Assembly: GCA_003216975.1 (NCBI GenBank) | Contig: QCHY01000002.1 | Location: 1 to 64,000, forward strand | Length of the DNA: 64,000 nucleotides | Source: Prochlorococcus sp. AG-402-I20 | GTDB lineage: Bacteria > Cyanobacteriota > Cyanobacteriia > PCC-6307 > Cyanobiaceae | Direction of reading: 5' to 3' | In this document: one piece after another, positions 1-64,000 of the stretch | How positions within the stretch are numbered: position 1 is the first letter of the stretch | Layout: every line of letters begins with the position of its first letter | Made by a program: the position numbers and the translations under genes | The notes under the pieces: generated by a model | What the model saw: only the letters and a program-made list of their open reading frames with translations | Database searches by the model: none | Told to the model about the DNA's origin: nothing

Positions 1-596
1 TCATTAAGCTGAAAAACTTTTGATATCATTGCAGCCTCATCTGCTTCTATTTGACCTATTTGAGATCCAAGCCTAGCCATCTGTCTTATTTCTTCTTCGT
101 CTGTTGTCAGCTCGCTTTTGGCAGTGATAATCGGTAGTAGACGTTCAAGAACTATTAGCAATGGACGCATGACTATACTTAAGAAATCAAGCACAGGAGC
201 ACTCGTTAAACTTATTTGCAATGCAAGCCTTGTGCCAAGTGCTTTAGGCACAATTTCTCCAAGAAGTAAAACAAGAATGGTTAGACCAATAAAAAATATT
301 GGTTTTACATTTCCGATCCTATTTTGAAATATAAAACTTGCGTAGCTACCAACCATCAGACTTCCAAAAATATTGAAACTGTTATTAGCAATTGTGACTA
401 CAGTTAGAGTTCTTCCAATTCGATGACGTAATTTCTCTAATCTTCTGGCTCCAAGTACTTTTGGTTTCCTTCTGGCAAGCTCATGCACCCGTAATGGGTT
501 GACAGCCAATAATGCTGCTTCTATTCCTGAGCACATTGCAGAACCCATTAAAATAAAAGCAATAAGAGCAGTTAAAAGCAGAATGTCTTGGCTCAT
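1..596 (-). CDS. CNNM (DUF21) transmembrane protein, C-terminus outside the window
   Basis: Reads leftward from ATG at 596 and is still open at base 1, so about 198 N-terminal residues are visible and the rest lies outside the window. The visible part begins MSQDILLLTALIAFILMGSA and has three or four hydrophobic segments. It includes the small-residue stretch SGIEAALLAVNP, the LGEIVPKALGTR motif typical of CNNM/DUF21 domains (roughly residues 113-125), then an acidic helix with EEEIRQMARLG. Family members continue into CBS-pair and CorC-HlyC domains and act as membrane Mg2+ or Co2+ transport/efflux proteins, often annotated hemolysin-like. It is divergent from pepP, with about 64 bp between them. 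The family call is secure; the substrate is not known. Confidence 0.88.
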   Translation of the reverse strand, partial: MSQDILLLTALIAFILMGSAMCSGIEAALLAVNPLRVHELARRKPKVLGARRLEKLRHRIGRTLTVVTIANNSFNIFGSLMVGSYASFIFQNRIGNVKPIFFIGLTILVLLLGEIVPKALGTRLALQISLTSAPVLDFLSIVMRPLLIVLERLLPIITAKSELTTDEEEIRQMARLGSQIGQIEADEAAMISKVFQLN

Positions 597-660
597 CCCC
601 TAAAGATTTTTTTAAAGAGTAAGGATCTTTTGCTTTTATTTTTCCATTAAGTTAGTTCTC

Positions 661-2013
661 TTGCCATCCTTAAGAGTGAATAGGAGTATTTTTGTGGCTG
701 ATTCAAGCATTTTTCGTCGCCGTAGAGACATATTTTTGTCACATTTAGGTTCTCATGCAGCTGTCATTCCAGCGGCAGAATTAGTCACTCATCATGCAGA
801 TTGTGAATATCCATTCAGGCAAAATAGTGATTTTTGGTACTTAACTGGTTTTGATGAGCCAAATGCAGTGGCATTGTTTTTACCTCATAAACCAAAGGGA
901 GAGCAATATGTATTGTTCGTATTGCCTAAAGAGTCTGCAGCAGAAGTTTGGACAGGTTTTAGATGGGGAACAAAAGGAGTTTTAGAGAATTTCGATGTTG
1001 ATATATCTCATCCTTTAAATGAATTACCAAACCTTCTATCTCATTATTTAAAAGGAGCCGCAGGGATTGCTTTTCGAGTTGGGAAACATCCACATCTGGA
1101 GCCTTTGGTTTTAAAAACTTGGTCTGAGCATTTACAAAAACTTCCTAGAAGTGGCTTTGCTCCTTTTTCAATGATTGCACCTTGCCCAATACTGCATGAT
1201 CTGAGACTTCGTAAAGATGAGTTTGAAATAGAGAGGATGCGCATTGCATCAAAAATTTCTGCAGAGGGCCATGAAATAGTTAGAGAATTTGCTCGCCCTG
1301 GGATGAATGAGAGAGATTTACAAGCTCAAATAGAAAAATACTTTCTTGAAAAAGGTACAAGAGGACCTGCTTATGGCTCAATAGTTGCTTCTGGAGATAA
1401 TGCGTGTGTACTTCATTACACGGCAAATAATTCTCCGATAAGAGATGGGGAGCTCGTTTTGATAGATGCAGGTTGCTCTTTGGATGATTATTACAACGGT
1501 GACATAACAAGAACTTTTCCCGTTAATGGGAAATTTTCTGGAGAGCAAAAAGCTTTATATGAAATTACTCTTATTGCTCAAGAAGCCGCAATTCGATGTG
1601 TTCGTCCAGGCAATAACGCGGAGAATATACATTTGACTGCTTTAAAGCATCTTGTTGAGGGTTTAGTTGATATTGGCTTGCTAATAGGTGATGTGGATTC
1701 GATAATTGAACAACAAGCTTACTCTCACTTGTACATGCATCGAACTGGGCATTGGTTAGGTCTTGATGTCCATGATGTAGGGGCATATAGACTTGGTGAT
1801 TATCATATGAAGCTGGAACCAGGAATGGTTTTAACAGTTGAACCTGGTATCTATATCAGTGACAGGTTATCAGTCCCTAAGGGTCAGCCTGAAATAAATG
1901 CAAGGTGGAAAGGTATCGGGATTCGCATTGAGGATGATGTCTTAGTCACAAATGATGCTGTAGAAGTATTGAGCAGTAGTGCGGCTAAAAATTTGATTGA
2001 TTTGGAAAATTAA
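661..2013 (+). CDS. pepP: Xaa-Pro aminopeptidase (aminopeptidase P, M24B)
   Basis: Removes an N-terminal residue that precedes proline, in the cytoplasm. The 450-residue protein has an N-terminal creatinase-type domain (about 1-180) followed by a pita-bread metallopeptidase domain. All five dinuclear-metal ligands are readable: D269 (LIDAGC), D281 (NGDITRT), H364 (HRTGHWLG), E394 (TVEPGIY) and E424 (IRIEDDV). Length matches the family. The reading frame opens with TTG at 661; no ATG precedes it in frame, so translation starts there or at a nearby alternative codon (GTG at 676 is possible). It lies divergently next to the CNNM gene. Confidence in function is high; the start is less certain. 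Confidence 0.93.
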   Translation: MPSLRVNRSIFVADSSIFRRRRDIFLSHLGSHAAVIPAAELVTHHADCEYPFRQNSDFWYLTGFDEPNAVALFLPHKPKGEQYVLFVLPKESAAEVWTGFRWGTKGVLENFDVDISHPLNELPNLLSHYLKGAAGIAFRVGKHPHLEPLVLKTWSEHLQKLPRSGFAPFSMIAPCPILHDLRLRKDEFEIERMRIASKISAEGHEIVREFARPGMNERDLQAQIEKYFLEKGTRGPAYGSIVASGDNACVLHYTANNSPIRDGELVLIDAGCSLDDYYNGDITRTFPVNGKFSGEQKALYEITLIAQEAAIRCVRPGNNAENIHLTALKHLVEGLVDIGLLIGDVDSIIEQQAYSHLYMHRTGHWLGLDVHDVGAYRLGDYHMKLEPGMVLTVEPGIYISDRLSVPKGQPEINARWKGIGIRIEDDVLVTNDAVEVLSSSAAKNLIDLEN

Positions 2014-2196
2014 TTGAATTGATTATGTTCTTTTCTAAGAAAATCTGTTTAATTAAATTTTCCATATTTAATGAATCTCCCAAAATATTTTTCTCCTTTC
2101 ATAAGCCCATTATTTTCGAATAGTAGAAAACCTTTTGAATTCCTACTCTAGCCATTCAAATAGGTCCTAGTTCCTGTTAAGTTAGTACTTTGTTAG

Positions 2197-2715
<519 letters not shown>

Positions 2716-2768
2716 AAATAGGACTAACAAAATTTTTGTTGAAAGATTAAAGAAATAATTTTTAACTT

Positions 2769-3176
2769 TTAGTCTGATTTTGATGCTTGAAACCAAGCTT
2801 TTGCTTTGTTCAATTCTTCTTGAGCTTTAATTTTTGCAGGAGAAGTTTCTTTGTCCTGAGCTTGACTTAGTTGGTTTTTAGCTTTTTCTAATTCAGCCTC
2901 AGCTTGAGCAGAATCAATATTTTTTCCCATCTCAGCTTTATTTACTAACACTGTTACTTCATTGGACTCAACTTCTGCGAAGCCTCCAGTTAGGGCGATT
3001 GAATTCCAATTGCCATTTTTTAAAACCCTCAGGACACCAAAATCAATAGCAGTAACCATTGAAATGTGACCAGGTAATACCCCCAGTAGCCCTGTGGTGC
3101 TTGGAAGTATTATTTCATCAGCAGTATCGTCAAATACGCTCTGATCAGGAGCAAGAACTCGTAGAGTTAAAGTCAT
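2769..3176 (-). CDS. atpC: ATP synthase F1 epsilon subunit
   Basis: Epsilon subunit (135 residues) of the thylakoid/plasma membrane F1Fo ATP synthase, part of the central rotor stalk and an inhibitor of wasteful hydrolysis. The N-terminal beta-sandwich is clear (LTLRVLAPDQSVFDD, then TGLLGVLPGHISMVTA), followed by a charged C-terminal helical hairpin rich in Ala, Glu and Lys. It is co-directional with and 56 bp downstream of the beta-subunit gene, the usual two-gene operon in cyanobacteria, where it is often called atpE after the chloroplast convention. The remaining subunits are outside the window. Confidence 0.96.
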   Translation of the reverse strand: MTLTLRVLAPDQSVFDDTADEIILPSTTGLLGVLPGHISMVTAIDFGVLRVLKNGNWNSIALTGGFAEVESNEVTVLVNKAEMGKNIDSAQAEAELEKAKNQLSQAQDKETSPAKIKAQEELNKAKAWFQASKSD

Positions 3177-3232
3177 TTCTTGAGGATTTTAGAAAAACGT
3201 TGACTGAAGTTAGTTGATTAGGAAAAAAGATT

Positions 3233-4759
<1,527 letters not shown>

Positions 4760-4859
4760 CTACCACTCCACAGGCATTTTTTTTCAGTGTTCGGTCAACC
4801 GCACAGAATATATGTGGTCTTGAGAGGACTTAGATGCATAAATTAATACCGTTGATAAT

Positions 4860-4894
4860 GAGTAATACTCTTTATCGAGTCAGCGCTAAGCGCT
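4860..4894. promoter_or_regulatory. Palindromes in the atpD-groES divergent gap; degenerate CIRCE-like at best
   Basis: Two palindromes lie 30-64 bp upstream of groES: GAGTAATACTC (4860-4870) and AGCGCTAAGCGCT (4882-4894), the latter a self-complementary hexamer repeated around one base. Between them runs GAGTCAGCGCTAA, which looks like a CIRCE right half (GAGTGCTAA) interrupted by four bases. The matching left part GTAATACTC agrees with the CIRCE left half (TTAGCACTC) at 6 of 9 positions. Canonical spacing is not kept. It may be an operator for a heat-shock repressor such as HrcA, or another control site for groESL; this is a weak call. Confidence 0.3.
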
Positions 4895-4923
4895 CTTTGT
4901 TTTTTCTGCTACTGCACTAATTT

Positions 4924-5235
4924 ATGGCAGCTGTATCTCTCAGCGTCTCCACAGTTAAGCCACTTGGAGATCGTGTATTTGTAAAAGTTTCTGAATCGGA
5001 AGAGAAGACGGCGGGAGGTATTTTGCTTCCCGACACTGCTAAAGAGAAACCTCAAGTCGGTGAAGTTGCTCAGGTCGGTCCTGGAAAACGTAACGAGGAT
5101 GGTTCCCGTCAATCTCCTGAAGTAAGTATTGGAGACAAGGTTCTCTACAGTAAGTACGCAGGTACTGATATCAAACTTGGTAGCGACGAGTATGTCCTTC
5201 TCTCAGAGAAAGATATTCTGGCTGTCGTCAACTAA
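4924..5235 (+). CDS. groS: Co-chaperonin GroES (Cpn10)
   Basis: Heptameric lid of the GroEL chaperonin, 103 residues. Hallmarks are [11 protein letters not shown] near the N-terminus, the mobile-loop segment [19 protein letters not shown] (GroEL contact), [21 protein letters not shown] and the C-terminal [11 protein letters not shown]. It is followed by groEL 64 bp downstream on the same strand, the standard bicistronic groESL arrangement. The ATG at 4924 gives the expected N-terminus plus a short Ala/Ser leader common in picocyanobacteria. Confidence 0.97.
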
Positions 5236-5284
5236 ATCTCAGCTTATTAGCTGAAGTCCAAACAAAAAAACTTTTCGAAATTAA

Positions 5285-6931
<1,647 letters not shown>

Positions 6932-6968
6932 TTAATTTCAGGATTAAGCTTCACTTAAATATAAATTT

Positions 6969-6997
6969 GGACTGGGTTTAACCCCAGTCCTTTTTTT
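6969..6997 (+). terminator. Rho-independent terminator of groESL
   Basis: GGACTGGG (6969-6976) pairs with CCCAGTCC (6983-6990) across a 6-base loop and is followed by seven T residues. It sits 38 bp after the groEL stop codon on the same strand. The remaining 200 bp up to secG hold no recognisable gene. Confidence 0.85.
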
Positions 6998-7211
6998 ATA
7001 TAAAGGTTTAAAATGTTTCCGAGATATCTGATCGATAGAAAAAGGTGATTTAAGTTTTTTGAACAATCTTTCAAAACTTTGACTTAAGTAAAAAAATATT
7101 TAGCAAAGGATAAATTTATTCATAGAAAGGATTTAATTACTAATTCTTATAAAATTATCATTAATAATCTATTGATTGAGTTTAAAAATACTTAGAAAGA
7201 AATTTAAAAAA

Positions 7212-7442
7212 TCATTTTAGCCATCCTGCACTAAGGATAACTGCAAGGGTTAAAAAAAAGATAAGACATGTCCAGGTAGCTCTATTTAAGGTTGATTCAG
7301 CACTACTGGCACTTGTGAACATAGAGCTTCCGCTAGATGCAAGCCCACCCATGCCATCACCTTTTGGGCTATGCAGAAGAACCAATAGGATTAGAAAAAC
7401 TCCTGAAATTGCCCATGCCCAAGATAAAAGAGGAATGATCAT
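7212..7442 (-). CDS. secG: Preprotein translocase subunit SecG
   Basis: Small accessory subunit (76 residues) of the SecYEG channel in the plasma/thylakoid membrane. Two transmembrane segments flank the conserved loop: residues about 4-23 (hydrophobic), then LLHSPKGDGMGGLASSGSSM, then a second hydrophobic stretch near the C-terminus. The SPKGDG and GGLA pattern is diagnostic of the family. It is downstream of gpmI with a 12-bp gap, so the two are co-transcribed. It is convergent with groEL. Confidence 0.94.
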   Translation of the reverse strand: MIIPLLSWAWAISGVFLILLVLLHSPKGDGMGGLASSGSSMFTSASSAESTLNRATWTCLIFFLTLAVILSAGWLK

Positions 7443-7454
7443 TGTTGTTTGTTT

Positions 7455-9080
7455 TTATGCGGGTTGAGGAATGAGATTTGGCTTTTTAGGTAAATTAATT
7501 GGTTCAATTAGTGTTGAGCCAGTCATTGCTTTAGGCTTTGGCAAATTTAATAGATGCAAAAGAGTTGGAGCTAAATCAGATAATCCACCTCCGCACTTTC
7601 TAAGTTGTATGTCATTGCCATATCCATGTAATTTACGTTTTTCACCCTCTACAAGTATAACTGGCACAGGATTTGTTGTATGAGCGGTCCATGGTTGACC
7701 ATCTGGTCCTAACATCATTTCAGAATTACCATGGTCAGCTGTTATCAGTAGTGAACCTCCTAATTTGCCTATTGAATTTAATAATTTCCCTACGCAGCTA
7801 TCAACTTTTTCATTAGCTTTGATAGCTGCTTCCATTATCCCAGAATGTCCAACCATATCTGGATTGGCAAAATTTATTACTACTAATGAGTAAATCCCAG
7901 TTTCAATTGCTTCAATGCAACTTTGAGTTAACTCATCAGCCGACATCTCAGGTTGTAGATCATAAGTTGCAACTCTTGGAGATGGGACAAGGTGTCTGAC
8001 TTCTCCTTTAAGTGGTTTTTCAATACCCCCATTTAAAAAATAAGTTACATGTGGATATTTTTCTGTTTCAGCTGTCCGATATTGATTTAATCCATGATTA
8101 GATACTACTTGACCTAACAAATCATTCAGAGGTTCAGGCGGGAAGGCAACTGAAACAGGTAGGCCCGATTCGTATTGGGTAAAGGTCAGTAAGTCAATAT
8201 CTCTTTTGTTCTTTCTCTCAAAGCCATCAAAATCTTTTAATTTTAGAGCTTTTACTAATTGCCTAGCTCTGTCAGGACGAAAATTAAAAAAAACCACTCC
8301 ATCTCCATCATTTAAGAAGGAGGACGAAAGCCTGACTGGTTCAATAAATTCATCTGTTATACCCTCTTCATAGCTTTTATTTAAACTTTCCTCTGCAGAT
8401 AGATCGCTAATTACAAAGTTTGGATCAGTAAGTAGTTCATAAGCTTTTAAAGTCCTTTCCCATCGATTATCACGATCCATAGCCCAATACCTTCCGCAAA
8501 TTGAAGAAATCTCTCCTACTCCAGTTGATTTAATTTCATTTTCTATTTTTTTTATATATTTTGAAGCACTCTTTGCGGAGGTGTCTCTTCCATCGGTGAA
8601 AAGATGTAATGATACATTTTTTAGTTCTTTTTCAGCAGCCCATTGAATTAATCCGCACAAATGATTTATATGGCTATGAACCCCTCCATCGGAGCAAAGT
8701 CCCATGATATGAAGTGTTCCCCCTTTCTTTTTTAAAGTTTTGGAAAAATCATTGAGAGCAGTATTTTTAATTAATTTTTTTTCTTTAACAGTATTAGAGA
8801 TTCTGACTAGTTCTTGCTGAATTATCCTCCCTGCTCCGATAGTTAGATGTCCAACCTCAGAGTTACCCATTTGATTATCTGGTAATCCAACATCTGCACC
8901 GCTGGCCTCAATAAGAGTGTGTGGATATGCATGCCATAAAGCATCCATTACTGGGGTAGATGCTTGTTTAATAGAATTATGATTAGTTTCTTCAGAGTGC
9001 CCCCAGCCATCAAGTATAGCCAAAACAACTGGCGCTACTTTCACTTTGCTTTTCGAAACAGCGGCGTTACTGTTTGACAT
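7455..9080 (-). CDS. gpmI: 2,3-bisphosphoglycerate-independent phosphoglycerate mutase
   Basis: Interconverts 3- and 2-phosphoglycerate with two Mn2+ ions, a key step for fixed-carbon flow out of the Calvin cycle. The 541-residue sequence shows [13 protein letters not shown] (first metal aspartate), the phospho-serine loop [10 protein letters not shown], the bridging-domain segment [33 protein letters not shown], and the metal-binding [14 protein letters not shown] and [12 protein letters not shown]. Everything expected is present. It forms an operon with secG and is divergent from pyrR across 162 bp. Confidence 0.97.
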
Positions 9081-9242
9081 TCAAAGAAATTGGTTTCTAA
9101 AAAATGGTTTTCTTTAGTATTAAATTACTTCCTAATAGGTAAACAGGCTAATACTTTGATGTTTGGTTAGCTTTTCCCTATTAGATTAAAAAAGTAATTC
9201 AGTTATTCCTAAGAAAAAATAAAATTTTTAGGACTTTAAAAT

Positions 9243-9794
9243 ATGTCAGATGAAGCCATTAAAAAAGAGATAGAAATACTCTCTAAACAAGAACTTGATA
9301 GAACCATAAAAAGATTGGCTTCTCAAATTTTGGAAAAGATTCCAAATATTAGTTCAGTATTGCTTATTGGAATACCAACTAGGGGAGTTTATTTATCTAA
9401 ATTATTAGCAAAATACTTAGAGGAATTAGCTGGCCAGCCAGTAGAGAATGGTTGTTTAGATCCGACTTTCCATAGAGATGATCTTGTGAGAGTTGGCACT
9501 CGCATAGCTCAAGTGACTGATTTACCCTCATCTGTTGATGATAGAGAGGTCATTTTGATTGATGATGTTATTTATACCGGGAGAACTATCAAAGCAGCAT
9601 TAGAAGCTCTGCATTCATGGGGGAGAGCAAGAAGAGTTACACTTCTTGCGATGGTGGACAGAGGTCACAGAGAAGTTCCAATTCAACCAGACTTTTGTGG
9701 GCGTGTGGTTCCAACTAGCAAAGATGAGACTATTGATCTTAGATTGCGAGAAGTTGATGGAGAAGAGGGTATTTTTTTATGTAAAAAACTATAA
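9243..9794 (+). CDS. pyrR: PyrR: pyrimidine operon regulator / uracil phosphoribosyltransferase
   Basis: A PRTase-fold protein of 183 residues. The PRPP-binding loop VILIDDVIYTGRTIKAAL (about residues 99-116) is the PyrR form of the motif, and the sequence around PTRGVYLSKLL and VDRGHREVPIQPDFCGR also matches PyrR rather than Upp. Family members bind pyr mRNA leaders in a UMP-dependent way and also have UPRTase activity. No pyr biosynthesis gene lies nearby, so in this genome it may act mainly as a salvage enzyme; that is inference. It is convergent with the Hsp70-like gene. Confidence 0.92.
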   Translation: MSDEAIKKEIEILSKQELDRTIKRLASQILEKIPNISSVLLIGIPTRGVYLSKLLAKYLEELAGQPVENGCLDPTFHRDDLVRVGTRIAQVTDLPSSVDDREVILIDDVIYTGRTIKAALEALHSWGRARRVTLLAMVDRGHREVPIQPDFCGRVVPTSKDETIDLRLREVDGEEGIFLCKKL

Positions 9795-9822
9795 ATAATT
9801 AGTATTAAAAAACATAAGATAA

Positions 9823-11439
9823 TTATCTAATTTCACCTAGGTTTTGACTATTTATTTTGTTGTTATTACGTAAATCAATACCTTTAACTTCAAGTTGACA
9901 TTTATCATTAATATTAAAACTTAATTTAATACAATCCTGACCAACTTCACTTGGAGGATCCAGAGGAATTGAAATAATAGTATTATTTATCTTTTTTATT
10001 TCTTCCTTAGATTCTATTGTTTTTAAAGTGGGTAATCCATTAATATAAATAATCTCATTTGACCCTTGTTCCTGAGGCTCCCCAATAATTAAATCTATGC
10101 TTGATTGATTAATTGTACTTGCAGCTAAAATTATTTCTAAAGGTTTATTTGTTGGCCATGTTTGACCTGCTAGAAAAAGAGGATGCCATATATGCTTTTT
10201 ATTTTTTTTATTCCAGCATCTTAAGCTTACCCCTTTATTCAGAACATCTTTTACTTGAACGCCTGGAGTGAGATTTAATGCACCCAGTGCAATTGCTTCA
10301 ATAGGGGGAGGAGTCAGAAAAGGAATGGAATCACAGATATTACTTAAATATTTTTTGATTAAAGGTATTCGTGATCCTCCGCCGACTAAGACAACACTAT
10401 CAAGATCTTTTAATTCAAATGAATTTCGTTTTGCCACATTAATTGTTTGCTTGAAAAGCTTTTCAATACTTTTTAGGAGTCCTTTTTCAATCAGTAATTC
10501 TTCAAGTCCTTTTTTAGATAGTTTTAAAAACTTTGTTGAATTCTGATTATTTTTTACTTCTTTAGTTATCACCAATGTCTCTTTTATATTTATATTGCTT
10601 AGTTCACATTTGAGTTCCTCGGCCTTTCTTAAGATTGAATTGGTTGGCTTTTCTTCTGGTAATAAATGATGAGATATCCATCTATCAATATCTTTGCCTC
10701 CTAACCGAAGTCCTGATTTCCCAAGAACTTTTGCTGTACGAAGAACTTGTGAACTTTTCCCCTCCAAATTATTTCCATCAAATCTGACAAGTTGAGCAAT
10801 TGGTGAAGCTTGTCCTTCTCCTCCCTCTAAAGCAACAATTGACATATCAATTGTGCTTCCTCCAAAATCTAAAACGAGTAATGTTGATCCAGGTTCCAGT
10901 CCAGCACCCATTGCAGCAGCAGTAGGTTCATCCACTAATGCAATTTCTTTTACCTTTAAAGAATTACACACATTGACTAACCAAGTTCTATATTCACGAT
11001 ATGTATCTACTGGAGCTGTTAATACTAGTCTTTTGATTTTTACCTTCGTCGAAACTTTCCCCCAAATACTATGAATTAGAATCTCCCCTGCTTTTTCTGG
11101 GGAGATTTTTGAATCATATATAGGTTCAATTTTGCTAGATCCTATCCATCTTTTAAAATCTTGACTTAGGTTCTTTTCTTTTTCATTGATGAGATTTAAA
11201 TCTATAATTTCTTGTCCTATTAAATAGCATTCTTCTTTTTCTGATGATTTCCAAATTAAGCTTGGTATCTCTCCGGGAGCTCGACTAATTGGAGGTAGAT
11301 CTAAAAGTTCAGGAGGTTGACCATTTTCTTTTTGAAAAACAACTACTGTTGTTGAACTACCTAAATCGATAGCTAATGTTCCAAAATCTCTTTTATTGAT
11401 TACGGTTTGATGAACTTTTTCGTTTTTATCTTTTTCCAT
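9823..11439 (-). CDS. Hsp70-family protein with divergent, shortened C-terminus
   Basis: The 538-residue product has an actin-like ATPase domain: phosphate-1 loop LAIDLGSSTTVVVFQ (about residues 22-36), connect region VDEPTAAAMGAG, phosphate-2 LVLDFGGSTIDMSIV, and the adenosine loop VVLVGGGSRIPLIKKYL. The C-terminal part that would correspond to the peptide-binding domain is shorter than in DnaK (about 630 residues) and poorly conserved, and the EEVD-like or lid features are absent. It is therefore a DnaK paralogue of unknown client rather than the main Hsp70. It reads alone between pyrR (convergent) and rpoZ (divergent). Confidence 0.85.
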   Translation of the reverse strand: MEKDKNEKVHQTVINKRDFGTLAIDLGSSTTVVVFQKENGQPPELLDLPPISRAPGEIPSLIWKSSEKEECYLIGQEIIDLNLINEKEKNLSQDFKRWIGSSKIEPIYDSKISPEKAGEILIHSIWGKVSTKVKIKRLVLTAPVDTYREYRTWLVNVCNSLKVKEIALVDEPTAAAMGAGLEPGSTLLVLDFGGSTIDMSIVALEGGEGQASPIAQLVRFDGNNLEGKSSQVLRTAKVLGKSGLRLGGKDIDRWISHHLLPEEKPTNSILRKAEELKCELSNINIKETLVITKEVKNNQNSTKFLKLSKKGLEELLIEKGLLKSIEKLFKQTINVAKRNSFELKDLDSVVLVGGGSRIPLIKKYLSNICDSIPFLTPPPIEAIALGALNLTPGVQVKDVLNKGVSLRCWNKKNKKHIWHPLFLAGQTWPTNKPLEIILAASTINQSSIDLIIGEPQEQGSNEIIYINGLPTLKTIESKEEIKKINNTIISIPLDPPSEVGQDCIKLSFNINDKCQLEVKGIDLRNNNKINSQNLGEIR

Positions 11440-11585
11440 TTTTTTTAGTAAATTTTTAATCGGAGGAGTAAGAATTTCTCAATAGAAAATTAATCTAGAA
11501 AAATTAACACCATTGTTATTATTTGGCTAAAAATATATAAATGAACGATTCTCTCCTAGAATAAATCAACAATAAACTTTTAAGT

Positions 11586-11819
11586 GTGATTAAGTCAGGT
11601 TCGGGAGTCAATTCCAAGGATTTAGCAAAAAGAGGCGAGAGTCTCATTAGACATTCAACTAATCGCTACCTCACTACGGTTAAGATTGCTTTTAGAGCAA
11701 AGCAAAGAAGATTTGATGATTTTGATGGACTTTTAGAAGAATCAACAGTTAAGCCAGTACAAAGAGCCATAATTGAACTAAGTGATGAACAAGATCAGCC
11801 TGACTTATTACCTGGTTAG
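11586..11819 (+). CDS. rpoZ: RNA polymerase omega subunit, cyanobacterial type
   Basis: A 77-residue small subunit that helps beta-prime assembly and sigma recruitment. The segment [20 protein letters not shown] is the cyanobacterial omega signature; the C-terminus [13 protein letters not shown] is also typical. It starts at GTG 11586. The stop codon is directly followed by the GTG of the DUF1818 gene (no gap), so the two are translationally linked, as in other picocyanobacteria. Confidence 0.92.
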
Positions 11820-12200
11820 GTGATCAAAAAAGAAGGTCCAGGTTGGAGAATAATTAAAGATTCATCGAGAGATAACTTTTCTACTCTTATAGGAGGAGAA
11901 ACTTGGGCAATAGAGTTGAATAAATCTGAGTGGGAAAATCTAGTTCAAGTAGTAATAGATTTGTCAGATCAATATAAATCTGTGAAAGAACAATTAATGG
12001 GAGATGAGGACATAACTTTGGAATTAGAACGTAGCCCCTGGCTAGCAATTTTGAAAGGTGATCAATACGGATGGAACCTTAAGTTGATCTTGAGTGCTAG
12101 TGGTCTATTAAATCGAGGTGCTGAGATCTATTGGCCTAGAAATGTGACTAACCATGTTGCTAATGCAATGAGAAAAATGTGGGATTCAGACTATTTGTGA
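11820..12200 (+). CDS. DUF1818 family protein
   Basis: Conserved cyanobacterial protein of 126 residues and unknown role. The sequence begins VIKKEGPGWRIIKDSSRDNF, has GGETWAIELNKSEW and the SPWLAILKGDQYGWNLKLIL core, and ends with ANAMRKMWDSDYL, matching DUF1818. The GTG start abuts the rpoZ stop. No membrane segments or catalytic motifs are visible. The constant linkage to rpoZ may suggest a transcription-related job, but that is only inference. Confidence 0.83.
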   Translation: MIKKEGPGWRIIKDSSRDNFSTLIGGETWAIELNKSEWENLVQVVIDLSDQYKSVKEQLMGDEDITLELERSPWLAILKGDQYGWNLKLILSASGLLNRGAEIYWPRNVTNHVANAMRKMWDSDYL

Positions 12201-12255
12201 GAGAACTTAACTAAAAGTTTTTCAAATTTTTCCCCAAACCTAACTGGATTTAACT

Positions 12256-12320
12256 CACATCTTTTCCACAGGATTGGCATGGTTAACAAGACCTCTACTA
12301 TTTGCTGTGGAAAAGATGTG
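12256..12320. repeat. Perfect 16-bp inverted repeat containing two DnaA-box-like sequences
   Basis: CACATCTTTTCCACAG (12256-12271) is repeated as its exact reverse complement at 12305-12320, with 33 bp between. Each arm contains TTTTCCACA (12262-12270, and inverted at 12306-12314), the form of DnaA box described for Synechococcus. A flanking CCAA/TTGG could extend the pairing in RNA. There is no T-run, so it is not a simple terminator. It sits in a 304-bp gap between the DUF1818 and DUF2811 genes; the rest of that gap shows only a small hairpin (GATAAG-AAATA-CTTATC near 12369) and no gene. Confidence 0.7.
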
Positions 12321-12504
12321 GGCTTGGTAGAGTAAATTTGCTTTTCAAATAGAATCAGCAAGATAGATAAGAAATACTTATCCTAAGTTCAGAAAAGCAG
12401 CCGAGGACTTGATCTGAAAATGAGACGGCCCGAGAAAATGTTTTTTATAGATTAGATTTTGATAGTAGTTTGCGGATGGATTAAATCTTCTACTAGCCTC
12501 TTAA

Positions 12505-12768
12505 ATGAAAAATATTGATTTCACGGAAGGAAAAAGTTCGATTCAAAGTACGGAAGTTTTGGAATCTGAGGATACAATTAGTTTTCAAACAGAAATACCC
12601 AAGCAAATTCAACAAGCGATGAAGGCCTATATTGAGAAATATCCTAACTGGGATCAATACAGACTTTTACAAGCGGCTCTTGCAGGGTTTTTGATCCAAA
12701 AAGGTATTAGTTCCAGATTGATAACACGTCTTTATATCGGGAATATGTTTGGATCTCATTCTTTTTAA
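12505..12768 (+). CDS. DUF2811 family protein
   Basis: An 87-residue cyanobacterial protein. The first 30 residues are variable and acidic; the conserved block is FQTEIPKQIQQAMKAYIEKY, PNWDQYRLLQAALAGFLIQK and SRLITRLYIGNMF, which is the DUF2811 pattern. No known function. It is convergent with the EVE-domain gene with one base between the stop codons, and its upstream region carries the 16-bp inverted repeat at 12256-12320. Confidence 0.82.
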   Translation: MKNIDFTEGKSSIQSTEVLESEDTISFQTEIPKQIQQAMKAYIEKYPNWDQYRLLQAALAGFLIQKGISSRLITRLYIGNMFGSHSF

Positions 12769-12769
12769 A

Positions 12770-13243
12770 TTAAACTTTCTTGAGCTTTTTAAGAAGCTCT
12801 AGAGCGATATTTTTTTTAATTGGCATGATTGATAGTCTGTTACCTTTACGAACTAGAGTTAGTTCTTCAGGCGTATACGTTTCACATAACTCCTTTAAAG
12901 TAATCATATTTTGAAATTCACAGATATATTTTGTCTTTACACAATCCCAACGAGGGTTATCTTCCTTTGATTTTTTGTCAAAATATTTTGAACTTTTATC
13001 AAACTGAAAAGGGTCGATTAAGTTAGTCTCAATAATTTCCATCAGACCAACTATTCCAGGGGGCTTAGTATTTGAATGATAAAAAAAAGCTTTATCACCA
13101 ATTTCCATTGACCTCATAAAGTTTCTAGCTTGATAATTTCGAATTCCATCCCAGAGAGTTTCTTCTTCCTTTTGTAAATCTTTAATACTGTAAGCATCTG
13201 GCTCGCTTTTCATTAGCCAATAGTTGATTTCTTTTGATGCCAT
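12770..13243 (-). CDS. EVE-domain protein
   Basis: A 157-residue single-domain protein of the PUA-like EVE family. Key segments are INYWLMKSEPDAYSIKDLQK at the start, LWDGIRNYQARNFMRSMEIG in the middle, and AFFYHSNTKPPGIVGLMEI. EVE domains bind modified bases in DNA or RNA in characterised relatives; the target here is unknown. The 5' end of this gene and 109 bp of upstream DNA were duplicated to 15501-15660, where only a 16-codon relic remains. Confidence 0.88.
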   Translation of the reverse strand: MASKEINYWLMKSEPDAYSIKDLQKEEETLWDGIRNYQARNFMRSMEIGDKAFFYHSNTKPPGIVGLMEIIETNLIDPFQFDKSSKYFDKKSKEDNPRWDCVKTKYICEFQNMITLKELCETYTPEELTLVRKGNRLSIMPIKKNIALELLKKLKKV

Positions 13244-13352
13244 GGGATCTCAGCGATATTGCAATGTGTGGATGGTGTGTGGATGGCTTAACATTCTCAC
13301 CCCTATTTCTTTATTCTATTTCAATCAGGTTTCTATTACTAATAACTAACAG
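13193..13352. repeat. Duplicated segment A, copy 1 (EVE 5' end plus upstream)
   Basis: Aligns without net gaps to 15501-15660 at a constant offset of 2308 bp. It includes the first 17 codons of the EVE gene, a perfect tandem 11-mer TGTGTGGATGG at 13265-13275 and 13276-13286, and ends in TAATAACTAACAG. The noncoding half is almost identical between copies. The sequence from here to 13457 contains no convincing gene. Confidence 0.85.
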
Positions 13353-13414
13353 AAAGCAAGTTTCAGAAAAAATGATGATTGCTAATAAGAACCCCCTGTT
13401 GAGAAAACTAGTGC

Positions 13415-13515
13415 GCAAACAGATTTGAGTTTTTAGTATTTTCTATCTATATGATTTTCAAAACCAATCTAGACAACACTCATTGATGGAGTGATGTCTG
13501 GACGGTATGTGTTTA
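13415..13515. repeat. Duplicated segment C, copy 1
   Basis: Imperfectly repeated at 16016-16115 (shared GCAAACAGATTTGA-like start, TTCAAAACC-like middle, AATGGAGTGA and GTACGTGTTT-like end). It is more diverged than segments A and B, so it is either older or under no constraint. It overlaps the 3' part of a doubtful 61-codon frame. Confidence 0.6.
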
Positions 13516-13643
13516 TTTAATGTGTATGAAGCTTTTTTATATCTATTCCTTAGAGCTGTATAAATAGTACTTCCTAATTCTTCTAGCTGATCTAGTGAAA
13601 AAATAATTCTTTTACCATTTCTTGTATGGCAAAAATTTTCCAC
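13458..13643 (-). CDS. Doubtful 61-codon frame overlapping the cynS 3' end
   Basis: The frame starts at ATG 13643, overlaps the last 32 bp of cynS in another frame, and encodes [15 protein letters not shown] followed by a helical stretch with [20 protein letters not shown]. It resembles no family I recognise. The last third is built from duplicated segment C. It could be a short real gene expressed from the cynS transcript, or a chance frame; I lean to chance. Confidence 0.25.
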
Positions 13644-14055
13644 ACATTGATACTTTTACTCTGTCACCTTTTGGGTCTTCAACCTTATCGACGTTAATTG
13701 TAAAATCAATGGCACTCATGATTCCATCACCAAACTTTTCTTGAATAACGTCTTTCATGGGCATTCCATATACTTGCATGATTTCATAAAATCGATATAT
13801 CAAAGGATCAGTTGGGATGACTGGATCTAGTGATCCTTTCACTGGAGGCGTTGTTAATAATTCTTTTAGTCCTAAATCAAGTCCTAACTTAGTCAATAAT
13901 TTCTCAGCTTCTTCCTCACTTGCAGTTGCTTGACCATAAAAAAGACTTGCAACCCAGACTTCATCAAGTCCCAATAGATTTCCAATTTCCGAAAAGGTTA
14001 AACCTTTTTCTTTTTTTGCTTTTAATAGTAATGGAGTAGCTTCAAAAATTGACAT
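13612..14055 (-). CDS. cynS: Cyanase (cyanate hydratase)
   Basis: Decomposes cyanate with bicarbonate to ammonium and CO2, letting the cell use cyanate as a nitrogen source. At 147 residues it has the usual two-part architecture: an N-terminal helical DNA-binding-like domain ([20 protein letters not shown]) and the catalytic C-terminal domain with the triad R88, E91 ([11 protein letters not shown]) and S114 ([11 protein letters not shown]). All three are intact. No cyanate transporter genes (cynABD) are adjacent. A perfect GTAN8TAC box lies about 130 bp upstream of the start, consistent with NtcA nitrogen control. Confidence 0.95.
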
Positions 14056-14186
14056 AGAGATAAATCTAAGAATGAAAGATAGCCATCTCTCTAAAAGAAA
14101 AGATTCTTTGAGATAAGCAATTAATTAATAAGTCTTAGTCTTAATTCTTTCAGTCATATCAATTACATTATCTAATAATTGATTGT

Positions 14187-14200
14187 GTATATAATCTTAC
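14187..14200 (-). promoter_or_regulatory. Perfect NtcA-type box upstream of cynS
   Basis: On the cynS strand the sequence reads GTAAGATTATATAC, an exact GTA-N8-TAC. NtcA activates nitrogen-assimilation genes from such boxes, commonly centred near -41. A TAGATAAT/TAATGT stretch lies just downstream but the spacing is shorter than the usual 22-23 bases, so the exact promoter is unclear. The position, between the small gene at 14284-14439 and cynS, suits a cynS promoter. Confidence 0.55.
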
Positions 14201-14283
14201 AATGAGTTTTTTATTTTCATGCAATAAAATTAAAAGTAAATAGAAATTATAAGTATTTGATTCGAATTAATTACTTGTTATTT

Positions 14284-14439
14284 TTACAATAAATCATATT
14301 TTGAATCCTCTTTGATCTCGTTCCAAAGGTCTTTTATTGATTGGTTAAATCCATTTGAAGTAAGAAACTTTCTTGCTTGAGCAACTCTTTCTTGAATGAT
14401 TTTTTCTTGTGGAGTCATTTCATTAGCTGAATCAATCAT
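14284..14439 (-). CDS. Small helical protein, 51 residues, unknown
   Basis: ATG at 14439 opens a frame encoding MIDSANEMTPQEKIIQERVA, QARKFLTSNGFNQSI and KDLWNEIKEDSKYDLL. The composition is charged and helical with no membrane segment. It resembles the many short conserved proteins of Prochlorococcus but I cannot name a family. It lies upstream of cynS on the same strand but is separated from it by the NtcA-type box, so it is probably transcribed independently. Confidence 0.5.
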   Translation of the reverse strand: MIDSANEMTPQEKIIQERVAQARKFLTSNGFNQSIKDLWNEIKEDSKYDLL

Positions 14440-14493
14440 GTGTTTGGAGCATATAGATTAATCTTGAATTTTCTTAAAGTATTTGAGAAGTGA

Positions 14494-14510
14494 TAGTCGC
14501 TACAATATAA
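14494..14510 (+). promoter_or_regulatory. TAGTCGCT-N4-TATAA promoter-like motif, copy 1
   Basis: TAGTCGCT, four bases, TATAA. The same motif with identical spacing occurs at 31324-31340. Both lie roughly 150-160 bp before a start codon on the same strand (14661 and 31499). TATAA would be the -10 element; no good -35 is visible. The first copy of the 62-residue gene is the likely target here. Confidence 0.35.
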
Positions 14511-14566
14511 GTTCTACTAATAACTAACAGATCGCAACTGACAGAATATCTCAAAATTAAAGCTTA

Positions 14567-14672
14567 GAAAAACTGATCTTCCACATATTCTTTTGGAAAA
14601 GCTCGCTCTGAACGTCATTATCTGATTGTTGGCTCATCATCTATAAAACAGCCAAGAACTATGACTTCTAAA
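14567..14672 (+). repeat. Duplicated segment B leader, copy 1 (106 nt identical to 15700-15805)
   Basis: Covers 94 nt upstream of the ATG at 14661 and the first four codons. Every base is identical to 15700-15805. The frame of the downstream gene stays open through it back to a TGA at 14573-14575, with no ATG, GTG or TTG codon. See the findings for why this is odd. Confidence 0.85.
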
Positions 14673-14849
14673 TCCTCTCGGAGTGTTCTTTCAATGAGGG
14701 AATACAAAGCAGTTCTTGCAGAAGCTTCTTGTATTGAGAAGCCTTATTCAGAGACAGGTCACTTATATCAAGAGAATAGACTTCTTCCTAGACCTGTATG
14801 GTTTAAAGGAAGTAGGGATAGAGGTTTGAGAGGAAATCTAGCAGCATAA
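14661..14849 (+). CDS. 62-residue unknown protein, paralogue 1
   Basis: Begins MTSKSSRSVLSMREYKAVLA, then EASCIEKPYSETGHLYQENR, LLPRPVWFKGSRDRGL and a short tail ending in NLAA. It is basic, soluble, with a conserved central block (PYSETGHLYQE, LLPRPVWFKG). A second copy at 15794-15982 differs at about a dozen residues, and the retained reading frame plus mostly conservative or silent differences argue that both are translated. I do not recognise the family. No Shine-Dalgarno sequence is apparent before the ATG. Confidence 0.65.
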   Translation: MTSKSSRSVLSMREYKAVLAEASCIEKPYSETGHLYQENRLLPRPVWFKGSRDRGLRGNLAA

Positions 14850-14982
14850 AACTAGTTTTTTAGATCCTAAATACCTAAAAAATGTCAACCAAAGATCCTC
14901 TTAAAAGAAAGGAATTAGTGTCATATACAAACAAGGAAATTAACTAGTTGCCATAATGTACTCATACAATAATTACTAATTC

Positions 14983-15195
14983 ATGGGTGATAAGTGCCAA
15001 GCAACTTGGAAGCCAACTGAGGAGCAAGTGGATAAAATAATTCTTCCAGCTATGCAGGGAATAGCTCAACAATGCGCTTCCCATATTAATGAGCTTCAAT
15101 GCCCTCCAGAGTTTATAGCTTTAATGCTTAGAGATATTGCCGATGCATTCGAAAACCCATCATCCGAAGGTGAAAGTGATTGTGAGTGCTGTTGA
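14983..15195 (+). CDS. 70-residue unknown protein with Cys-rich tail
   Basis: Encodes MGDKCQATWKPTEEQVDKII, followed by a helix-rich middle containing QQCASHINELQCPPEFIALM and a C-terminus ending SDCECC. Six cysteines in 70 residues suggest metal binding or disulfide/thiol chemistry. It lies between the two duplicated 62-residue genes, just upstream of the riboswitch-like leader. No family recognised; existence as a gene is likely from its codon pattern and ATG start. Confidence 0.6.
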   Translation: MGDKCQATWKPTEEQVDKIILPAMQGIAQQCASHINELQCPPEFIALMLRDIADAFENPSSEGESDCECC

Positions 15196-15218
15196 TGCAT
15201 CGTCCCAATCCCCTGCTC

Positions 15219-15247
15219 TTGACATTCTTAGGTATAAATACTATAAA
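15219..15247 (+). promoter_or_regulatory. Consensus sigma-70 promoter for leader/micropeptide unit 1
   Basis: TTGACA (15219-15224), 17-bp spacer, TATAAA (15242-15247). The flanking sequence ATTCTTAGGTATAAATACTA is shared with the second unit near 24051-24072, so promoter and leader were duplicated together. Confidence 0.65.
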
Positions 15248-15253
15248 TAAAGA

Positions 15254-15349
15254 GTAGCCATGGCTACCTAATCGTCCGATCTGCTACTTGTAGACCGCAG
15301 TTCGACTCAAGCCATAGGACGGGGACTTGAGCGTTTGAAGGGAGACTGC
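15254..15349 (+). ncRNA. Structured leader resembling the 'downstream-peptide' glutamine riboswitch, copy 1
   Basis: The leader has a 5' palindromic hairpin (GTAGCCATGGCTAC, 15254-15267), then a domain closed by GCAGT (15297-15301) with ACTGC (15345-15349). An inner stem pairs CTCAAG (15306-15311) with CTTGAG (15326-15331). The single-stranded blocks AGTTCGACTC, GGACGGGGAC and GAAGGGAG occupy the positions of GUUC, GGACGG and GAAGG in glutamine aptamers (glnA and downstream-peptide motifs). It ends six bases before the ATG of a 33-codon gene, the arrangement that gave the class its name. A second copy at 24080-24177 keeps the stems, in part with compensating changes. Assigned from memory of the motif, not by a model search. 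Confidence 0.6.
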
Positions 15350-15355
15350 ATCATC

Positions 15356-15457
15356 ATGGTAAATATGTTTTTTAATGGAAAAGCTTTTGTTTATTGCACT
15401 CATGTAGAAAAGGCATCAATAACTCTTACTTATAGAGGTTTGAAATATTTAAGATAA
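15356..15457 (+). CDS. 33-residue DUF4278-like micropeptide 1
   Basis: The product is MVNMFFNGKAFVYC plus a linker THVEKA and the C-terminal block SITLTYRGLKYLR. The TYRG core is the hallmark of DUF4278, a short cyanobacterial domain also found in the PII-interacting regulator PirA of Synechocystis. The paralogue at 24181-24282 has exactly the same length and matches at MVNM-FNG, VYC and TYRGL-Y-R. It is immediately downstream of the riboswitch-like leader, so its synthesis is probably tied to glutamine level. The link to PII signalling is inference from family membership. Confidence 0.72.
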   Translation: MVNMFFNGKAFVYCTHVEKASITLTYRGLKYLR

Positions 15458-15500
15458 TCAGTTGGCTAGATTAATTAAATAGCTTCCTATTTTTAATCCT

Positions 15501-15551
15501 TTAATCTGGCTCATGCTTCATTAGCCAGTAGTTAATCTCTTTTGGTGCCAT
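15501..15551 (-). pseudogene. Relic of the EVE-domain gene (first 16 codons)
   Basis: Reading leftward from ATG 15551: MAPKEINYWLMKHEPD then TAA. The intact gene at 12770-13243 begins MASKEINYWLMKSEPD. Two substitutions and an in-frame stop at codon 17, after which similarity ends. It is part of duplicated segment A. Confidence 0.85.
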
Positions 15552-15660
15552 GGTTTCTTAGCGATATTGCAGTGTGTGGATGGTGTGTGGATGGCTTAAC
15601 ATTCTCACCCCTATTTCTTTATTCTATTTTAATCAGGTTTCTATTACTAATAACTAACAG
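15501..15660. repeat. Duplicated segment A, copy 2
   Basis: Counterpart of 13193-13352 at a constant offset of 2308 bp, with the same tandem 11-mer (15573-15583, 15584-15594). It runs straight into segment B copy 2 through the shared TAATAACTAACAG. The 336 bp between the micropeptide gene and the second 62-residue gene hold only this segment and the B leader. Confidence 0.85.
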
Positions 15661-15699
15661 ATCGCAACTGACAGTAAATCTCAAAATCTAAGCATCGAA

Positions 15700-15805
15700 G
15701 AAAAACTGATCTTCCACATATTCTTTTGGAAAAGCTCGCTCTGAACGTCATTATCTGATTGTTGGCTCATCATCTATAAAACAGCCAAGAACTATGACTT
15801 CTAAA
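15700..15805 (+). repeat. Duplicated segment B leader, copy 2
   Basis: Identical over 106 nt to 14567-14672; the ATG of the downstream gene is at 15794. Further upstream (15651-15699) similarity continues but with mismatches and small indels. Confidence 0.85.
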
Positions 15806-15982
15806 CCTTCTCGAAGTGTTCTTTCAATGGAAGAATATAAGGCAGTTCTTGCAGAAGCTTCAACCCTTAAGAAGCCCTATTCAGAGACAGGTCACTTATA
15901 CCAAGAGAGTAGACTTCTTCCCAGACCTGTATGGTTTAAGGGGAGTCGAAATAGAGGGTTAAGAGAAGATATCGCAGCATAA
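15794..15982 (+). CDS. 62-residue unknown protein, paralogue 2
   Basis: Begins MTSKPSRSVLSMEEYKAVLA, then EASTLKKPYSETGHLYQESR, LLPRPVWFKGSRNRGL and a tail ending in DIAA. It has the same length as paralogue 1 with no indels. Differences are concentrated at the SMREY/SMEEY site, the CIEK/TLKK patch and the tail, while the PYSETGHLYQ and LLPRPVWFKG blocks are unchanged. Family unknown. Confidence 0.65.
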   Translation: MTSKPSRSVLSMEEYKAVLAEASTLKKPYSETGHLYQESRLLPRPVWFKGSRNRGLREDIAA

Positions 15983-16015
15983 AACTAAGATTGTTGTATT
16001 CATAGATCTGTTGAG

Positions 16016-16115
16016 GCAACAGATTTGAATTATTTGCATTTTTTCTATCCACACAATATTCAAACCCGATCCACACATCGCCCAGTAATGGAGTGACTTT
16101 AAGGTGGTACGTGTT
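16016..16115. repeat. Duplicated segment C, copy 2
   Basis: Diverged counterpart of 13415-13515. Unlike copy 1 it has two ATCCACA sites (cores at 16048-16053 and 16070-16075). The remaining sequence up to the aap operon at 16272 shows no gene. Confidence 0.6.
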
Positions 16116-16271
16116 TCTGTATAGAGTATCATCTTCCCATATGTCTACTTCATTGAGGGTGTGCGGGGATATCTATGTCCTACCTATTAACAGCTGAATT
16201 TCATTAATGACCTCCACTTGTTCTCTTATGCTTTTTTGCCCTTGCTTTCTTTTATTATGAATTGGGTTTTG

Positions 16272-17018
16272 CTAATGATTATCAAGTTGATTTAGGAATT
16301 TTCTACTTCTCTCATGCCTAGCATTAGAAAAGAAAATACTTGGAGGAGATGTTTCTATGACTTTACCTGAATCCATGAATAAAACTTGATCGCTTACGTC
16401 TTTAGCAAAACCTATTTCATGTGTTACGACAACCATTGTCATTCCTTGCTCAGCAAGTCTTCTCATCGCATCGAGTACTTCGTTGATTCTCTCTGGGTCT
16501 AGAGCGCTAGTGGGCTCATCGAATAAAAGTAATTCAGGTTTTAAGGCTAAGGCTCTAGCTATGGCTACTCGTTGCTGTTCTCCTCCACTAAGTTGACTTG
16601 GGTATTTCTTTGCATGTGAATCTATTCCCATTTGACTCAAGAGAAACATGCCATATTCTTCCGCTTCAATTTGACGACGTTTTTGCACATGAACTGGAGC
16701 GAGGGTGATATTTTCAAGGATTGATAGATGAGGGAATAAATTGAATTGTTGAAATACCATCCCTACTCTTCTTCTTATTTTTTGGATTTTCCGTTCATCA
16801 GGAGTAGAATTAACTTTTATTCCTAAAATACTTAGTTCTCCTCTATCAAAAGTTTCAAGACCATTAAAAGTCCGAATTAGAGTACTTTTCCCTGATCCTG
16901 AGGGCCCCATGACTACTAGGACTTTCCCTTGATTAACTGTTAGGGAAACATTATCAAGAGCTCGTAATCCTTTTGTGTATGACTTAGTGAGATTCTTTGC
17001 AATAACAATAGGTTCCAT
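16272..17018 (-). CDS. aapP: Amino-acid ABC transporter ATPase (AapP/GlnQ type)
   Basis: ATP-binding subunit, 248 residues, of a polar-amino-acid importer. Walker A GPSGSGKST (about residues 38-46), Q-loop VFQQFNLFPHLS, signature LSGGEQQRVAIARAL, Walker B LLLFDEPTSALDPE and the switch histidine VVTHEIGFA are all intact. It is the last gene of a four-gene operon with short gaps (6 bp to the permease upstream). Confidence 0.93.
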   Translation of the reverse strand: MEPIVIAKNLTKSYTKGLRALDNVSLTVNQGKVLVVMGPSGSGKSTLIRTFNGLETFDRGELSILGIKVNSTPDERKIQKIRRRVGMVFQQFNLFPHLSILENITLAPVHVQKRRQIEAEEYGMFLLSQMGIDSHAKKYPSQLSGGEQQRVAIARALALKPELLLFDEPTSALDPERINEVLDAMRRLAEQGMTMVVVTHEIGFAKDVSDQVLFMDSGKVIETSPPSIFFSNARHERSRKFLNQLDNH

Positions 17019-17024
17019 GAATTA

Positions 17025-18059
17025 TCAGAAATTAGCTTGATTAATGGTCATTTTTTGTTCAAGATTTCTTGCTAGAACAGCCATTATTGTACAAACCATC
17101 CAATAGACGCTTGCTAGCCAAACATAAACTTCAATATATTGACCAATGAATTCTGGATTAGCCAGGATACTTCTGCCTATACCTAGTAACTCCACTAATC
17201 CTAAAATAGCCATCAAAGATGTATTTTGAAAAAGGCCAATAGATTGATTAGTGAGAGCAGGTAAGGCAATACGAATAGCTTGAGGAATTAATATGAATTG
17301 AATGATTTGGTATTGATTAAGGCCAAGACTATTTGCGGCCTCTATTTGAGTGTTCGGGATTGACTGTAGTCCGCCACGAATATCTTCCGCAATATAGGCA
17401 GAGACAAATAGAGAAAAAGCAAAGATAGCTCTCCAAACACGATCAATTTCAATTCCAACTGGAAGAAATAAAGGTATTAGTAGTTGACCAAAGAAAAGTA
17501 CTGCAATAAGAGGAATTGATCTCATGACATCTATATAGATTGAGCTTAGTTTCTCAACGAATGGTAATGAACTCTGTCGACATAGAGCCAACACTATTCC
17601 AAAAGGTAATGATAAGAATGAACTACAAATAGTTAATAGTATAGTTAGAGTTAAGCCACCCAAATGTCTACTCATTATGGGTGATAAGCCAATTCCACCA
17701 TAAAGTAAATATAGACCTATGGGTATTGTACCTACCCATACTTTTAGTAGATTTTTACGTAGCCATTTCCACTCAGGGCCGCAAAGAGTCAAGATACTAA
17801 GTAAAAGAAGACTAATAATCCAAGTAGCAGGTCTCCATTGTTCATTAGGTGGAAAACTACCAAATGCATATAAAGGAAGATTCGTTGTTACTACTTTCCA
17901 ATCAGCCTTAAATATGAGCCATTCAAAAGTATTAAAACAAGCTTTACTAATAAATAAAATAATGAGTAAACTAATAATAGTATTGAATAAATTTGAAAAT
18001 AAAGTTTTCTTTAAGTTTTTCAAGGAAAATATTATTGAACTTATATTAATTTTGAACAT
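17025..18059 (-). CDS. aapM: Amino-acid ABC transporter permease (AapM type)
   Basis: A 344-residue integral membrane protein, HisM/GlnP family. After an N-terminal extension with extra membrane segments it contains the ABC-permease core, with the EAA-like loop ANSLGLNQYQIIQFILIPQA that contacts the ATPase. The long N-terminal extension is typical of AapM/BztC rather than of the simpler GlnP. It is 4 bp from aapQ upstream and 6 bp from aapP downstream. Confidence 0.9.
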   Translation of the reverse strand: MFKINISSIIFSLKNLKKTLFSNLFNTIISLLIILFISKACFNTFEWLIFKADWKVVTTNLPLYAFGSFPPNEQWRPATWIISLLLLSILTLCGPEWKWLRKNLLKVWVGTIPIGLYLLYGGIGLSPIMSRHLGGLTLTILLTICSSFLSLPFGIVLALCRQSSLPFVEKLSSIYIDVMRSIPLIAVLFFGQLLIPLFLPVGIEIDRVWRAIFAFSLFVSAYIAEDIRGGLQSIPNTQIEAANSLGLNQYQIIQFILIPQAIRIALPALTNQSIGLFQNTSLMAILGLVELLGIGRSILANPEFIGQYIEVYVWLASVYWMVCTIMAVLARNLEQKMTINQANF

Positions 18060-18063
18060 GAAT

Positions 18064-18975
18064 TTATGTATGTTTTTGTGAGTTTAAAATCAATCTATTA
18101 ATGATTTCCATTGTATTAGTTATCAATAGATTTAATAGCAAAAAACTAAAAAGTAATATAATAAAACACTCGATAGCTCTACCTGTCTGATTTATAATAG
18201 TATCATTAATTGCGTAAATATCTGAATATCCAACTGCTATTGCCAAGGTACTATTTTTAGCAAGGTTAAGATATTGACTTGTTAACCCTGGAATAATCGC
18301 TGGTAATGCCTGTGGAAGTATTATACGGATAAGTCCTTTTCTTTCAGAAAGTCCTAAGCTCCTAAATGCTTCCCATTGCCCTCGGGAAACAGAGATAATG
18401 CCTCCTCGGATTACCTCTGCTATATAAGCACTCGTGAATATACTAAGGCCAAGTGATAATGCTAGAAACTCCGAGGAAAAAAATAATCCTGAAAAATCTA
18501 TTCCTTGATTTGTAATGTTAAATATATTTTTTATATGGATAAACATATTGTCTTTTAAACCTAAGAACCCAACAAAATACCAAAACATAAGTTGAAGTAA
18601 AAGAGGAGTTTGTCTGATTATGGTTATATAAGCAGCCGAAATTAGACCTAGTAATGAGTTTTTACCGGTTCTTGCAAAAGCTATTATTGTTCCCAAAAAA
18701 GTAGCTAATATTAACGATGACACAATAACTTTAAGACTGTTGAGCCAACCTATAAATAATGCCCAAGCATAACTATCTGAGGAGGTATAAGGTAAGGGGT
18801 GTTCCGCTAAAGCAAAACTTGCAGGCTTGAAAAGCCAGCTAAAATTAAAACCAAGACCTGTTCTTATTAGATTTACTGTTAAATTATTAATTAGGATCCC
18901 AATCAAACAAAATAATATAATACATATTCCAAATTGCAAAAATATTTTTTGATTTATTTTCATTCCCGTAATCAA
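18064..18975 (-). CDS. aapQ: Amino-acid ABC transporter permease (AapQ type)
   Basis: Second membrane subunit, 303 residues. A hydrophobic start (residues about 8-32), a large periplasmic loop, then the permease domain beginning SLKVIVSSLILATFLGTII and the coupling loop EAFRSLGLSERKGLIRIILP. AapQ and AapM form the heteromeric channel of the general L-amino-acid permease family (Nat N-II/Bgt systems in cyanobacteria). Uptake of amino acids is a known trait of Prochlorococcus. Confidence 0.9.
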   Translation of the reverse strand: MITGMKINQKIFLQFGICIILFCLIGILINNLTVNLIRTGLGFNFSWLFKPASFALAEHPLPYTSSDSYAWALFIGWLNSLKVIVSSLILATFLGTIIAFARTGKNSLLGLISAAYITIIRQTPLLLQLMFWYFVGFLGLKDNMFIHIKNIFNITNQGIDFSGLFFSSEFLALSLGLSIFTSAYIAEVIRGGIISVSRGQWEAFRSLGLSERKGLIRIILPQALPAIIPGLTSQYLNLAKNSTLAIAVGYSDIYAINDTIINQTGRAIECFIILLFSFLLLNLLITNTMEIINRLILNSQKHT

Positions 18976-18981
18976 TTATTT

Positions 18982-20028
18982 TTAGTTAAATGGTGGTGAA
19001 ATATGTACACCTCCTTTGTTATACAATTCATTTTGTCCTCTTGGAATAGGGACCTCGCTATTTGGTCCTAAATGTCTATCGTAAATCTCTCCATAATTGC
19101 CAGTTGAGCTAATTACTTTAACTACGAAGTCATTGCTAAGACCAATTTTTTCTCCTAGTCCTCCATCAATACCTAAAAATCTTCTTAAAGGTTTTAATTG
19201 AGGATTATCCTTTGCAATTAGCACTTTTTCATCAATATTTGACTTTGTTATCCCTTGCTCTTCGGCAGATATAAGAGAAAAGACAACCCATCTCATGGCA
19301 TCAGCTAGTTTCTGATCTTGGCCATCGGAGGCTGGAGCAAGTGGCTCCTTGCTCAATACATCATCAAGAATAATATGTTCTTTTGGATTCTTAAAACCAG
19401 ATCTGGCTGCCGCTAATTGTGAACGATCAGAAGTCATGGCTGAACAACGACCCTGTAAATAGCCAGCAACTACTTGATTAAGATCTTGATATTTGATTGG
19501 TGTATAAGGCAGTGCGGCACTCTCAAACGCATCATTTATATTTTGTTCAGTAGTTGTACCTGAGCCTACACATATAGATTTATTTGCAAGATCTTTAAGA
19601 CTACTAATTTTACTTTCTTTCTTTACCATCAATCCCTGACCGTCATGGAAAATAACTGGTGCAAAAGTTAATCCATTTCCTCCTGAGGAATCTCTACTGA
19701 GAGTGAAAGTGGTATTTCTTGATAAGAGGTCAATTTCCCCTGTTTTAATAGCAGTGAATCTCTCTGCTGCAGTTAGAGGTCTATATTGAATTTTTTCTGA
19801 ATCTCCTACAATTGCAGCAGCAAATGCTTTACATATATCGACATCTAGTCCTTGATAACTACCATCACTTTTCAAAAAACTAAATCCAGGAATCTTTCCA
19901 CTTACTCCACAAATCAACTCATTGCGATTTTTTATTAGGTTAAGTCTAGAACTATTATCTTGATTTGTTGTCGCACAGCCAGCCAAGAGAGCTGCTAGGC
20001 CAACTATTCCTGTTACCAATCGACGCAT
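18982..20028 (-). CDS. aapJ: Amino-acid ABC transporter substrate-binding lipoprotein (AapJ type)
   Basis: Periplasmic binding protein of 348 residues. The N-terminus MRRLVTGIVGLAALLAGCAT has a lipobox (LAGC), so it is probably a lipoprotein with the modified Cys near residue 18. The mature part has the SBP_bac_3 pattern: LICGVSGKIPGFSF, GLDVDICKAFAAAI, LTAAERFTAIKTGEIDLLSR and CVGSGTTTEQNI. It is the first gene of the aapJQMP operon, so the operon promoter lies in the 20029-20380 gap. Confidence 0.93.
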   Translation of the reverse strand: MRRLVTGIVGLAALLAGCATTNQDNSSRLNLIKNRNELICGVSGKIPGFSFLKSDGSYQGLDVDICKAFAAAIVGDSEKIQYRPLTAAERFTAIKTGEIDLLSRNTTFTLSRDSSGGNGLTFAPVIFHDGQGLMVKKESKISSLKDLANKSICVGSGTTTEQNINDAFESAALPYTPIKYQDLNQVVAGYLQGRCSAMTSDRSQLAAARSGFKNPKEHIILDDVLSKEPLAPASDGQDQKLADAMRWVVFSLISAEEQGITKSNIDEKVLIAKDNPQLKPLRRFLGIDGGLGEKIGLSNDFVVKVISSTGNYGEIYDRHLGPNSEVPIPRGQNELYNKGGVHISPPFN

Positions 20029-20380
20029 AACTTTTTTAGATCATTAAGGTTGATTTTCGCCAGATTTTTCTATTTCCTAGTCAATTAAAGAAAATCTTTT
20101 ACTTTTTCTTCATTGAAAGTTGTGATCCCCAAAAATAAACTCCTGAAATTTCTAAGCGTATTTTTGTGATGTTAAATCTATTTCTAAAGATAGAACATTT
20201 ATCTTTATATATACAATTAATAAACTGAGATCAACGAGATCATTTCCTGTTAATGAATCTGAATTAGGGTTACTCCTGATTGACGAGTGGTTAATTTCAT
20301 CCCTATAAAATGATTTGTATGTAAATATGTGATCTGAAAAAGGTTGGGAACTTTTCTAAATATAAAGAAGGGGATTCTTC
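20029..20380. other. 352-bp gap upstream of the aap operon
   Basis: AT-rich sequence with stops in all frames. It should contain the aapJ promoter. I looked for a GTA-N8-TAC box and did not find one. No RNA gene or repeat recognised. Confidence 0.5.
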
Positions 20381-20584
20381 TTATTGAATATTTTTTCCAA
20401 AGGTAGATGTATTGATAAAGAGTATATTTTGTGGAACAAGGTCTTTATTCTTTATGCATTTAATCCATTCTCTGTATTCTTGACCAATAGCTAACTGATC
20501 TCCATTATTGAGATGGTCGGTTCTCTTAAGCATATGACATATAAGATCTGACATTGTTTCCTCGACAGATTGATGAAATGCCAT
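20381..20584 (-). CDS. 67-residue unknown protein
   Basis: Starts MAFHQSVEETMSDLICHMLK and continues RTDHLNNGDQLAIGQEYREW and IKCIKNKDLVPQNILFINTS. It is helical, soluble and weakly charged; no family recognised. ATG start and codon use resemble the neighbouring short genes. Isolated by gaps of over 300 bp on both sides. Confidence 0.5.
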   Translation of the reverse strand: MAFHQSVEETMSDLICHMLKRTDHLNNGDQLAIGQEYREWIKCIKNKDLVPQNILFINTSTFGKNIQ

Positions 20585-20921
20585 TTGCTAAAAGTAGTTA
20601 ATCTAAATTACCTTCTGAGATCAGTTTGTAAACTTACTAAAATTTGGCTATAAGTAATTTTAATATTTAGATGAATTAACGTAAGCCCCTCGCTTGATTG
20701 CTATATTTGTATCTAACCACTCTTTAATAGATATATCTATTAAAAGTAGTTGAATTCAACTATTTAATCTCACCCTTTGGATTATCTATTATTTGATCTG
20801 TGAATTTTATATATTCAATATTAAAGGTGAATCAACTTTTATTACATTAAAATTCCTTTATTATCTATTTTGCTTGAGAATGGAAAGTATGCATTCCTAA
20901 TAAGATTCCAAGCATTTAGGT
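20585..20921. other. 337-bp gap, nothing recognised
   Basis: Very AT-rich; includes a short palindromic-looking stretch (TTAATAGATATATCTATTAA near 20725) but no gene, tRNA or repeat shared with the rest of the window. Confidence 0.4.
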
Positions 20922-21212
20922 ATGAAAAATTTCAACACGAAAAAAACAATCAGAGCTTTATTAGTAATAGCTTGTATTACTTTCTCTTTGTTTATTGGCT
21001 TTATAATTAGTATTAATCTTATTGTAGATCCTATTATCTATTGGCTTGCTTCCACAAATGGCGCAAGGATATTTATAAGTTGTATTCTATCTTGGCTAGG
21101 AGTGTCGACACTTTTCGACTTGTTTTATAAGCGTTATAGGCGTAGAAAAAAATTAAAAAGATTTAATGCTCTTAATATCCCTTATCCTCGAACTTTTAAG
21201 GGTAGGAAATGA
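20922..21212 (+). CDS. Small membrane protein, 96 residues, unknown
   Basis: Two hydrophobic segments (about residues 10-37 and 43-65) followed by a strongly basic cytoplasmic tail with YKRYRRRKKLKRF. No family recognised. Its stop codon is directly adjacent to the stop of the convergent DUF805-like gene. Confidence 0.6.
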   Translation: MKNFNTKKTIRALLVIACITFSLFIGFIISINLIVDPIIYWLASTNGARIFISCILSWLGVSTLFDLFYKRYRRRKKLKRFNALNIPYPRTFKGRK

Positions 21213-21575
21213 CTATTTTTCAGAGGAAGGTTGGGCAAATATATAAAGATTGTAGAAAGGAATAAATGAACAAAGCGCCCATAAAACTAAGTTTTCCTTA
21301 CCAATATCTCTCAGCCTTCTAATTATTAAAGCTATAAAAACTAAAAAAGATGGAATGCTATACAAATAACTCCAATCATATCCTTCAGAAATGGTATAAA
21401 AATCATTTGGATCACTAGCAAGGGTGTTATTAGATAGTATTGAAACTAAAGCTCCTATTAATCCATCCAGGATAAAAAAGTGCCAAAAAGGTATTCTACT
21501 TGTTTTATCTTTGTAATTAAAAATCTGACTCCAAGCCAGAAAGTAATTTGAAAGAACTCTCTCTAAAAAATTCAT
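21213..21575 (-). CDS. DUF805-like membrane protein
   Basis: A 120-residue protein with the DUF805 layout: N-terminal SRIPFWHFFILDGLIGAL, a second pair of membrane segments, the basic loop LIIRRLRDIGKENLVLW and a last hydrophobic segment FIPFYNLYIFAQ. The RRLRDIG motif between membrane segments is the family hallmark. Function unknown; members are common in bacteria as inner-membrane proteins. Confidence 0.7.
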   Translation of the reverse strand: MNFLERVLSNYFLAWSQIFNYKDKTSRIPFWHFFILDGLIGALVSILSNNTLASDPNDFYTISEGYDWSYLYSIPSFLVFIALIIRRLRDIGKENLVLWALCSFIPFYNLYIFAQPSSEK

Positions 21576-21656
21576 TCTTATTCTTAAATGTATAAATAAT
21601 TATGTAAGATCTTACTCTCAAAAGGCTTTAAAGTTTTTTATCTCATAAATAAAATA

Positions 21657-21865
21657 ATGAAACGTATCTTTCTCATGGCTCTATCTTTTGCTCTTATTTT
21701 GCCAATGGCAGTTAAGTCTGATGATCGAATTTATGAAACCAAGAATATTTGTGGACGATATTATGATTCGAAATTAACGGTGGTGATGCCGCAAGGTTAC
21801 TAGGCTTAAAAGATTCTGGAAGAGTTAGCTCAAGGGTAGAGCAGTACTGTAATTTCTTTCGCTGA
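21657..21865 (+). pseudogene. Frameshifted small secreted protein gene
   Basis: ATG 21657 opens MKRIFLMALSFALILPMAVK, a clear signal peptide, then DDRIYETKNICGRYYDSK, after which the frame runs into TAG at 21801. The neighbouring frame continues NGGDAARLLGLKDSGRVSSR and VEQYCNFFR to TGA at 21863. Adding one A to the AAA at 21771-21773 restores one 69-residue protein with two cysteines. So this is either a recent one-base deletion in a homopolymer or a sequence error. It resembles small exported proteins of marine picocyanobacteria, function unknown. Confidence 0.7.
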
Positions 21866-22067
21866 GTTTCTTATTTATACTTTCTTCTTTTGCAGTCCCA
21901 TTACACATTTCGTAGTTGATACAACTGTTGAAATAGAATGTATTAGCTATTAAGCAACGAAAGAATTTATTTATAAATTTTATGTTCAAGCCTTGACAAC
22001 GAACATGAGGACTAAGGGGGGTAATATTTATGAGTTAGCTTTAGTTATGGACGTGAGGACGTAAGCT

Positions 22068-23993
22068 GTGTTAATTAGTCTTGTTAATGCTTCTACAGAC
22101 TTTGGTATAAAAAATCTTTTTAAAAATTTAGATCTTCATATAAATAAAAAAGAGAGACTTGGTTTAATTGGGCCAAATGGATCTGGAAAGTCAACACTTT
22201 TAAGAGTCATTGCAGGAATAGAACCTTTGATGGAAGGAGAAAGGAGATGTTTATCATCTTTGCGGATATCTTTAGTTGGGCAAGAAACAAGTTACAACAG
22301 TGAAAAAAGTATTTTGGAAGAAGTTCTTGAAGGATGTGGAGAAAAAAGAAAATTATTACTTAATTTCAGTCAGCTAAGTAGAAAAATCGCTCAAAACCCA
22401 GAAGATGAAGACCTGTTGAAAAAACTTGGTCAGGCTAGTGAACTTATGGATGCCGCTGGGGCATGGAATTTAGAACAACAATGCCAAGATGTACTAAGAA
22501 GACTAGGTATAAAAGATTTAGATAAGCCAGTAAAAGATCTTTCTGGTGGTTACCGCAAAAGAGTGGGACTTGCCGCTGCACTTGTTTCTAAACCAGATGT
22601 TTTACTTCTTGATGAACCTACCAATCACCTCGATGCATCTGCAGTGGAGTGGCTTCAAAATTGGTTAGACCATTTTGAGGGCGCGCTTGTTTTGATAACT
22701 CATGATAGATATGTTCTGGATCGCATTACTACTCGGATGGTCGAAATCAATAATGGAGAAGCTCGCAAGTATTCAGGAAATTATCGCCAATTTCTTCAAC
22801 AAAAAGTTGAACAAGAACAATCAGAGGCATCTACAAAGAAAAAATTTCAGGGTGTTTTAAGAAAGGAATTAGCTTGGTTAAGACAAGGTCCCAAAGCAAG
22901 AAGTACAAAACAAAAAGCACGTATTCAAAGGATTGCTGAAATGCAAGCGAAACCTAAAAATTATGTCAAAGCTAAATTAGAAATGAATTCTTTGAGTAGA
23001 AGAATTGGAAAAATCGCAATTGAAGCTGAAGGTGTAGGACTCTCTTTAAATGATATCGAGAATAATTTGGATCTTTTACATGATTTCACGTATAGCTTTA
23101 GTCCGGAGGATCGAGTAGGTATTATTGGTCCAAATGGAAGTGGTAAATCAACTCTTTTAGATCTAATTGCAGGTAAAAGATTGCCTACTAGTGGAAAAAT
23201 AAAACTTGGAGAAACCGTTCATATTGGCTATCTCGATCAACATACAAATGATGTAAATCAAGGGAGTGGCCTAAAGCGCAAAGTTATCGAATTTGTGGAG
23301 GAAGCTGCATTACGAATTGATCATGGTGGAAAACAAATAACTGCATCACAACTCTTAGAAAAATTCCTTTTTCCTCCCAGTCAGCAACATAGTCCTCTAC
23401 TTAAACTTTCAGGAGGGGAAAAAAGAAGACTTGCTCTCTGTAAAATGCTCATACAATCTCCCAATGTATTGTTGCTTGATGAGCCTACAAATGATTTAGA
23501 TATACAAACACTAAGCGTGCTAGAGGATTTTCTTGAGGACTTCAAAGGTTGTGTCGTAGTCGTATCGCATGACAGATATTTTCTTGATCGAACTATTGAT
23601 CGAATTTTTAATTTTGAGAATGGTCACTTAAGAAGATATGAAGGTAATTACTCTCGATTTCTGGAACAAAAAATATTAGAGGAGCGAAATAAAGAAACCA
23701 AAGATCGAGCTCAGATGGTTGATAAATCACATAACAAGGTTGGATCAGAAATAAAGTCAAACCCTCAACAAACTTTGAGAAAATTGAGTTTTAAAGAAGC
23801 TAGAGAATTAAAAGAACTAGATCTTAAACTACCTATGTTAGAAAAACAGAAAATATATTTAGAAAAAAAAATAACTGATAGTGATGTAGACATTAGAGAA
23901 ATCAGTCATCAGTTAGCAGAGCTTATTGAAGCTATTCAAGAGCATGAGGATCGATGGATTGAGCTAAGTGAGTTGTCTGAGCAAGCCAAATAA
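22068..23993 (+). CDS. ABC-F family ATPase (Uup/YheS-like)
   Basis: A 641-residue soluble tandem ATPase with no membrane segments. Two Walker A motifs (GPNGSGKST, near residues 37 and 353) and two signature/Walker B sets (LSGGYRKRVGLAAAL with LLLDEPTNHLD, and LSGGEKRRLALCKML with LLLDEPTNDLD) are intact. The linker between domains is charged (RQGPKARSTKQKARIQR), and the C-terminal 90 residues form a predicted coiled coil as in Uup. ABC-F proteins act on ribosomes (translation factors) or in replication-linked DNA processes. Starts at GTG 22068. Confidence 0.92.
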   Translation: MLISLVNASTDFGIKNLFKNLDLHINKKERLGLIGPNGSGKSTLLRVIAGIEPLMEGERRCLSSLRISLVGQETSYNSEKSILEEVLEGCGEKRKLLLNFSQLSRKIAQNPEDEDLLKKLGQASELMDAAGAWNLEQQCQDVLRRLGIKDLDKPVKDLSGGYRKRVGLAAALVSKPDVLLLDEPTNHLDASAVEWLQNWLDHFEGALVLITHDRYVLDRITTRMVEINNGEARKYSGNYRQFLQQKVEQEQSEASTKKKFQGVLRKELAWLRQGPKARSTKQKARIQRIAEMQAKPKNYVKAKLEMNSLSRRIGKIAIEAEGVGLSLNDIENNLDLLHDFTYSFSPEDRVGIIGPNGSGKSTLLDLIAGKRLPTSGKIKLGETVHIGYLDQHTNDVNQGSGLKRKVIEFVEEAALRIDHGGKQITASQLLEKFLFPPSQQHSPLLKLSGGEKRRLALCKMLIQSPNVLLLDEPTNDLDIQTLSVLEDFLEDFKGCVVVVSHDRYFLDRTIDRIFNFENGHLRRYEGNYSRFLEQKILEERNKETKDRAQMVDKSHNKVGSEIKSNPQQTLRKLSFKEARELKELDLKLPMLEKQKIYLEKKITDSDVDIREISHQLAELIEAIQEHEDRWIELSELSEQAK

Positions 23994-24047
23994 CAACGTA
24001 ATTTTTCTTGTGACGTTGAAAAACAGATTGAGACTAAATTGTCACCA

Positions 24048-24177
24048 TTGATATTCTTGAATATAAATACTAAAAAAGGGATGTAGCTTTTGCTACTCAA
24101 TCATCTGATCTTCATATGTAGACAGCAGTTCGACTCAAGCCACAGGACGGGGACTTGAACACTTTTGATGGGTCTGT
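24048..24177 (+). ncRNA. Promoter and structured leader resembling the glutamine riboswitch, copy 2
   Basis: A TTGATA at 24048 and the TATAAATACTAA region match the first unit's promoter. The leader (from about 24080) has a 5' hairpin GTAGC-TTTT-GCTAC, the outer pairing ACAG (24122-24125) with CTGT (24174-24177), and the inner stem TCAAG/CTTGA. The blocks CAGTTCGACTCAAGCCA and AGGACGGGGACTTGA are shared base for base with copy 1, but the 5' hairpin differs in loop sequence while keeping its stem. The ATG of the micropeptide gene follows at 24181. Confidence 0.6.
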
Positions 24178-24180
24178 ATC

Positions 24181-24282
24181 ATGGTCAATATGTATTTCAA
24201 TGGAAGATTATACGTTTATTGTAATTCAGCTTCAAAGCCTAGGATAAAGATCACTTATAGGGGATTGAACTATTCAAGATAA
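24181..24282 (+). CDS. 33-residue DUF4278-like micropeptide 2
   Basis: MVNMYFNGRLYVYC, linker NSASKP, then RIKITYRGLNYSR. It has the same length and layout as the product at 15356-15457, with about half the residues identical and the TYRGL motif conserved. Synonymous and conservative differences between the pair support translation. It is probably controlled by the leader immediately upstream. Confidence 0.72.
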   Translation: MVNMYFNGRLYVYCNSASKPRIKITYRGLNYSR

Positions 24283-24585
24283 ATTCTGCCTCTAATAATT
24301 TAAAGCATCTTAATATAGCCATATTATTAGAATAAGATTATATGATTTTTATGCCTATTAAAGTTTGCTGAATTAGTTGAATCACTGGAGTGATATTTTT
24401 ATAAATTTTAAATGACTCATTTTTGTAGTTATTTATACAAGACAAAAATATTATATTTTTCTTTAGTTGGTTAGCCTTAGAACTGTGGCATAGAAAAATC
24501 TCTCACAAAAGAAGATACTATTGTCCTTGAAAAATTTGTTATTTGCAGCTTTTAACTATAATAATTTTATGTACACAGATGAATT
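24283..24585. other. 303-bp gap, nothing recognised
   Basis: AT-rich with dense stops. No gene, repeat or structured RNA identified. Confidence 0.4.
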
Positions 24586-24753
24586 GTGAAGTTGATTAAA
24601 TGGCATAAATCATTTGTTGAACGTGCTCAAAAAGAAATGGGAATATCCAACTACGCCCTTTATTGGTTTGGCTTCCTTGAGGGTGCTTTAGTTATGTGGT
24701 TACTGATGAAAGTTATTTCTGCGTTATGGATAAAATCTGAATTTCCTTTTTAA
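24586..24753 (+). CDS. 55-residue single-span membrane protein
   Basis: GTG 24586 opens VKLIKWHKSFVERAQKEMGI, followed by a hydrophobic segment SNYALYWFGFLEGALVMWLL and MKVISALWIKSEFPF. The N-terminal part is basic/amphipathic; one transmembrane helix. It resembles short conserved membrane proteins of picocyanobacteria; function not known. Confidence 0.5.
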   Translation: MKLIKWHKSFVERAQKEMGISNYALYWFGFLEGALVMWLLMKVISALWIKSEFPF

Positions 24754-24778
24754 TAAGGATGTTTTTAATAGGTAAATT

Positions 24779-24943
24779 ATGGAGTTTATAAAAAAAACCC
24801 TTCCAATACTTATCTAATTTTTTCTTTAATTTCTATAACAACAGCTATTGTAATTCTTTTTTAGGGAAATTTACTTTTCCATTTTTTCTTTGCTAATAGG
24901 ACTTATTTCATTAATAGCATGGATTTTTTTTTGGATTACTTGA
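24779..24943 (+). pseudogene. Possible frameshifted small membrane protein gene
   Basis: The frame from ATG 24779 stops after 12 codons, but two one-base corrections in homopolymers (one A added in the A-run at 24790-24797, one T removed from the T-run near 24858) give a continuous protein. It would begin MEFIKKNPSNTYLIFSLISI, continue TTAIVILFREIYFSIFSLLI and end GLISLIAWIFFWIT, with two membrane spans. Needing two corrections makes this speculative. Confidence 0.35.
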
Positions 24944-25090
24944 AGAAACTAAAAATACATAGATGCTTAATTAAACTTCGATATAAGTATGATTGGCAAC
25001 AAATTTTCAGGATTACAGTATCCATTAGTTGCTTGTTTTCCATTTGAATGAATTTATTCTGATAGAAGATAGATTATCTTTTAGTTGAAC

Positions 25091-25297
25091 ATGGCAATTG
25101 ATTCAGAAGTAATTCCCACTTCAAGTAATAAAGGGAGTAGAGCCGGTAGATATGTTCCGAAATGGGCAATTTATAGCTCTGTAGGGATAGGGGTTTTCGT
25201 TCTGGTTGGGTTGATTAAAACCCTTCTCCCTTTAATTGGAATGGCTTTTTTATTGACTTTTATCTGGACGCAATCAACAACTAATCGAAGATACTGA
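25091..25297 (+). CDS. 68-residue membrane protein, unknown
   Basis: Starts MAIDSEVIPTSSNKGSRAGR, then a hydrophobic segment from about residue 24 to 57 (WAIYSSVGIGVFVLVGLIK and LLPLIGMAFLLTFIW). ATG 25091 is preferred to an in-frame TTG two codons earlier. Likely one long or two short transmembrane helices. No family recognised. Confidence 0.55.
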   Translation: MAIDSEVIPTSSNKGSRAGRYVPKWAIYSSVGIGVFVLVGLIKTLLPLIGMAFLLTFIWTQSTTNRRY

Positions 25298-25345
25298 GAA
25301 TTCTGTTTTCAAATAATTACAGTCGTTCTCCTGGTATCGTTTGAG

Positions 25346-25498
25346 TTATCTCCCGATAATGAAATGGTGAACAGAGGGAACCGTTCTATAGAGAATGTAA
25401 ATAATAAGAACTAGTAAATTCCCTCCAACAACGGCCGCTCCTGCCGCAAAATTTCCTTCTTTGGTGGTGTAATCCCACTTTGGCTCGTTATCTGTCAT
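25346..25498 (-). CDS. 50-residue single-span membrane protein
   Basis: ATG at 25498 encodes MTDNEPKWDYTTKEGNFAAG, the hydrophobic AAVVGGNLLVLIIYILYR and a short tail TVPSVHHFIIGR. Small, one membrane helix with an acidic N-terminus. Similar in style to other thylakoid-associated small proteins but not identifiable. Confidence 0.55.
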   Translation of the reverse strand: MTDNEPKWDYTTKEGNFAAGAAVVGGNLLVLIIYILYRTVPSVHHFIIGR

Positions 25499-25703
25499 GG
25501 TTGAATTATTAATCCCTTTATTATTGCCATTTATCCAAAGTGTTCAACAAATATAACTAATAAAAGAACAAAGAAACTCCTAATTTTTTCGAAATTCACA
25601 ATATAATCCACTTTTCTTTAAGGGGAAAGAGACCTATGTCAAAGAGTTGGGAGTTTTCTTCTCTTCTAATCTCTCATTATCACTGCGTTGTTAAATTCAA
25701 AAT

Positions 25704-26027
25704 TTATGCTTCCTCTTTTGAAACAACTTCGGCATCAACCACTTCTTTTGAATCAACAAATTCGTTTCTTTTCCTATCTATCCAACTATTAATTCCAAAA
25801 ACCAGAGGTTTTGATCCTCGATAAATAAAAATGGCGGTAGGAAGAACACTTATTATCCCAATTGTAGGATTTTTGAATATGAGTCGCCCTGCTTTGAGAT
25901 TAAAAAGGATAATTAATAAAGAAGGAATTAAAACACTGAGGATTGTCTTTAGAGCTTCAGTCCATCCAACACGATAAACCCACCAAATTGAAGCTATGCC
26001 TGAAAAATATAAAATAAAATAAGTCAT
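25704..26027 (-). CDS. 107-residue membrane protein, unknown
   Basis: Three hydrophobic segments (residues about 2-18, 26-44, 53-68) and a charged C-terminal tail with repeated acidic/valine motifs (VDSKEVVDAEVVSKEEA). The tail pattern is seen on many cyanobacterial membrane proteins of unknown role. No close family named. Confidence 0.6.
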   Translation of the reverse strand: MTYFILYFSGIASIWWVYRVGWTEALKTILSVLIPSLLIILFNLKAGRLIFKNPTIGIISVLPTAIFIYRGSKPLVFGINSWIDRKRNEFVDSKEVVDAEVVSKEEA

Positions 26028-26072
26028 GAAATATCACTTACACAGTAAGTCGTTTTAATTATTCAAATTATT

Positions 26073-26282
26073 CTAAGAACTTCTTTTACGCTTTGAGTTG
26101 CTCGTCTCAAGGATGTAAACACTAAAAGCTATCAATAAAGTTACCAAAATCGATGCAGCCACCCAACTTAATTGACTTGATGTCATTCCTAAGTAAGGAC
26201 CATCAATAGGTTGTTCAGACCAAGTGCCAGGTAAATGCCACACCTGAGGATTCGATAGAAAAACCATGCAATACCTTTCCAT
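26073..26282 (-). CDS. 69-residue single-span membrane protein
   Basis: MERYCMVFLSNPQVWHLPGT leads to one transmembrane helix (about residues 36-58, LSWVAASILVTLLIAFSVYI) and a short basic tail SNSKRKRSS. The true start could be the internal Met at residue 6. Function unknown. Confidence 0.5.
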   Translation of the reverse strand: MERYCMVFLSNPQVWHLPGTWSEQPIDGPYLGMTSSQLSWVAASILVTLLIAFSVYILETSNSKRKRSS

Positions 26283-26485
26283 TACTTTATGAGCAAAGTT
26301 TAAATTTAAAATGCAACCATGCTATGAATAATTACTTATCGTTACTTGTTCTTAGAATTAAGATTGATGTCTAATTTGATTTTTATGTTAGTAACTGATT
26401 TTTTAATCCTTTAAAAATAATAATTACTCATGGCAAAGCTTTGAAAGATAAGCCATCTTTAAGTTGAATTCATTTCGAGGTCACA

Positions 26486-26575
26486 ATGTCTAGAGCTGTG
26501 AACTGGGTTTTGCTTCAATTGGCTATGATTTATTATGGAGACTCATTGAAAGAGTTTCAAGTTGATAATGATTAG
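26486..26575 (+). CDS. Possible 29-residue peptide
   Basis: MSRAVNWVLLQLAMIYYGDS followed by LKEFQVDND. Short ATG frame with a hydrophobic N-terminal half. Only its start context and isolation support it; could be chance. Confidence 0.25.
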   Translation: MSRAVNWVLLQLAMIYYGDSLKEFQVDND

Positions 26576-26618
26576 TTATTTATAAGTTTTGAATATTTTT
26601 TAATTTCTCTTGATTTTT

Positions 26619-26723
26619 ATGAAATTACTAACTCAGTTCAGTATTCCTAATCCAAGCAAGGCTGATCTGGCTAAAAAGAATAATAGGACTTCAAAAACAC
26701 TCAAAAAAGCAGCTAAACAATAA
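26619..26723 (+). CDS. Possible 34-residue basic peptide
   Basis: MKLLTQFSIPNPSKADLAKK then NNRTSKTLKKAAKQ. Ten basic residues in 34. Composition (Lys/Ala-rich, no stretches of AT-driven Phe/Ile/Asn) is more protein-like than chance at this base composition. No homologue recognised. Confidence 0.35.
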   Translation: MKLLTQFSIPNPSKADLAKKNNRTSKTLKKAAKQ

Positions 26724-26863
26724 ATCCTTGTTGAGGTTTAGAAGCATTTGTAAACCCCCTATTCATATGATTCTTCTTAATCGAAAATAGTTAATTTATA
26801 AATCCCGGTTTTCACCTAGGCTGATATTCTTATGAATTATGACTTTGGCTGCATTTCCGTAAA

Positions 26864-27538
26864 CTAACCTTGCTCCGAACTAAGACTTTTTAACTCCGAA
26901 AAAGAAAATACTTGTTTATTTATTATTGAACCTTCTGAGGATTCTTGATGTATGGATCTAGAGGATAAAACCCAAGGACCACCTTTGAATAAAGGTATAA
27001 AAGCATCTTTGTAAAACCTTTTTCCCTTTAAATCTTTTTTTGAAATTGGATCAAGGTATTGACTGGAATAATTTTTGCTTAAGTAGCCATTACCAGTATG
27101 AGTCACGGCCTTAGTGAGGATAATTATTAGATTGCCATGAATATGCCTATAAACCATCGTAACAACATCGTTTTTGACCCTATATTTGTCACCTGCGTTT
27201 TTCCCTCCAACTATAATTTCTGAGCCAATTTCATTTGTATCTCCAAAAGTAAAGGTATTTTTACCATGAGTTTGTTCAAATGATCTTCTGACTCTATGAA
27301 TAGCAACTTCCCAAATTTGTGAAGAAATAGCTTTGTGTATTTCTTCGTCATGTATTTCGTAAACAGTGGCTTTTAAATCCTGTCCTAAGCAAAAGCTTCC
27401 TTGTATTTCTCTTTCGCCATCTGTCCAAGAACATCTACCTTCATAACCTGAAAAATTGGGTTCCCACGTGTAGCGGTTTTCATAGGCAGACTTAAATAAA
27501 TGCGTACAATCTGCTCCTGTCATTTGCTTGGTTACCAT
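26864..27538 (-). CDS. DUF3386 family protein
   Basis: A 224-residue protein conserved in cyanobacteria and plants. The N-terminal block HLFKSAYENRYTWEPNFSGY is diagnostic of DUF3386, followed by GRCSWTDGEREIQGSF and the VYRHIHGNLIIILTKAVTHTG strand region. No catalytic motif, signal peptide or membrane segment is visible. Function unknown; it stands alone with gaps on both sides. Confidence 0.82.
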   Translation of the reverse strand: MVTKQMTGADCTHLFKSAYENRYTWEPNFSGYEGRCSWTDGEREIQGSFCLGQDLKATVYEIHDEEIHKAISSQIWEVAIHRVRRSFEQTHGKNTFTFGDTNEIGSEIIVGGKNAGDKYRVKNDVVTMVYRHIHGNLIIILTKAVTHTGNGYLSKNYSSQYLDPISKKDLKGKRFYKDAFIPLFKGGPWVLSSRSIHQESSEGSIINKQVFSFSELKSLSSEQG

Positions 27539-27874
27539 AAAACTCTTTTTATGATTTATTTTAGTAAATCAAAGATATTAATAAACTAATAAAAATTATA
27601 TTTACGAAACAGAATTATTTATAGTTATCTATTGCGATTGTTATTAGCAATAAACATAGATAAATTACTTTCCAAGAAATAATTTTTAATTTCATTTTAT
27701 TTAAGGTTATTATTTTTTTAGTAGCCAGGACTAGGTAAGAAATGGCTAACATGCAAAAGCTTTCACTAAGTTTAAAAAACTCTTGCTTTGTATTTTTAAT
27801 ATATCTTTCAAAAATTGTCAGATTAAATGATACACATTACTGCAAATCATTTGACCTTATTAGCGATTAAAAGA
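27539..27874. other. 336-bp gap, nothing convincing
   Basis: Contains a 42-codon frame at 27742-27870 that I do not accept (see rejected list). Otherwise AT-rich with no recognisable RNA or repeat. Confidence 0.4.
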
Positions 27875-28135
27875 TTATTCGTTATTTTCGTCCACTGAGG
27901 ATTTTCTATTTTCTGGGCTTAGAGACTCATACTTGTTATTAGTTGCTTCATCCCAACCCCAGCTTCTTTTGATTTCGTTTAGTGAGCGGCCATTTTTTCT
28001 TTGTTGAGGACTTAAGGGAATCCAACTCCAATCAATTAAAAGTGTAGCGGCAACACCAAAAAGAACATGTCCTACAAGTACGCCTACAACATCAACTGTA
28101 GTGAGTGATTCTTGTCCAATCGAGGGGTCGTACAA
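27875..28135 (-). CDS. 86-residue protein with one membrane segment
   Basis: TTG at 28135 opens LYDPSIGQESLTTVDVVGVL, a hydrophobic span VGVLVGHVLFGVAATLLIDW, then a soluble charged tail with SWGWDEATNNKYESLSPENR. One transmembrane helix with a 45-residue hydrophilic tail. It lies divergently upstream of the hli array. Family not recognised. Confidence 0.55.
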   Translation of the reverse strand: MYDPSIGQESLTTVDVVGVLVGHVLFGVAATLLIDWSWIPLSPQQRKNGRSLNEIKRSWGWDEATNNKYESLSPENRKSSVDENNE

Positions 28136-28330
28136 ATCTTTTCTTCATTTAATTTTTCTGATTATAGGAATTTAACAAGTATTTTAAAGAAAAGTTCTGT
28201 ATTCTAATTTCGTTTTTTATATAGATTTTTCTAATATATTTGATCATTTTTACTAGTATGTTCGGTTGCCCACCATCAACCACAAGTACAGACCTGTTAC
28301 ATTCCTTTACATACATTAACCCATGTTCAG

Positions 28331-28438
28331 ATGACTCCTGAAGCAGAAAAGTTTAACGGTTGGGCAGCAATGCTTGGCTTCGTTGCAGCCTTTGGTGCAT
28401 ATGCAACAACAGGACAAATTATCCCTGGCATCTTCTAA
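28331..28438 (+). CDS. hli: High-light-inducible protein 1 of 3
   Basis: A 35-residue single-helix Lhc-like protein: MTPEAEKFNGWAAMLGFVAA then FGAYATTGQIIPGIF. The chlorophyll-binding helix motif E-x-x-N-G-x-x-A is intact (EKFNGWAAMLGF). Hlips bind pigment in thylakoids and protect photosystems during high light and nutrient stress. The frame is open further upstream to 28244 but without a standard start codon, so ATG 28331 is chosen. Confidence 0.88.
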   Translation: MTPEAEKFNGWAAMLGFVAAFGAYATTGQIIPGIF

Positions 28439-28448
28439 CGTTTTAATT

Positions 28449-28568
28449 ATGCAACCTTCTAATAAGACCATTCTAGAAAGAAGCATCGGCAGGCCAGCAA
28501 TGATGGCTTTCGTACTTCTCACAGGTATCTACCTAACAACTGGCCAACTAATCCCCGGAGTTGTGTAA
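28449..28568 (+). CDS. hli: High-light-inducible protein 2 of 3, variant motif
   Basis: A 39-residue Hlip: MQPSNKTILERSIGRPAMMA then FVLLTGIYLTTGQLIPGVV. The helix and the TTGQLIPG C-terminal motif are present, but the conserved Asn of the ExxNG motif is Ile (ERSIGRPAMMAF). It therefore lacks one pigment ligand and may work only as a partner in a heterodimer. ATG 28449 is 10 bp after hli1; its TAA overlaps the next ATG (TAATG). Confidence 0.85.
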   Translation: MQPSNKTILERSIGRPAMMAFVLLTGIYLTTGQLIPGVV

Positions 28569-28714
28569 TGTCTACTCAAAACAACAACACTAGAAAAATT
28601 GATCCTGAGAAGGTAACTGCAGAAAGGCTCAACGGCTACGCAGCATTATTTGGATGTATCGCTTTAGTTGGTGCATATGCAACAACAGGTCAAATTATCC
28701 CTGGTTTTGTTTAA
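28568..28714 (+). CDS. hli: High-light-inducible protein 3 of 3
   Basis: A 48-residue Hlip: a polar N-terminal extension (MSTQNNNTRKIDPEKVTA), then the intact helix ERLNGYAALFGCIALVGAYA and TTGQIIPGFV. The start codon overlaps the stop of hli2 by one base, so translation is coupled. The array ends in a strong terminator at 28851-28878. Confidence 0.88.
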   Translation: MSTQNNNTRKIDPEKVTAERLNGYAALFGCIALVGAYATTGQIIPGFV

Positions 28715-28850
28715 TCCAAAAAATTACTTAAAAAATTGCTGAGCAGCTGAATTGACACTTTGAACAATTCAGTTAATTACAGAAGTTAGTAAGTTATTTC
28801 TTTGGTTGGATTGCCTTAAGGAATACCTCAACTTGTAAAAAAAAAAACAA

Positions 28851-28878
28851 AAAAGCTCTCGCCTTCGAGAGCTTTTTT
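28851..28878 (+). terminator. Rho-independent terminator after the hli array
   Basis: AAAAGCTCTCG (28851-28861), loop CCTT, CGAGAGCTTTT (28866-28876) and further T residues. It lies 137 bp after hli3. The A-tract on the left makes it usable in both directions, so it could also serve the convergent gene at 28923. Confidence 0.88.
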
Positions 28879-28922
28879 GTTTCATAACGAATATCTAAAT
28901 ATCTAAATCAATGTAGTCAAAT

Positions 28923-29117
28923 TCAAAGGAATATTCCTCTTGATTGAACAAAGTTGTGAAAAGCTGGATTATGAAGATATTCAATATACAAAGCGATTAA
29001 AAATGCACCACTCAAGCAACCACTAGCAATTATTGATCCAAAAATAAAAACTTGTTTTTTGTTTACTTTTGGCTTCGTATCTATAAATACAAATCTCTTT
29101 GATCCTGAGATAGTCAT
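28923..29117 (-). CDS. 64-residue single-span membrane protein
   Basis: MTISGSKRFVFIDTKPKVNK, then a hydrophobic helix (about residues 23-46, VFIFGSIIASGCLSGAFLIA) and a short tail ending VQSRGIFL. N-terminal part basic. Unknown function; convergent with the hli array. Confidence 0.5.
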   Translation of the reverse strand: MTISGSKRFVFIDTKPKVNKKQVFIFGSIIASGCLSGAFLIALYIEYLHNPAFHNFVQSRGIFL

Positions 29118-29186
29118 GCAGGTTTTTTCGACTACCTAATACGTAGCTATAATCATGTCTTTAATATGTCTTGCTTAAGACTTTCT

Positions 29187-29558
29187 TTATGAAACCCTGT
29201 CTTCCGTGTAAATGGCTTGACAAGAAAATTCTTGAATTTCTCCATTAGGCAAAAGTTGAGCAAATCTAGGATCATCCATTCTTAATCCAATTTTCTCATC
29301 CTGATAACTCCACAACCATTTCTTGTCCGTGAACGAAATGTCGCCGACCTTAAAAGATACTGGGAGCATGAGATTGAGATCACGCCAATTAAGAACTATA
29401 AATGCTCCTTTATCAATATTTTCAAGATCATTAGTTATTGCGAAATCTCCATTTAAATTGTTCCTGATTACCGCAGTTAATCTATCTCCATCACAATTGA
29501 AACTTGAAGAAGGATTAAGAGTAAGAAGTAAACTAAGAAAAAATGAAATAAAAATCAT
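29187..29558 (-). CDS. 123-residue exported protein, unknown
   Basis: Signal-peptide-like start MIFISFFLSLLLTLNPSSSF, then FNCDGDRLTAVIRNNLNGDF and a beta-rich body with LMLPVSFKVGDISFTDKKW, ending near CQAIYTEDRVS. Two cysteines could form a disulfide in the periplasm. Similar small exported proteins recur in Prochlorococcus; function unknown. Confidence 0.65.
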   Translation of the reverse strand: MIFISFFLSLLLTLNPSSSFNCDGDRLTAVIRNNLNGDFAITNDLENIDKGAFIVLNWRDLNLMLPVSFKVGDISFTDKKWLWSYQDEKIGLRMDDPRFAQLLPNGEIQEFSCQAIYTEDRVS

Positions 29559-29695
29559 TTATTTTGGTAATGATAGAAATTTTTCTATGAAAATAATATT
29601 ATTTTTATTTGTGATTATAATTCATTTTTCTTTAATAAAAGGAACTTATTCGATACTTGATGAGAGTGAAAATTTGGTAAAATAAATTCATTCAA

Positions 29696-30139
29696 TTGGT
29701 TCTTCAAATCATAAACTCAAAAGATATTAATTCCAATTCTACGAAAATCAGTTGTACATATCTTGGCGACTTGCACACTGAAGCAAAACATGCTCTTTCT
29801 GGGAGCATTATCCATACTGATGCACCCAAAGATCATGATGGTGAAGGAAAAGATTTTGCTCCAACTGATTTGTTAGCCTCCTCTTTGGGAACTTGTGTAA
29901 TAACAATTATGGGTATTGAGGCAAAACGTAGAGGGTGGAAACTTGGTAAGATTCAGATTGATGTTTATAAGATAATGACAACAGAGGGGCCTAGAAAAAT
30001 AAAGACTCTTGTTTTAGACATTTATATGCCATCTGAAATAGATTCTCAAAAGTTGAAAATTCTTCAGAGAACAGCTGAGGATTGTCCTGTAAAGCTTAAT
30101 CTAGAGACTTCTGTGGATATTAAGTTGAATTGGCACTAA
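29696..30139 (+). CDS. OsmC family peroxiredoxin-like protein
   Basis: A 147-residue OsmC/Ohr-fold protein. Signatures are FAPTDLLASSLGTCVITIMG (first catalytic cysteine) and LQRTAEDCPVKLNLE (second cysteine), with the GPRKIKTLVLDIYMP strand. Family members reduce organic hydroperoxides. It starts at TTG 29696, as no ATG lies in frame near the expected N-terminus. Stand-alone gene. Confidence 0.88.
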   Translation: MVLQIINSKDINSNSTKISCTYLGDLHTEAKHALSGSIIHTDAPKDHDGEGKDFAPTDLLASSLGTCVITIMGIEAKRRGWKLGKIQIDVYKIMTTEGPRKIKTLVLDIYMPSEIDSQKLKILQRTAEDCPVKLNLETSVDIKLNWH

Positions 30140-30204
30140 AAAAATTAAAAAAAATTTAGCTTTTTGATTATTTTTTAATTGTCTGATTATTAAAAGTTCT
30201 TTAA

Positions 30205-30564
30205 TTAATTACCTTTTACATTGTTTGTACCTAGAACTAAACCTCCAATTAGAGCTGCATTCATTAGAACTGCTTTTATTTGGAACGGAGAAAAATGAAA
30301 TATAAAAGTTGTTGGGACAATAAATACTAATAGAAGATATGCACCTGATTTTTGCTTGTATCCTGAGACAAAAAGTATTGAGCCAAAAATTAAGCAAATG
30401 ATGGCTAAAATTAACAAAATTGGAGCTAATGTAGGAGGTATGGTTTTATTTGAGATAATATCAATAGTTCGTTCAAAATTTATTATTTTGCCAGGAATTG
30501 CATAAATAAATATAGCTGAAATTAAAGTTCTTCCGATAAAATTTTTTGTTTGTTCAAAATTCAT
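30205..30564 (-). CDS. DoxX-like membrane protein
   Basis: A 119-residue protein with four predicted membrane helices, beginning MNFEQTKNFIGRTLISAIFI and containing ILLILAIICLIFGSILFVSG and a C-terminal LIGGLVLGTN. The arrangement FIGRTLISAIFIYAIPGKI matches the DoxX family. Its role in this organism is unknown. Confidence 0.7.
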   Translation of the reverse strand: MNFEQTKNFIGRTLISAIFIYAIPGKIINFERTIDIISNKTIPPTLAPILLILAIICLIFGSILFVSGYKQKSGAYLLLVFIVPTTFIFHFSPFQIKAVLMNAALIGGLVLGTNNVKGN

Positions 30565-30774
30565 TTACTCAATTTGATAGATGAAAAATAATTTCTCTTG
30601 GAAAAATTAGATGGCTGAGAAATTCTCATTATCGTAATTATGTAATATATATTTGTTTTTTGTGGATATCTCTCGATTTTTTGATTTTGTTTTTAAACAA
30701 TTTAATTTTTTTGTTTGAGAAATCAAAGGACAAATTTTTTGCTATGTTATTTTTAGATTATTTGAATTTTAGTA

Positions 30775-30906
30775 ATGACAAGGGATTGGGACTCAGGTCC
30801 ATCATTTTATAAGAAGGGTTCGTTTCATAATAAAATTGGTATGATATTACTTTGGATCTTTATATGCTTGGCCTTAATTCAAATTTTTATATTGATTCTT
30901 GGCTGA
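30775..30906 (+). CDS. 43-residue single-span membrane protein
   Basis: MTRDWDSGPSFYKKGSFHNK then a hydrophobic helix IGMILLWIFICLALIQIFIL and ILG. Polar N-terminal half, one C-terminal membrane anchor. Too short to place in a family but the composition is typical of a real tail-anchored peptide. Confidence 0.45.
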   Translation: MTRDWDSGPSFYKKGSFHNKIGMILLWIFICLALIQIFILILG

Positions 30907-31009
30907 ATTTATTTTATATTCCTTTAATATTAAAAATGATGAAGTTGTATAATATTTAATTATAAATAGACTGAATTTGATTTCAATTCATCTAAGTTTT
31001 GATTTAATT

Positions 31010-31258
31010 ATGATTCTTCTCAAAATTACTAATGCATCAGATGTGGTTGCCTCTAAAGCAGGCAAATTATTTGAGAAAATGACCCCAGAAATGATTGATC
31101 AGAAGTTAGTAGAAAGTCAGGTTATTCAGCAGATGATTGATCAACTTCAACTAGAGGGTCTGAAAGGGCAGATCTCTAGCGTTAAAGGGCTAGATGTTAG
31201 TGATGATACTTTAATAACTAATAATAGTTTTAAAATTAGAACTACAAAGACTTTTTGA
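31010..31258 (+). CDS. 82-residue conserved Prochlorococcus-type protein
   Basis: MILLKITNASDVVASKAGKL, FEKMTPEMIDQKLVESQVIQ and a tail with GLKGQISSVKGLDVSDDTLI. Amphipathic helical soluble protein. I prefer ATG 31010 to an upstream frame-open start because the conserved-looking sequence begins there. I recognise the general style from picocyanobacterial genomes but cannot assign a function. Confidence 0.6.
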   Translation: MILLKITNASDVVASKAGKLFEKMTPEMIDQKLVESQVIQQMIDQLQLEGLKGQISSVKGLDVSDDTLITNNSFKIRTTKTF

Positions 31259-31323
31259 AAAAATTATCAAAAGAATTTTTTCAGTAATTCAAGAAGAAAA
31301 AATAGACAAGAAGCTAGTTTTTG

Positions 31324-31340
31324 TAGTCGCTCTAGTATAA
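31324..31340 (+). promoter_or_regulatory. TAGTCGCT-N4-TATAA promoter-like motif, copy 2
   Basis: Same octamer and spacing as at 14494-14510. It lies 159 bp before the GAF-protein start on the same strand and is a plausible -10 region for it. Confidence 0.35.
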
Positions 31341-31498
31341 ATTAACTTTTGAAGTTATTTTTCAAGAATTTTCTCTATCTGAATGTTGGTGATATTTATC
31401 ACATATCTTATAAAAACTTAATTGTTTATTATTAAGAAGAGATGAGTTCTTATCGCTCTATATTATCTATTCTTAAACCATATAAATAAGGAATTATT

Positions 31499-32260
31499 TT
31501 GGGTTTTGGTGCCCCTAAAATAAGCAATGAAGAAGAGCGATTAAGAGCTCTTGCAGAGTACAGGATTTTGGGTACTCAACCTGAGCAATGCTATGACGAC
31601 ATAACCAAAATCGCCTCTTTGACTTGTGGAACTTCTATTTCTTTGATGAGTTTGGTTGATACAGATAAGCAATGGTTTAAATCAATGTGTGGGTTTGAGA
31701 CGAAAGAAACTTCAAGGGACGTTTCGTTTTGTGCTCACGCAATTGCTAGTTCAGAACCATTGATTATTGAGGATGCTTTATTAGATGATCGATTTAAATC
31801 AAATCCTTTGGTGGTTGAAGAACCCAAAATTCGTTTGTATGCTGGTTTCCCATTGCAAACACCAAATGATCAGAGGATAGGAACTTTATGCGTTATTGAT
31901 AGAAAGCCCGGTAATTTGTCTGATCAACAGCATCAAATTATGGAAGCATTGTCTAGACAAGTTGTAACCTTATTGGAACTTCGTAAAAGATCTATTCGTC
32001 TTCTTGATGCTCTCACCCATATGCATAAGACAGAGGGTATTTTGACAACGTGCTCATATTGCAAAGAGGTCAGGGATTCAGATGGTGAGTGGCAGCATCT
32101 AGAAAAATACCTTTCAAAAATTACAGATATTCGTTTTAGTCATGGGATTTGCGATTTATGCATGGAGAAGCACTTTCCTGATGTGTTAGAAGTTTGGAGC
32201 GATGAAAAACTTAATTTAAATGGTAAAAAGAATAAGCCAGAATGCAAAAAAAGTAGTTAG
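31499..32260 (+). CDS. GAF-domain protein with C-terminal CxxC pairs
   Basis: A 253-residue protein. Residues about 15-165 form a GAF domain (LAEYRILGTQPEQCYDDITK, SLVDTDKQWFKSMCGFET, VSFCAHAIASSEPLIIEDAL, AGFPLQTPNDQRIGTLCVID). The C-terminus has CSYCKEVRDSDGEW and HGICDLCMEKHF, a four-Cys module found behind sensor domains that may bind zinc or sense redox. There is no kinase or cyclase output domain, so it is probably a signalling partner. It starts at TTG 31499. Confidence 0.82.
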   Translation: MGFGAPKISNEEERLRALAEYRILGTQPEQCYDDITKIASLTCGTSISLMSLVDTDKQWFKSMCGFETKETSRDVSFCAHAIASSEPLIIEDALLDDRFKSNPLVVEEPKIRLYAGFPLQTPNDQRIGTLCVIDRKPGNLSDQQHQIMEALSRQVVTLLELRKRSIRLLDALTHMHKTEGILTTCSYCKEVRDSDGEWQHLEKYLSKITDIRFSHGICDLCMEKHFPDVLEVWSDEKLNLNGKKNKPECKKSS

Positions 32261-32354
32261 TTGCCTAAAACAATAATTATTTGAGTTAGTTCTTTTCTAA
32301 ACTTTTGATGAATATATAAATACTTTAAAATTTTATTTATAAAAAGTTTTAAAT

Positions 32355-33221
32355 ATGATTGGCTTTTTTGCGGCAATATCTGCAGTATTTTCTTGGACTT
32401 TCGCTTGTTCTATTTGGCGTAGAGAGTCTGAAAACTTGCTACCTAGGCAAATCAATATTTATAAAAATGTTGTTGCCTCAATCTTCTTTTTGCCAGTGGT
32501 CCTAACGATAAGTTGGTTTTCTGATGTATTTTCTATTTTTGTTTTGATGATAAGTGGAATAGTCGGTATTTCTCTAGGGGATACTTTATATATAAACTCT
32601 TTAAAAACAATAGGAACTAGAAAAACTCTTTCATTTGAAGCTTTAACGCCAATAATTGCAACTACTTTAGGTACTTTAAGTATCAATGAGATCTATCCTC
32701 AAAAAGTTTGGATAGGTTCTTTAATCGTTTCTTTTTCTTTATTAATGATTGTACGTCAAAAAACATTTAAAGAAGAAGAATCTAGAGGAAAAAATATTCT
32801 TGGTATCCTCTGCGCATTGGGTTCTGTCCTTTGTGCTGTTTTGGCAGCTTTATTGTCAAGATTAATTTTAATCAGCTCTACATTAACCCCATTACAAACA
32901 ACTGAAATCAGACTTTTATCAGCATCCTTATTTTTATTTTTTATTTTTAAACAAGATTTTTTATATCTTCTTAATAATAGATCAATAACTAAAAAAAATC
33001 ATTCAAATTTAGTTTTATCAACCTTACTTGGTACTAATTGTGGAATATTATTTCAACAGATAGTTTTTAAATTTTTACCCATTGGGATTGGTTGGACTTT
33101 GTTAAGCCTTTCCCCTGTCTTTGCACTTTTTATTTCCAAGAGAGAGGGAGAAGTAATAAATAAAGTAACAATTTTTTATTCTTTTTTATCTTTTATTGGA
33201 GTTGCTATTACTTTAACTTAG
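32355..33221 (+). CDS. EamA/DMT-family transporter
   Basis: A 288-residue membrane protein with ten hydrophobic segments in two EamA repeats. Recognisable pieces are SGIVGISLGDTLYINSLKTI and SFEALTPIIATTLGTLSI in the first repeat and KFLPIGIGWTLLSLSPVFAL in the second. Relatives export amino acids, metabolites or drugs; the substrate cannot be inferred. It is 94 bp downstream of the GAF gene and its end overlaps the convergent gene at 33218 by four bases. Confidence 0.8.
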   Translation: MIGFFAAISAVFSWTFACSIWRRESENLLPRQINIYKNVVASIFFLPVVLTISWFSDVFSIFVLMISGIVGISLGDTLYINSLKTIGTRKTLSFEALTPIIATTLGTLSINEIYPQKVWIGSLIVSFSLLMIVRQKTFKEEESRGKNILGILCALGSVLCAVLAALLSRLILISSTLTPLQTTEIRLLSASLFLFFIFKQDFLYLLNNRSITKKNHSNLVLSTLLGTNCGILFQQIVFKFLPIGIGWTLLSLSPVFALFISKREGEVINKVTIFYSFLSFIGVAITLT

Positions 33222-33463
33222 ACCTCAAAGTAATCATTTTCTTGCCAATATTCATCTGGATCATCTTCTACATCGGGTGGATCTTCAAGTTCTCCAGGTT
33301 TCTCTCCTAATAGTATAAGTAATCCTTCTAAATATCTCATCTCGGAAGGGTTGTCTGATTTATCAAGGTGTTCCTTAATTTTTTTTGCAACTTCCGGATC
33401 GCCATCCTCAACAGCTTTTGTTAATAAATAAAGAGGATCATTTTTGGGGTCTATTTTTTTCAT
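33218..33463 (-). CDS. 81-residue acidic protein, unknown
   Basis: Begins MKKIDPKNDPLYLLTKAVED and ends DPPDVEDDPDEYWQENDYF. Very acidic C-terminus, helical middle (EVAKKIKEHLDKSDNPSEMR). Possibly a small regulatory or chaperone-like protein. Converges with the EamA gene with a four-base overlap. Confidence 0.6.
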   Translation of the reverse strand: MKKIDPKNDPLYLLTKAVEDGDPEVAKKIKEHLDKSDNPSEMRYLEGLLILLGEKPGELEDPPDVEDDPDEYWQENDYFEV

Positions 33464-33510
33464 TTTAATTAGAAATTATTTAGGTAGGTTAGATTCAGGT
33501 TTGCATGTAT

Positions 33511-33933
33511 TCAAGATAAACTTCTATCAGTTGTACCTGGATAGAAAAGAGTATTTTGATCAATATTAATTTCTGAAAACTTGATAGGTTTCCAAAATAA
33601 ATCTCTTGTAATTAAAAAACGAATATCTTTCTCTTTTAAAAATTTCTCATTGACAAGTTCTTGAAGTGCTTTTATAGGAATTTCTCCCCATTTACTTGAA
33701 TTAGTTAACCAATTATCCATTTCCCAAGCAGGTTCAGAATTTATTATTTGGAATCCAAAGGCTTTTTCTCTGTCTTCAGATATCTCCGAAAGGTACCAAT
33801 CACCTACAACTCCATATAGGTGACAATAAATTAAATCATCAACCGATCCCTTATCTTCACCTGATATTGATTTCATCAACTTAGCAAGAGACTCTGGAAC
33901 GAGAACAAGTGGATTTTGATTTTGTTCGGACAA
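33511..33933 (-). CDS. 140-residue soluble protein, unknown
   Basis: MSEQNQNPLVLVPESLAKLM followed by a Trp-containing acidic middle (NSEPAWEMDNWLTNSSKWGE) and IRFLITRDLFWKPIKFSEIN. No signal peptide or membrane span. I do not recognise a family. Same strand as the neighbouring 81- and 104-residue genes but with separate upstream gaps. Confidence 0.6.
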   Translation of the reverse strand: MSEQNQNPLVLVPESLAKLMKSISGEDKGSVDDLIYCHLYGVVGDWYLSEISEDREKAFGFQIINSEPAWEMDNWLTNSSKWGEIPIKALQELVNEKFLKEKDIRFLITRDLFWKPIKFSEINIDQNTLFYPGTTDRSLS

Positions 33934-34049
33934 AATAAAATGGAATGTATAATCCTTTGAATCAAGGATTTAATATCTAATTATATTTTTTTAAAAGTAA
34001 ATTATGTTATTTTAGTTTCTTATGTAATAAATTTACTAATATTTCAAAT

Positions 34050-34364
34050 TCAATGATCAGATCCTGTCGCTTTAAGTGCTTGTAAAGCCATATTTATATG
34101 TGCCCCCATTGCTCCAAAGGCTATGAGAGATTTAGGATTTTTATTCTTAGTAAAAGTAGTCTCTTTCTTATTGATCATTAGTAGAATTTTTTGACTTGTT
34201 TCAGTCCAATTTTCAATTAAATCATTAAAATCCTGCTCTTCCTTGATTTCGTTTTGTTCAGAGGGCATATTATTTATATTTATTTCTTTTTTAGCTTTGA
34301 TCAAAAAGTCGTTTAATTTCTTGTGACTAATAGCATTTTGTGGAAATTGGTTGTTATTCAACAT
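34050..34364 (-). CDS. 104-residue helical protein, unknown
   Basis: MLNNNQFPQNAISHKKLNDF, a charged middle (NEIKEEQDFNDLIENWTETS) and a more hydrophobic C-terminal stretch LIAFGAMGAHINMALQALKA. Could be a small membrane-associated protein. No family assigned. It lies 92 bp downstream of murD on the same strand. Confidence 0.6.
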   Translation of the reverse strand: MLNNNQFPQNAISHKKLNDFLIKAKKEININNMPSEQNEIKEEQDFNDLIENWTETSQKILLMINKKETTFTKNKNPKSLIAFGAMGAHINMALQALKATGSDH

Positions 34365-34456
34365 ATATCTATAAGATCTATAGTTAAGCTATCATGTGCC
34401 AACTTCTTAATAAGGGTGGATCTCCGACCAAATGTAATCCATTTTCTAAAAGTTGA

Positions 34457-35866
34457 TCATTCGTTAACTCTATACTTGCTAACTAGTTTTTTGAAATGAT
34501 CTCCTCTTTCTTCATAGTTTTGGTACTGATCAAAACTTGCACAGGCTGGAGATAATAGTATGCTTTTTGAATTTGTTTTTTTTGCTATCTCGATAGAAGC
34601 TATTGTCGCTTCTTTTAGATTTTGTTTGACAATTATTTCTCCTTTATAAGATGACCTTAATAAGGCCTCCTTTAAGTTTTTTGCACTAAGTCCAAATAAA
34701 ACTATCCCATTAGTGGATTGCTTTATTTGTTTAATCCATGGTAGATAATCTCCTTTCTTTTGTATACCACCGGCTAATAAAATTATTGGATAGGGAATAG
34801 ATTTTAAACCAGTTAGTGAAGAGTCGAAATTAGTGGCCTTGCTGTCGTTATAAAAACTCAAATTGTTTTTATTCCCAAGATACTCCAATCTATGGGGAAT
34901 TGATTTGAATGAATTTATAGATGTCGATATAGATGAATAATTAAGACCTATTTCCCTTGCTGCGGCTGTTACGAGCAAAAGGTTTTGCAAATTATGCTTC
35001 CCAGGTATCTTAAGTATGGAACTGTGAAATAGTTTCTTTTGGTTTTCAAAAATATAACCTTTTTGATCGATCCAGAATTTTGGATGATGAGAATAGAAGG
35101 ATTGTTTATTTATTCCTACCCATATACCTTTAGGTAATTCTTTTCTTTTACTGGATAAATATTCATCATCAGAGTTATATATTCGAATGGATGATTTCTC
35201 TAGTAAACTTCGCTTGATTTCGAAATAAGTTTTTATATCATTATGTCTTTCTAAATGATCAGGCGTAAATGTTGTCCATATACCTATGTTCGGTGCTACT
35301 TTAGGTGAAGCTTCAATTTGGTAACTACTTAATTCGAGAACTAGCCAGTCTAATTCTTGATAATTATCGTTCATACTTTCTAGAGCAATTTCCGATAGTG
35401 CTTTCCCAATATTTCCTCCCATGTCAGTATTGAAATTATTTGATTTGAGAACATGATTAAGCATATTAGTCACGGTTGTTTTCCCATTAGTTCCTGTTAT
35501 ACCAATTGATGGGATATGCTTTAATCTTTCCCAAGCAAGTCCAACTTCTCCTTGAACATTTATATTTTTACTTCTTAAATTTTTTAAAGCTGTAAGCTCC
35601 CAATCTATTCCTGGGCTTACAATGATATTACCAATCCTGCCTATCCATGGCTTGAAATGATTAATATTTAGTGGTTCGCTAAGGAAAATAACTTTAATTC
35701 CTTCTGATTTGAACTTGTTAGATAGACTTCTTAGTTTTTTATTTGAATTATTCTCTAATACAATAACGTTCTTTCCCTCTGATTTAAGTAGTTTTGCGGC
35801 ACTTGTTCCTGAGCTACCTAGTCCAAGTACAAAATATATCTGATTTGATTGATTTTGTTTTGACAA
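34457..35866 (-). CDS. murD: UDP-N-acetylmuramoylalanine-D-glutamate ligase
   Basis: Adds D-glutamate to UDP-MurNAc-L-Ala in peptidoglycan synthesis. At 469 residues it has the N-terminal UDP-binding Rossmann part (YFVLGLGSSGTSAAKLL), the ATP loop GITGTNGKTT (GTNGKT at 125-130), the central WLVLELSSYQIE and TPDHLERH motifs, and the C-terminal ligase domain with YNDSKATNFDSSL and LLLAGG-type sequence. All expected motifs are present. It is a stand-alone gene here rather than part of an mra cluster, as usual in cyanobacteria. Confidence 0.96.
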   Translation of the reverse strand: MSKQNQSNQIYFVLGLGSSGTSAAKLLKSEGKNVIVLENNSNKKLRSLSNKFKSEGIKVIFLSEPLNINHFKPWIGRIGNIIVSPGIDWELTALKNLRSKNINVQGEVGLAWERLKHIPSIGITGTNGKTTVTNMLNHVLKSNNFNTDMGGNIGKALSEIALESMNDNYQELDWLVLELSSYQIEASPKVAPNIGIWTTFTPDHLERHNDIKTYFEIKRSLLEKSSIRIYNSDDEYLSSKRKELPKGIWVGINKQSFYSHHPKFWIDQKGYIFENQKKLFHSSILKIPGKHNLQNLLLVTAAAREIGLNYSSISTSINSFKSIPHRLEYLGNKNNLSFYNDSKATNFDSSLTGLKSIPYPIILLAGGIQKKGDYLPWIKQIKQSTNGIVLFGLSAKNLKEALLRSSYKGEIIVKQNLKEATIASIEIAKKTNSKSILLSPACASFDQYQNYEERGDHFKKLVSKYRVNE

Positions 35867-36155
35867 TTTGATTTAGATTTTAATGTAAATAGCTTTTCTC
35901 TTTGGTTTGTAGCTATGAGCTTAAGCTGAATTTGATTCCATAAAATTTTAACTACTCTCTAATATAAAATATTTTTATATTGGTATTGTTTTGATTTTTA
36001 AATAAAGATATTTCTCATTAGTACTTGAATACCTTCCCTTATAAGATAAGTACTTGGAATTTTTTGATTGATTTTAATAAGATTAAAAAAATGTTAATAC
36101 CTCTGGCTTTATTCTTTAAAAGTTGGTTTGATGCAAATGCATTTGCTTCTTTTTA

Positions 36156-36302
36156 ATGGCTGCAAAAATTGAGGGTATTGAAATTGTAAAAGAAAAAGAA
36201 ATTCAAGAGCCAATGAATGTTGAGTATTCTCTAAATGCTTTAGTTGATCAGAGTGAGAGTGAAATCAAATGGATTAAACTTCATCAAATGTTTGATAAGT
36301 AG
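36156..36302 (+). CDS. 48-residue acidic protein, unknown
   Basis: MAAKIEGIEIVKEKEIQEPM, NVEYSLNALVDQSESEIKW and IKLHQMFDK. A soluble, strongly charged short protein. The ATG is well separated from murD (289 bp of AT-rich, otherwise empty sequence). Composition is clearly non-random; function unknown. Confidence 0.5.
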   Translation: MAAKIEGIEIVKEKEIQEPMNVEYSLNALVDQSESEIKWIKLHQMFDK

Positions 36303-36359
36303 AAAGTTTCTCTATTAAATATAATAGGCATATGTCCCTAACCCATGAATCTTGGTGAA

Positions 36360-36431
36360 TGGGCGATACTGGAATCGAACCAGTGACTCCTACCGTGTCA
36401 AGGTAGTGCTCTACCTCTGAGCTAATCGCCC
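36360..36431 (-). tRNA. tRNA-Val (anticodon GAC)
   Basis: The reverse strand folds as a complete 72-nt cloverleaf: acceptor GGGCGAT/ATCGCCC, D-arm GCTC/GAGC, anticodon stem CTACC/GGTAG with loop TTGACAC (anticodon GAC), T-arm ACTGG/CCAGT with TTCGATT. The discriminator base is A and CCA is not encoded. Confidence 0.95.
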
Positions 36432-36499
36432 TTATAAATCAGTTTAAAATTGAAGTTTTCACTCCTTCAACGAAGTTAGCAGGCAATAGGACCTAATAA

Positions 36500-37288
36500 T
36501 CATTGCCTTAGTAATTTGATTCTCCAACGCTCCTTTTTCGTTTTGTCAATGTTTAAAATTTTAAGTGAACCTTTTGTCTCTAAATGAATAAGGTCTCCAA
36601 TATTTACCGATTTGCTGGGCTGATTATTCAACTCCCAATTAAGTCTTAAGCATCCGTTCTTGATTCGTGAGGCTATTTTTGATCTAGATAATCCAAAACC
36701 TGCAGAAGCTATTGCGTCAATCCTTGTAGATGCCTCAACCGTATTGATTACTTTCTCTGGTCTATTAAAAGGGATTTCCATTTCGCTTAAATCCAATGCT
36801 TCTATTGATATTGCAACTTCTCTGAGTTTTCCATTTTTTTGATCTATTGAATCAGCATATTTTGTAGAGCAAATAGCTTGAGCTCCCCTGTCTCTTATTA
36901 ACCAAATGTCTCCAATTTCATCTGCTTGCGCATTAAGTTCATGTAAGATATCTCTAAAATCATTCTTTGTTGCTCTATCAAATAGAAAATTGCCTTTAAT
37001 ATAAATACCTTTTAATGGAATATTTATAGGAGGTGAGTTCATCTCTTCTTCAGATCTTAAGAAACATATTCTTTTACGTTCTGCATTAGGGAATCCCCCC
37101 TCGAAAAGAAGACTTATATCGTTTAAATTATTAAATTTATTTTTAACTTCTTCTATTAAGGGTGCTGATACAAAAGGAGACCATATTGCTTCTCTATTGT
37201 TTAGAGCCTTCTCTGCGTAGTCAAGCAAAGTCTTTAACTCTTTACGAAAAGGACTTTTAAATAGAATTTCTTCTTCTGGAAGATGCAT
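36500..37288 (-). CDS. Photosystem II S4-domain protein (YlmH-like RNA-binding)
   Basis: A 262-residue protein with an N-terminal region matching the cyanobacterial PSII S4 protein (FVSAPLIEEVKNKFNN, LLFEGGFPNAERKRICFLRS) and a C-terminal S4 RNA-binding domain (about residues 185-255: RIDAIASAGFGLSRSKIASR, IKNGCLRLNWE). In characterised bacteria YlmH relatives act on ribosomes/rescue; the PSII label comes from plant and cyanobacterial annotation. No essential S4 residue is obviously missing. It is 68 bp upstream of the tRNA. Confidence 0.85.
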   Translation of the reverse strand: MHLPEEEILFKSPFRKELKTLLDYAEKALNNREAIWSPFVSAPLIEEVKNKFNNLNDISLLFEGGFPNAERKRICFLRSEEEMNSPPINIPLKGIYIKGNFLFDRATKNDFRDILHELNAQADEIGDIWLIRDRGAQAICSTKYADSIDQKNGKLREVAISIEALDLSEMEIPFNRPEKVINTVEASTRIDAIASAGFGLSRSKIASRIKNGCLRLNWELNNQPSKSVNIGDLIHLETKGSLKILNIDKTKKERWRIKLLRQ

Positions 37289-37441
37289 AAAAAGTGATCA
37301 ATTTTCTTATTTTATACATGAATATGTTAAACCATTTTTTCTTTTTTCTTCTATATCTAGAGAAATATGATATACAACATTGGATAAAAATTATTAAATA
37401 TATATAGTCACTTTTTAAAAATATTATTTAAATTATTACTA

Positions 37442-38050
37442 TTATTTGCCTATAGTTATTATTTCTAAGCTGTCTGTTTCTTTTATTATTGCCCAAGGTG
37501 GTTCTGTCTCCATTGGTAATTCAAGAATTAACAGCCAAAAACCTTCTTCACTTTTTTTTCGAAGAGCTCTCAAATCATCATCTGTTTCTTGGCTAATTCC
37601 TCCAACTGAAAAAAAACTTCCCAGAGCTCCTGCAATCATTCCAACTATGCCTCCTAAAAGCTTCTCTAATTGATTTGGGAATCCCATATCTGCAAATGTT
37701 TGCAGATTGGTCATTTGAGAAAAGCTTAAGCCTGCAATAAAACCAAAGGGTATTAACCATGTCGCTAAAGTTTTTTGGCGTCTCTTTTGAGCAAGTGCTG
37801 GATTTAAAAGCTTGATATTATTAAAACTTGATTGATTGGCCAATACTTCTTCAGATGTGTCTAAATTTGAATTCTCATTGTCCGATTTTTTATCCAATGG
37901 TTCTACAAGATCGCAATTAAGGATAGGTGTTTGAGCCTCTCTCAATTTGAGTAGCAACTCTTTTGCTGGTTTCTTTTCTTTTAGGATGATGACGTATGTG
38001 GACACTAATAAGCTCCTTGAAATGTTTGGATATTCAATCCTGCTCAACAT
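37442..38050 (-). CDS. About 202-residue membrane protein, conserved in cyanobacteria
   Basis: I choose ATG 38050 over GTG 38077; the product then begins MLSRIEYPNISRSLLVSTYV. A soluble N-terminal half (about 90 residues) leads to a hydrophobic region LATWLIPFGFIAGLSFSQMT and a Gly-rich segment LLGGIVGMIAGALGSFFSVG, then a soluble tail. Two membrane spans, unknown role. Divergent from serA with about 60 bp between starts. Confidence 0.7.
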   Translation of the reverse strand: MLSRIEYPNISRSLLVSTYVIILKEKKPAKELLLKLREAQTPILNCDLVEPLDKKSDNENSNLDTSEEVLANQSSFNNIKLLNPALAQKRRQKTLATWLIPFGFIAGLSFSQMTNLQTFADMGFPNQLEKLLGGIVGMIAGALGSFFSVGGISQETDDDLRALRKKSEEGFWLLILELPMETEPPWAIIKETDSLEIITIGK

Positions 38051-38109
38051 AATTCTGGTCAGCGGCAAATAGATCACTAAAGTTCAGAACGGCACGTTTA
38101 TCGCCTTTA

Positions 38110-39696
38110 ATGACGAAAGTTCTTGTTTCTGATCCCATTGATCAAGCAGGTATAGACATTCTTACTCAGGTTGCTCAGGTTGACCAAAAAGTAGGTCTTT
38201 CGATAGATGAGTTAAAGAATATAATCTGTGATTATGACGGATTAATGATTCGTTCAGGAACTCAAGTTACCTCGGATGTGATTTCTGAGGCTAAGAAATT
38301 GAGAATCATTGGTAGAGCAGGAGTTGGCGTGGATAATGTTGATGTACCAACCGCCACTAGAAAGGGGGTCTTAGTTGTTAATTCTCCAGGTGGAAACACT
38401 ATTGCTGCAGCTGAGCATGCTTTGGCAATGATCCTTGCCTTATCTAGAAATATTCCTCAAGCTCATGCAAGTATGATTTCTGGAGGTTGGGATCGGAAGA
38501 AATATGTAGGAAATGAGCTTTATAAGAAAACTTTAGGAGTAGTTGGACTTGGCAAGATTGGATCTCATGTTGCAAAAGTTGCGAATGCAATGGGGATGGA
38601 AGTCATTGGATTTGATCCTTTTGTTTCAAGTGAAAGAGCTCAGCAAATGCAGGTTCGATTAAGTGATATTGATGAGTTATTCAAAGAATCTGATTATGTA
38701 ACCCTTCATCTTCCCAGGACCACTGAAACAGAGAATTTAGTTGATATTGACCTCCTAAGAAAAATGAAACCAACTGCCAGATTGGTTAATTGTGCGAGGG
38801 GTGGGATTATTAATGAAAATGATTTAGCTCATGCATTAGAGGAAAATGTTATTCAAGGTGCTGCAATTGATGTTTATGCAAAAGAACCTTTAGCTGAAAA
38901 TTCTCCTCTACGTAATGTAAAAAAAGGATTGGTACTTACGCCGCATCTGGGAGCTTCAACTATTGAGGCTCAACAAAATGTTGCTATTGATGTTGCAGAA
39001 CAAATTAGAGATGTTCTTTTAGGCTTGCCTGCACGCAGCGCGGTAAATATTCCAGGACTTAGCGCAGAGATAATGGATAGTCTTAAACCACATTTAAAAC
39101 TTGCGGAGACATTAGGATTATTAGTTAGTCAAATTGCAGGAGGACAGATACAAAAATTAGAAGTTCGTTTGCAAGGGGAATTCGCTCAACATCCATCTCA
39201 ACCACTTGTTATTGCAACTTTAAAGGGCTTACTCACCAGTGCATTGGGAGATAAAATTAATTATGTAAATGCCTCATTGGAAGCTAAAGGACGTGGTATC
39301 GATGTCGTGGAAATTAAGGATGAGTTGAACCCAGAGTTTGCTCGAGGTTCTTTGCAATTGGATAGCTTTAGCGAGAAAGGAGGACATAGTGTCTCTGGGA
39401 CTGTTTTTGGTGATGGCGATCTTGGTATTACAAGTATTGATGAGTACCCTATAAATTTTGTGCCCAGTAGGCATATGCTTTTTACAAGGCATAGGGATAT
39501 GCCCGGAATTATTGGTCAGATAGGCTCACTTCTTGGAAAACACAATGTGAATATCGCTTCAATGCAAGTTGGAAGAAGGATTGTAAGAGGTGAGGCCGTT
39601 ATGGTTTTAAGTATCGATGATCCTATCCCTTCTGAATTGTTAGGCTCAATTCTTTCAATGCAAGGAATAAACGAAGCTTATTCTGTGACTTTGTAA
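38110..39696 (+). CDS. serA: D-3-phosphoglycerate dehydrogenase
   Basis: First enzyme of serine synthesis from 3-phosphoglycerate. The 528-residue long form has a nucleotide-binding domain with GVVGLGKIGSHVA (GLGKIG at 146-151), catalytic Arg in NCARGGIINE and the Glu/His pair (KEPLAENSPL...LTPHLGAST), an intervening domain, and a C-terminal ACT domain (DMPGIIGQIGSLLGKHNVNI) expected to bind serine. The ATG at 38110 is well supported. It is followed after one base by prmA. Confidence 0.96.
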   Translation: MTKVLVSDPIDQAGIDILTQVAQVDQKVGLSIDELKNIICDYDGLMIRSGTQVTSDVISEAKKLRIIGRAGVGVDNVDVPTATRKGVLVVNSPGGNTIAAAEHALAMILALSRNIPQAHASMISGGWDRKKYVGNELYKKTLGVVGLGKIGSHVAKVANAMGMEVIGFDPFVSSERAQQMQVRLSDIDELFKESDYVTLHLPRTTETENLVDIDLLRKMKPTARLVNCARGGIINENDLAHALEENVIQGAAIDVYAKEPLAENSPLRNVKKGLVLTPHLGASTIEAQQNVAIDVAEQIRDVLLGLPARSAVNIPGLSAEIMDSLKPHLKLAETLGLLVSQIAGGQIQKLEVRLQGEFAQHPSQPLVIATLKGLLTSALGDKINYVNASLEAKGRGIDVVEIKDELNPEFARGSLQLDSFSEKGGHSVSGTVFGDGDLGITSIDEYPINFVPSRHMLFTRHRDMPGIIGQIGSLLGKHNVNIASMQVGRRIVRGEAVMVLSIDDPIPSELLGSILSMQGINEAYSVTL

Positions 39697-39697
39697 A

Positions 39698-40633
39698 TTG
39701 TTGGGTGAAACAATTATAGATTTGCAAAAATCCCAGATTCCTTGGTTGAGATTGGAGCAGGAATTTCCATTTGAGCTAGAAGATTCTTTTTATTGGCTTT
39801 TGAGCAATTTAGAAATTCATAGATTTTCTTTTGAGCATGATCCAAATAAAAACTCAACGCAAACTCTATTTATATGGCTTCCGTTAAATGAGTGGTCAGT
39901 TAGAGAACAACAAAGCCTAGTAAAATCATTAATCTCGGTGGCAAAAGCTTTTGACTTTACTTTGCCTCCTTGCAAGTGGATTGAAGTCAAAGATGAAGAT
40001 TGGAGCTTAAGCTGGAAAAAAAGTTGGGAACCTGATCCAATAGGTAAATTAATTTTAATTTTACCGGCGTGGTTAGATGTTCCTGAAAAATTTTTAGAGC
40101 GAAAAATTATTCGTTTAGATCCTGGAAGCGCTTTTGGAACTGGTAGCCATCCTTCTACCAGGTTATGCATTGAAGCCTTGGATAATAATCCTCCAGTGGG
40201 TCAAGTAATTGCTGATATTGGTTGTGGAAGTGGAATACTATCTTTAACTGCATTAAAATTAGGAGCAAAGAGTACTTTCTCAGTTGATACTGATTCTTTA
40301 GCAATATCAGCTACCAAAATTAATTCTGCCTTAAATGATGTTCCTGAAAACCTCTTAAAGGTTTTTTTTGGTTCTATTAAAGAAGTTGAGGCGAATATGC
40401 CAAGCAAAAAAATTGATTTGGTTCTCTGCAATATTCTGGCACCTGTCATAAAATTAATAGGAGCAGATTTCGAAAAAATTATTGCTCATAAAGGTAAAGT
40501 GATTTTGTCTGGTTTATTGGTTGAACAAATTGAAGAAATTCAAGAATTCTTTTTACCACTTGGTTGGCAAGTTCTTGAAATTAAAATAAAGGATCAATGG
40601 GCTTTAATTGTGTTGACTTTGGATTTATCTTGA
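39698..40633 (+). CDS. prmA: Ribosomal protein L11 methyltransferase
   Basis: Trimethylates ribosomal protein L11. The 311-residue protein has an N-terminal substrate-recognition domain, the family signature DPGSAFGTGSHPSTRLC, SAM motif I VIADIGCGSGILSLTALKLG and the active region VLCNILAPVIK. It starts at TTG 39698, one base after the serA stop, so translation is probably coupled. Confidence 0.94.
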   Translation: MLGETIIDLQKSQIPWLRLEQEFPFELEDSFYWLLSNLEIHRFSFEHDPNKNSTQTLFIWLPLNEWSVREQQSLVKSLISVAKAFDFTLPPCKWIEVKDEDWSLSWKKSWEPDPIGKLILILPAWLDVPEKFLERKIIRLDPGSAFGTGSHPSTRLCIEALDNNPPVGQVIADIGCGSGILSLTALKLGAKSTFSVDTDSLAISATKINSALNDVPENLLKVFFGSIKEVEANMPSKKIDLVLCNILAPVIKLIGADFEKIIAHKGKVILSGLLVEQIEEIQEFFLPLGWQVLEIKIKDQWALIVLTLDLS

Positions 40634-40668
40634 TCAAAAAATTCTAAATTTCAGATTAAAAAACCTTC

Positions 40669-40968
40669 ATGACATCTTTTAAGATCACTTTTATTAATGA
40701 GTTAAGTGGTCTTAAAGAAATTATTGATATACCAGATGACAAATATATTCTTGACGCTGCGTGTGAACAAAATATTGATCTCCCTTCCTCTTGTCGATCG
40801 GGAGCTTGTTCAACTTGTGTCGCTAAATTAGAAAAAGGACAGGTTGATCAACAGGACCAAAGTTTTTTGGACGATGATCAGATTGAAAAAGGTTATGTTT
40901 TGATTTGCGTTGCATATCCGACTTCAGATTGCACTATTAGAACTAATGCAGAAGATGAAATGTATTGA
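40669..40968 (+). CDS. petF: 2Fe-2S plant-type ferredoxin
   Basis: Electron carrier from photosystem I to NADP+ reductase, nitrite reductase and others. At 99 residues with the four cluster cysteines at C42, C47, C50 and C80 ([11 protein letters not shown] and LICVAYP). The loop is canonical (CxxxxCxxC...C). It is downstream of prmA in the same direction with a 35-bp gap. Picocyanobacteria encode several ferredoxins; which isoform this is cannot be told from sequence alone. Confidence 0.95.
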
Positions 40969-41077
40969 TATTAATTTTTTTGCTAGATTTTTATCGTTTT
41001 GCTTGCCAAATATCTCTTTTCTCGCCAATCTTTTGTTTATGTGCTCATGGGCGCAAATTAAATTATTTAAGGATTAA

Positions 41078-41467
41078 TTGATTTCAGAAGTTTTACCAAC
41101 CGATAAAGTTCAAGATCTTTTAGATCATGGTTCTATTCATTCGAGTATTGGAGGCCAATTTAGTTTTAGGGTTCTAGGACCATGTTGTCGGCTCTATGAC
41201 CGAGAGGAATTACCATGGCCTTGTTGCAGGCTTTCATGGCGAAGTAAGGAGCCTAGTTGGAGAAGAATTGGGAAAAGATTGGTTGCTGATATTGCCGCAC
41301 AAAAATGTCCATCATATTCTGTTGAGATTATCCAACCAGGAGTTAAACCAACAAAAACAATTTTGACATTGTTTTCTAGTCGTTTAGATTCCAATGTTCA
41401 GGAATGGTGGTACAGCAAACATCCACGTTCTAGGGATAGCTCAAATATTGCGCCTCAAGCAGTATGA
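41078..41467 (+). CDS. 129-residue conserved protein, unknown
   Basis: TTG start; LISEVLPTDKVQDLLDHGSI, then a Cys/Arg-rich middle (GPCCRLYDREELPWPCCRLS) and KRLVADIAAQKCPSYSVEII. Five cysteines and several Trp suggest a metal-binding or folded domain. Conserved-looking in marine picocyanobacteria but I cannot name the family. Confidence 0.65.
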   Translation: MISEVLPTDKVQDLLDHGSIHSSIGGQFSFRVLGPCCRLYDREELPWPCCRLSWRSKEPSWRRIGKRLVADIAAQKCPSYSVEIIQPGVKPTKTILTLFSSRLDSNVQEWWYSKHPRSRDSSNIAPQAV

Positions 41468-41591
41468 GTTTAAAAAATTTGAAATTCTTTTTGGATTTAA
41501 AGTGATGAAGATATGAAGCATTTCAGGCATAAGTCCATACCATTTTTCAAATTTGAAGGATAATTGTAAGTAATTAAATTTCAACACAGGG

Positions 41592-41783
41592 ATGAACTTC
41601 GACTATCACGCTGTTGCTTCTGCTGCTACTGCTGCTATTCCTTTAGCTGCTGGAGCTGCTGGAGTTGGCTATTTTATATTGCGCCAAAAAGGCTTTGGCT
41701 TTGGAACCTCACATTTGCTAGTTGGGTTGCCTATGTTTGCGGTTGGCGGAGCTGCAGCGGCTTTCTTTCTTATTACAAAGTGA
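41592..41783 (+). CDS. 63-residue hydrophobic membrane protein
   Basis: MNFDYHAVASAATAAIPLAA, GAAGVGYFILRQKGFGFGTS and HLLVGLPMFAVGGAAAAFFL. Two short Ala/Gly-rich helices; probably thylakoid or plasma membrane. It ends 10 bp before a very long perfect inverted repeat that serves as bidirectional terminator. Confidence 0.7.
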   Translation: MNFDYHAVASAATAAIPLAAGAAGVGYFILRQKGFGFGTSHLLVGLPMFAVGGAAAAFFLITK

Positions 41784-41793
41784 AAACAGTTGG

Positions 41794-41848
41794 TTTAACA
41801 ACCAATAAAGAAGGGGGCCAATGGCCCCCTTCTTTATTGGTTGTTAAA
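41794..41848. terminator. 27-bp perfect inverted repeat, bidirectional terminator
   Basis: Arms 41794-41820 and 41822-41848 are exactly complementary over 27 bp with a single central base. The core is a GGGGGCC/GGCCCCC clamp and each outer end is AT-rich, giving T-runs on both strands. It separates two convergent genes (stop codons at 41783 and 41862), so it can stop transcription both ways. Confidence 0.9.
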
Positions 41849-41861
41849 TTTTGGAAAAATT

Positions 41862-42410
41862 TTATGTACCTGGGTTGAAACCTTTACCTTTGGTCGCAGG
41901 CACATATCCAGCAGCTGTAGTGCTACAACCAAGACTTTCGGCTGTGTTTCCTGTAGCTACTTTACATAGGTTTTTTTGTTGACTTCTATCTAATACAGCA
42001 TCAGTAAAGTCAGCACCATCAATGGTCGCACCATCAAAAATACTTTTTAGTAATTCTGCACCTGTAAGATTTACATTGGTAAGATTTGCATTATCAAACC
42101 TTGTTGCATAGGCAATAACATTGGTCATGTTTGCGCCTGTTAGATCAGAGTCCTTCAAACTTGAGACACTGAAATAAGCCCCAGTGAAATTCGCCCCACC
42201 AAGATCTTTTCCTGATAAGTCGTATTTTACATACTCTGTATTTTGTAAGTCCTGACCAGCCAAGCTTGTATCTAAGGTCTCCACTGAAGAGGGGTCGCTG
42301 GGATACAAGGCACTTACAGAAAGAGGACTAATACTGAGACTTACAAGCACAGGTATTAAAACAAATAGTCTTGTAAGGGACTGTTTAAGAGAAGAAATAA
42401 GAGAGTCCAT
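41862..42410 (-). CDS. Lumenal pentapeptide-repeat protein
   Basis: A 182-residue protein with a signal peptide (hydrophobic residues about 13-33, ending near VSALYPSDP) and then pentapeptide A(N/D)L/F-type repeats: KDLGGANFTGAYFS, DSDLTGANMTNV, NANLTNVNLTGAELLK, DGADFTDAVLDRS. A two-Cys module near the C-terminus (NLCKVATGNTAESLGC) is typical of TL17-like thylakoid lumen proteins. The right-handed beta-helix probably acts in protein contacts; exact role unknown. Confidence 0.85.
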   Translation of the reverse strand: MDSLISSLKQSLTRLFVLIPVLVSLSISPLSVSALYPSDPSSVETLDTSLAGQDLQNTEYVKYDLSGKDLGGANFTGAYFSVSSLKDSDLTGANMTNVIAYATRFDNANLTNVNLTGAELLKSIFDGATIDGADFTDAVLDRSQQKNLCKVATGNTAESLGCSTTAAGYVPATKGKGFNPGT

Positions 42411-42485
42411 TAATAACGCCAGCGATTGACGGAAGCACCAAACTGGACCATTGTTTCATGTAGTGGCATTTCATAGGCAAAGGGA

Positions 42486-43442
42486 TCAAGAACTGTTGCA
42501 GGTTTTTTTTACATCAATTTGCAAAAAGTCTTTCGCCAACTGAGTATTTGGAAAAATTGCTTTTGCTTCATTAAGCAAATCATTAGGACTTGTTTCATTC
42601 CCAGGGGTATATCTAGGGCTCAAATGAGTCAAAATTAATTTATTTACGTTCGCTTTCGCAGCAATTTGAGCTGCCATGGTGGCAGTTGAATGTCCTCGCT
42701 GAAACGCCATGTCAGTTTCTTTATAAGAATAAGTTGATTCATGGATTAGTAGATCGGCTTCTCTAGAAATCTCAACTGCTGATTCTGTGTAAACAGTATC
42801 TGTGCAATAAACCATGCTTACTCCAGGCCTAGGAGGACCGCAGAATTCTTTTCCAGAAAAAATACGACCATCATCTAACCTCACTTCCTCGCCCCTCTGA
42901 AGGGCGGCGTATACGGGGCCAGGAGCTATATTTTTTGATTTTGCTTTTTCTAGGTTGAATCTACCAGGTCTGTTTTTTTGATTAACTCTGTAAGCAAAAG
43001 ATGGGATTCGATGCTTGAGTGGAGCAGTTTTGACTTCTAAATCGGAATCTTCAAACAATATTTCTTGACTAATGGCAGCATTCTCAACCTGATGGAATTT
43101 TAAAGGGTAAGCCAATCTGCTTGAACTATTGTATAAACAAGAATCAATGAAGTTTTTAAGTGGAGTTGGCCCATAAATTTCAATTCCTAAGCTGCTGCCA
43201 GCTAATCCAATGCTTGCTAGAAGTCCAGGTAGACCATATATATGATCCCCATGCATATGAGTAATAAATATTTTTTTGATTTGAGATAACTTGAGATTGC
43301 TCTTGATGAACTGATGCTGTGTACCTTCGCCACAATCGAACAACCACAATTCTGACCTTTGTGGAGGTTTTAGTACCATTGCTGATACATTCCTATTTAG
43401 AGTTGGAACCCCTGAACTTGTTCCTAGAAAAGTAACTTGCAA
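42486..43442 (-). CDS. rnz: Ribonuclease Z
   Basis: tRNA 3'-trailer endonuclease. At 318 residues with the metal motif THMHGDH (61-67), N-terminal [20 protein letters not shown], the [16 protein letters not shown] substrate region, HESTYSY and the second histidine set [12 protein letters not shown] and LTHLSPRY. All zinc ligands appear intact. Consistent with tRNAs here not encoding CCA. Divergent from the SpoIID-like gene. Confidence 0.95.
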
Positions 43443-43539
43443 GTTTTCCTCTGTTAAGACATGTTGCCATTCACGGTTTTGACCACTGGTGGATCTCCTT
43501 TCTTATAGGCAAAATTAGAACTTAAATCCAATTTTTATT

Positions 43540-44754
43540 GTGAGCGCATCACTTAAAAGAAAATTAGGATGGACAATAATCTTTATAGCGATATTTTTTA
43601 TCTCTCCATTTAAGGCATTTGCAGCAAAAGAGCCAATAATGCGAGTTTTATTAAGTAATAAAAATAAAGTGAGATTTAGAGCAGATAATGTAGAAAATAT
43701 TTTTGTTCAAGGTATCTCTTCTAATCATAGAAGAATTAAATCTTTAAATTTAGTTTACAAAAATAATAAGGTTAAATATTCAGTTAATAGCCTAAATACT
43801 TGGTTCGAGTTACCAAATGATTTTAATTTAATTATTAGAAATGGTGATAAAAGAGGAATTTGGTTTGATAACAGAAGATATGCTGGAGAATTAAGAGTTT
43901 CATTATATGATAAGAAGTTAAGTATAGTAAATCATTTAAAATTAGAAAAATATTTGAAAAGTGTAGTTGGAAGTGAAATGCCTAAAGAATTTCCTCTTGC
44001 AGCACTTCAAGCTCAAGCAATAGCCGCAAGAACTTATGCTTTGAAACTTTTAGATAAAAATAAATTATTTGATCTACATTCAACACAAGCTAGCCAAGTT
44101 TACTTAGGACTTGAATCTGAAACTGCAAAAACAAATAGGGCAGTAAGAAGTACAAATTCACTTGCTCTATTTTATAAGAATCAGCTGATTAATGCAGTTT
44201 TTCATAGTAGCTCTGGAGGTAGGACGGAAAATAGTGGTCAAGTTTGGAAGTATCAATTACCTTATTTGAAAAGTGTTATTGATTACGATCAAAATAGTGA
44301 AAAATATAGATGGAAGAATAAATTTACTTCTGCTGAATTGGAAAGCTTATTCCCTGATTTAGGCGGTGTAAATAGTATTCAAATTATTGATAAAAGTAAG
44401 ACCGGTAGAGTCTTAAAAATTAAACTGCATGGAATTCATGGAAATAAGATTATTTCAGGTAAAGAGTTACGAAAAAAATTGCAATTGCTTAGTACAAAAT
44501 TTGAAGTTGATTTGAAATTTAATTCAAATAGTCTAGATAATAAATTGAATTTTAATAATAAAATAGCTGATGATTTTTCACGTCAACTTCTCCCACCTAT
44601 TCCAGTAAACTATTTTCTATTAGTTGAAGGTTCTGGAGCTGGGCATGGGGTTGGGATGAGTCAATGGGGTGCTAAATCTATGGCTGAAAGAGGATCAAAT
44701 TTTCTTGAAATTCTAAAACATTATTATACAGGTGTACAAATAAAAAAATATTAG
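43540..44754 (+). CDS. SpoIID/LytB-domain protein
   Basis: A 404-residue exported protein. After a signal anchor (GWTIIFIAIFFISPFKAFAA) the SpoIID domain is visible: YLKSVVGSEMPKEFPLAALQ, AQAIAARTYALKLL, FHSSSGGRTENSGQVW, and the C-terminal GSGAGHGVGMSQWGAKSMAE, LEILKHYYTGV. SpoIID enzymes are peptidoglycan lytic transglycosylases acting on denuded glycans; in non-sporulating cyanobacteria the domain is linked to cell-wall remodelling or amidase activation. It starts at GTG 43540. Confidence 0.87.
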   Translation: MSASLKRKLGWTIIFIAIFFISPFKAFAAKEPIMRVLLSNKNKVRFRADNVENIFVQGISSNHRRIKSLNLVYKNNKVKYSVNSLNTWFELPNDFNLIIRNGDKRGIWFDNRRYAGELRVSLYDKKLSIVNHLKLEKYLKSVVGSEMPKEFPLAALQAQAIAARTYALKLLDKNKLFDLHSTQASQVYLGLESETAKTNRAVRSTNSLALFYKNQLINAVFHSSSGGRTENSGQVWKYQLPYLKSVIDYDQNSEKYRWKNKFTSAELESLFPDLGGVNSIQIIDKSKTGRVLKIKLHGIHGNKIISGKELRKKLQLLSTKFEVDLKFNSNSLDNKLNFNNKIADDFSRQLLPPIPVNYFLLVEGSGAGHGVGMSQWGAKSMAERGSNFLEILKHYYTGVQIKKY

Positions 44755-44805
44755 TAAATTATTTAAGAGGTATGAATTGTTAATTTAAAATATAGATTAT
44801 ATCGC

Positions 44806-45750
44806 TTAACCAATTGCATTGAAAACAACCTTGGGTTTAATATCATAGCTTTCATCTAGATTTGCTATTCCTAGTATTTGTTTCTTGTTGTCTAACACTA
44901 ATATATTTTGATTATGACTACTATTAGCTTCAATCTTATTTTTTTTGCCTATATTTAAACGTTTAATATTACTCTGAAAACTTATTTTTCTTCCTGAGCG
45001 CCAACTAATAATCTCTTCTTCAGAAATTAATTCAAAAGAAGAAAGATGTTTAAAAAAGACATTTGGAGTAAGAACTTTAGGTTTATTTCCCTCTGGGTAA
45101 AAGTCTAATTTCTCAGGAAGTATTATTGAATGACTTTCGTTGAAATCATATGCTTTTGTACGGCGTAAACTTTTTAAATAGCCACCGCATCCAATTTTAT
45201 TTCCAATATCTCTAGCTAAGGATCTAATATATGTTCCTGTTGAGCAGTCAACGTCAATTAATAACTCACCTTTATCTTGAGACCAGCTTATTAACTTTAA
45301 TTTATTTATGATAACTTTTTTAGGGATTAAATCAAATTTTTCTCCTTTTCTTGCTTTCTTATAAGCCCTCTCTCCTTTTATATGAACACTAGAAAAAATG
45401 GGAGGCTTTTGTAATAGCTCACCTCTAAATTTTTCTAATAGAGAATTTATATCATCTTCGCTCATTAATGGCCAATTTCTTGATTTTATAATTTCTCCTT
45501 GCATATCATCAGTATTTGTAGTTGCACCAAGCTGAATAATTCCTTTATAAGCTTTAGAGCCTTGTAAATAAGAGATTAATCTTGTTGCATTGCCTATTGC
45601 TATTGGAAGTACTCCTGTGACTAAAGGGTCTAGAGTTCCACTATGTCCAACTTTTTTGATACCAAATACTTTTCTAAGTCTATTGACGCAATCATGAGAA
45701 GTAAGACCAACAGGCTTATCAATGACAACAAATCCAAAAGGCTTTTTCAA
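44806..45750 (-). CDS. truB: tRNA pseudouridine-55 synthase
   Basis: Makes the universal pseudouridine 55 in the T-loop. The 314-residue product has FGFVVIDKPVGLTSHDCVNR, the catalytic Asp 41 in HSGTLDPLVTGVLPIAIG, the RGELLQKPPIFSSVHIKGER block and YIRSLARDIG. The C-terminal third is AT-driven and less conserved. It is convergent with the SpoIID gene and divergent from a methyltransferase. Confidence 0.95.
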   Translation of the reverse strand: MKKPFGFVVIDKPVGLTSHDCVNRLRKVFGIKKVGHSGTLDPLVTGVLPIAIGNATRLISYLQGSKAYKGIIQLGATTNTDDMQGEIIKSRNWPLMSEDDINSLLEKFRGELLQKPPIFSSVHIKGERAYKKARKGEKFDLIPKKVIINKLKLISWSQDKGELLIDVDCSTGTYIRSLARDIGNKIGCGGYLKSLRRTKAYDFNESHSIILPEKLDFYPEGNKPKVLTPNVFFKHLSSFELISEEEIISWRSGRKISFQSNIKRLNIGKKNKIEANSSHNQNILVLDNKKQILGIANLDESYDIKPKVVFNAIG

Positions 45751-45825
45751 AATTAATCTTGTAGGTTTGGGCTCGGATGAAATAATGGTTCAAGTAACCC
45801 TGAACATTTAAAGTTATAACTCAGT

Positions 45826-46593
45826 GTGTTCAGTGAACCAAATAATATGAACAATTTAGATCTAAGTATTTCTTGCTTCCTTAAAGATGGCTTTAATTTA
45901 AAAAATCACCTCATTGATTTCCTTGATATTAATAATGATGAATTAGAACAAAGGTTGCTTAACGGTGTTGATGATTTGGCCGCTTTGCATCCAGGTGCAT
46001 TTACTGAGCATAATGCAGGCGATTTTTACGAAGAAAAAGTTGGAGATGCTCATCTAATTGATTTAGCATCTTGGCATTTAAATAGTTCTAATTACATAGC
46101 TGATACTCTTCGTTTACAACAAAAATTTGCTTCTGGAAAAGTTTTAGATTTTGGTGGAGGTATTGGTACGCATGCTCTGGCCGCCTCATTTTTGCCAGAT
46201 GTTGAACATGTTTGGTTTGTGGACCTTAACCCTCAAAACCGAAGTTTTGTTGAACATAGGTCTAAAAAATTGGGGATCGAAAAAAAGATTTCAGTTTTTA
46301 GAGATTTAGAAAGCACGTCAGGTGTGACTTTTGATTCTCTTGTTTGTTTGGATGTCCTTGAACATCTTCCAGATCCAGCAAAACAATTAAAAATATTTCT
46401 GGAAAAACTTTCTCCAAAGGGAATAGCTCTAATGAATTGGTATTTTTATAAAGGAAAAAATGGAGAATATCCTTTTCATTTCGATGATCCTAGTTTGATT
46501 GAGAATTTCTTTTCTACATTACAGTTAAACTTCCTAGAGGTTTTCCATCCTTTTTTAATTACTACTCGAGCTTACAAACCATTACAAAAATAA
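45826..46593 (+). CDS. Class I SAM-dependent methyltransferase
   Basis: A 255-residue protein with motif I VLDFGGGIGTHALAASFLPD, acidic loop VWFVDLNPQNRSFV and motif IV DSLVCLDVLEHLPDPAKQL. The GGG-rich glycine loop and DVLEH motif place it with UbiE/MenG-like small-molecule methyltransferases, but the substrate is unknown. GTG 45826 is the earliest start; an ATG at 45847 would shorten it by seven residues. Confidence 0.8.
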   Translation: MFSEPNNMNNLDLSISCFLKDGFNLKNHLIDFLDINNDELEQRLLNGVDDLAALHPGAFTEHNAGDFYEEKVGDAHLIDLASWHLNSSNYIADTLRLQQKFASGKVLDFGGGIGTHALAASFLPDVEHVWFVDLNPQNRSFVEHRSKKLGIEKKISVFRDLESTSGVTFDSLVCLDVLEHLPDPAKQLKIFLEKLSPKGIALMNWYFYKGKNGEYPFHFDDPSLIENFFSTLQLNFLEVFHPFLITTRAYKPLQK

Positions 46594-46594
46594 A

Positions 46595-46867
46595 TCAGCT
46601 TGCTGTCGCAGTAGAGATATTAATTCTTTTTCTATTTCTTAAACCTCTACGAATGCTTTCAAAATGAACTGAACCATCAGTTAGAGCAAAAAGAGTATCG
46701 TCCTTTCCCCTGCCTACATTAATACCTGGAAGTATTGAGGTGCCTCTTTGGCGAATAAGAATAGACCCAGCCGTTACTTTCTCGCCGCCATAAGCTTTTA
46801 CTCCAAGTCTTTTGGAGTTTGAGTCTCTTCCGTTTCTTGTTGATCCAGTTCCTTTCTTATGAGCCAT
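46595..46867 (-). CDS. rpmA: 50S ribosomal protein L27
   Basis: A 90-residue ribosomal protein with the usual N-terminus [20 protein letters not shown] and the conserved [20 protein letters not shown] and [18 protein letters not shown]. Operonic with rplU (24-bp gap). It is convergent with the methyltransferase gene, whose stop lies one base away. Confidence 0.97.
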
Positions 46868-46891
46868 GATTTATGTAATTTTTTATTTTAA

Positions 46892-47320
46892 TTATTCAGA
46901 TTCTACTTTATTAGCTGATGTTTCGGCATCTTTTGTTCCTTTTGATTTTTTAGTGTTTGATCCTACTGATATGGATTGAACTAAAACTCTTGTCTGTTCT
47001 TGACGATGCCCATTTTTTCTCCTTGTCTTTTTCTTTGGTCTCATTTTATAGACAATTATTTTGGGACCTCTCCTATGCTCAAGGATTTTTATTTCTACTT
47101 TTGCATCTTTGACATAAGGTTTTCCAATCTTTAAATCTTTGCCATTGTTAAAAAGAAGAACCTTGTCAATGGTTAGAACATCATTAACTTCTGCATGGCA
47201 TCTATCTAAATCATAATACCGGTTAGGTTGCAGCCATAACTGCTTACCAGATGCCTCAACTATTGCATAAGTTTTATCTAGTGGAGTTTCCTTTTTAGGA
47301 GATGATTTTTTATCAGCCAT
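46892..47320 (-). CDS. rplU: 50S ribosomal protein L21
   Basis: A 142-residue L21 from ATG 47320 (an in-frame ATG at 47335 would add five residues). Core: YAIVEASGKQLWLQPNRYYD, LDRCHAEVNDVLTIDKVLLF and HRRGPKIIVYKMRPKKKTRR, GHRQEQTRVLVQSI. Both termini carry Lys/Ser-rich extensions compared with the roughly 103-residue E. coli protein. First gene of the rplU-rpmA operon, divergent from kaiB, in the place where marine Synechococcus has kaiA next to it. Confidence 0.95.
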   Translation of the reverse strand: MADKKSSPKKETPLDKTYAIVEASGKQLWLQPNRYYDLDRCHAEVNDVLTIDKVLLFNNGKDLKIGKPYVKDAKVEIKILEHRRGPKIIVYKMRPKKKTRRKNGHRQEQTRVLVQSISVGSNTKKSKGTKDAETSANKVESE

Positions 47321-47503
47321 GATTATTGGTGACACGTTAAGGCTCGAAATTAATTAAAAAAGTAGTTTTTACCCTTTTATTAAGTTAATAATCGATTAAG
47401 CCTTAATCGTAATCGGAAAACAAACTAACATTTTCGCCTTTTGTTGGTTATTTAGTCAAGATTTAAGATGAACAATGTTCTTTTGATCTTTTGGAGTTTT
47501 TAC

Positions 47504-47827
47504 ATGAATGCAAGGAAAACATATATTCTTAAGCTTTACGTTGCTGGGAATACGCCCAACTCTATGCGGGCTTTGAACACATTGAGGGAAATATTGGAAA
47601 GTGAATTCAAAGGGGTCTATGCTTTAAAAGTTATAGATGTACTAAAAAGTCCTCAATTAGCTGAGGAAGATAAAATACTTGCTACTCCAACTTTATCTAA
47701 GATTTTACCGCCACCAGTAAGGAGAATAATCGGTGATCTATCAGATAGAGAAAAGGTTTTAATTGGCTTGGACCTTTTATATGATGAATTATCAGATCAA
47801 GAAATGTTTTATTCTTCAGATAATTAA
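47504..47827 (+). CDS. kaiB: Circadian clock protein KaiB
   Basis: A 107-residue fold-switching clock protein that binds phosphorylated KaiC. Sequence [60 protein letters not shown] matches KaiB closely. The frame stays open upstream, but ATG 47504 gives the standard N-terminus [15 protein letters not shown]. kaiC follows 129 bp downstream; kaiA is not present upstream. Confidence 0.96.
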
Positions 47828-47956
47828 TTGAATTATTTAAACATGAAGTTATTGAATTCTTAAGCCTATCTGATAACCAGGCTATTTTTACAGTTCGTTT
47901 ATTATGTTTTGTACATAAGAGCTTCTAGCGTTCTTCAATAAAAAAATTAAACAAAA

Positions 47957-49459
47957 ATGCATGTTCAAAAACTCCCTACTGGAATTGAGGGCTTTGATGA
48001 TATTTGTCATGGTGGATTGCCTAATGCGCGCAGCACTCTAGTTAGCGGAACATCAGGAACTGGTAAAACTGTTTTTTCATTGCAATATCTTCATCATGGA
48101 ATATGTAATTTTGATGAACCTGGGATTTTTGTAACTTTTGAAGAATCACCATTAGATATTATTCGAAATGCTGCAAGTTTTGGTTGGGATTTGCAAGGAT
48201 TAATTGACCAAAATAAACTTTTTATTTTAGATGCATCTCCTGACCCAGATGGACAAGATGTTGCTGGAAATTTTGATTTATCAGGGTTAATTGAAAGGAT
48301 CAGTTATGCGATTAGAAAATTTAAAGCTAAGAGAGTAGCTATAGATTCAATGACAGCAGTTTTTCAACAATATGACGCTATCTATGTTGTTAGAAGAGAG
48401 ATTTTTCGATTAATAGCAAGACTTAAAGAAATAGGTGTAACTACTGTTATGACGACTGAAAGAATAGATGAATATGGTCCAATTGCAAGATATGGAGTTG
48501 AAGAATTCGTTTCTGATAATGTTGTTATTCTGAGAAATGTTTTAGAAGCAGAGAAGAGGAGAAGAACTGTAGAAATTTTAAAATTAAGAGGAACTACTCA
48601 CATGAAGGGTGAATTCCCTTTCACAATGGGTCCCCAAGGAATAATTGCATTCCCTTTAGGTGCAATGAGATTAACTCAAAGATCATCAAATATTCGTATA
48701 AGTTCTGGCGTTCCTGATTTGGATGAAATGTGTGGAGGAGGATATTTTCAAGATTCAATTATTCTTGCAACTGGTGCAACTGGTACTGGAAAAACAATGC
48801 TAGTATCGAAGTTTGTTGAAGATGCATATTTACATAAAGAAAGAACAATACTCTTTGCATATGAAGAATCAAGAGCACAACTTCTTCGTAATGCCACTAG
48901 CTGGGGAATTGACTTTGAAAAGATGGAAGCAGATGGATTGTTGAAGATTATTTGTGCTTATCCAGAATCAACTGGGTTGGAGGATCATCTTCAAATTATC
49001 AAAACCGAGATTGGCGAATATAAACCTTCCAGAATGGCAATTGATTCTCTCTCTGCATTAGCTAGAGGTGTAAGTTTAAATGCCTTTAGGCAATTTGTTA
49101 TTGGAGTAACTGGTTACGCTAAACAGGAAGAAATAGCAGGATTCTTTACTAATACCGCTGAAGAATTCATGGGAAGCCACTCAATTACTGACTCTCATAT
49201 TTCAACAATAACTGATACGATTTTGCTTTTGCAGTATGTAGAAATAAGAGGTGAAATGGCAAGAGCAATAAATGTTTTTAAAATGAGAGGATCATGGCAT
49301 GATAAGAGGATACGTGAGTATATTATTACTAATAAAGGTCCTGAAATTAAAGATTCATTCACTAACTTTGAACAGATATTTAGTGGAGCCCCTCATCGTG
49401 TTAATCCTGAAGATCAAGTCCCAGGGGTTTTTAAAAGTATCGAATCAAATGACGAGTGA
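47957..49459 (+). CDS. kaiC: Circadian clock kinase/phosphatase KaiC
   Basis: The double RecA-like ATPase at the heart of the cyanobacterial clock, 500 residues. CI Walker A GTSGTGKT is at 31-38 and CII Walker A GATGTGKT at 273-280. The phosphorylation sites equivalent to S431/T432 are S416/T417 (ITDSHISTITDT), with T411 matching T426. The A-loop region (QIFSGAPHRV) is kept, but the last 20 residues (NPEDQVPGVFKSIESNDE) no longer resemble the KaiA-binding tail of Synechococcus. The stop is three bases from the convergent nblS stop. Confidence 0.97.
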   Translation: MHVQKLPTGIEGFDDICHGGLPNARSTLVSGTSGTGKTVFSLQYLHHGICNFDEPGIFVTFEESPLDIIRNAASFGWDLQGLIDQNKLFILDASPDPDGQDVAGNFDLSGLIERISYAIRKFKAKRVAIDSMTAVFQQYDAIYVVRREIFRLIARLKEIGVTTVMTTERIDEYGPIARYGVEEFVSDNVVILRNVLEAEKRRRTVEILKLRGTTHMKGEFPFTMGPQGIIAFPLGAMRLTQRSSNIRISSGVPDLDEMCGGGYFQDSIILATGATGTGKTMLVSKFVEDAYLHKERTILFAYEESRAQLLRNATSWGIDFEKMEADGLLKIICAYPESTGLEDHLQIIKTEIGEYKPSRMAIDSLSALARGVSLNAFRQFVIGVTGYAKQEEIAGFFTNTAEEFMGSHSITDSHISTITDTILLLQYVEIRGEMARAINVFKMRGSWHDKRIREYIITNKGPEIKDSFTNFEQIFSGAPHRVNPEDQVPGVFKSIESNDE

Positions 49460-49462
49460 TTT

Positions 49463-51532
49463 TTATGTAATTAAAGACTTATCATTTTCATATTCCCAAT
49501 TCTTCCTTGCAGATTTTAACAATAGCTGATCAGCATCAGAGTCTTCAAGAGGAAGTTCAAACCAAAATGTCGTACCAGTATTCGGCTCGCTAGCCATTCT
49601 TATTTCACTTCCGTGTTTATCAACAATCCCTTTAACAATTGAAAGCCCTAGTCCAGTCCCAACTTCAGTGTGGACGGAATCTTCAACTCTGTAAAAACGT
49701 TCAAATATTCTTTGTTGATCTATTTCAGAAATACCACATCCTGTATCAGATACTTCCACTCTGATTTTTGGTATTGGAGACAATATTTCACAATGTGGAG
49801 CTTTATTATTTAAATCAACTGGCGAAGCGACGCATATGTCTGGCCATGTATATGCTTTTAAACTTATTGTCCCTCCTTCTTGACTAAATTTAAGTGCATT
49901 ACCAACAAGGTTATCTAAAACCTGAAGAACCATATCCCAGTTTCCCAAAACAAAAGTTAAATTATTTTCAACATTCAATATTAATTTCACATTCTTATCT
50001 TCGGCATTAAGTTTATAGTTCCTTAGGGTTTGTTCCATAGCTTCTTTGATACTTAGTGCTTCTAATTGGATAGTTCTTCCAGACTCCAACTTGGATAAGT
50101 CAAGAACATCATTGACCAAGCGTGTAAGTCTATCGGTCTCTGAATTTGCAACACCCAGAAATTCTTTTTGCTCATCTTTTGTAAGTTGTTCTCCTAAGTC
50201 ATAAAGAGTTTCAACATAGCTTTTAATATTAAATAATGGCGTTCTTAGTTCATGAGAAACATTACTGATGAATCGTTTTTGTGCTGCGTTTAATTGAACT
50301 TCCCTAGTAAGATCTTGAACTGTAACAGCAATACCTTTAATATTCTCTCCTGTTGTATCTCTTACGGACTTTAAAACTATACGAAGCGTTCTTGGTGGTT
50401 CTTCAAGATTGCAGCGCAAATCATCACTGTCTCCGAAGTTGCTTAAAAGTGAGGTTATTGGTGTTTCAAGTTCTTTTGCAAGAGAATCAGGAAGTTGGTT
50501 CAACAACTTTTGACCTTCAAGATTTCTACCTTCCCAGCGAAATAGTCTTCTGGCAGTTGGATTGACTAAAACAATATTGCCTTGTTCGTCAAGAAGAAGT
50601 GCTCCGTCCGCCATGGTAGCTATTAAAGATTGCTGCTTGACTTGGGCCGCTTTTAATTCTTCAATATTTGCAGCGTCATAGTCTTCTAATTTTGATGCCA
50701 TTGCATTAAACCCATTTAAGAGCTCTCCAAGCTCTCCACTCATAGGGAGATCTACTCTTGATTTGAAATTACCTTTGGCAATCTCTCTGACTCCAATAAC
50801 TAATTCTTTAATGGGACGAGTGATTGTTAAAGCATTAAATACTGCGCCAATTATTACTAAAACCCAAATAGAAATAAATACTGCAACAGTGATCTCTCTA
50901 GTTAATGCAGCTGTAGCAAGAGCTTTCTTATTAGGTGTTACACCTAGAGCTAACGTGCCTAGATATTCACCCTTCCAAAGCATGGGAACAAAAACATCAG
51001 TTACTTGACCTTGTGGAGTTGAATGTTGTCTAACCAATGGAAATTGAGGTTGTTTTTTTAATTCACTTGGTAGTTGTAGTTTTCTTTTTAGTTGTAAGGC
51101 ACCTTCAACCTCAGATTCTGAAGTTGTTGCACTTACTGGAATCCCCAGCTTTACAAAGCCATCTGGGTCAGTAAAGAAAATGTACCTTAAGTTCCTGCTT
51201 GAACGCCAAAACTTTTCTGCCACGTTAAAAAGTTCTCTAGTTTGATTATTTGCGACTAACTCCGTTACATTCCCTGATAATAATAAACCTAGATCTCTAG
51301 CATATCTCGTATCATTCATACCAGCATCTTTTTGTATAGTACTTAACGCAAAAAATGTAATAAGTGTCATTATAAAACTAACTACTAGAGTTCCAAATGC
51401 TAGTAATTTTGAACGTAAATTAAACCTCGACCACCATAAATTTATTTTTTCTAATAAGTCTAATTCTTCTATAAATACATCATCTTTTGATGGTAGAAAA
51501 GATTTTTTATTCTTTAAATTTGAATTATTCAT
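49463..51532 (-). CDS. nblS: Sensor histidine kinase NblS (Hik33/DspA)
   Basis: Membrane sensor kinase governing photosynthesis, high-light and nutrient-stress genes (including hli genes) through RpaB. At 689 residues: two membrane spans (about 40-60 and 215-235) around a periplasmic domain, a HAMP region (ITRPIKELVIGVREIAKGNF), a PAS domain (GALLLDEQGNIVLVNPTARR), the phospho-acceptor His427 in SNVSHELRTPL, then N-box LVGNALKFS, DTGCGISEID and GTGLGLSIVKG. All kinase boxes are intact. It lies 18 bp downstream of purD on the same strand. Confidence 0.94.
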   Translation of the reverse strand: MNNSNLKNKKSFLPSKDDVFIEELDLLEKINLWWSRFNLRSKLLAFGTLVVSFIMTLITFFALSTIQKDAGMNDTRYARDLGLLLSGNVTELVANNQTRELFNVAEKFWRSSRNLRYIFFTDPDGFVKLGIPVSATTSESEVEGALQLKRKLQLPSELKKQPQFPLVRQHSTPQGQVTDVFVPMLWKGEYLGTLALGVTPNKKALATAALTREITVAVFISIWVLVIIGAVFNALTITRPIKELVIGVREIAKGNFKSRVDLPMSGELGELLNGFNAMASKLEDYDAANIEELKAAQVKQQSLIATMADGALLLDEQGNIVLVNPTARRLFRWEGRNLEGQKLLNQLPDSLAKELETPITSLLSNFGDSDDLRCNLEEPPRTLRIVLKSVRDTTGENIKGIAVTVQDLTREVQLNAAQKRFISNVSHELRTPLFNIKSYVETLYDLGEQLTKDEQKEFLGVANSETDRLTRLVNDVLDLSKLESGRTIQLEALSIKEAMEQTLRNYKLNAEDKNVKLILNVENNLTFVLGNWDMVLQVLDNLVGNALKFSQEGGTISLKAYTWPDICVASPVDLNNKAPHCEILSPIPKIRVEVSDTGCGISEIDQQRIFERFYRVEDSVHTEVGTGLGLSIVKGIVDKHGSEIRMASEPNTGTTFWFELPLEDSDADQLLLKSARKNWEYENDKSLIT

Positions 51533-51550
51533 TTTAGTATAAAAATCAAA

Positions 51551-52864
51551 TTAAATATCTCGAACTTGGTGACCTATATCTCTGCGAAAATGCATACCAT
51601 CAAAGCTGATTTTTTTTAAGTTAGAATAAGCCAAATCGAAAGCTTTGTCGAAGTTATCTCCCTGGGCAACTACTGAGAGCACTCTTCCACCAGAGGTGAT
51701 TATATTGTCAGATTTGTCTGTCGAGGTCCCCGCGTGAAAAACTTGAAGTGAAGAATTTGAATCAACATCAATGTTAATCCTGTCACCTTTTTGAGGGCTC
51801 TCAGGGTATCCCTTAGCGGCCGCAACAATACAGACACTGCATTCGGAGTTGAATGTAAGTTTTGGTGCATTTTCGAGCTCTCCTCGAGCGCAAGAAAAAA
51901 GAACAGAAGCAAATTCCTCGCCCATTAATGGCATTAAGGCTTGGCATTCTGGATCGCCAAAGCGGCAGTTAAATTCAATAACTTTTGGTCCAGAAGATGT
52001 AAGCATAAGTCCTGCATAAATGACGCCGATATATTTGATGTTCTTTTTTTTCAGACCTTTTAACGTTGGGATGAGAATAAGTTCAGTTAAGTCTTCAAGA
52101 TCTTTTTCATTAATCAAAGGCGCAGGCGCATAAGCTCCCATTCCTCCAGTATTTGGACCATTATCACCCTCAAGTAACCTTTTGTGATCCTGGGCTGGAG
52201 GAAGAACAATTAATTTCTCTCCATCACAAAGAGCAAAAATTGAAACTTCTGGCCCTTCAATTTTTTCTTCGAGGATAATTTTGTTTCCTGCAGAGCCAAA
52301 CTTCCCAGAGAATGCGTCTCTAATCGCTAGTTTAGATTGCTCAATAGTTTCACAAACAGTTACTCCTTTACCTGCGGCAAGGCCATCTACTTTTATGACT
52401 AGAGGTTGATTGAATTCTTCAAGTATTTCTAATGCTTCCTCTGTAGATTCTGCTGCCCAGTACTTAGCTGTAGGAATATTGTTTTCTATCATAAGAGCTT
52501 TAGACCAGTCTTTACTTGCTTCTAATTGAGCACCTTCTTTATCGGGCCCAAAAACTGTTAATCCTCTTTCACGCATTTTATTAGCCAAACCTTCAGCTAA
52601 AGGTACTTCAGGACCAATGATGACTAAATTTATTTGAAGACGTTGACATTCATCAATAATTGTTTTTTCTTCTCCAGTTTTAGGTTTTAGGCAAATACAT
52701 TTTTTATAGTTGGCTGTCCCACTATTTCCAGGACAAACATATATTTGTTCAATAGATTGATTTTTTGATAAAGCCCAAGCAATGGAGTTTTCTCTTCCTC
52801 CATTTCCAACTATTAATATCCTTCTTAATTCGCTTGATGCATCTGGTTTTTGATTTTTTGCCAT
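51551..52864 (-). CDS. purD: Phosphoribosylamine-glycine ligase
   Basis: GAR synthetase of purine synthesis, 437 residues. ATP-grasp enzyme with LIVGNGGRENSIAWALSKNQ at the N-terminus, PLVIKVDGLAAGKGVTVCET, KRLLEGDNGPNTGGMGAYAP and VIEFNCRFGDPECQALMPLM. The N-terminus has a short nonconserved extension. It forms a transcription unit with nblS and is divergent from purC, a pairing seen in other marine cyanobacteria. Confidence 0.96.
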   Translation of the reverse strand: MAKNQKPDASSELRRILIVGNGGRENSIAWALSKNQSIEQIYVCPGNSGTANYKKCICLKPKTGEEKTIIDECQRLQINLVIIGPEVPLAEGLANKMRERGLTVFGPDKEGAQLEASKDWSKALMIENNIPTAKYWAAESTEEALEILEEFNQPLVIKVDGLAAGKGVTVCETIEQSKLAIRDAFSGKFGSAGNKIILEEKIEGPEVSIFALCDGEKLIVLPPAQDHKRLLEGDNGPNTGGMGAYAPAPLINEKDLEDLTELILIPTLKGLKKKNIKYIGVIYAGLMLTSSGPKVIEFNCRFGDPECQALMPLMGEEFASVLFSCARGELENAPKLTFNSECSVCIVAAAKGYPESPQKGDRINIDVDSNSSLQVFHAGTSTDKSDNIITSGGRVLSVVAQGDNFDKAFDLAYSNLKKISFDGMHFRRDIGHQVRDI

Positions 52865-53053
52865 AGTGTTTCTTTTGCTTAAATGAAAAAAATAGTTTTA
52901 GTGGACCTTTAATGACCTTTAATTATTAGTTAATATATTGCTTGAAGAAAAGTTATGTAGTTGTTTGGATTTTAGTTTTTAAATAAAATTGTTCTGATTG
53001 AGGTGATTTTTGTAGCATTGTCTATTTATACTAATTAGATATCTGAGGTATTA

Positions 53054-53797
53054 ATGAATCATATCCAAGGATCACTAATTTACGAGGGAAAGGCAAAACG
53101 AGTCTTTGCGTGTGAAAATCCAGATAGGGTTTTAATAGAGTTCAAAAATGATGCTACAGCTTTTAATGCAAAAAAACGGTCAGAGATCGAGGGCAAAGGA
53201 AGATTGAATTGCAAAATTTCTGCTGCTCTTTTTAAATTGCTTGAATTGAATGGAATTCCTACCCACTTTTTAGAACTTCATTCAGAAACATTGATGATTG
53301 CTGAAAAAATTAATATAGTTCCTTTGGAAGTTGTTATTCGCAATATTGCGACAGGATCATTATGCAGAGAAACACCAATCACCCAAGGAACAATATTAAA
53401 TCCTCCACTCTTGGATTTATATTATAAAGATGATGAATTAGGAGATCCTATACTTACAGAAAGAAGATTGAAGTTGCTTGATTTAATTACCCCTTCTCAG
53501 ATGGAAATGGTAGAAAAAATTACTAGAAGTGTAAATAAAATTTTAAAAGAATATTTTGATAACCTTGATTTATTATTGGTTGACTTTAAATTAGAATTTG
53601 GTCTTAACTCACATGGAAAACTTGTGGTAGCTGATGAAATAAGTCCAGATAATTGTAGGTTTTGGGATAAAAAAAATTCCGATCCTAAGGATCGTATCCT
53701 TGACAAAGATCGCTTTCGGCAAGATCTTGGAGGTGTCATAGATGCTTATGAGGAGATTTTGAAACGTATAGAAAAAGAGTCCTCTAATTCTACTTAA
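53054..53797 (+). CDS. purC: SAICAR synthetase
   Basis: Phosphoribosylaminoimidazole-succinocarboxamide synthase, 247 residues. Signatures [46 protein letters not shown] and [26 protein letters not shown] (the last split by family spacing) are readable. It is 52 bp upstream of the Omp85 gene on the same strand and may head that operon. Confidence 0.95.
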
Positions 53798-53849
53798 GCT
53801 GATATTTAAACAAATTCTACTTGCCTAAGAATTCCGTCATTGAATTGAT

Positions 53850-56162
53850 TTGAAATTTATGTTAAAAAAACACTTCAGCTCTGATAAGAAATTAAAAACC
53901 AAAACCGCATATGCCATTGCTATAGCGTTTCCTCTTCTTAGTCTTTTTGGAGAGACTAAAGCTTCTAAAATAATCTCAGTTGAAAATCAGTTATTTATTG
54001 AAAATAAACAAACTGAAAATTTTCAATTTTCTCAGCAATTAAATAATAAAAAATTCAATTTTAATTTTGATCATTTTTTAATTTCTGATGAAACAAATAA
54101 AAAAGATGTTAATATTATAAATGAAGAAAAACGAGTATTAATTTCAGAGATAATTATTGAGGGACTTGAAGATCATCCAGACAAAGAGCGTTTGGAAGTT
54201 CTTGCTTATGATGCAATGTTAATTAGACCTGGTAGTAAAGTTACAAGTGAAGAAGTTAAGAAGGATTTAGATCGAATTTATTCAACAGGTTGGTTCTCTG
54301 GTGCGAAAATTGAATCTTTACAGAGTGCTTTAGGAGTCCAACTTTTGATTAAAGTTGAACCAAATCCGATATTAAAGAAGATAAATATCCTGCCGATAGA
54401 AAAAAAACTATCAAATAAAAAAATAAATGATATTTTTAATAATGATTATGGAAAAACTTTAAATCTTAATACTCTAAAGATAAGAATTAAAGAAATGAAA
54501 GATTGGTATAATACTAATGGATTCTCTTTAGCAAGGATATTTGGCCCAAGTCGTGTCACCAAAGATGGAATAGTAGAACTTAATATTCAAGAAGGATATA
54601 TTGCCGGTATTGAGATTAATTTTATAGATGAGGATGGAAATACAGAAGATGAAAAAGGCAGAACAATAAAAGGAAAAACAAAAAAATGGGTAATCGAAAG
54701 AGAGTTAATAACTAAAGTTGGAGATATTTTTAATAGAAATAAATTAGAATCAGATATAAAAAGACTATATTCAACATCACTTTTCACTGATGTAAAAGTA
54801 ACCCTTAAACCAGTGACTTCGAAACCTGGAAAGATTGTTATTTCACTAGCAATAACAGAGCAAAGAACAGGCTCTTTGACTGGAGGTCTTGGTTATAGTG
54901 GAGGTCAAGGTGTATTTGGACAAATTGGATTACAAGAGTCCAATCTGGTTGGGAGATCATGGTCATCAAATATGAATTTGACTTATGGAGAATATGGAGC
55001 GCTACTCAATCTTTCTTTATATGATCCCTGGATTAAAAATGATAAACATAGAACATCTTTTAGAACTTCATTATATTTGAGTAGAGAAGTTCCTCAAGAA
55101 TTTAGAAGTCAAGAGGGCGGAAGTATTAGAGGAGTTACAGATAGATATGAAGCCCCTAATTCATTAATAAGTTATGACACCAATCAATCTCAAAACTTAG
55201 ACTTAAACAATAATAATACTTTAATTGAAACTGGTCCATTTGCTAATCTTTCTTCTGCTCAGGCATCTGTACCACAGTTTAGTTGGTTTGATTATGAGGG
55301 TGATTCTATTGTCTTAGAGAGAACTGGGGGAGGCTTCTCTTTTGCAAGACCTCTAAACGGTGGTCAGCCCCTAAAAAAAGTTCCATGGAGTGTACTTATA
55401 GGTGCAAATTTCCAAAAAGTGAAGCCAATAGACTACGCCGGAGATAAAAGACCTTATGGCGTAGCATCAACAAATTTTATACACGGTAAAGTTCCTGAGA
55501 AAGAAGTTATTTGTGTTGCATATAATTGCTCTACGGAAAATACTTTAGTTAGTTTAAAAAGTGCAGTTACTTACAATAATTTAGATAATTCAAGAAATCC
55601 AACTTCTGGAGATTATTTAAATATTGGCTCTGAACAATTTATTAGTTTAGGTGAGAATTCACCGACTTTTAATAGAACTAGGTTTAGTTATTCTCGTTTT
55701 TATCCTGTTAATTGGCTTAAGTTTCATAAGGGTTGTCGTCCCAAGCCTGGTGAAAAATCAGATTGCTCCCAATCGATAGGCTTTCAAGCAAAGATCGGGA
55801 CAATTATTGGAGATCTACCTCCTTATGAAGCATTTTGCTTAGGAGGCGCCAGCTCTGTTAGAGGTTGGAACTCTTGTGATCTAGGTGTTGCAAGAAACTT
55901 TGGAGAGGCAACAGGCGAATATAGATTTCCTGTTTGGCGATTAGTTTCCGGAGTCTTATTTGTTGATGCAGGATCTGATTTTGGCTCTCAATCAAATGTT
56001 CCAGGGAAGCCTGGAAAAATTCTAGAAAAACCAGGATCTGGTTTTTCTGTTGGACCTGGAGCAGTCATTAATACACCTGTTGGTCCAATTCGTATAGAGG
56101 CAGCAACTCAAGATTTCAGCGGTAATTGGCGATATAACATTGGAATTGGCTGGAAATTCTAG
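53850..56162 (+). CDS. Omp85/BamA (Toc75-like) outer-membrane assembly protein
   Basis: About 770 residues. A short signal-like N-terminus (AYAIAIAFPLLSLFGETKAS) precedes three POTRA domains (about residues 90-335, e.g. ISEIIIEGLEDHPDKERLEV and LLIKVEPNPILKKINILPIE) and a C-terminal 16-strand barrel. The barrel contains SLTGGLGYSGGQGVFGQIGL, the substrate-contact motif VRGWNSCDLGVARN and the terminal strand NWRYNIGIGWKF ending in Phe. It inserts outer-membrane proteins. Start is TTG 53850 or ATG 53859. Its stop overlaps the lpxC start. Confidence 0.92.
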   Translation: MKFMLKKHFSSDKKLKTKTAYAIAIAFPLLSLFGETKASKIISVENQLFIENKQTENFQFSQQLNNKKFNFNFDHFLISDETNKKDVNIINEEKRVLISEIIIEGLEDHPDKERLEVLAYDAMLIRPGSKVTSEEVKKDLDRIYSTGWFSGAKIESLQSALGVQLLIKVEPNPILKKINILPIEKKLSNKKINDIFNNDYGKTLNLNTLKIRIKEMKDWYNTNGFSLARIFGPSRVTKDGIVELNIQEGYIAGIEINFIDEDGNTEDEKGRTIKGKTKKWVIERELITKVGDIFNRNKLESDIKRLYSTSLFTDVKVTLKPVTSKPGKIVISLAITEQRTGSLTGGLGYSGGQGVFGQIGLQESNLVGRSWSSNMNLTYGEYGALLNLSLYDPWIKNDKHRTSFRTSLYLSREVPQEFRSQEGGSIRGVTDRYEAPNSLISYDTNQSQNLDLNNNNTLIETGPFANLSSAQASVPQFSWFDYEGDSIVLERTGGGFSFARPLNGGQPLKKVPWSVLIGANFQKVKPIDYAGDKRPYGVASTNFIHGKVPEKEVICVAYNCSTENTLVSLKSAVTYNNLDNSRNPTSGDYLNIGSEQFISLGENSPTFNRTRFSYSRFYPVNWLKFHKGCRPKPGEKSDCSQSIGFQAKIGTIIGDLPPYEAFCLGGASSVRGWNSCDLGVARNFGEATGEYRFPVWRLVSGVLFVDAGSDFGSQSNVPGKPGKILEKPGSGFSVGPGAVINTPVGPIRIEAATQDFSGNWRYNIGIGWKF

Positions 56163-57007
56163 TGTTCTCCTTCCCTGATGACTATGAAGAAGGTTGGACG
56201 CTTCAAAATGAAATCAAAAAAGATGGTATTGGATTGCATACAGGTCTTAAATGTACAGTCATTATTAAGCCAACAGAATTAACCGGATTTCATATCTCTT
56301 TTTCTGATGAACCTAATAAAGTTATTCCCATAGATATTTCGCAAGTAAGGAATACTCCTTTATGTACAACACTTGAGCTGAATGAAAAAAAAGTATCTAC
56401 TGTTGAACACTTGTTGGCTTCATTGATAGGTGTAGGACTAACTCATGCACATATTGAAATCAGTGGTAGTGAGATTCCCTTACTTGATGGTTCTGCTATT
56501 GGTTGGATAGAAGAAATTGAAAAAGTAGGAATGATTAATTCCACTACATCTCCCAGACCAAGACCAGAAATAAGGTCTCCAATTTTTGTAAACAAAGGAG
56601 AAAGTGTAATTTTTGCAATACCATCAAAACAATTGAAATTAATAGGCTTGGTTGATTTTCCGTATAAAGCAATTGGACAGCAAATGTTTTCTATTGAGCT
56701 GTCTCCAAATAATTTTGTTAAAGAAATTGCACCTGCGCGAACTTTTGGTTTTCTTGATCAGCTAGAAGAATTAAAGAAAGCTGGTCTAATTAAGGGGGGA
56801 GCTCTTGAAAATGCTTTGGTTTGTGATGGTGATTCTTGGGTGAATCCACCTTTGAGATTTTCAAATGAGCCAGTGCGTCATAAATTACTTGACTTGATTG
56901 GAGATTTAGCTTTCGTTGGATTACCGAGAGCGCAAATTTTTGTTTATAAAGGGTCTCACTCTCTTCATGCGGAATTTGCTTCTTCTCTGCAAAAGGTATT
57001 AACTTAA
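56162..57007 (+). CDS. lpxC: UDP-3-O-acyl-GlcNAc deacetylase
   Basis: First committed step of lipid A synthesis; zinc hydrolase, 281 residues. Zinc-ligand histidines sit in STVEHLLASLIGVG and NEPVRHKLLDLIGDLAF, and the family motif KGGALENALVCDGDSW is present. The GTG start at 56162 overlaps the upstream stop (TAGTG), implying translational coupling. Confidence 0.95.
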   Translation: MFSFPDDYEEGWTLQNEIKKDGIGLHTGLKCTVIIKPTELTGFHISFSDEPNKVIPIDISQVRNTPLCTTLELNEKKVSTVEHLLASLIGVGLTHAHIEISGSEIPLLDGSAIGWIEEIEKVGMINSTTSPRPRPEIRSPIFVNKGESVIFAIPSKQLKLIGLVDFPYKAIGQQMFSIELSPNNFVKEIAPARTFGFLDQLEELKKAGLIKGGALENALVCDGDSWVNPPLRFSNEPVRHKLLDLIGDLAFVGLPRAQIFVYKGSHSLHAEFASSLQKVLT

Positions 57008-57019
57008 TTAAATCCGATT

Positions 57020-57478
57020 TTGACTGACATTTCTACTTCTCAACCTCTTGTTTTAAATAGCGAGCAAATAATGGGGCTTTTGCCACATAGATATCCTTTT
57101 GCGCTTGTTGACAGAGTTATAGAACATGACCCAGGGAAAAAAGCTGTGGCTATAAAGAATGTCACTCTTAATGAGCCTCAATTTCAAGGCCATTTTCCTG
57201 AAAGACCTTTAATGCCAGGAGTCTTAATAGTTGAAGCAATGGCTCAGGTAGGTGGTTTGATTGTTTCTCAAATGCCTGATCTTCCCAAAGGTCTGTTTGT
57301 TTTTGCCGGAATTGATTCAGTTAGGTTTAGACGCCCCGTGGTTCCTGGAGATCAATTATTAATATCTTGTGAATTGATAAGTATTAAAAGGAAGAGATTT
57401 GGGAAAGTTAGGGGAGAAGCAAAAGTTGATGAAAAGTTGGTTTGTTCTGGAGATTTGATGTTCTCTCTTGTTGATTGA
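57020..57478 (+). CDS. fabZ: 3-hydroxyacyl-ACP dehydratase FabZ
   Basis: Fatty-acid dehydratase, 152 residues. HotDog fold with [14 protein letters not shown], the active His in [20 protein letters not shown] (Glu follows), and [22 protein letters not shown] start at 57020, 12 bp after lpxC. Clustering with lpx genes links lipid A and fatty-acid supply. Confidence 0.95.
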
Positions 57479-57482
57479 AGTG

Positions 57483-58334
57483 ATGAGTGAACTTCAATCT
57501 TCTGAAAGCTTTATGGGAGATAATAAAGTTAATATTCATGACTTTGCAGATGTGTCTCCTAAGGCTGAACTTGGGAAAGGTGTCTGTGTAGGTTCAGGTG
57601 CTGTTATTGGTCCAGATGTGATTGTTGGTCCAAATACATGGATAGGACCAAATGTAATTATCGACGGAAAAGTAAAAATAGGATCAAATAATAAGATTTA
57701 CCCAGGTGCATGTATTGGATTAGAACCCCAAGACTTGAAATATAAAGGAGATTTTACCGATGTATTGATTGGAGATAATAATACTTTAAGAGAATGTGTA
57801 ACTATTAATAGAGCCACCTTTAAAGGGGAGAAAACTATAGTTGGGAATCAAAACTTGTTAATGGCTTATTCACACTTAGGACATAATTGTGAAATTGGCA
57901 ATAGTGTAGTCATAGCTAATAGCGTACAGATTGCAGGTCACGTTGTTGTAGAAGATAGAGCTGTTATTGGAGGCTGTTTAGGGATACATCAATTTGTTCA
58001 TATTGGTTATTTATCTATGGTTGGAGGTATGACAAGAGTTGATAGAGATGTTCCTCCATATTGCTTAGCAGAAGGCCATCCCGGAAGAATAAGAGGATTA
58101 AATAATGTTGGAATAAAAAGGAAAAGTATAGATAAAGATAATAAAGAAGAATATATACAATTGAAAAAAATATGGAACTTATTATTTAAATCTGAATATG
58201 TAATTTCTGATAGTTTGAAAATTGCAAGACAAGAGAATTTATTCCAATCCTCAGAAAGATTATGTAGATTTATAGAACTATCTATTGGGAAAGGTAGAAG
58301 AGGTCTAATACCTTCTTTAATGCTAAATAAATAA
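57483..58334 (+). CDS. lpxA: UDP-GlcNAc acyltransferase
   Basis: First lipid A acyltransferase, 283 residues from ATG 57483 (five bases after fabZ; a TTG at 57468 inside fabZ is less likely). Left-handed beta-helix with hexapeptide repeats, the catalytic-His segment YSHLGHNCEIGN, and the C-terminal helical part. The stop overlaps the lpxB ATG (TAATG). Confidence 0.94.
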   Translation: MSELQSSESFMGDNKVNIHDFADVSPKAELGKGVCVGSGAVIGPDVIVGPNTWIGPNVIIDGKVKIGSNNKIYPGACIGLEPQDLKYKGDFTDVLIGDNNTLRECVTINRATFKGEKTIVGNQNLLMAYSHLGHNCEIGNSVVIANSVQIAGHVVVEDRAVIGGCLGIHQFVHIGYLSMVGGMTRVDRDVPPYCLAEGHPGRIRGLNNVGIKRKSIDKDNKEEYIQLKKIWNLLFKSEYVISDSLKIARQENLFQSSERLCRFIELSIGKGRRGLIPSLMLNK

Positions 58335-59509
58335 TGAAGTTATTAATTAGTACCGGTGAAGTCTCTGGAGATTTGCAGGGAAGTTTATTAATAAAGGCTT
58401 TAAAGACTAATGCAGAAAAAAGAAAAATTGAATTAGAAATAATTGCTTTAGGTGGTGAAAGGATGAAAGAAGCTGGGGCTGAATTAATATCTAATACTTC
58501 ATCAATAGGTGCAATCGGCTTTTTAGAAGCTATTCCTTACGTGCTACCAACTTTAAATGCACAATCAAAAATTGATAATTTCTTAAGTTCTTCTCCTCCA
58601 GATGCAATCGTTTTAATTGATTATATGGGGCCAAATATTCGACTAGGATTAAAGGTAAAAAAAAAGTTCCCTAATATTCCTATAATATATTATATTGCGC
58701 CTCAGGAATGGGCATGGAGATTAGGTGATTCGGGTACAACCGATTTGATTAGTTTTACAGATAAAATATTAGCTATCTTCGAAGAGGAAGCTAAGTTTTA
58801 TTCAAATAAGGGAGGAAATGTAAAATTTGTAGGTCATCCAATGTTGGATTTTTATAGAAATATTCCTACTAGAGAAGAATCTTTTAAGAGAATAGGATTA
58901 ACCTCTGATCAGAAACTTCTTCTTATTATTCCCGCTTCTAGGAAACAAGAACTTAAATATATTTTACCCACATTGTTACAAGCGGCTAAACTTCTTCAGG
59001 AAAATGACCCTTCCTTTACTGTGTTAATACCATCTGGTTTAAATGAATTTAATGAATTTTTAAATAGTTCATTAAAAGAATATGGTGTATCTGGAAGGAT
59101 AATTTTGTCTCATGAGGTTGATGAAATAAAGCCATTTTTATTTTCTGCTGCTCATCTAGCCTTTGCTAAGTCTGGTACGATAAATATGGAATTAGCTCTA
59201 AACGCAGTTCCACAAATAGTTGGGTATAAAGTAAGTAGAGTTACTGCTTTTTTCGCAAGATATTTATTGAGATTTAATGTTAAATACATTTCTCCAGTTA
59301 ATCTTCTTTTAAATAAAATGTTAATACCAGAGTTCATACAAGAGGACTTTAAAGCTGAGAAGATTTTTAATGCAGCATTAAAAATCATACAAGACAATTC
59401 GACAAAAGAAGACATAATTCTTGGTTATAAAAGATTGAAAGATAAATTAGGAAAGCCCGGAGTTACAGATAGAGCATCAAAGGATATTCTGGACATATTA
59501 GTTCAATAA
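58334..59509 (+). CDS. lpxB: Lipid-A-disaccharide synthase
   Basis: Makes the tetra-acyl disaccharide precursor; GT19 glycosyltransferase of 391 residues. Motifs LISTGEVSGDLQGSLLIKAL, LIDYMGPNIRLGLKVKKKFP, YIAPQEWAWR and FVGHPMLDF, plus SGTINMELALNAVPQIVGYK. Last lpx gene of the cluster; together lpxC-fabZ-lpxA-lpxB show the cell makes a lipid A core. Confidence 0.95.
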   Translation: MKLLISTGEVSGDLQGSLLIKALKTNAEKRKIELEIIALGGERMKEAGAELISNTSSIGAIGFLEAIPYVLPTLNAQSKIDNFLSSSPPDAIVLIDYMGPNIRLGLKVKKKFPNIPIIYYIAPQEWAWRLGDSGTTDLISFTDKILAIFEEEAKFYSNKGGNVKFVGHPMLDFYRNIPTREESFKRIGLTSDQKLLLIIPASRKQELKYILPTLLQAAKLLQENDPSFTVLIPSGLNEFNEFLNSSLKEYGVSGRIILSHEVDEIKPFLFSAAHLAFAKSGTINMELALNAVPQIVGYKVSRVTAFFARYLLRFNVKYISPVNLLLNKMLIPEFIQEDFKAEKIFNAALKIIQDNSTKEDIILGYKRLKDKLGKPGVTDRASKDILDILVQ

Positions 59510-59514
59510 TCCTT

Positions 59515-60114
59515 ATGAATAAAATCTTCAGAAGACTAATAGTATTTTCTATGCTCCTTCAACTTTTAGTAGTTTTTCCTTTGGAAACATTTGCTGAATC
59601 ACAGGAAGCTGTTTTTGCAGGGGGTTGTTTTTGGTGCCTGGAGCATGACCTAGAGAAACTTGATGGAGTAATTTCGGCAGAAAGCGGTTACTCCGGAGGA
59701 GATCTAACTAATCCAACGTATGAAAATCATAGTGGCCATCAAGAGGTTGTGAAAGTTAATTTTGATTCTGATATTATTAGCTATAAAAAGTTACTTAAGC
59801 AGTATTGGCTTAATATTGATCCATTTGATAATAAAGGACAATTTTGTGATAGAGGTGATTCATATAAGCCTGTTATTTTTACATCTAACAAAGAGCAAGA
59901 GCTAGCTGCGAAGGAGAGTCAAGAAAATATTTCAGTTGAATTAAATATACCCTTAGACCAATTTAAAGTTGATATTGTTGATTCAAAACCTTTTTGGATA
60001 GCTGAGAACTATCACCAGAACTATTCTGCTAAAAATCCACTTAAATATAATTTCTATAGGACAAGTTGTGGTAGAGATAATAGACTTAAAAAGATATGGG
60101 GAGAATATAAATAG
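59515..60114 (+). CDS. msrA: Methionine sulfoxide reductase A, exported
   Basis: Repairs oxidised methionine (S-epimer). The catalytic motif AVFAGGCFWCLEHDLEKLDG and SGYSGG, GHQEVVKVNF and YHQNYSAKNP are all present in 199 residues. An N-terminal hydrophobic signal (LIVFSMLLQLLVVFPLETFA) suggests a periplasmic or lumenal enzyme. It is five bases after lpxB, so part of the same operon, and would protect envelope proteins. Confidence 0.92.
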   Translation: MNKIFRRLIVFSMLLQLLVVFPLETFAESQEAVFAGGCFWCLEHDLEKLDGVISAESGYSGGDLTNPTYENHSGHQEVVKVNFDSDIISYKKLLKQYWLNIDPFDNKGQFCDRGDSYKPVIFTSNKEQELAAKESQENISVELNIPLDQFKVDIVDSKPFWIAENYHQNYSAKNPLKYNFYRTSCGRDNRLKKIWGEYK

Positions 60115-60179
60115 TAATCAATTACTTAATCGAAAAATCAAAAAAATATATTTAATATCTTTTACTATACGTAAATATA

Positions 60180-61667
60180 TTAATGCACATTGAGACTCAA
60201 TTCTTTTATCCAATTAACTAACATTCTTACTCCATAACCAGTTGCACCCTTTGGATTTATACCTCTATCTTTTTCAGTCCAACATGTACCTGCTATGTCA
60301 ATATGAGCCCATGGAATGCTGGAGTTTACAAATTCTTTTAGAAACAGTGCAGCAGTAATTGATCCTCCTGGCCTTGGACCAGTGTTCTGCAAATCAGCAA
60401 TAGATGATTTAATTCCAGATTTGTATGAATCTTGCATAGGCATTCTCCAAATACCCTCTCCCGCTTTATCTGCCGCTTTAGTTAATTGTTCCGACAGCTG
60501 ATCATTGTCAGTCCATAAACCTGCTATTTCATCTCCTAACGCAATCACGCAAGCTCCAGTAAGAGTAGCTAGATCTACGATGGCGTCAGGCTTAAGTTTG
60601 CAAGCATAAACCAAAGCATCAGCTAAAGTTAATCTTCCCTCTGCATCGGTATTGTTTACTTCAATGGTTTTTCCGTTCGAGGCTTTGAGGATATCTCCAG
60701 GATGCAATGCAGAACCATTAATCATATTTTCGCAAGCAGCAACAATAAAATGAACCTCTGTGTTGCTTGGTTTTAGTTCTGCGATTGCTCTTGCTGTTCC
60801 AAGGACAGCAGCACTTCCTCCCATGTCGTACTTCATTTTTTCAATTTGAGAAGCACCTACTTTTAAGTTGTATCCACCAGAGTCAAAAGTTAAACCTTTA
60901 CCAACTAATACGACTTTGTGTTTTGCTGTTTTTGGAGAATATTTTAAGTGTATAAAATTAGGCTCTAGATCTGATCCTTTAGCAACTGCTAAGTAGGCTC
61001 CCATTCCTTGCTTTTCGCACTCTTTTTTGTCAAGAATTTTCAAATCTAGATCATAATCAGTGGCTAATTTTTCAGCCTCTTTCGCCATTTGATATGGGGT
61101 AAGAACATTGGGGGGAGCTGAAACAAGTTCTCTTGCAAATTTAACTCCTTCGCAAATGGGGTTTATTTCAGCAATAGCTGATTTAGTGATTTTTGTATCC
61201 AAGCCTATTAATTCAACTTCATCAATTGGAGTAGTCTCTTTTGAGTCTGATTTGAATCTAAGATCTTTAATAGATGACAATCGAACTGCTTCTCCAACTG
61301 CGCATGCAACTGAGGAAGGGTCAAATGCATCCCAGGGGAAAAATATTCCTATTTTTCTTTCATAACCTGAAATTTGACGAGTACAGATTGAAGCTGCCTT
61401 CCTTAGATCATCAATTTGAAGAGTTTCGGCCTCGCCTAAGCCTACAAAGATTACTTTTTTTATTTTGCCTTCTATTAGTTCAATTGATAATTTCTGATTC
61501 TTTTTGCCTTCGAATTTTGAATCATTAAACCTTTGACTCAAAAAAGTATCTTTTATTATTGTCTTAAATAAATTTATTTGGCTTTCGATTGTTCCTTTTA
61601 AAATCCCAGCAATAAGTACTGATCCTGACCATTCGTGAATGTCTTTGGAGACTGCTGAAATTTGCAT
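60180..61667 (-). CDS. pepA: Cytosol (leucyl) aminopeptidase
   Basis: M17 family di-zinc aminopeptidase of 495 residues. N-terminal domain, then the catalytic domain with VLVGKGLTFDSGGYNLK, MKYDMGGSAAVLG and the signature NTDAEGRLTLADAL. The metal-binding Lys/Asp/Glu residues of these motifs are intact. It converges with msrA and is itself downstream of the GIY-YIG-like gene. Confidence 0.95.
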   Translation of the reverse strand: MQISAVSKDIHEWSGSVLIAGILKGTIESQINLFKTIIKDTFLSQRFNDSKFEGKKNQKLSIELIEGKIKKVIFVGLGEAETLQIDDLRKAASICTRQISGYERKIGIFFPWDAFDPSSVACAVGEAVRLSSIKDLRFKSDSKETTPIDEVELIGLDTKITKSAIAEINPICEGVKFARELVSAPPNVLTPYQMAKEAEKLATDYDLDLKILDKKECEKQGMGAYLAVAKGSDLEPNFIHLKYSPKTAKHKVVLVGKGLTFDSGGYNLKVGASQIEKMKYDMGGSAAVLGTARAIAELKPSNTEVHFIVAACENMINGSALHPGDILKASNGKTIEVNNTDAEGRLTLADALVYACKLKPDAIVDLATLTGACVIALGDEIAGLWTDNDQLSEQLTKAADKAGEGIWRMPMQDSYKSGIKSSIADLQNTGPRPGGSITAALFLKEFVNSSIPWAHIDIAGTCWTEKDRGINPKGATGYGVRMLVNWIKELSLNVH

Positions 61668-61705
61668 TTAATTTTTATACTTGTATTTATGATAACAATT
61701 TTTTA

Positions 61706-62305
61706 CTAATTTCTTTGTGAAGTAAATGGCGTTGCCCATTTTTCTCTTGTCTCTTTATTAAATGGTGGAAGCCAAGCTTGGATAAGCTTCTGTTCTAATT
61801 TTCTTCTTTCCTTGGTTTTGATTGGAACATCAAGCCAAAAACGAATATTTAGCCTGGGTATAATATTTGCTTTTTGTAGAGAATCGGAATAAATTGAAAG
61901 GTAATTTTTACAGTCATGTGCACCTTTCCACCTCTTTTCTGCGGAAATTGTTTCTCCAATATATAAAATTATATTTTCATCAGAATCAATAATATTATCC
62001 ATTACAAAATATATAGCAGCCCCCTCATGCATTGCCTTTGGCCATCTCCAAAAACTTAAAGGTAGTGGAGTAAGATTTATTGGGTTGAAAGATTCGTTTA
62101 ACTCTTCTAAACTAGTATCAAATAGTGATGATTGATTTACATCTTGATAGCCGTATTTAAAAATAGGAGATTGATGATTAGTGATTTTCTCTTGCCATTC
62201 CTTTATTGTTTTTTTGTCGATAAAGATGTCTTGAAGAGGCTTTATCCCGGAGACAGCAACATCATTATTTTTAAATAAATTATATTGCTTTTCGAAGTTT
62301 AGCAT
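61706..62305 (-). CDS. GIY-YIG-like protein
   Basis: A 199-residue protein. The C-terminal half has a divergent GIY-YIG core: GAAIYFVMDN (GIY-like strand), IILYIGETISAEKRWKG (YIG-like strand and the Arg helix) and later a Glu in KLEQKLIQAWLPPFNKE. The N-terminal 90 residues are unassigned. GIY-YIG proteins are nucleases in repair or restriction; here the catalytic set looks incomplete, so nuclease activity is uncertain. Confidence 0.7.
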   Translation of the reverse strand: MLNFEKQYNLFKNNDVAVSGIKPLQDIFIDKKTIKEWQEKITNHQSPIFKYGYQDVNQSSLFDTSLEELNESFNPINLTPLPLSFWRWPKAMHEGAAIYFVMDNIIDSDENIILYIGETISAEKRWKGAHDCKNYLSIYSDSLQKANIIPRLNIRFWLDVPIKTKERRKLEQKLIQAWLPPFNKETREKWATPFTSQRN

Positions 62306-62622
62306 GTTAAAAAGCCTGAAATTAAAAATAATTTTTAATTAATATTTCATCATGATATGATCAATATTTTATATTATTTTAATTTAGATCAGTTTGATCT
62401 TAGCTTGTTAAGCTCAAATTAAAAGTGTTTTTCTTCATTAGTAAGTTTTTATGTAACTTGAGTAAGAATTATATTTTTTTGTTGGTGTGGCTATTTACAC
62501 TCCCTAAACAAATGTTTTTATGTAGAAATGGTCTAAGCTTGATACAAGATTTTAATGATACAATCAATGCAAGTCATTGAACTCAAAATCGATCAATTGA
62601 TCTTTCAACCAGGGTTAAGGGT
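62306..62622. other. 317-bp gap, nothing recognised
   Basis: AT-rich divergent gap between the GIY-YIG-like gene and the DUF1825 gene. Should hold both promoters. No structured RNA or repeat seen. Confidence 0.4.
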
Positions 62623-62940
62623 ATGAGTTTCTTTGAGTCAGAAATTGTTCAGGAAGAGGCAAAAAAACTCTTTACTGATTATCAGAATCTGATGCAATTA
62701 GGCTCTGATTATGGAAAATTTGATAGAGAAGGAAAAGTAATGTTTATTGATACTATGGAGAATTTAATGGAGAGGTATAAAGTTTTCATGAAACGATTTG
62801 AACTTTCAGAAGATTTTCAGGCGAAAATGACAGTAGAGCAGTTAAAGACTCAGCTGAGTCAATTTGGAATCACTCCTGATCAAATGTTTGATCAGATGAA
62901 TAAAACTTTGGTGAGAATGAAATCAGAACTGGATAAATGA
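62623..62940 (+). CDS. DUF1825 family protein
   Basis: A 105-residue cyanobacterial protein: MSFFESEIVQEEAKKLFTDY, GKFDREGKVMFIDTMENLME and MTVEQLKTQLSQFGITPDQM. All-helical, no catalytic motif, function unknown. Followed on the same strand by tyrS 26 bp later, as in many picocyanobacteria. Confidence 0.88.
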   Translation: MSFFESEIVQEEAKKLFTDYQNLMQLGSDYGKFDREGKVMFIDTMENLMERYKVFMKRFELSEDFQAKMTVEQLKTQLSQFGITPDQMFDQMNKTLVRMKSELDK

Positions 62941-62966
62941 TTATCAACCTTTTTAATATTTAGACT

Positions 62967-64000
62967 ATGTTAGATAAATTAAATGAATTACCAGATTTCA
63001 TTTCTAGAGGTTTAGATGATCTTTTCCCCTATGATAATACGAGAGATTCAGATCAAAACTTTCTTAAAAGATTAGAACTTTCAGCCATAGAAAAAAATCC
63101 TTTACGTGTAAAACTTGGAATTGATCCAACAGGAACTGATATTCATTTAGGTCATAGTATTCTTTTTAGAAAATTAAGAGCTTTTCAAAATGAAGGACAT
63201 ACAGCAGTACTTATAATCGGAGATTTTACAGCAAGGATTGGAGACCCAACTGGAAAAAGTAAAACTAGAATTCAGCTTTCAAAAGATGAGGTTGAATCAA
63301 ATTCGTTGAATTATCTTGAACAATTGGGTCTAGGTAAAGACCCCAGCGATTCATTGCTTGATTTTGTAACTCCTGGCCGCTTAGAAATAAGAAGAAATAG
63401 TGAGTGGCTTGAAAATCTTAATTTGTCTAAAATTATAGAACTTTTGTCAAATTCAACAGTTGGTCAAATGCTAGCTAAAGAAGATTTTAGTAATCGATAT
63501 AAATCTGGCACTCCTATATCTCTTCATGAATTTCTCTATCCACTTCTTCAAGGATTTGATTCAGTCGCAATCAATTCTGATGTAGAACTTGGTGGTACAG
63601 ATCAAAAATTTAATATTGCCATGGGAAGAGATTTACAACGAGCTTTTGGACAGAAACCGCAATTTGGAATGCTATTACCAATTTTAGTTGGGCTAGATGG
63701 GACACAAAAAATGAGTAAAAGTTTAAATAATATTGTAGGCATAAATGAAGATTCATTGTCTATGTATTCCAAATTAGAAAAGGTTCCAGATGATTTGGTT
63801 TTGAGTTATTTAAATTTACTAACTAATGAAAACTTAAAAGAGTTGAGTCTAAATCCAAGAGAGCTTCAGAAATTTATGGCTTTAAAAATAACATCTAATT
63901 TTAAAGGAATTGAAGCGGCAAAAAAAGCTCAATTTAACTCTGAAAAATTAGTTTTAGGTACTCAAGATTCTCTTGAGGAAATACCAGAAGCCTCTATCTC
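62967..64000 (+). CDS. tyrS: Tyrosyl-tRNA synthetase, C-terminus outside the window
   Basis: ATG 62967; 344 codons are visible and the frame is open at the window end. Class I motifs HLGH (from residue 60) and KMSKS (248-252), with [20 protein letters not shown] and [15 protein letters not shown], place it with bacterial TyrS. The missing part would be the tRNA-binding S4-like domain. Probably co-transcribed with the DUF1825 gene. Confidence 0.93.

Follow-up and report, generated by a model that had tools for sequence, protein, structure and literature searches.

Two copies of yfr6 in one Prochlorococcus genome: a resident unit with a probably decaying switch and an intact, recently arrived unit travelling with cynS

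Introduction

Why does a single Prochlorococcus genome carry two similar units of promoter, leader and 33-codon gene, and have the two come to serve different ends? The units lie 9 kb apart, U1 at 15219-15457 and U2 at 24048-24282, in a stretch of 64,000 nucleotides of Prochlorococcus sp. AG-402-I20 (hereafter the window). A preliminary description, made from the letters, had taken them for paralogous members of a dispersed family of regulatory units, linked to nitrogen and perhaps diverged for different partners.

Yfr6 has been described as an RNA of 244 nt in MED4 and 239 nt in SS120, with a 33-aa frame from nt 97 and a start mapped to a G downstream of a TATA element (PMC1242208); the same work reports that the yfr6 homologues of both strains were transcribed on Northern blots and that the RNA level drops upon nitrogen depletion. 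The yfr6 5' UTR was recognised by Weinberg et al. as an instance of the Downstream-peptide motif (PMC2864571), now called the Glutamine-II riboswitch. Type-2 glutamine riboswitches activate expression, glutamine turning them ON, and are always multi-copy in picocyanobacteria (PMC6316151).

Results

U1 and U2 are two copies of yfr6

Searching with U1 DNA matched window positions 24053-24282 at 73% identity (E 7.5e-29), far above chance, and both leaders exceeded the gathering cut-off of the Rfam covariance model RF01704 for the Glutamine-II riboswitch (33 bits; U1 57.9 bits, U2 34.8 bits), so that the repeat of leader and micropeptide is real. The principal features are as follows.

15242..15248, plus strand: U1 -10 element TATAAAT (sequence, yfr6-leader alignment)
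15254..15267, plus strand: U1 NtcA-type operator GTAGCCATGGCTAC, GTA-N8-TAC (sequence, leader comparison)
15270..15331, plus strand: U1 Glutamine-II aptamer (57.9 bits)
15356..15457, plus strand: U1 33-codon Yfr6 gene, MVNMFFNGKAFVYCTHVEKASITLTYRGLKYLR (profile match)
24071..24077, plus strand: U2 -10 position, ACTATAAA in most orthologues and ACTAAAAAA here (14-orthologue alignment)
24083..24096, plus strand: U2 NtcA-type operator GTAGCTTTTGCTAC, GTA-N8-TAC, the 5' hairpin of the preliminary description (motif kept in yfr6 leaders)
24099..24159, plus strand: U2 Glutamine-II aptamer (RF01704), damaged (34.8 bits, leave-one-out comparison)
24167..24172, plus strand: U2 ribosome site GATGGG (AAGGAG or GAGGAG in most orthologues)
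24181..24282, plus strand: U2 33-codon Yfr6 gene, MVNMYFNGRLYVYCNSASKPRIKITYRGLNYSR (profile match 4.4e-20)

The peptides were each of 33 codons, with 19/33 residues shared and 14 changed (42%), and both retained MVNM, FNG, VYC and TYRGL, much as had been described. The spacing, which had been called the same, was near-equal and not exact, since, counted from the GTA that opens the 5' palindrome, the ATG comes after 102 nt in U1 and after 98 nt in U2. Judged against the published description of the MED4/SS120 RNA, frame and leader, these operator-to-ATG distances compare with 96 nt from the published start. Like the MED4 and SS120 Yfr6 (PMC1242208, PMC2518516), U1 and U2 are short units in which a TATA element is followed by a riboswitch leader and a 33-aa frame about 97 nt in, and HL yfr6 orthologues aligned across the entire unit. 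U1 and U2 are thus two copies of yfr6, a kind and family already known; unlike the published cases, one copy here lies on a transferred cynS cassette and the other has a damaged leader, in the same genome.

Matches to the Yfr6 profile, which was built from 14 rows, one of them the window's own U2 peptide, spanned all 33 positions. For 11 intact U2-type genes the mean pN/pS, as uncorrected proportions, was 0.24; the U1 group gave 0.21 and the HL group 0.19, and by this comparison of sequences the Yfr6 frame is a real gene under clear coding constraint.

The Yfr6 peptides share the LTYRGxxY motif with DUF4278 (PF14105), a family that includes the N-terminal part of IF17 and whose proteins sit behind other glutamine-II leaders in this genome. 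Membership of Yfr6 in DUF4278 was rejected, as 0/14 peptides passed the Pfam gathering score (one weak match, E 0.051), and only about 10 columns aligned when the two profiles were compared. At two loci (L213, L230) a different 33-aa gene follows a glutamine-II leader; it reads MSLTYRGLKYNQ(Q/H)K..VQLTYRGKSYQ and has two TYRG motifs, at a spacing resembling that from FNG to TYRG in Yfr6. Yfr6 may, on its sequence, be a worn two-repeat DUF4278. A viral origin was also considered and set aside, no Yfr6 relative being found in IMG/VR by profile or in a phage collection by tblastn.

Glutamine-II leaders are dispersed through the genus

The two leaders resemble known RF01704 members in having a pseudoknot aptamer, GCAG and ACGGGGAC blocks, a very short downstream gene and several copies per genome. 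A whole-genome search found more copies than these two, as a dispersed family would predict: this genome gave six RF01704 matches, down to E 2.1e-6, five of them above the cut-off, and glutamine-II leaders were present in 41/41 Prochlorococcus-genus genomes, at 2-8 apiece. Three other leaders here precede small proteins with the LTYRGxxY motif, two of which pass the DUF4278 cut-off while one falls short.

The sixth leader (L006 1501-1556; G000:C28:2860-2915) scored 32.7 bits, just below the cut-off, with GTATAAACCGCTAC upstream; directly 3' of it lies a basic 92-aa ORF, present in 19/41 genus genomes, for which Pfam gave no convincing match. In eight genus genomes (L216, L217, L222-L227) a glutamine-II leader with an NtcA-type box precedes a protein of 100-104 aa that has one probable membrane segment, is not DUF4278 and had no match in NCBIfam.

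The 5' palindrome as an NtcA-type operator

GTA-N8-TAC is the NtcA consensus. This motif was found in 50/51 distinct yfr6 leaders, always with 8 nt between the half-sites, and sat 5 or 6 nt 5' of the pseudoknot strand, the gap to the aptamer varying by 1 nt. It was also present in 25/27 correctly located non-yfr6 glutamine-II leaders, compared with 7/1955 control windows of 40 nt; the raw script count was 25/30, from which L099, L115 and L116 were set aside as they look mis-centred, with the aptamer start invisible where scanned. The same box stands in the same place before different genes in several other glutamine-II locus classes, and is absent from two leader classes, those of the 46-aa and 56-aa DUF4278-like genes. 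The distance to the ATG is about 98 nt from the beginning of the box in HL orthologues and 96 nt from the published start, so that the box overlaps the start site, a position expected for repression. An NtcA motif has been noted at the type-2 riboswitch target gene PMM1846 (PMC6316151), and the extracts of PMC1242208 and PMC2518516 name no NtcA-type box in yfr6.

That the palindrome is instead a structural RNA hairpin is unlikely, though it is the best of the alternatives that we weighed. The palindrome falls within the expected transcript and its stem pairs in almost every sequence (pair 4-11 in 27/28, pair 5-10 in 22/28). A hairpin, however, would not account for a 14-bp length fixed in 50/51 yfr6 leaders while the inner bases are free, for several members (L063, L011) in which inner pairs are broken with GTA and TAC retained, or for the same GTA-N8-TAC opening other glutamine-II leader classes. 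An NtcA-type operator that spans the expected start of transcription, with NtcA as its predicted binder, is therefore the better reading of the palindrome, and the nitrogen link of the preliminary description appears borne out in that both units combine a glutamine-II riboswitch with this putative operator. On the minus strand, at 24083-24096 and 15253-15268, the palindrome and the A-rich -10 region read as a terminator-like hairpin followed by a T-rich tract.

The U2 leader is damaged

U1 retains an intact five-pair pseudoknot, in which 15273-15277 (CGTCC) pairs with 15317-15321 (GGACG). The following changes were seen in the U2 aptamer.

24103: G>A, pseudoknot position 2
24106: C>T, pseudoknot position 5
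24112: G>T, P1
24124: C>A, linking strand position 17
24159: G>A, outer pair of P2

With these changes the U2 pseudoknot sets CAUCU against GGACG, with an A-C mismatch at the ligand-pocket pair and a U-G wobble on top, U faces U in P1, and C stands against A in the outer pair of P2. When the window's U2 was compared with 12 orthologues by leaving each out in turn, it altered 4/44 aptamer sites that are invariant in the orthologues, the maximum, the others altering 0-3; position 24124 was not counted, as G007 varies there too. The base at position 2 is invariant across the rest of the aligned family and is part of the G18>G2:C39 triple in the ligand pocket (PMC6698751), so that U2, unlike the known RF01704 members (PMC2864571, PMC6698751), lacks the G2:C39 pair. 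The preliminary description had the 5' hairpin loop and outer stem differing between the units but remaining paired; the loop does differ, but the hairpin stem is identical in U1 and U2, and the U2 aptamer helices are partly mismatched.

Outside the aptamer, the U2 -10 element is probably damaged, although an upstream TATAAATA at 24062-24069 could stand in for it, and the ribosome site also departs from that of most orthologues. Sequence places U2 among the descendants of RF01704, but its riboswitch function is doubtful. Its frame showed no sign of relaxed selection (pN/pS 0.245, against 0.237 in intact orthologues), which suggests that the decay is either recent or regulatory only. RNA folding gave no clear state with a hidden ribosome site common to U1, U2 and HL; a CUGC just 3' of the ribosome site offers GCAG a pairing partner in HL leaders, and U2-type leaders have not retained it.

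U1 lies on a recently spread cassette with cynS

13200..15556, no strand: recently spread cassette (identity to G001, G021 and G026)
13612-14055, minus strand: cynS, inside the cassette
14661-14849: 62-aa ORF, inside the cassette with cynS and U1

The cassette, of 2.4-2.7 kb, was 98-99.5% identical to those of three other genomes (G001, G021, G026) while the flanks were 82-90% identical, which indicates that it spread recently. The 234-bp U1 unit was 100% identical in G000, G001, G021 and G026, and the U2 genes of G000 and G001 differ at 47% of synonymous sites. A genome from a different genus, G099, holds a U1 with 97% identity. Judged by these identities, U1 is a recent arrival by transfer, travelling with cynS (cyanate use).

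The cassette is bordered by direct repeats, one pairing 13196-13370 with 15504-15678 (175 nt, 89%) and a second pairing 14566-14854 with 15699-15987 (289 nt, 90%); the latter includes the duplicated 62-aa ORF (14661-14849 and 15794-15982). Between the two yfr6 units, at 16272-20028, lies an amino-acid-type ABC transporter operon (SBP_bac_3 binding protein, two permeases and an ATPase), which is present in G004, G008, G017 and G026 and was not seen in the fetched stretches of G001 and G002. At one further locus (L154, G018:C46) a U1-type yfr6 adjoins the same transporter and has its frame split about 19 residues in; U1 may decay too.

U2 is the resident copy and its locus is often broken

22068..23993, plus strand: ABC-F ATPase gene, constant upstream neighbour of the U2 locus (Pfam, synteny)

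In every fetched genome carrying it, the U2-type unit was directly 3' of the same ABC-F gene, and on this synteny U2 is the resident core copy of yfr6. We inspected the 3' flank of the ABC-F gene in 30 genomes and called its state by eye. An intact frame with a largely conserved aptamer was seen in 11/30 (G001, 2, 3, 4, 6, 7, 8, 13, 19, 28, 30) and an intact frame with a damaged leader in 1/30, the window. The start codon was lost in G016 and a premature stop was present in G023; ten of the 30 held a pseudogene or relic (G005, 12, 17, 20, 26, 31, 32, 36, 37, 39), and no trace of U2 was found behind the ABC-F gene in 6/30 (G009, 14, 15, 21, 27, 38). We considered whether U1 had replaced U2 and did not adopt this, loss being common also where no U1 was detected, so that no association is shown. 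Of five U1-bearing genomes in which the U2 locus was read, one had it intact (G001, which holds both units with intact frames), one had it damaged (the window), two had a relic and one had none.

In the tree of yfr6 sequences HL, U2 and U1 (with G099) formed separate groups, the HL and U2 rows each lying on one side of a branch, so that the divergence of U1 from U2 is older than their meeting in this genome. HL genomes often hold two yfr6 copies 9-21 kb apart, and as all HL copies group together, these pairs arose independently.

These data bear on the earlier suggestion that U1 and U2 are two functional paralogues diverged toward different partners. Purifying constraint acts on both frames, which are intact, their 14/33 residue differences are mostly central, and the HL genomes are also paired, 9-21 kb apart, with copies in separate tree subgroups. 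We nevertheless hold it to be quite improbable, as U2 in this genome carries damage in its -10 box, in the base that contacts the ligand, in both P1 and P2 and in its ribosome site, most of the genus has a disrupted U2 locus or none, and the U1-U2 difference is that of old lineages united by transfer and not of divergence within a genome. The claim is thus unsupported, and we prefer two old lineages, U1 brought by a recent cassette and U2 resident with leader damage.

Discussion

We consider it likely that U1 and U2 are nitrogen-controlled copies of yfr6, of which U2 is the resident with a decaying switch and U1 an intact recent arrival with cynS. What this adds to the known yfr6 is the start-site operator, a resident locus that has decayed repeatedly and a mobile cassette that joins cynS to yfr6.

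It has been proposed for MED4 that Yfr6 and Yfr14 form an antisense toxin-antitoxin pair (PMC2518516). That Yfr6 is half of such a pair, or a dual-function RNA, with any nitrogen role of the peptide secondary, fits the antisense RNA reported in MED4 and conservation across the whole transcript, but we think it very unlikely given that the frame has a defined riboswitch as its leader, that the coding constraint is clear and that the locus is frequently lost, unlike an addictive pair. There is slimmer chance still that G2>A and C17>A retuned the U2 riboswitch and gave it a different ligand or threshold, for although these changes lie within or beside the ligand pocket and leave the core blocks GCAGTTCGACTCAAGCC and GGACGGGGAC untouched, the combination is unique to this genome among 13 loci compared, the changes are uncompensated (A-C and U-U mismatches) and damage to the -10 and ribosome site accompanies them.

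Returning to yfr6 copies under nitrogen control, the start-site operator yields a simple two-lock model. For an intact copy such as U1, we infer that under nitrogen limitation NtcA with 2-oxoglutarate would occupy GTA-N8-TAC over the start and block transcription, and that under nitrogen excess NtcA would depart and leave the promoter free. Glutamine would then bind the leader, stabilise the pseudoknot and expose the ribosome site; freeing of the ribosome site by pseudoknot closure has been proposed for this riboswitch class (PMC6698751). The net outcome would be that the Yfr6 peptide is produced solely when glutamine is plentiful. In U2, by the changes listed above, glutamine gating would be lost, and this copy is probably weakly expressed and heading for loss. 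A damaged U2 beside an intact U1 in one genome offers a natural pair with which to test what the switch requires.

If the GS-inactivating factor IF17 and PirA are a guide, the Yfr6 peptide might bind an enzyme or signal protein and thereby restrain ammonium assimilation, and the comparison suggests a role as a brake. The gifA/gifB and pirA genes of Synechocystis resemble the yfr6 model in encoding small nitrogen-excess proteins and being repressed by NtcA, and gifB also carries a glutamine riboswitch, albeit of type 1, unlike the type 2 of yfr6. Their full-length proteins differ from Yfr6, and they are reported absent from marine picocyanobacteria (PMC8092223, PMC6316151).

It is conceivable, if doubtful for now, that Yfr6 is the missing brake on nitrogen assimilation in marine picocyanobacteria, gated twice, by NtcA at transcription and by glutamine at translation, dispensable, exchanged among lineages on nitrogen-scavenging cassettes like the one with cynS, and repeatedly decaying where it is resident. 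Glutamine-II leaders with tiny genes are leading candidates for the control of glutamine synthetase in the most abundant photosynthetic organism (PMC6316151). The frequent loss of yfr6 together with its horizontal gain suggests that the peptide tunes growth rather than sustains it.
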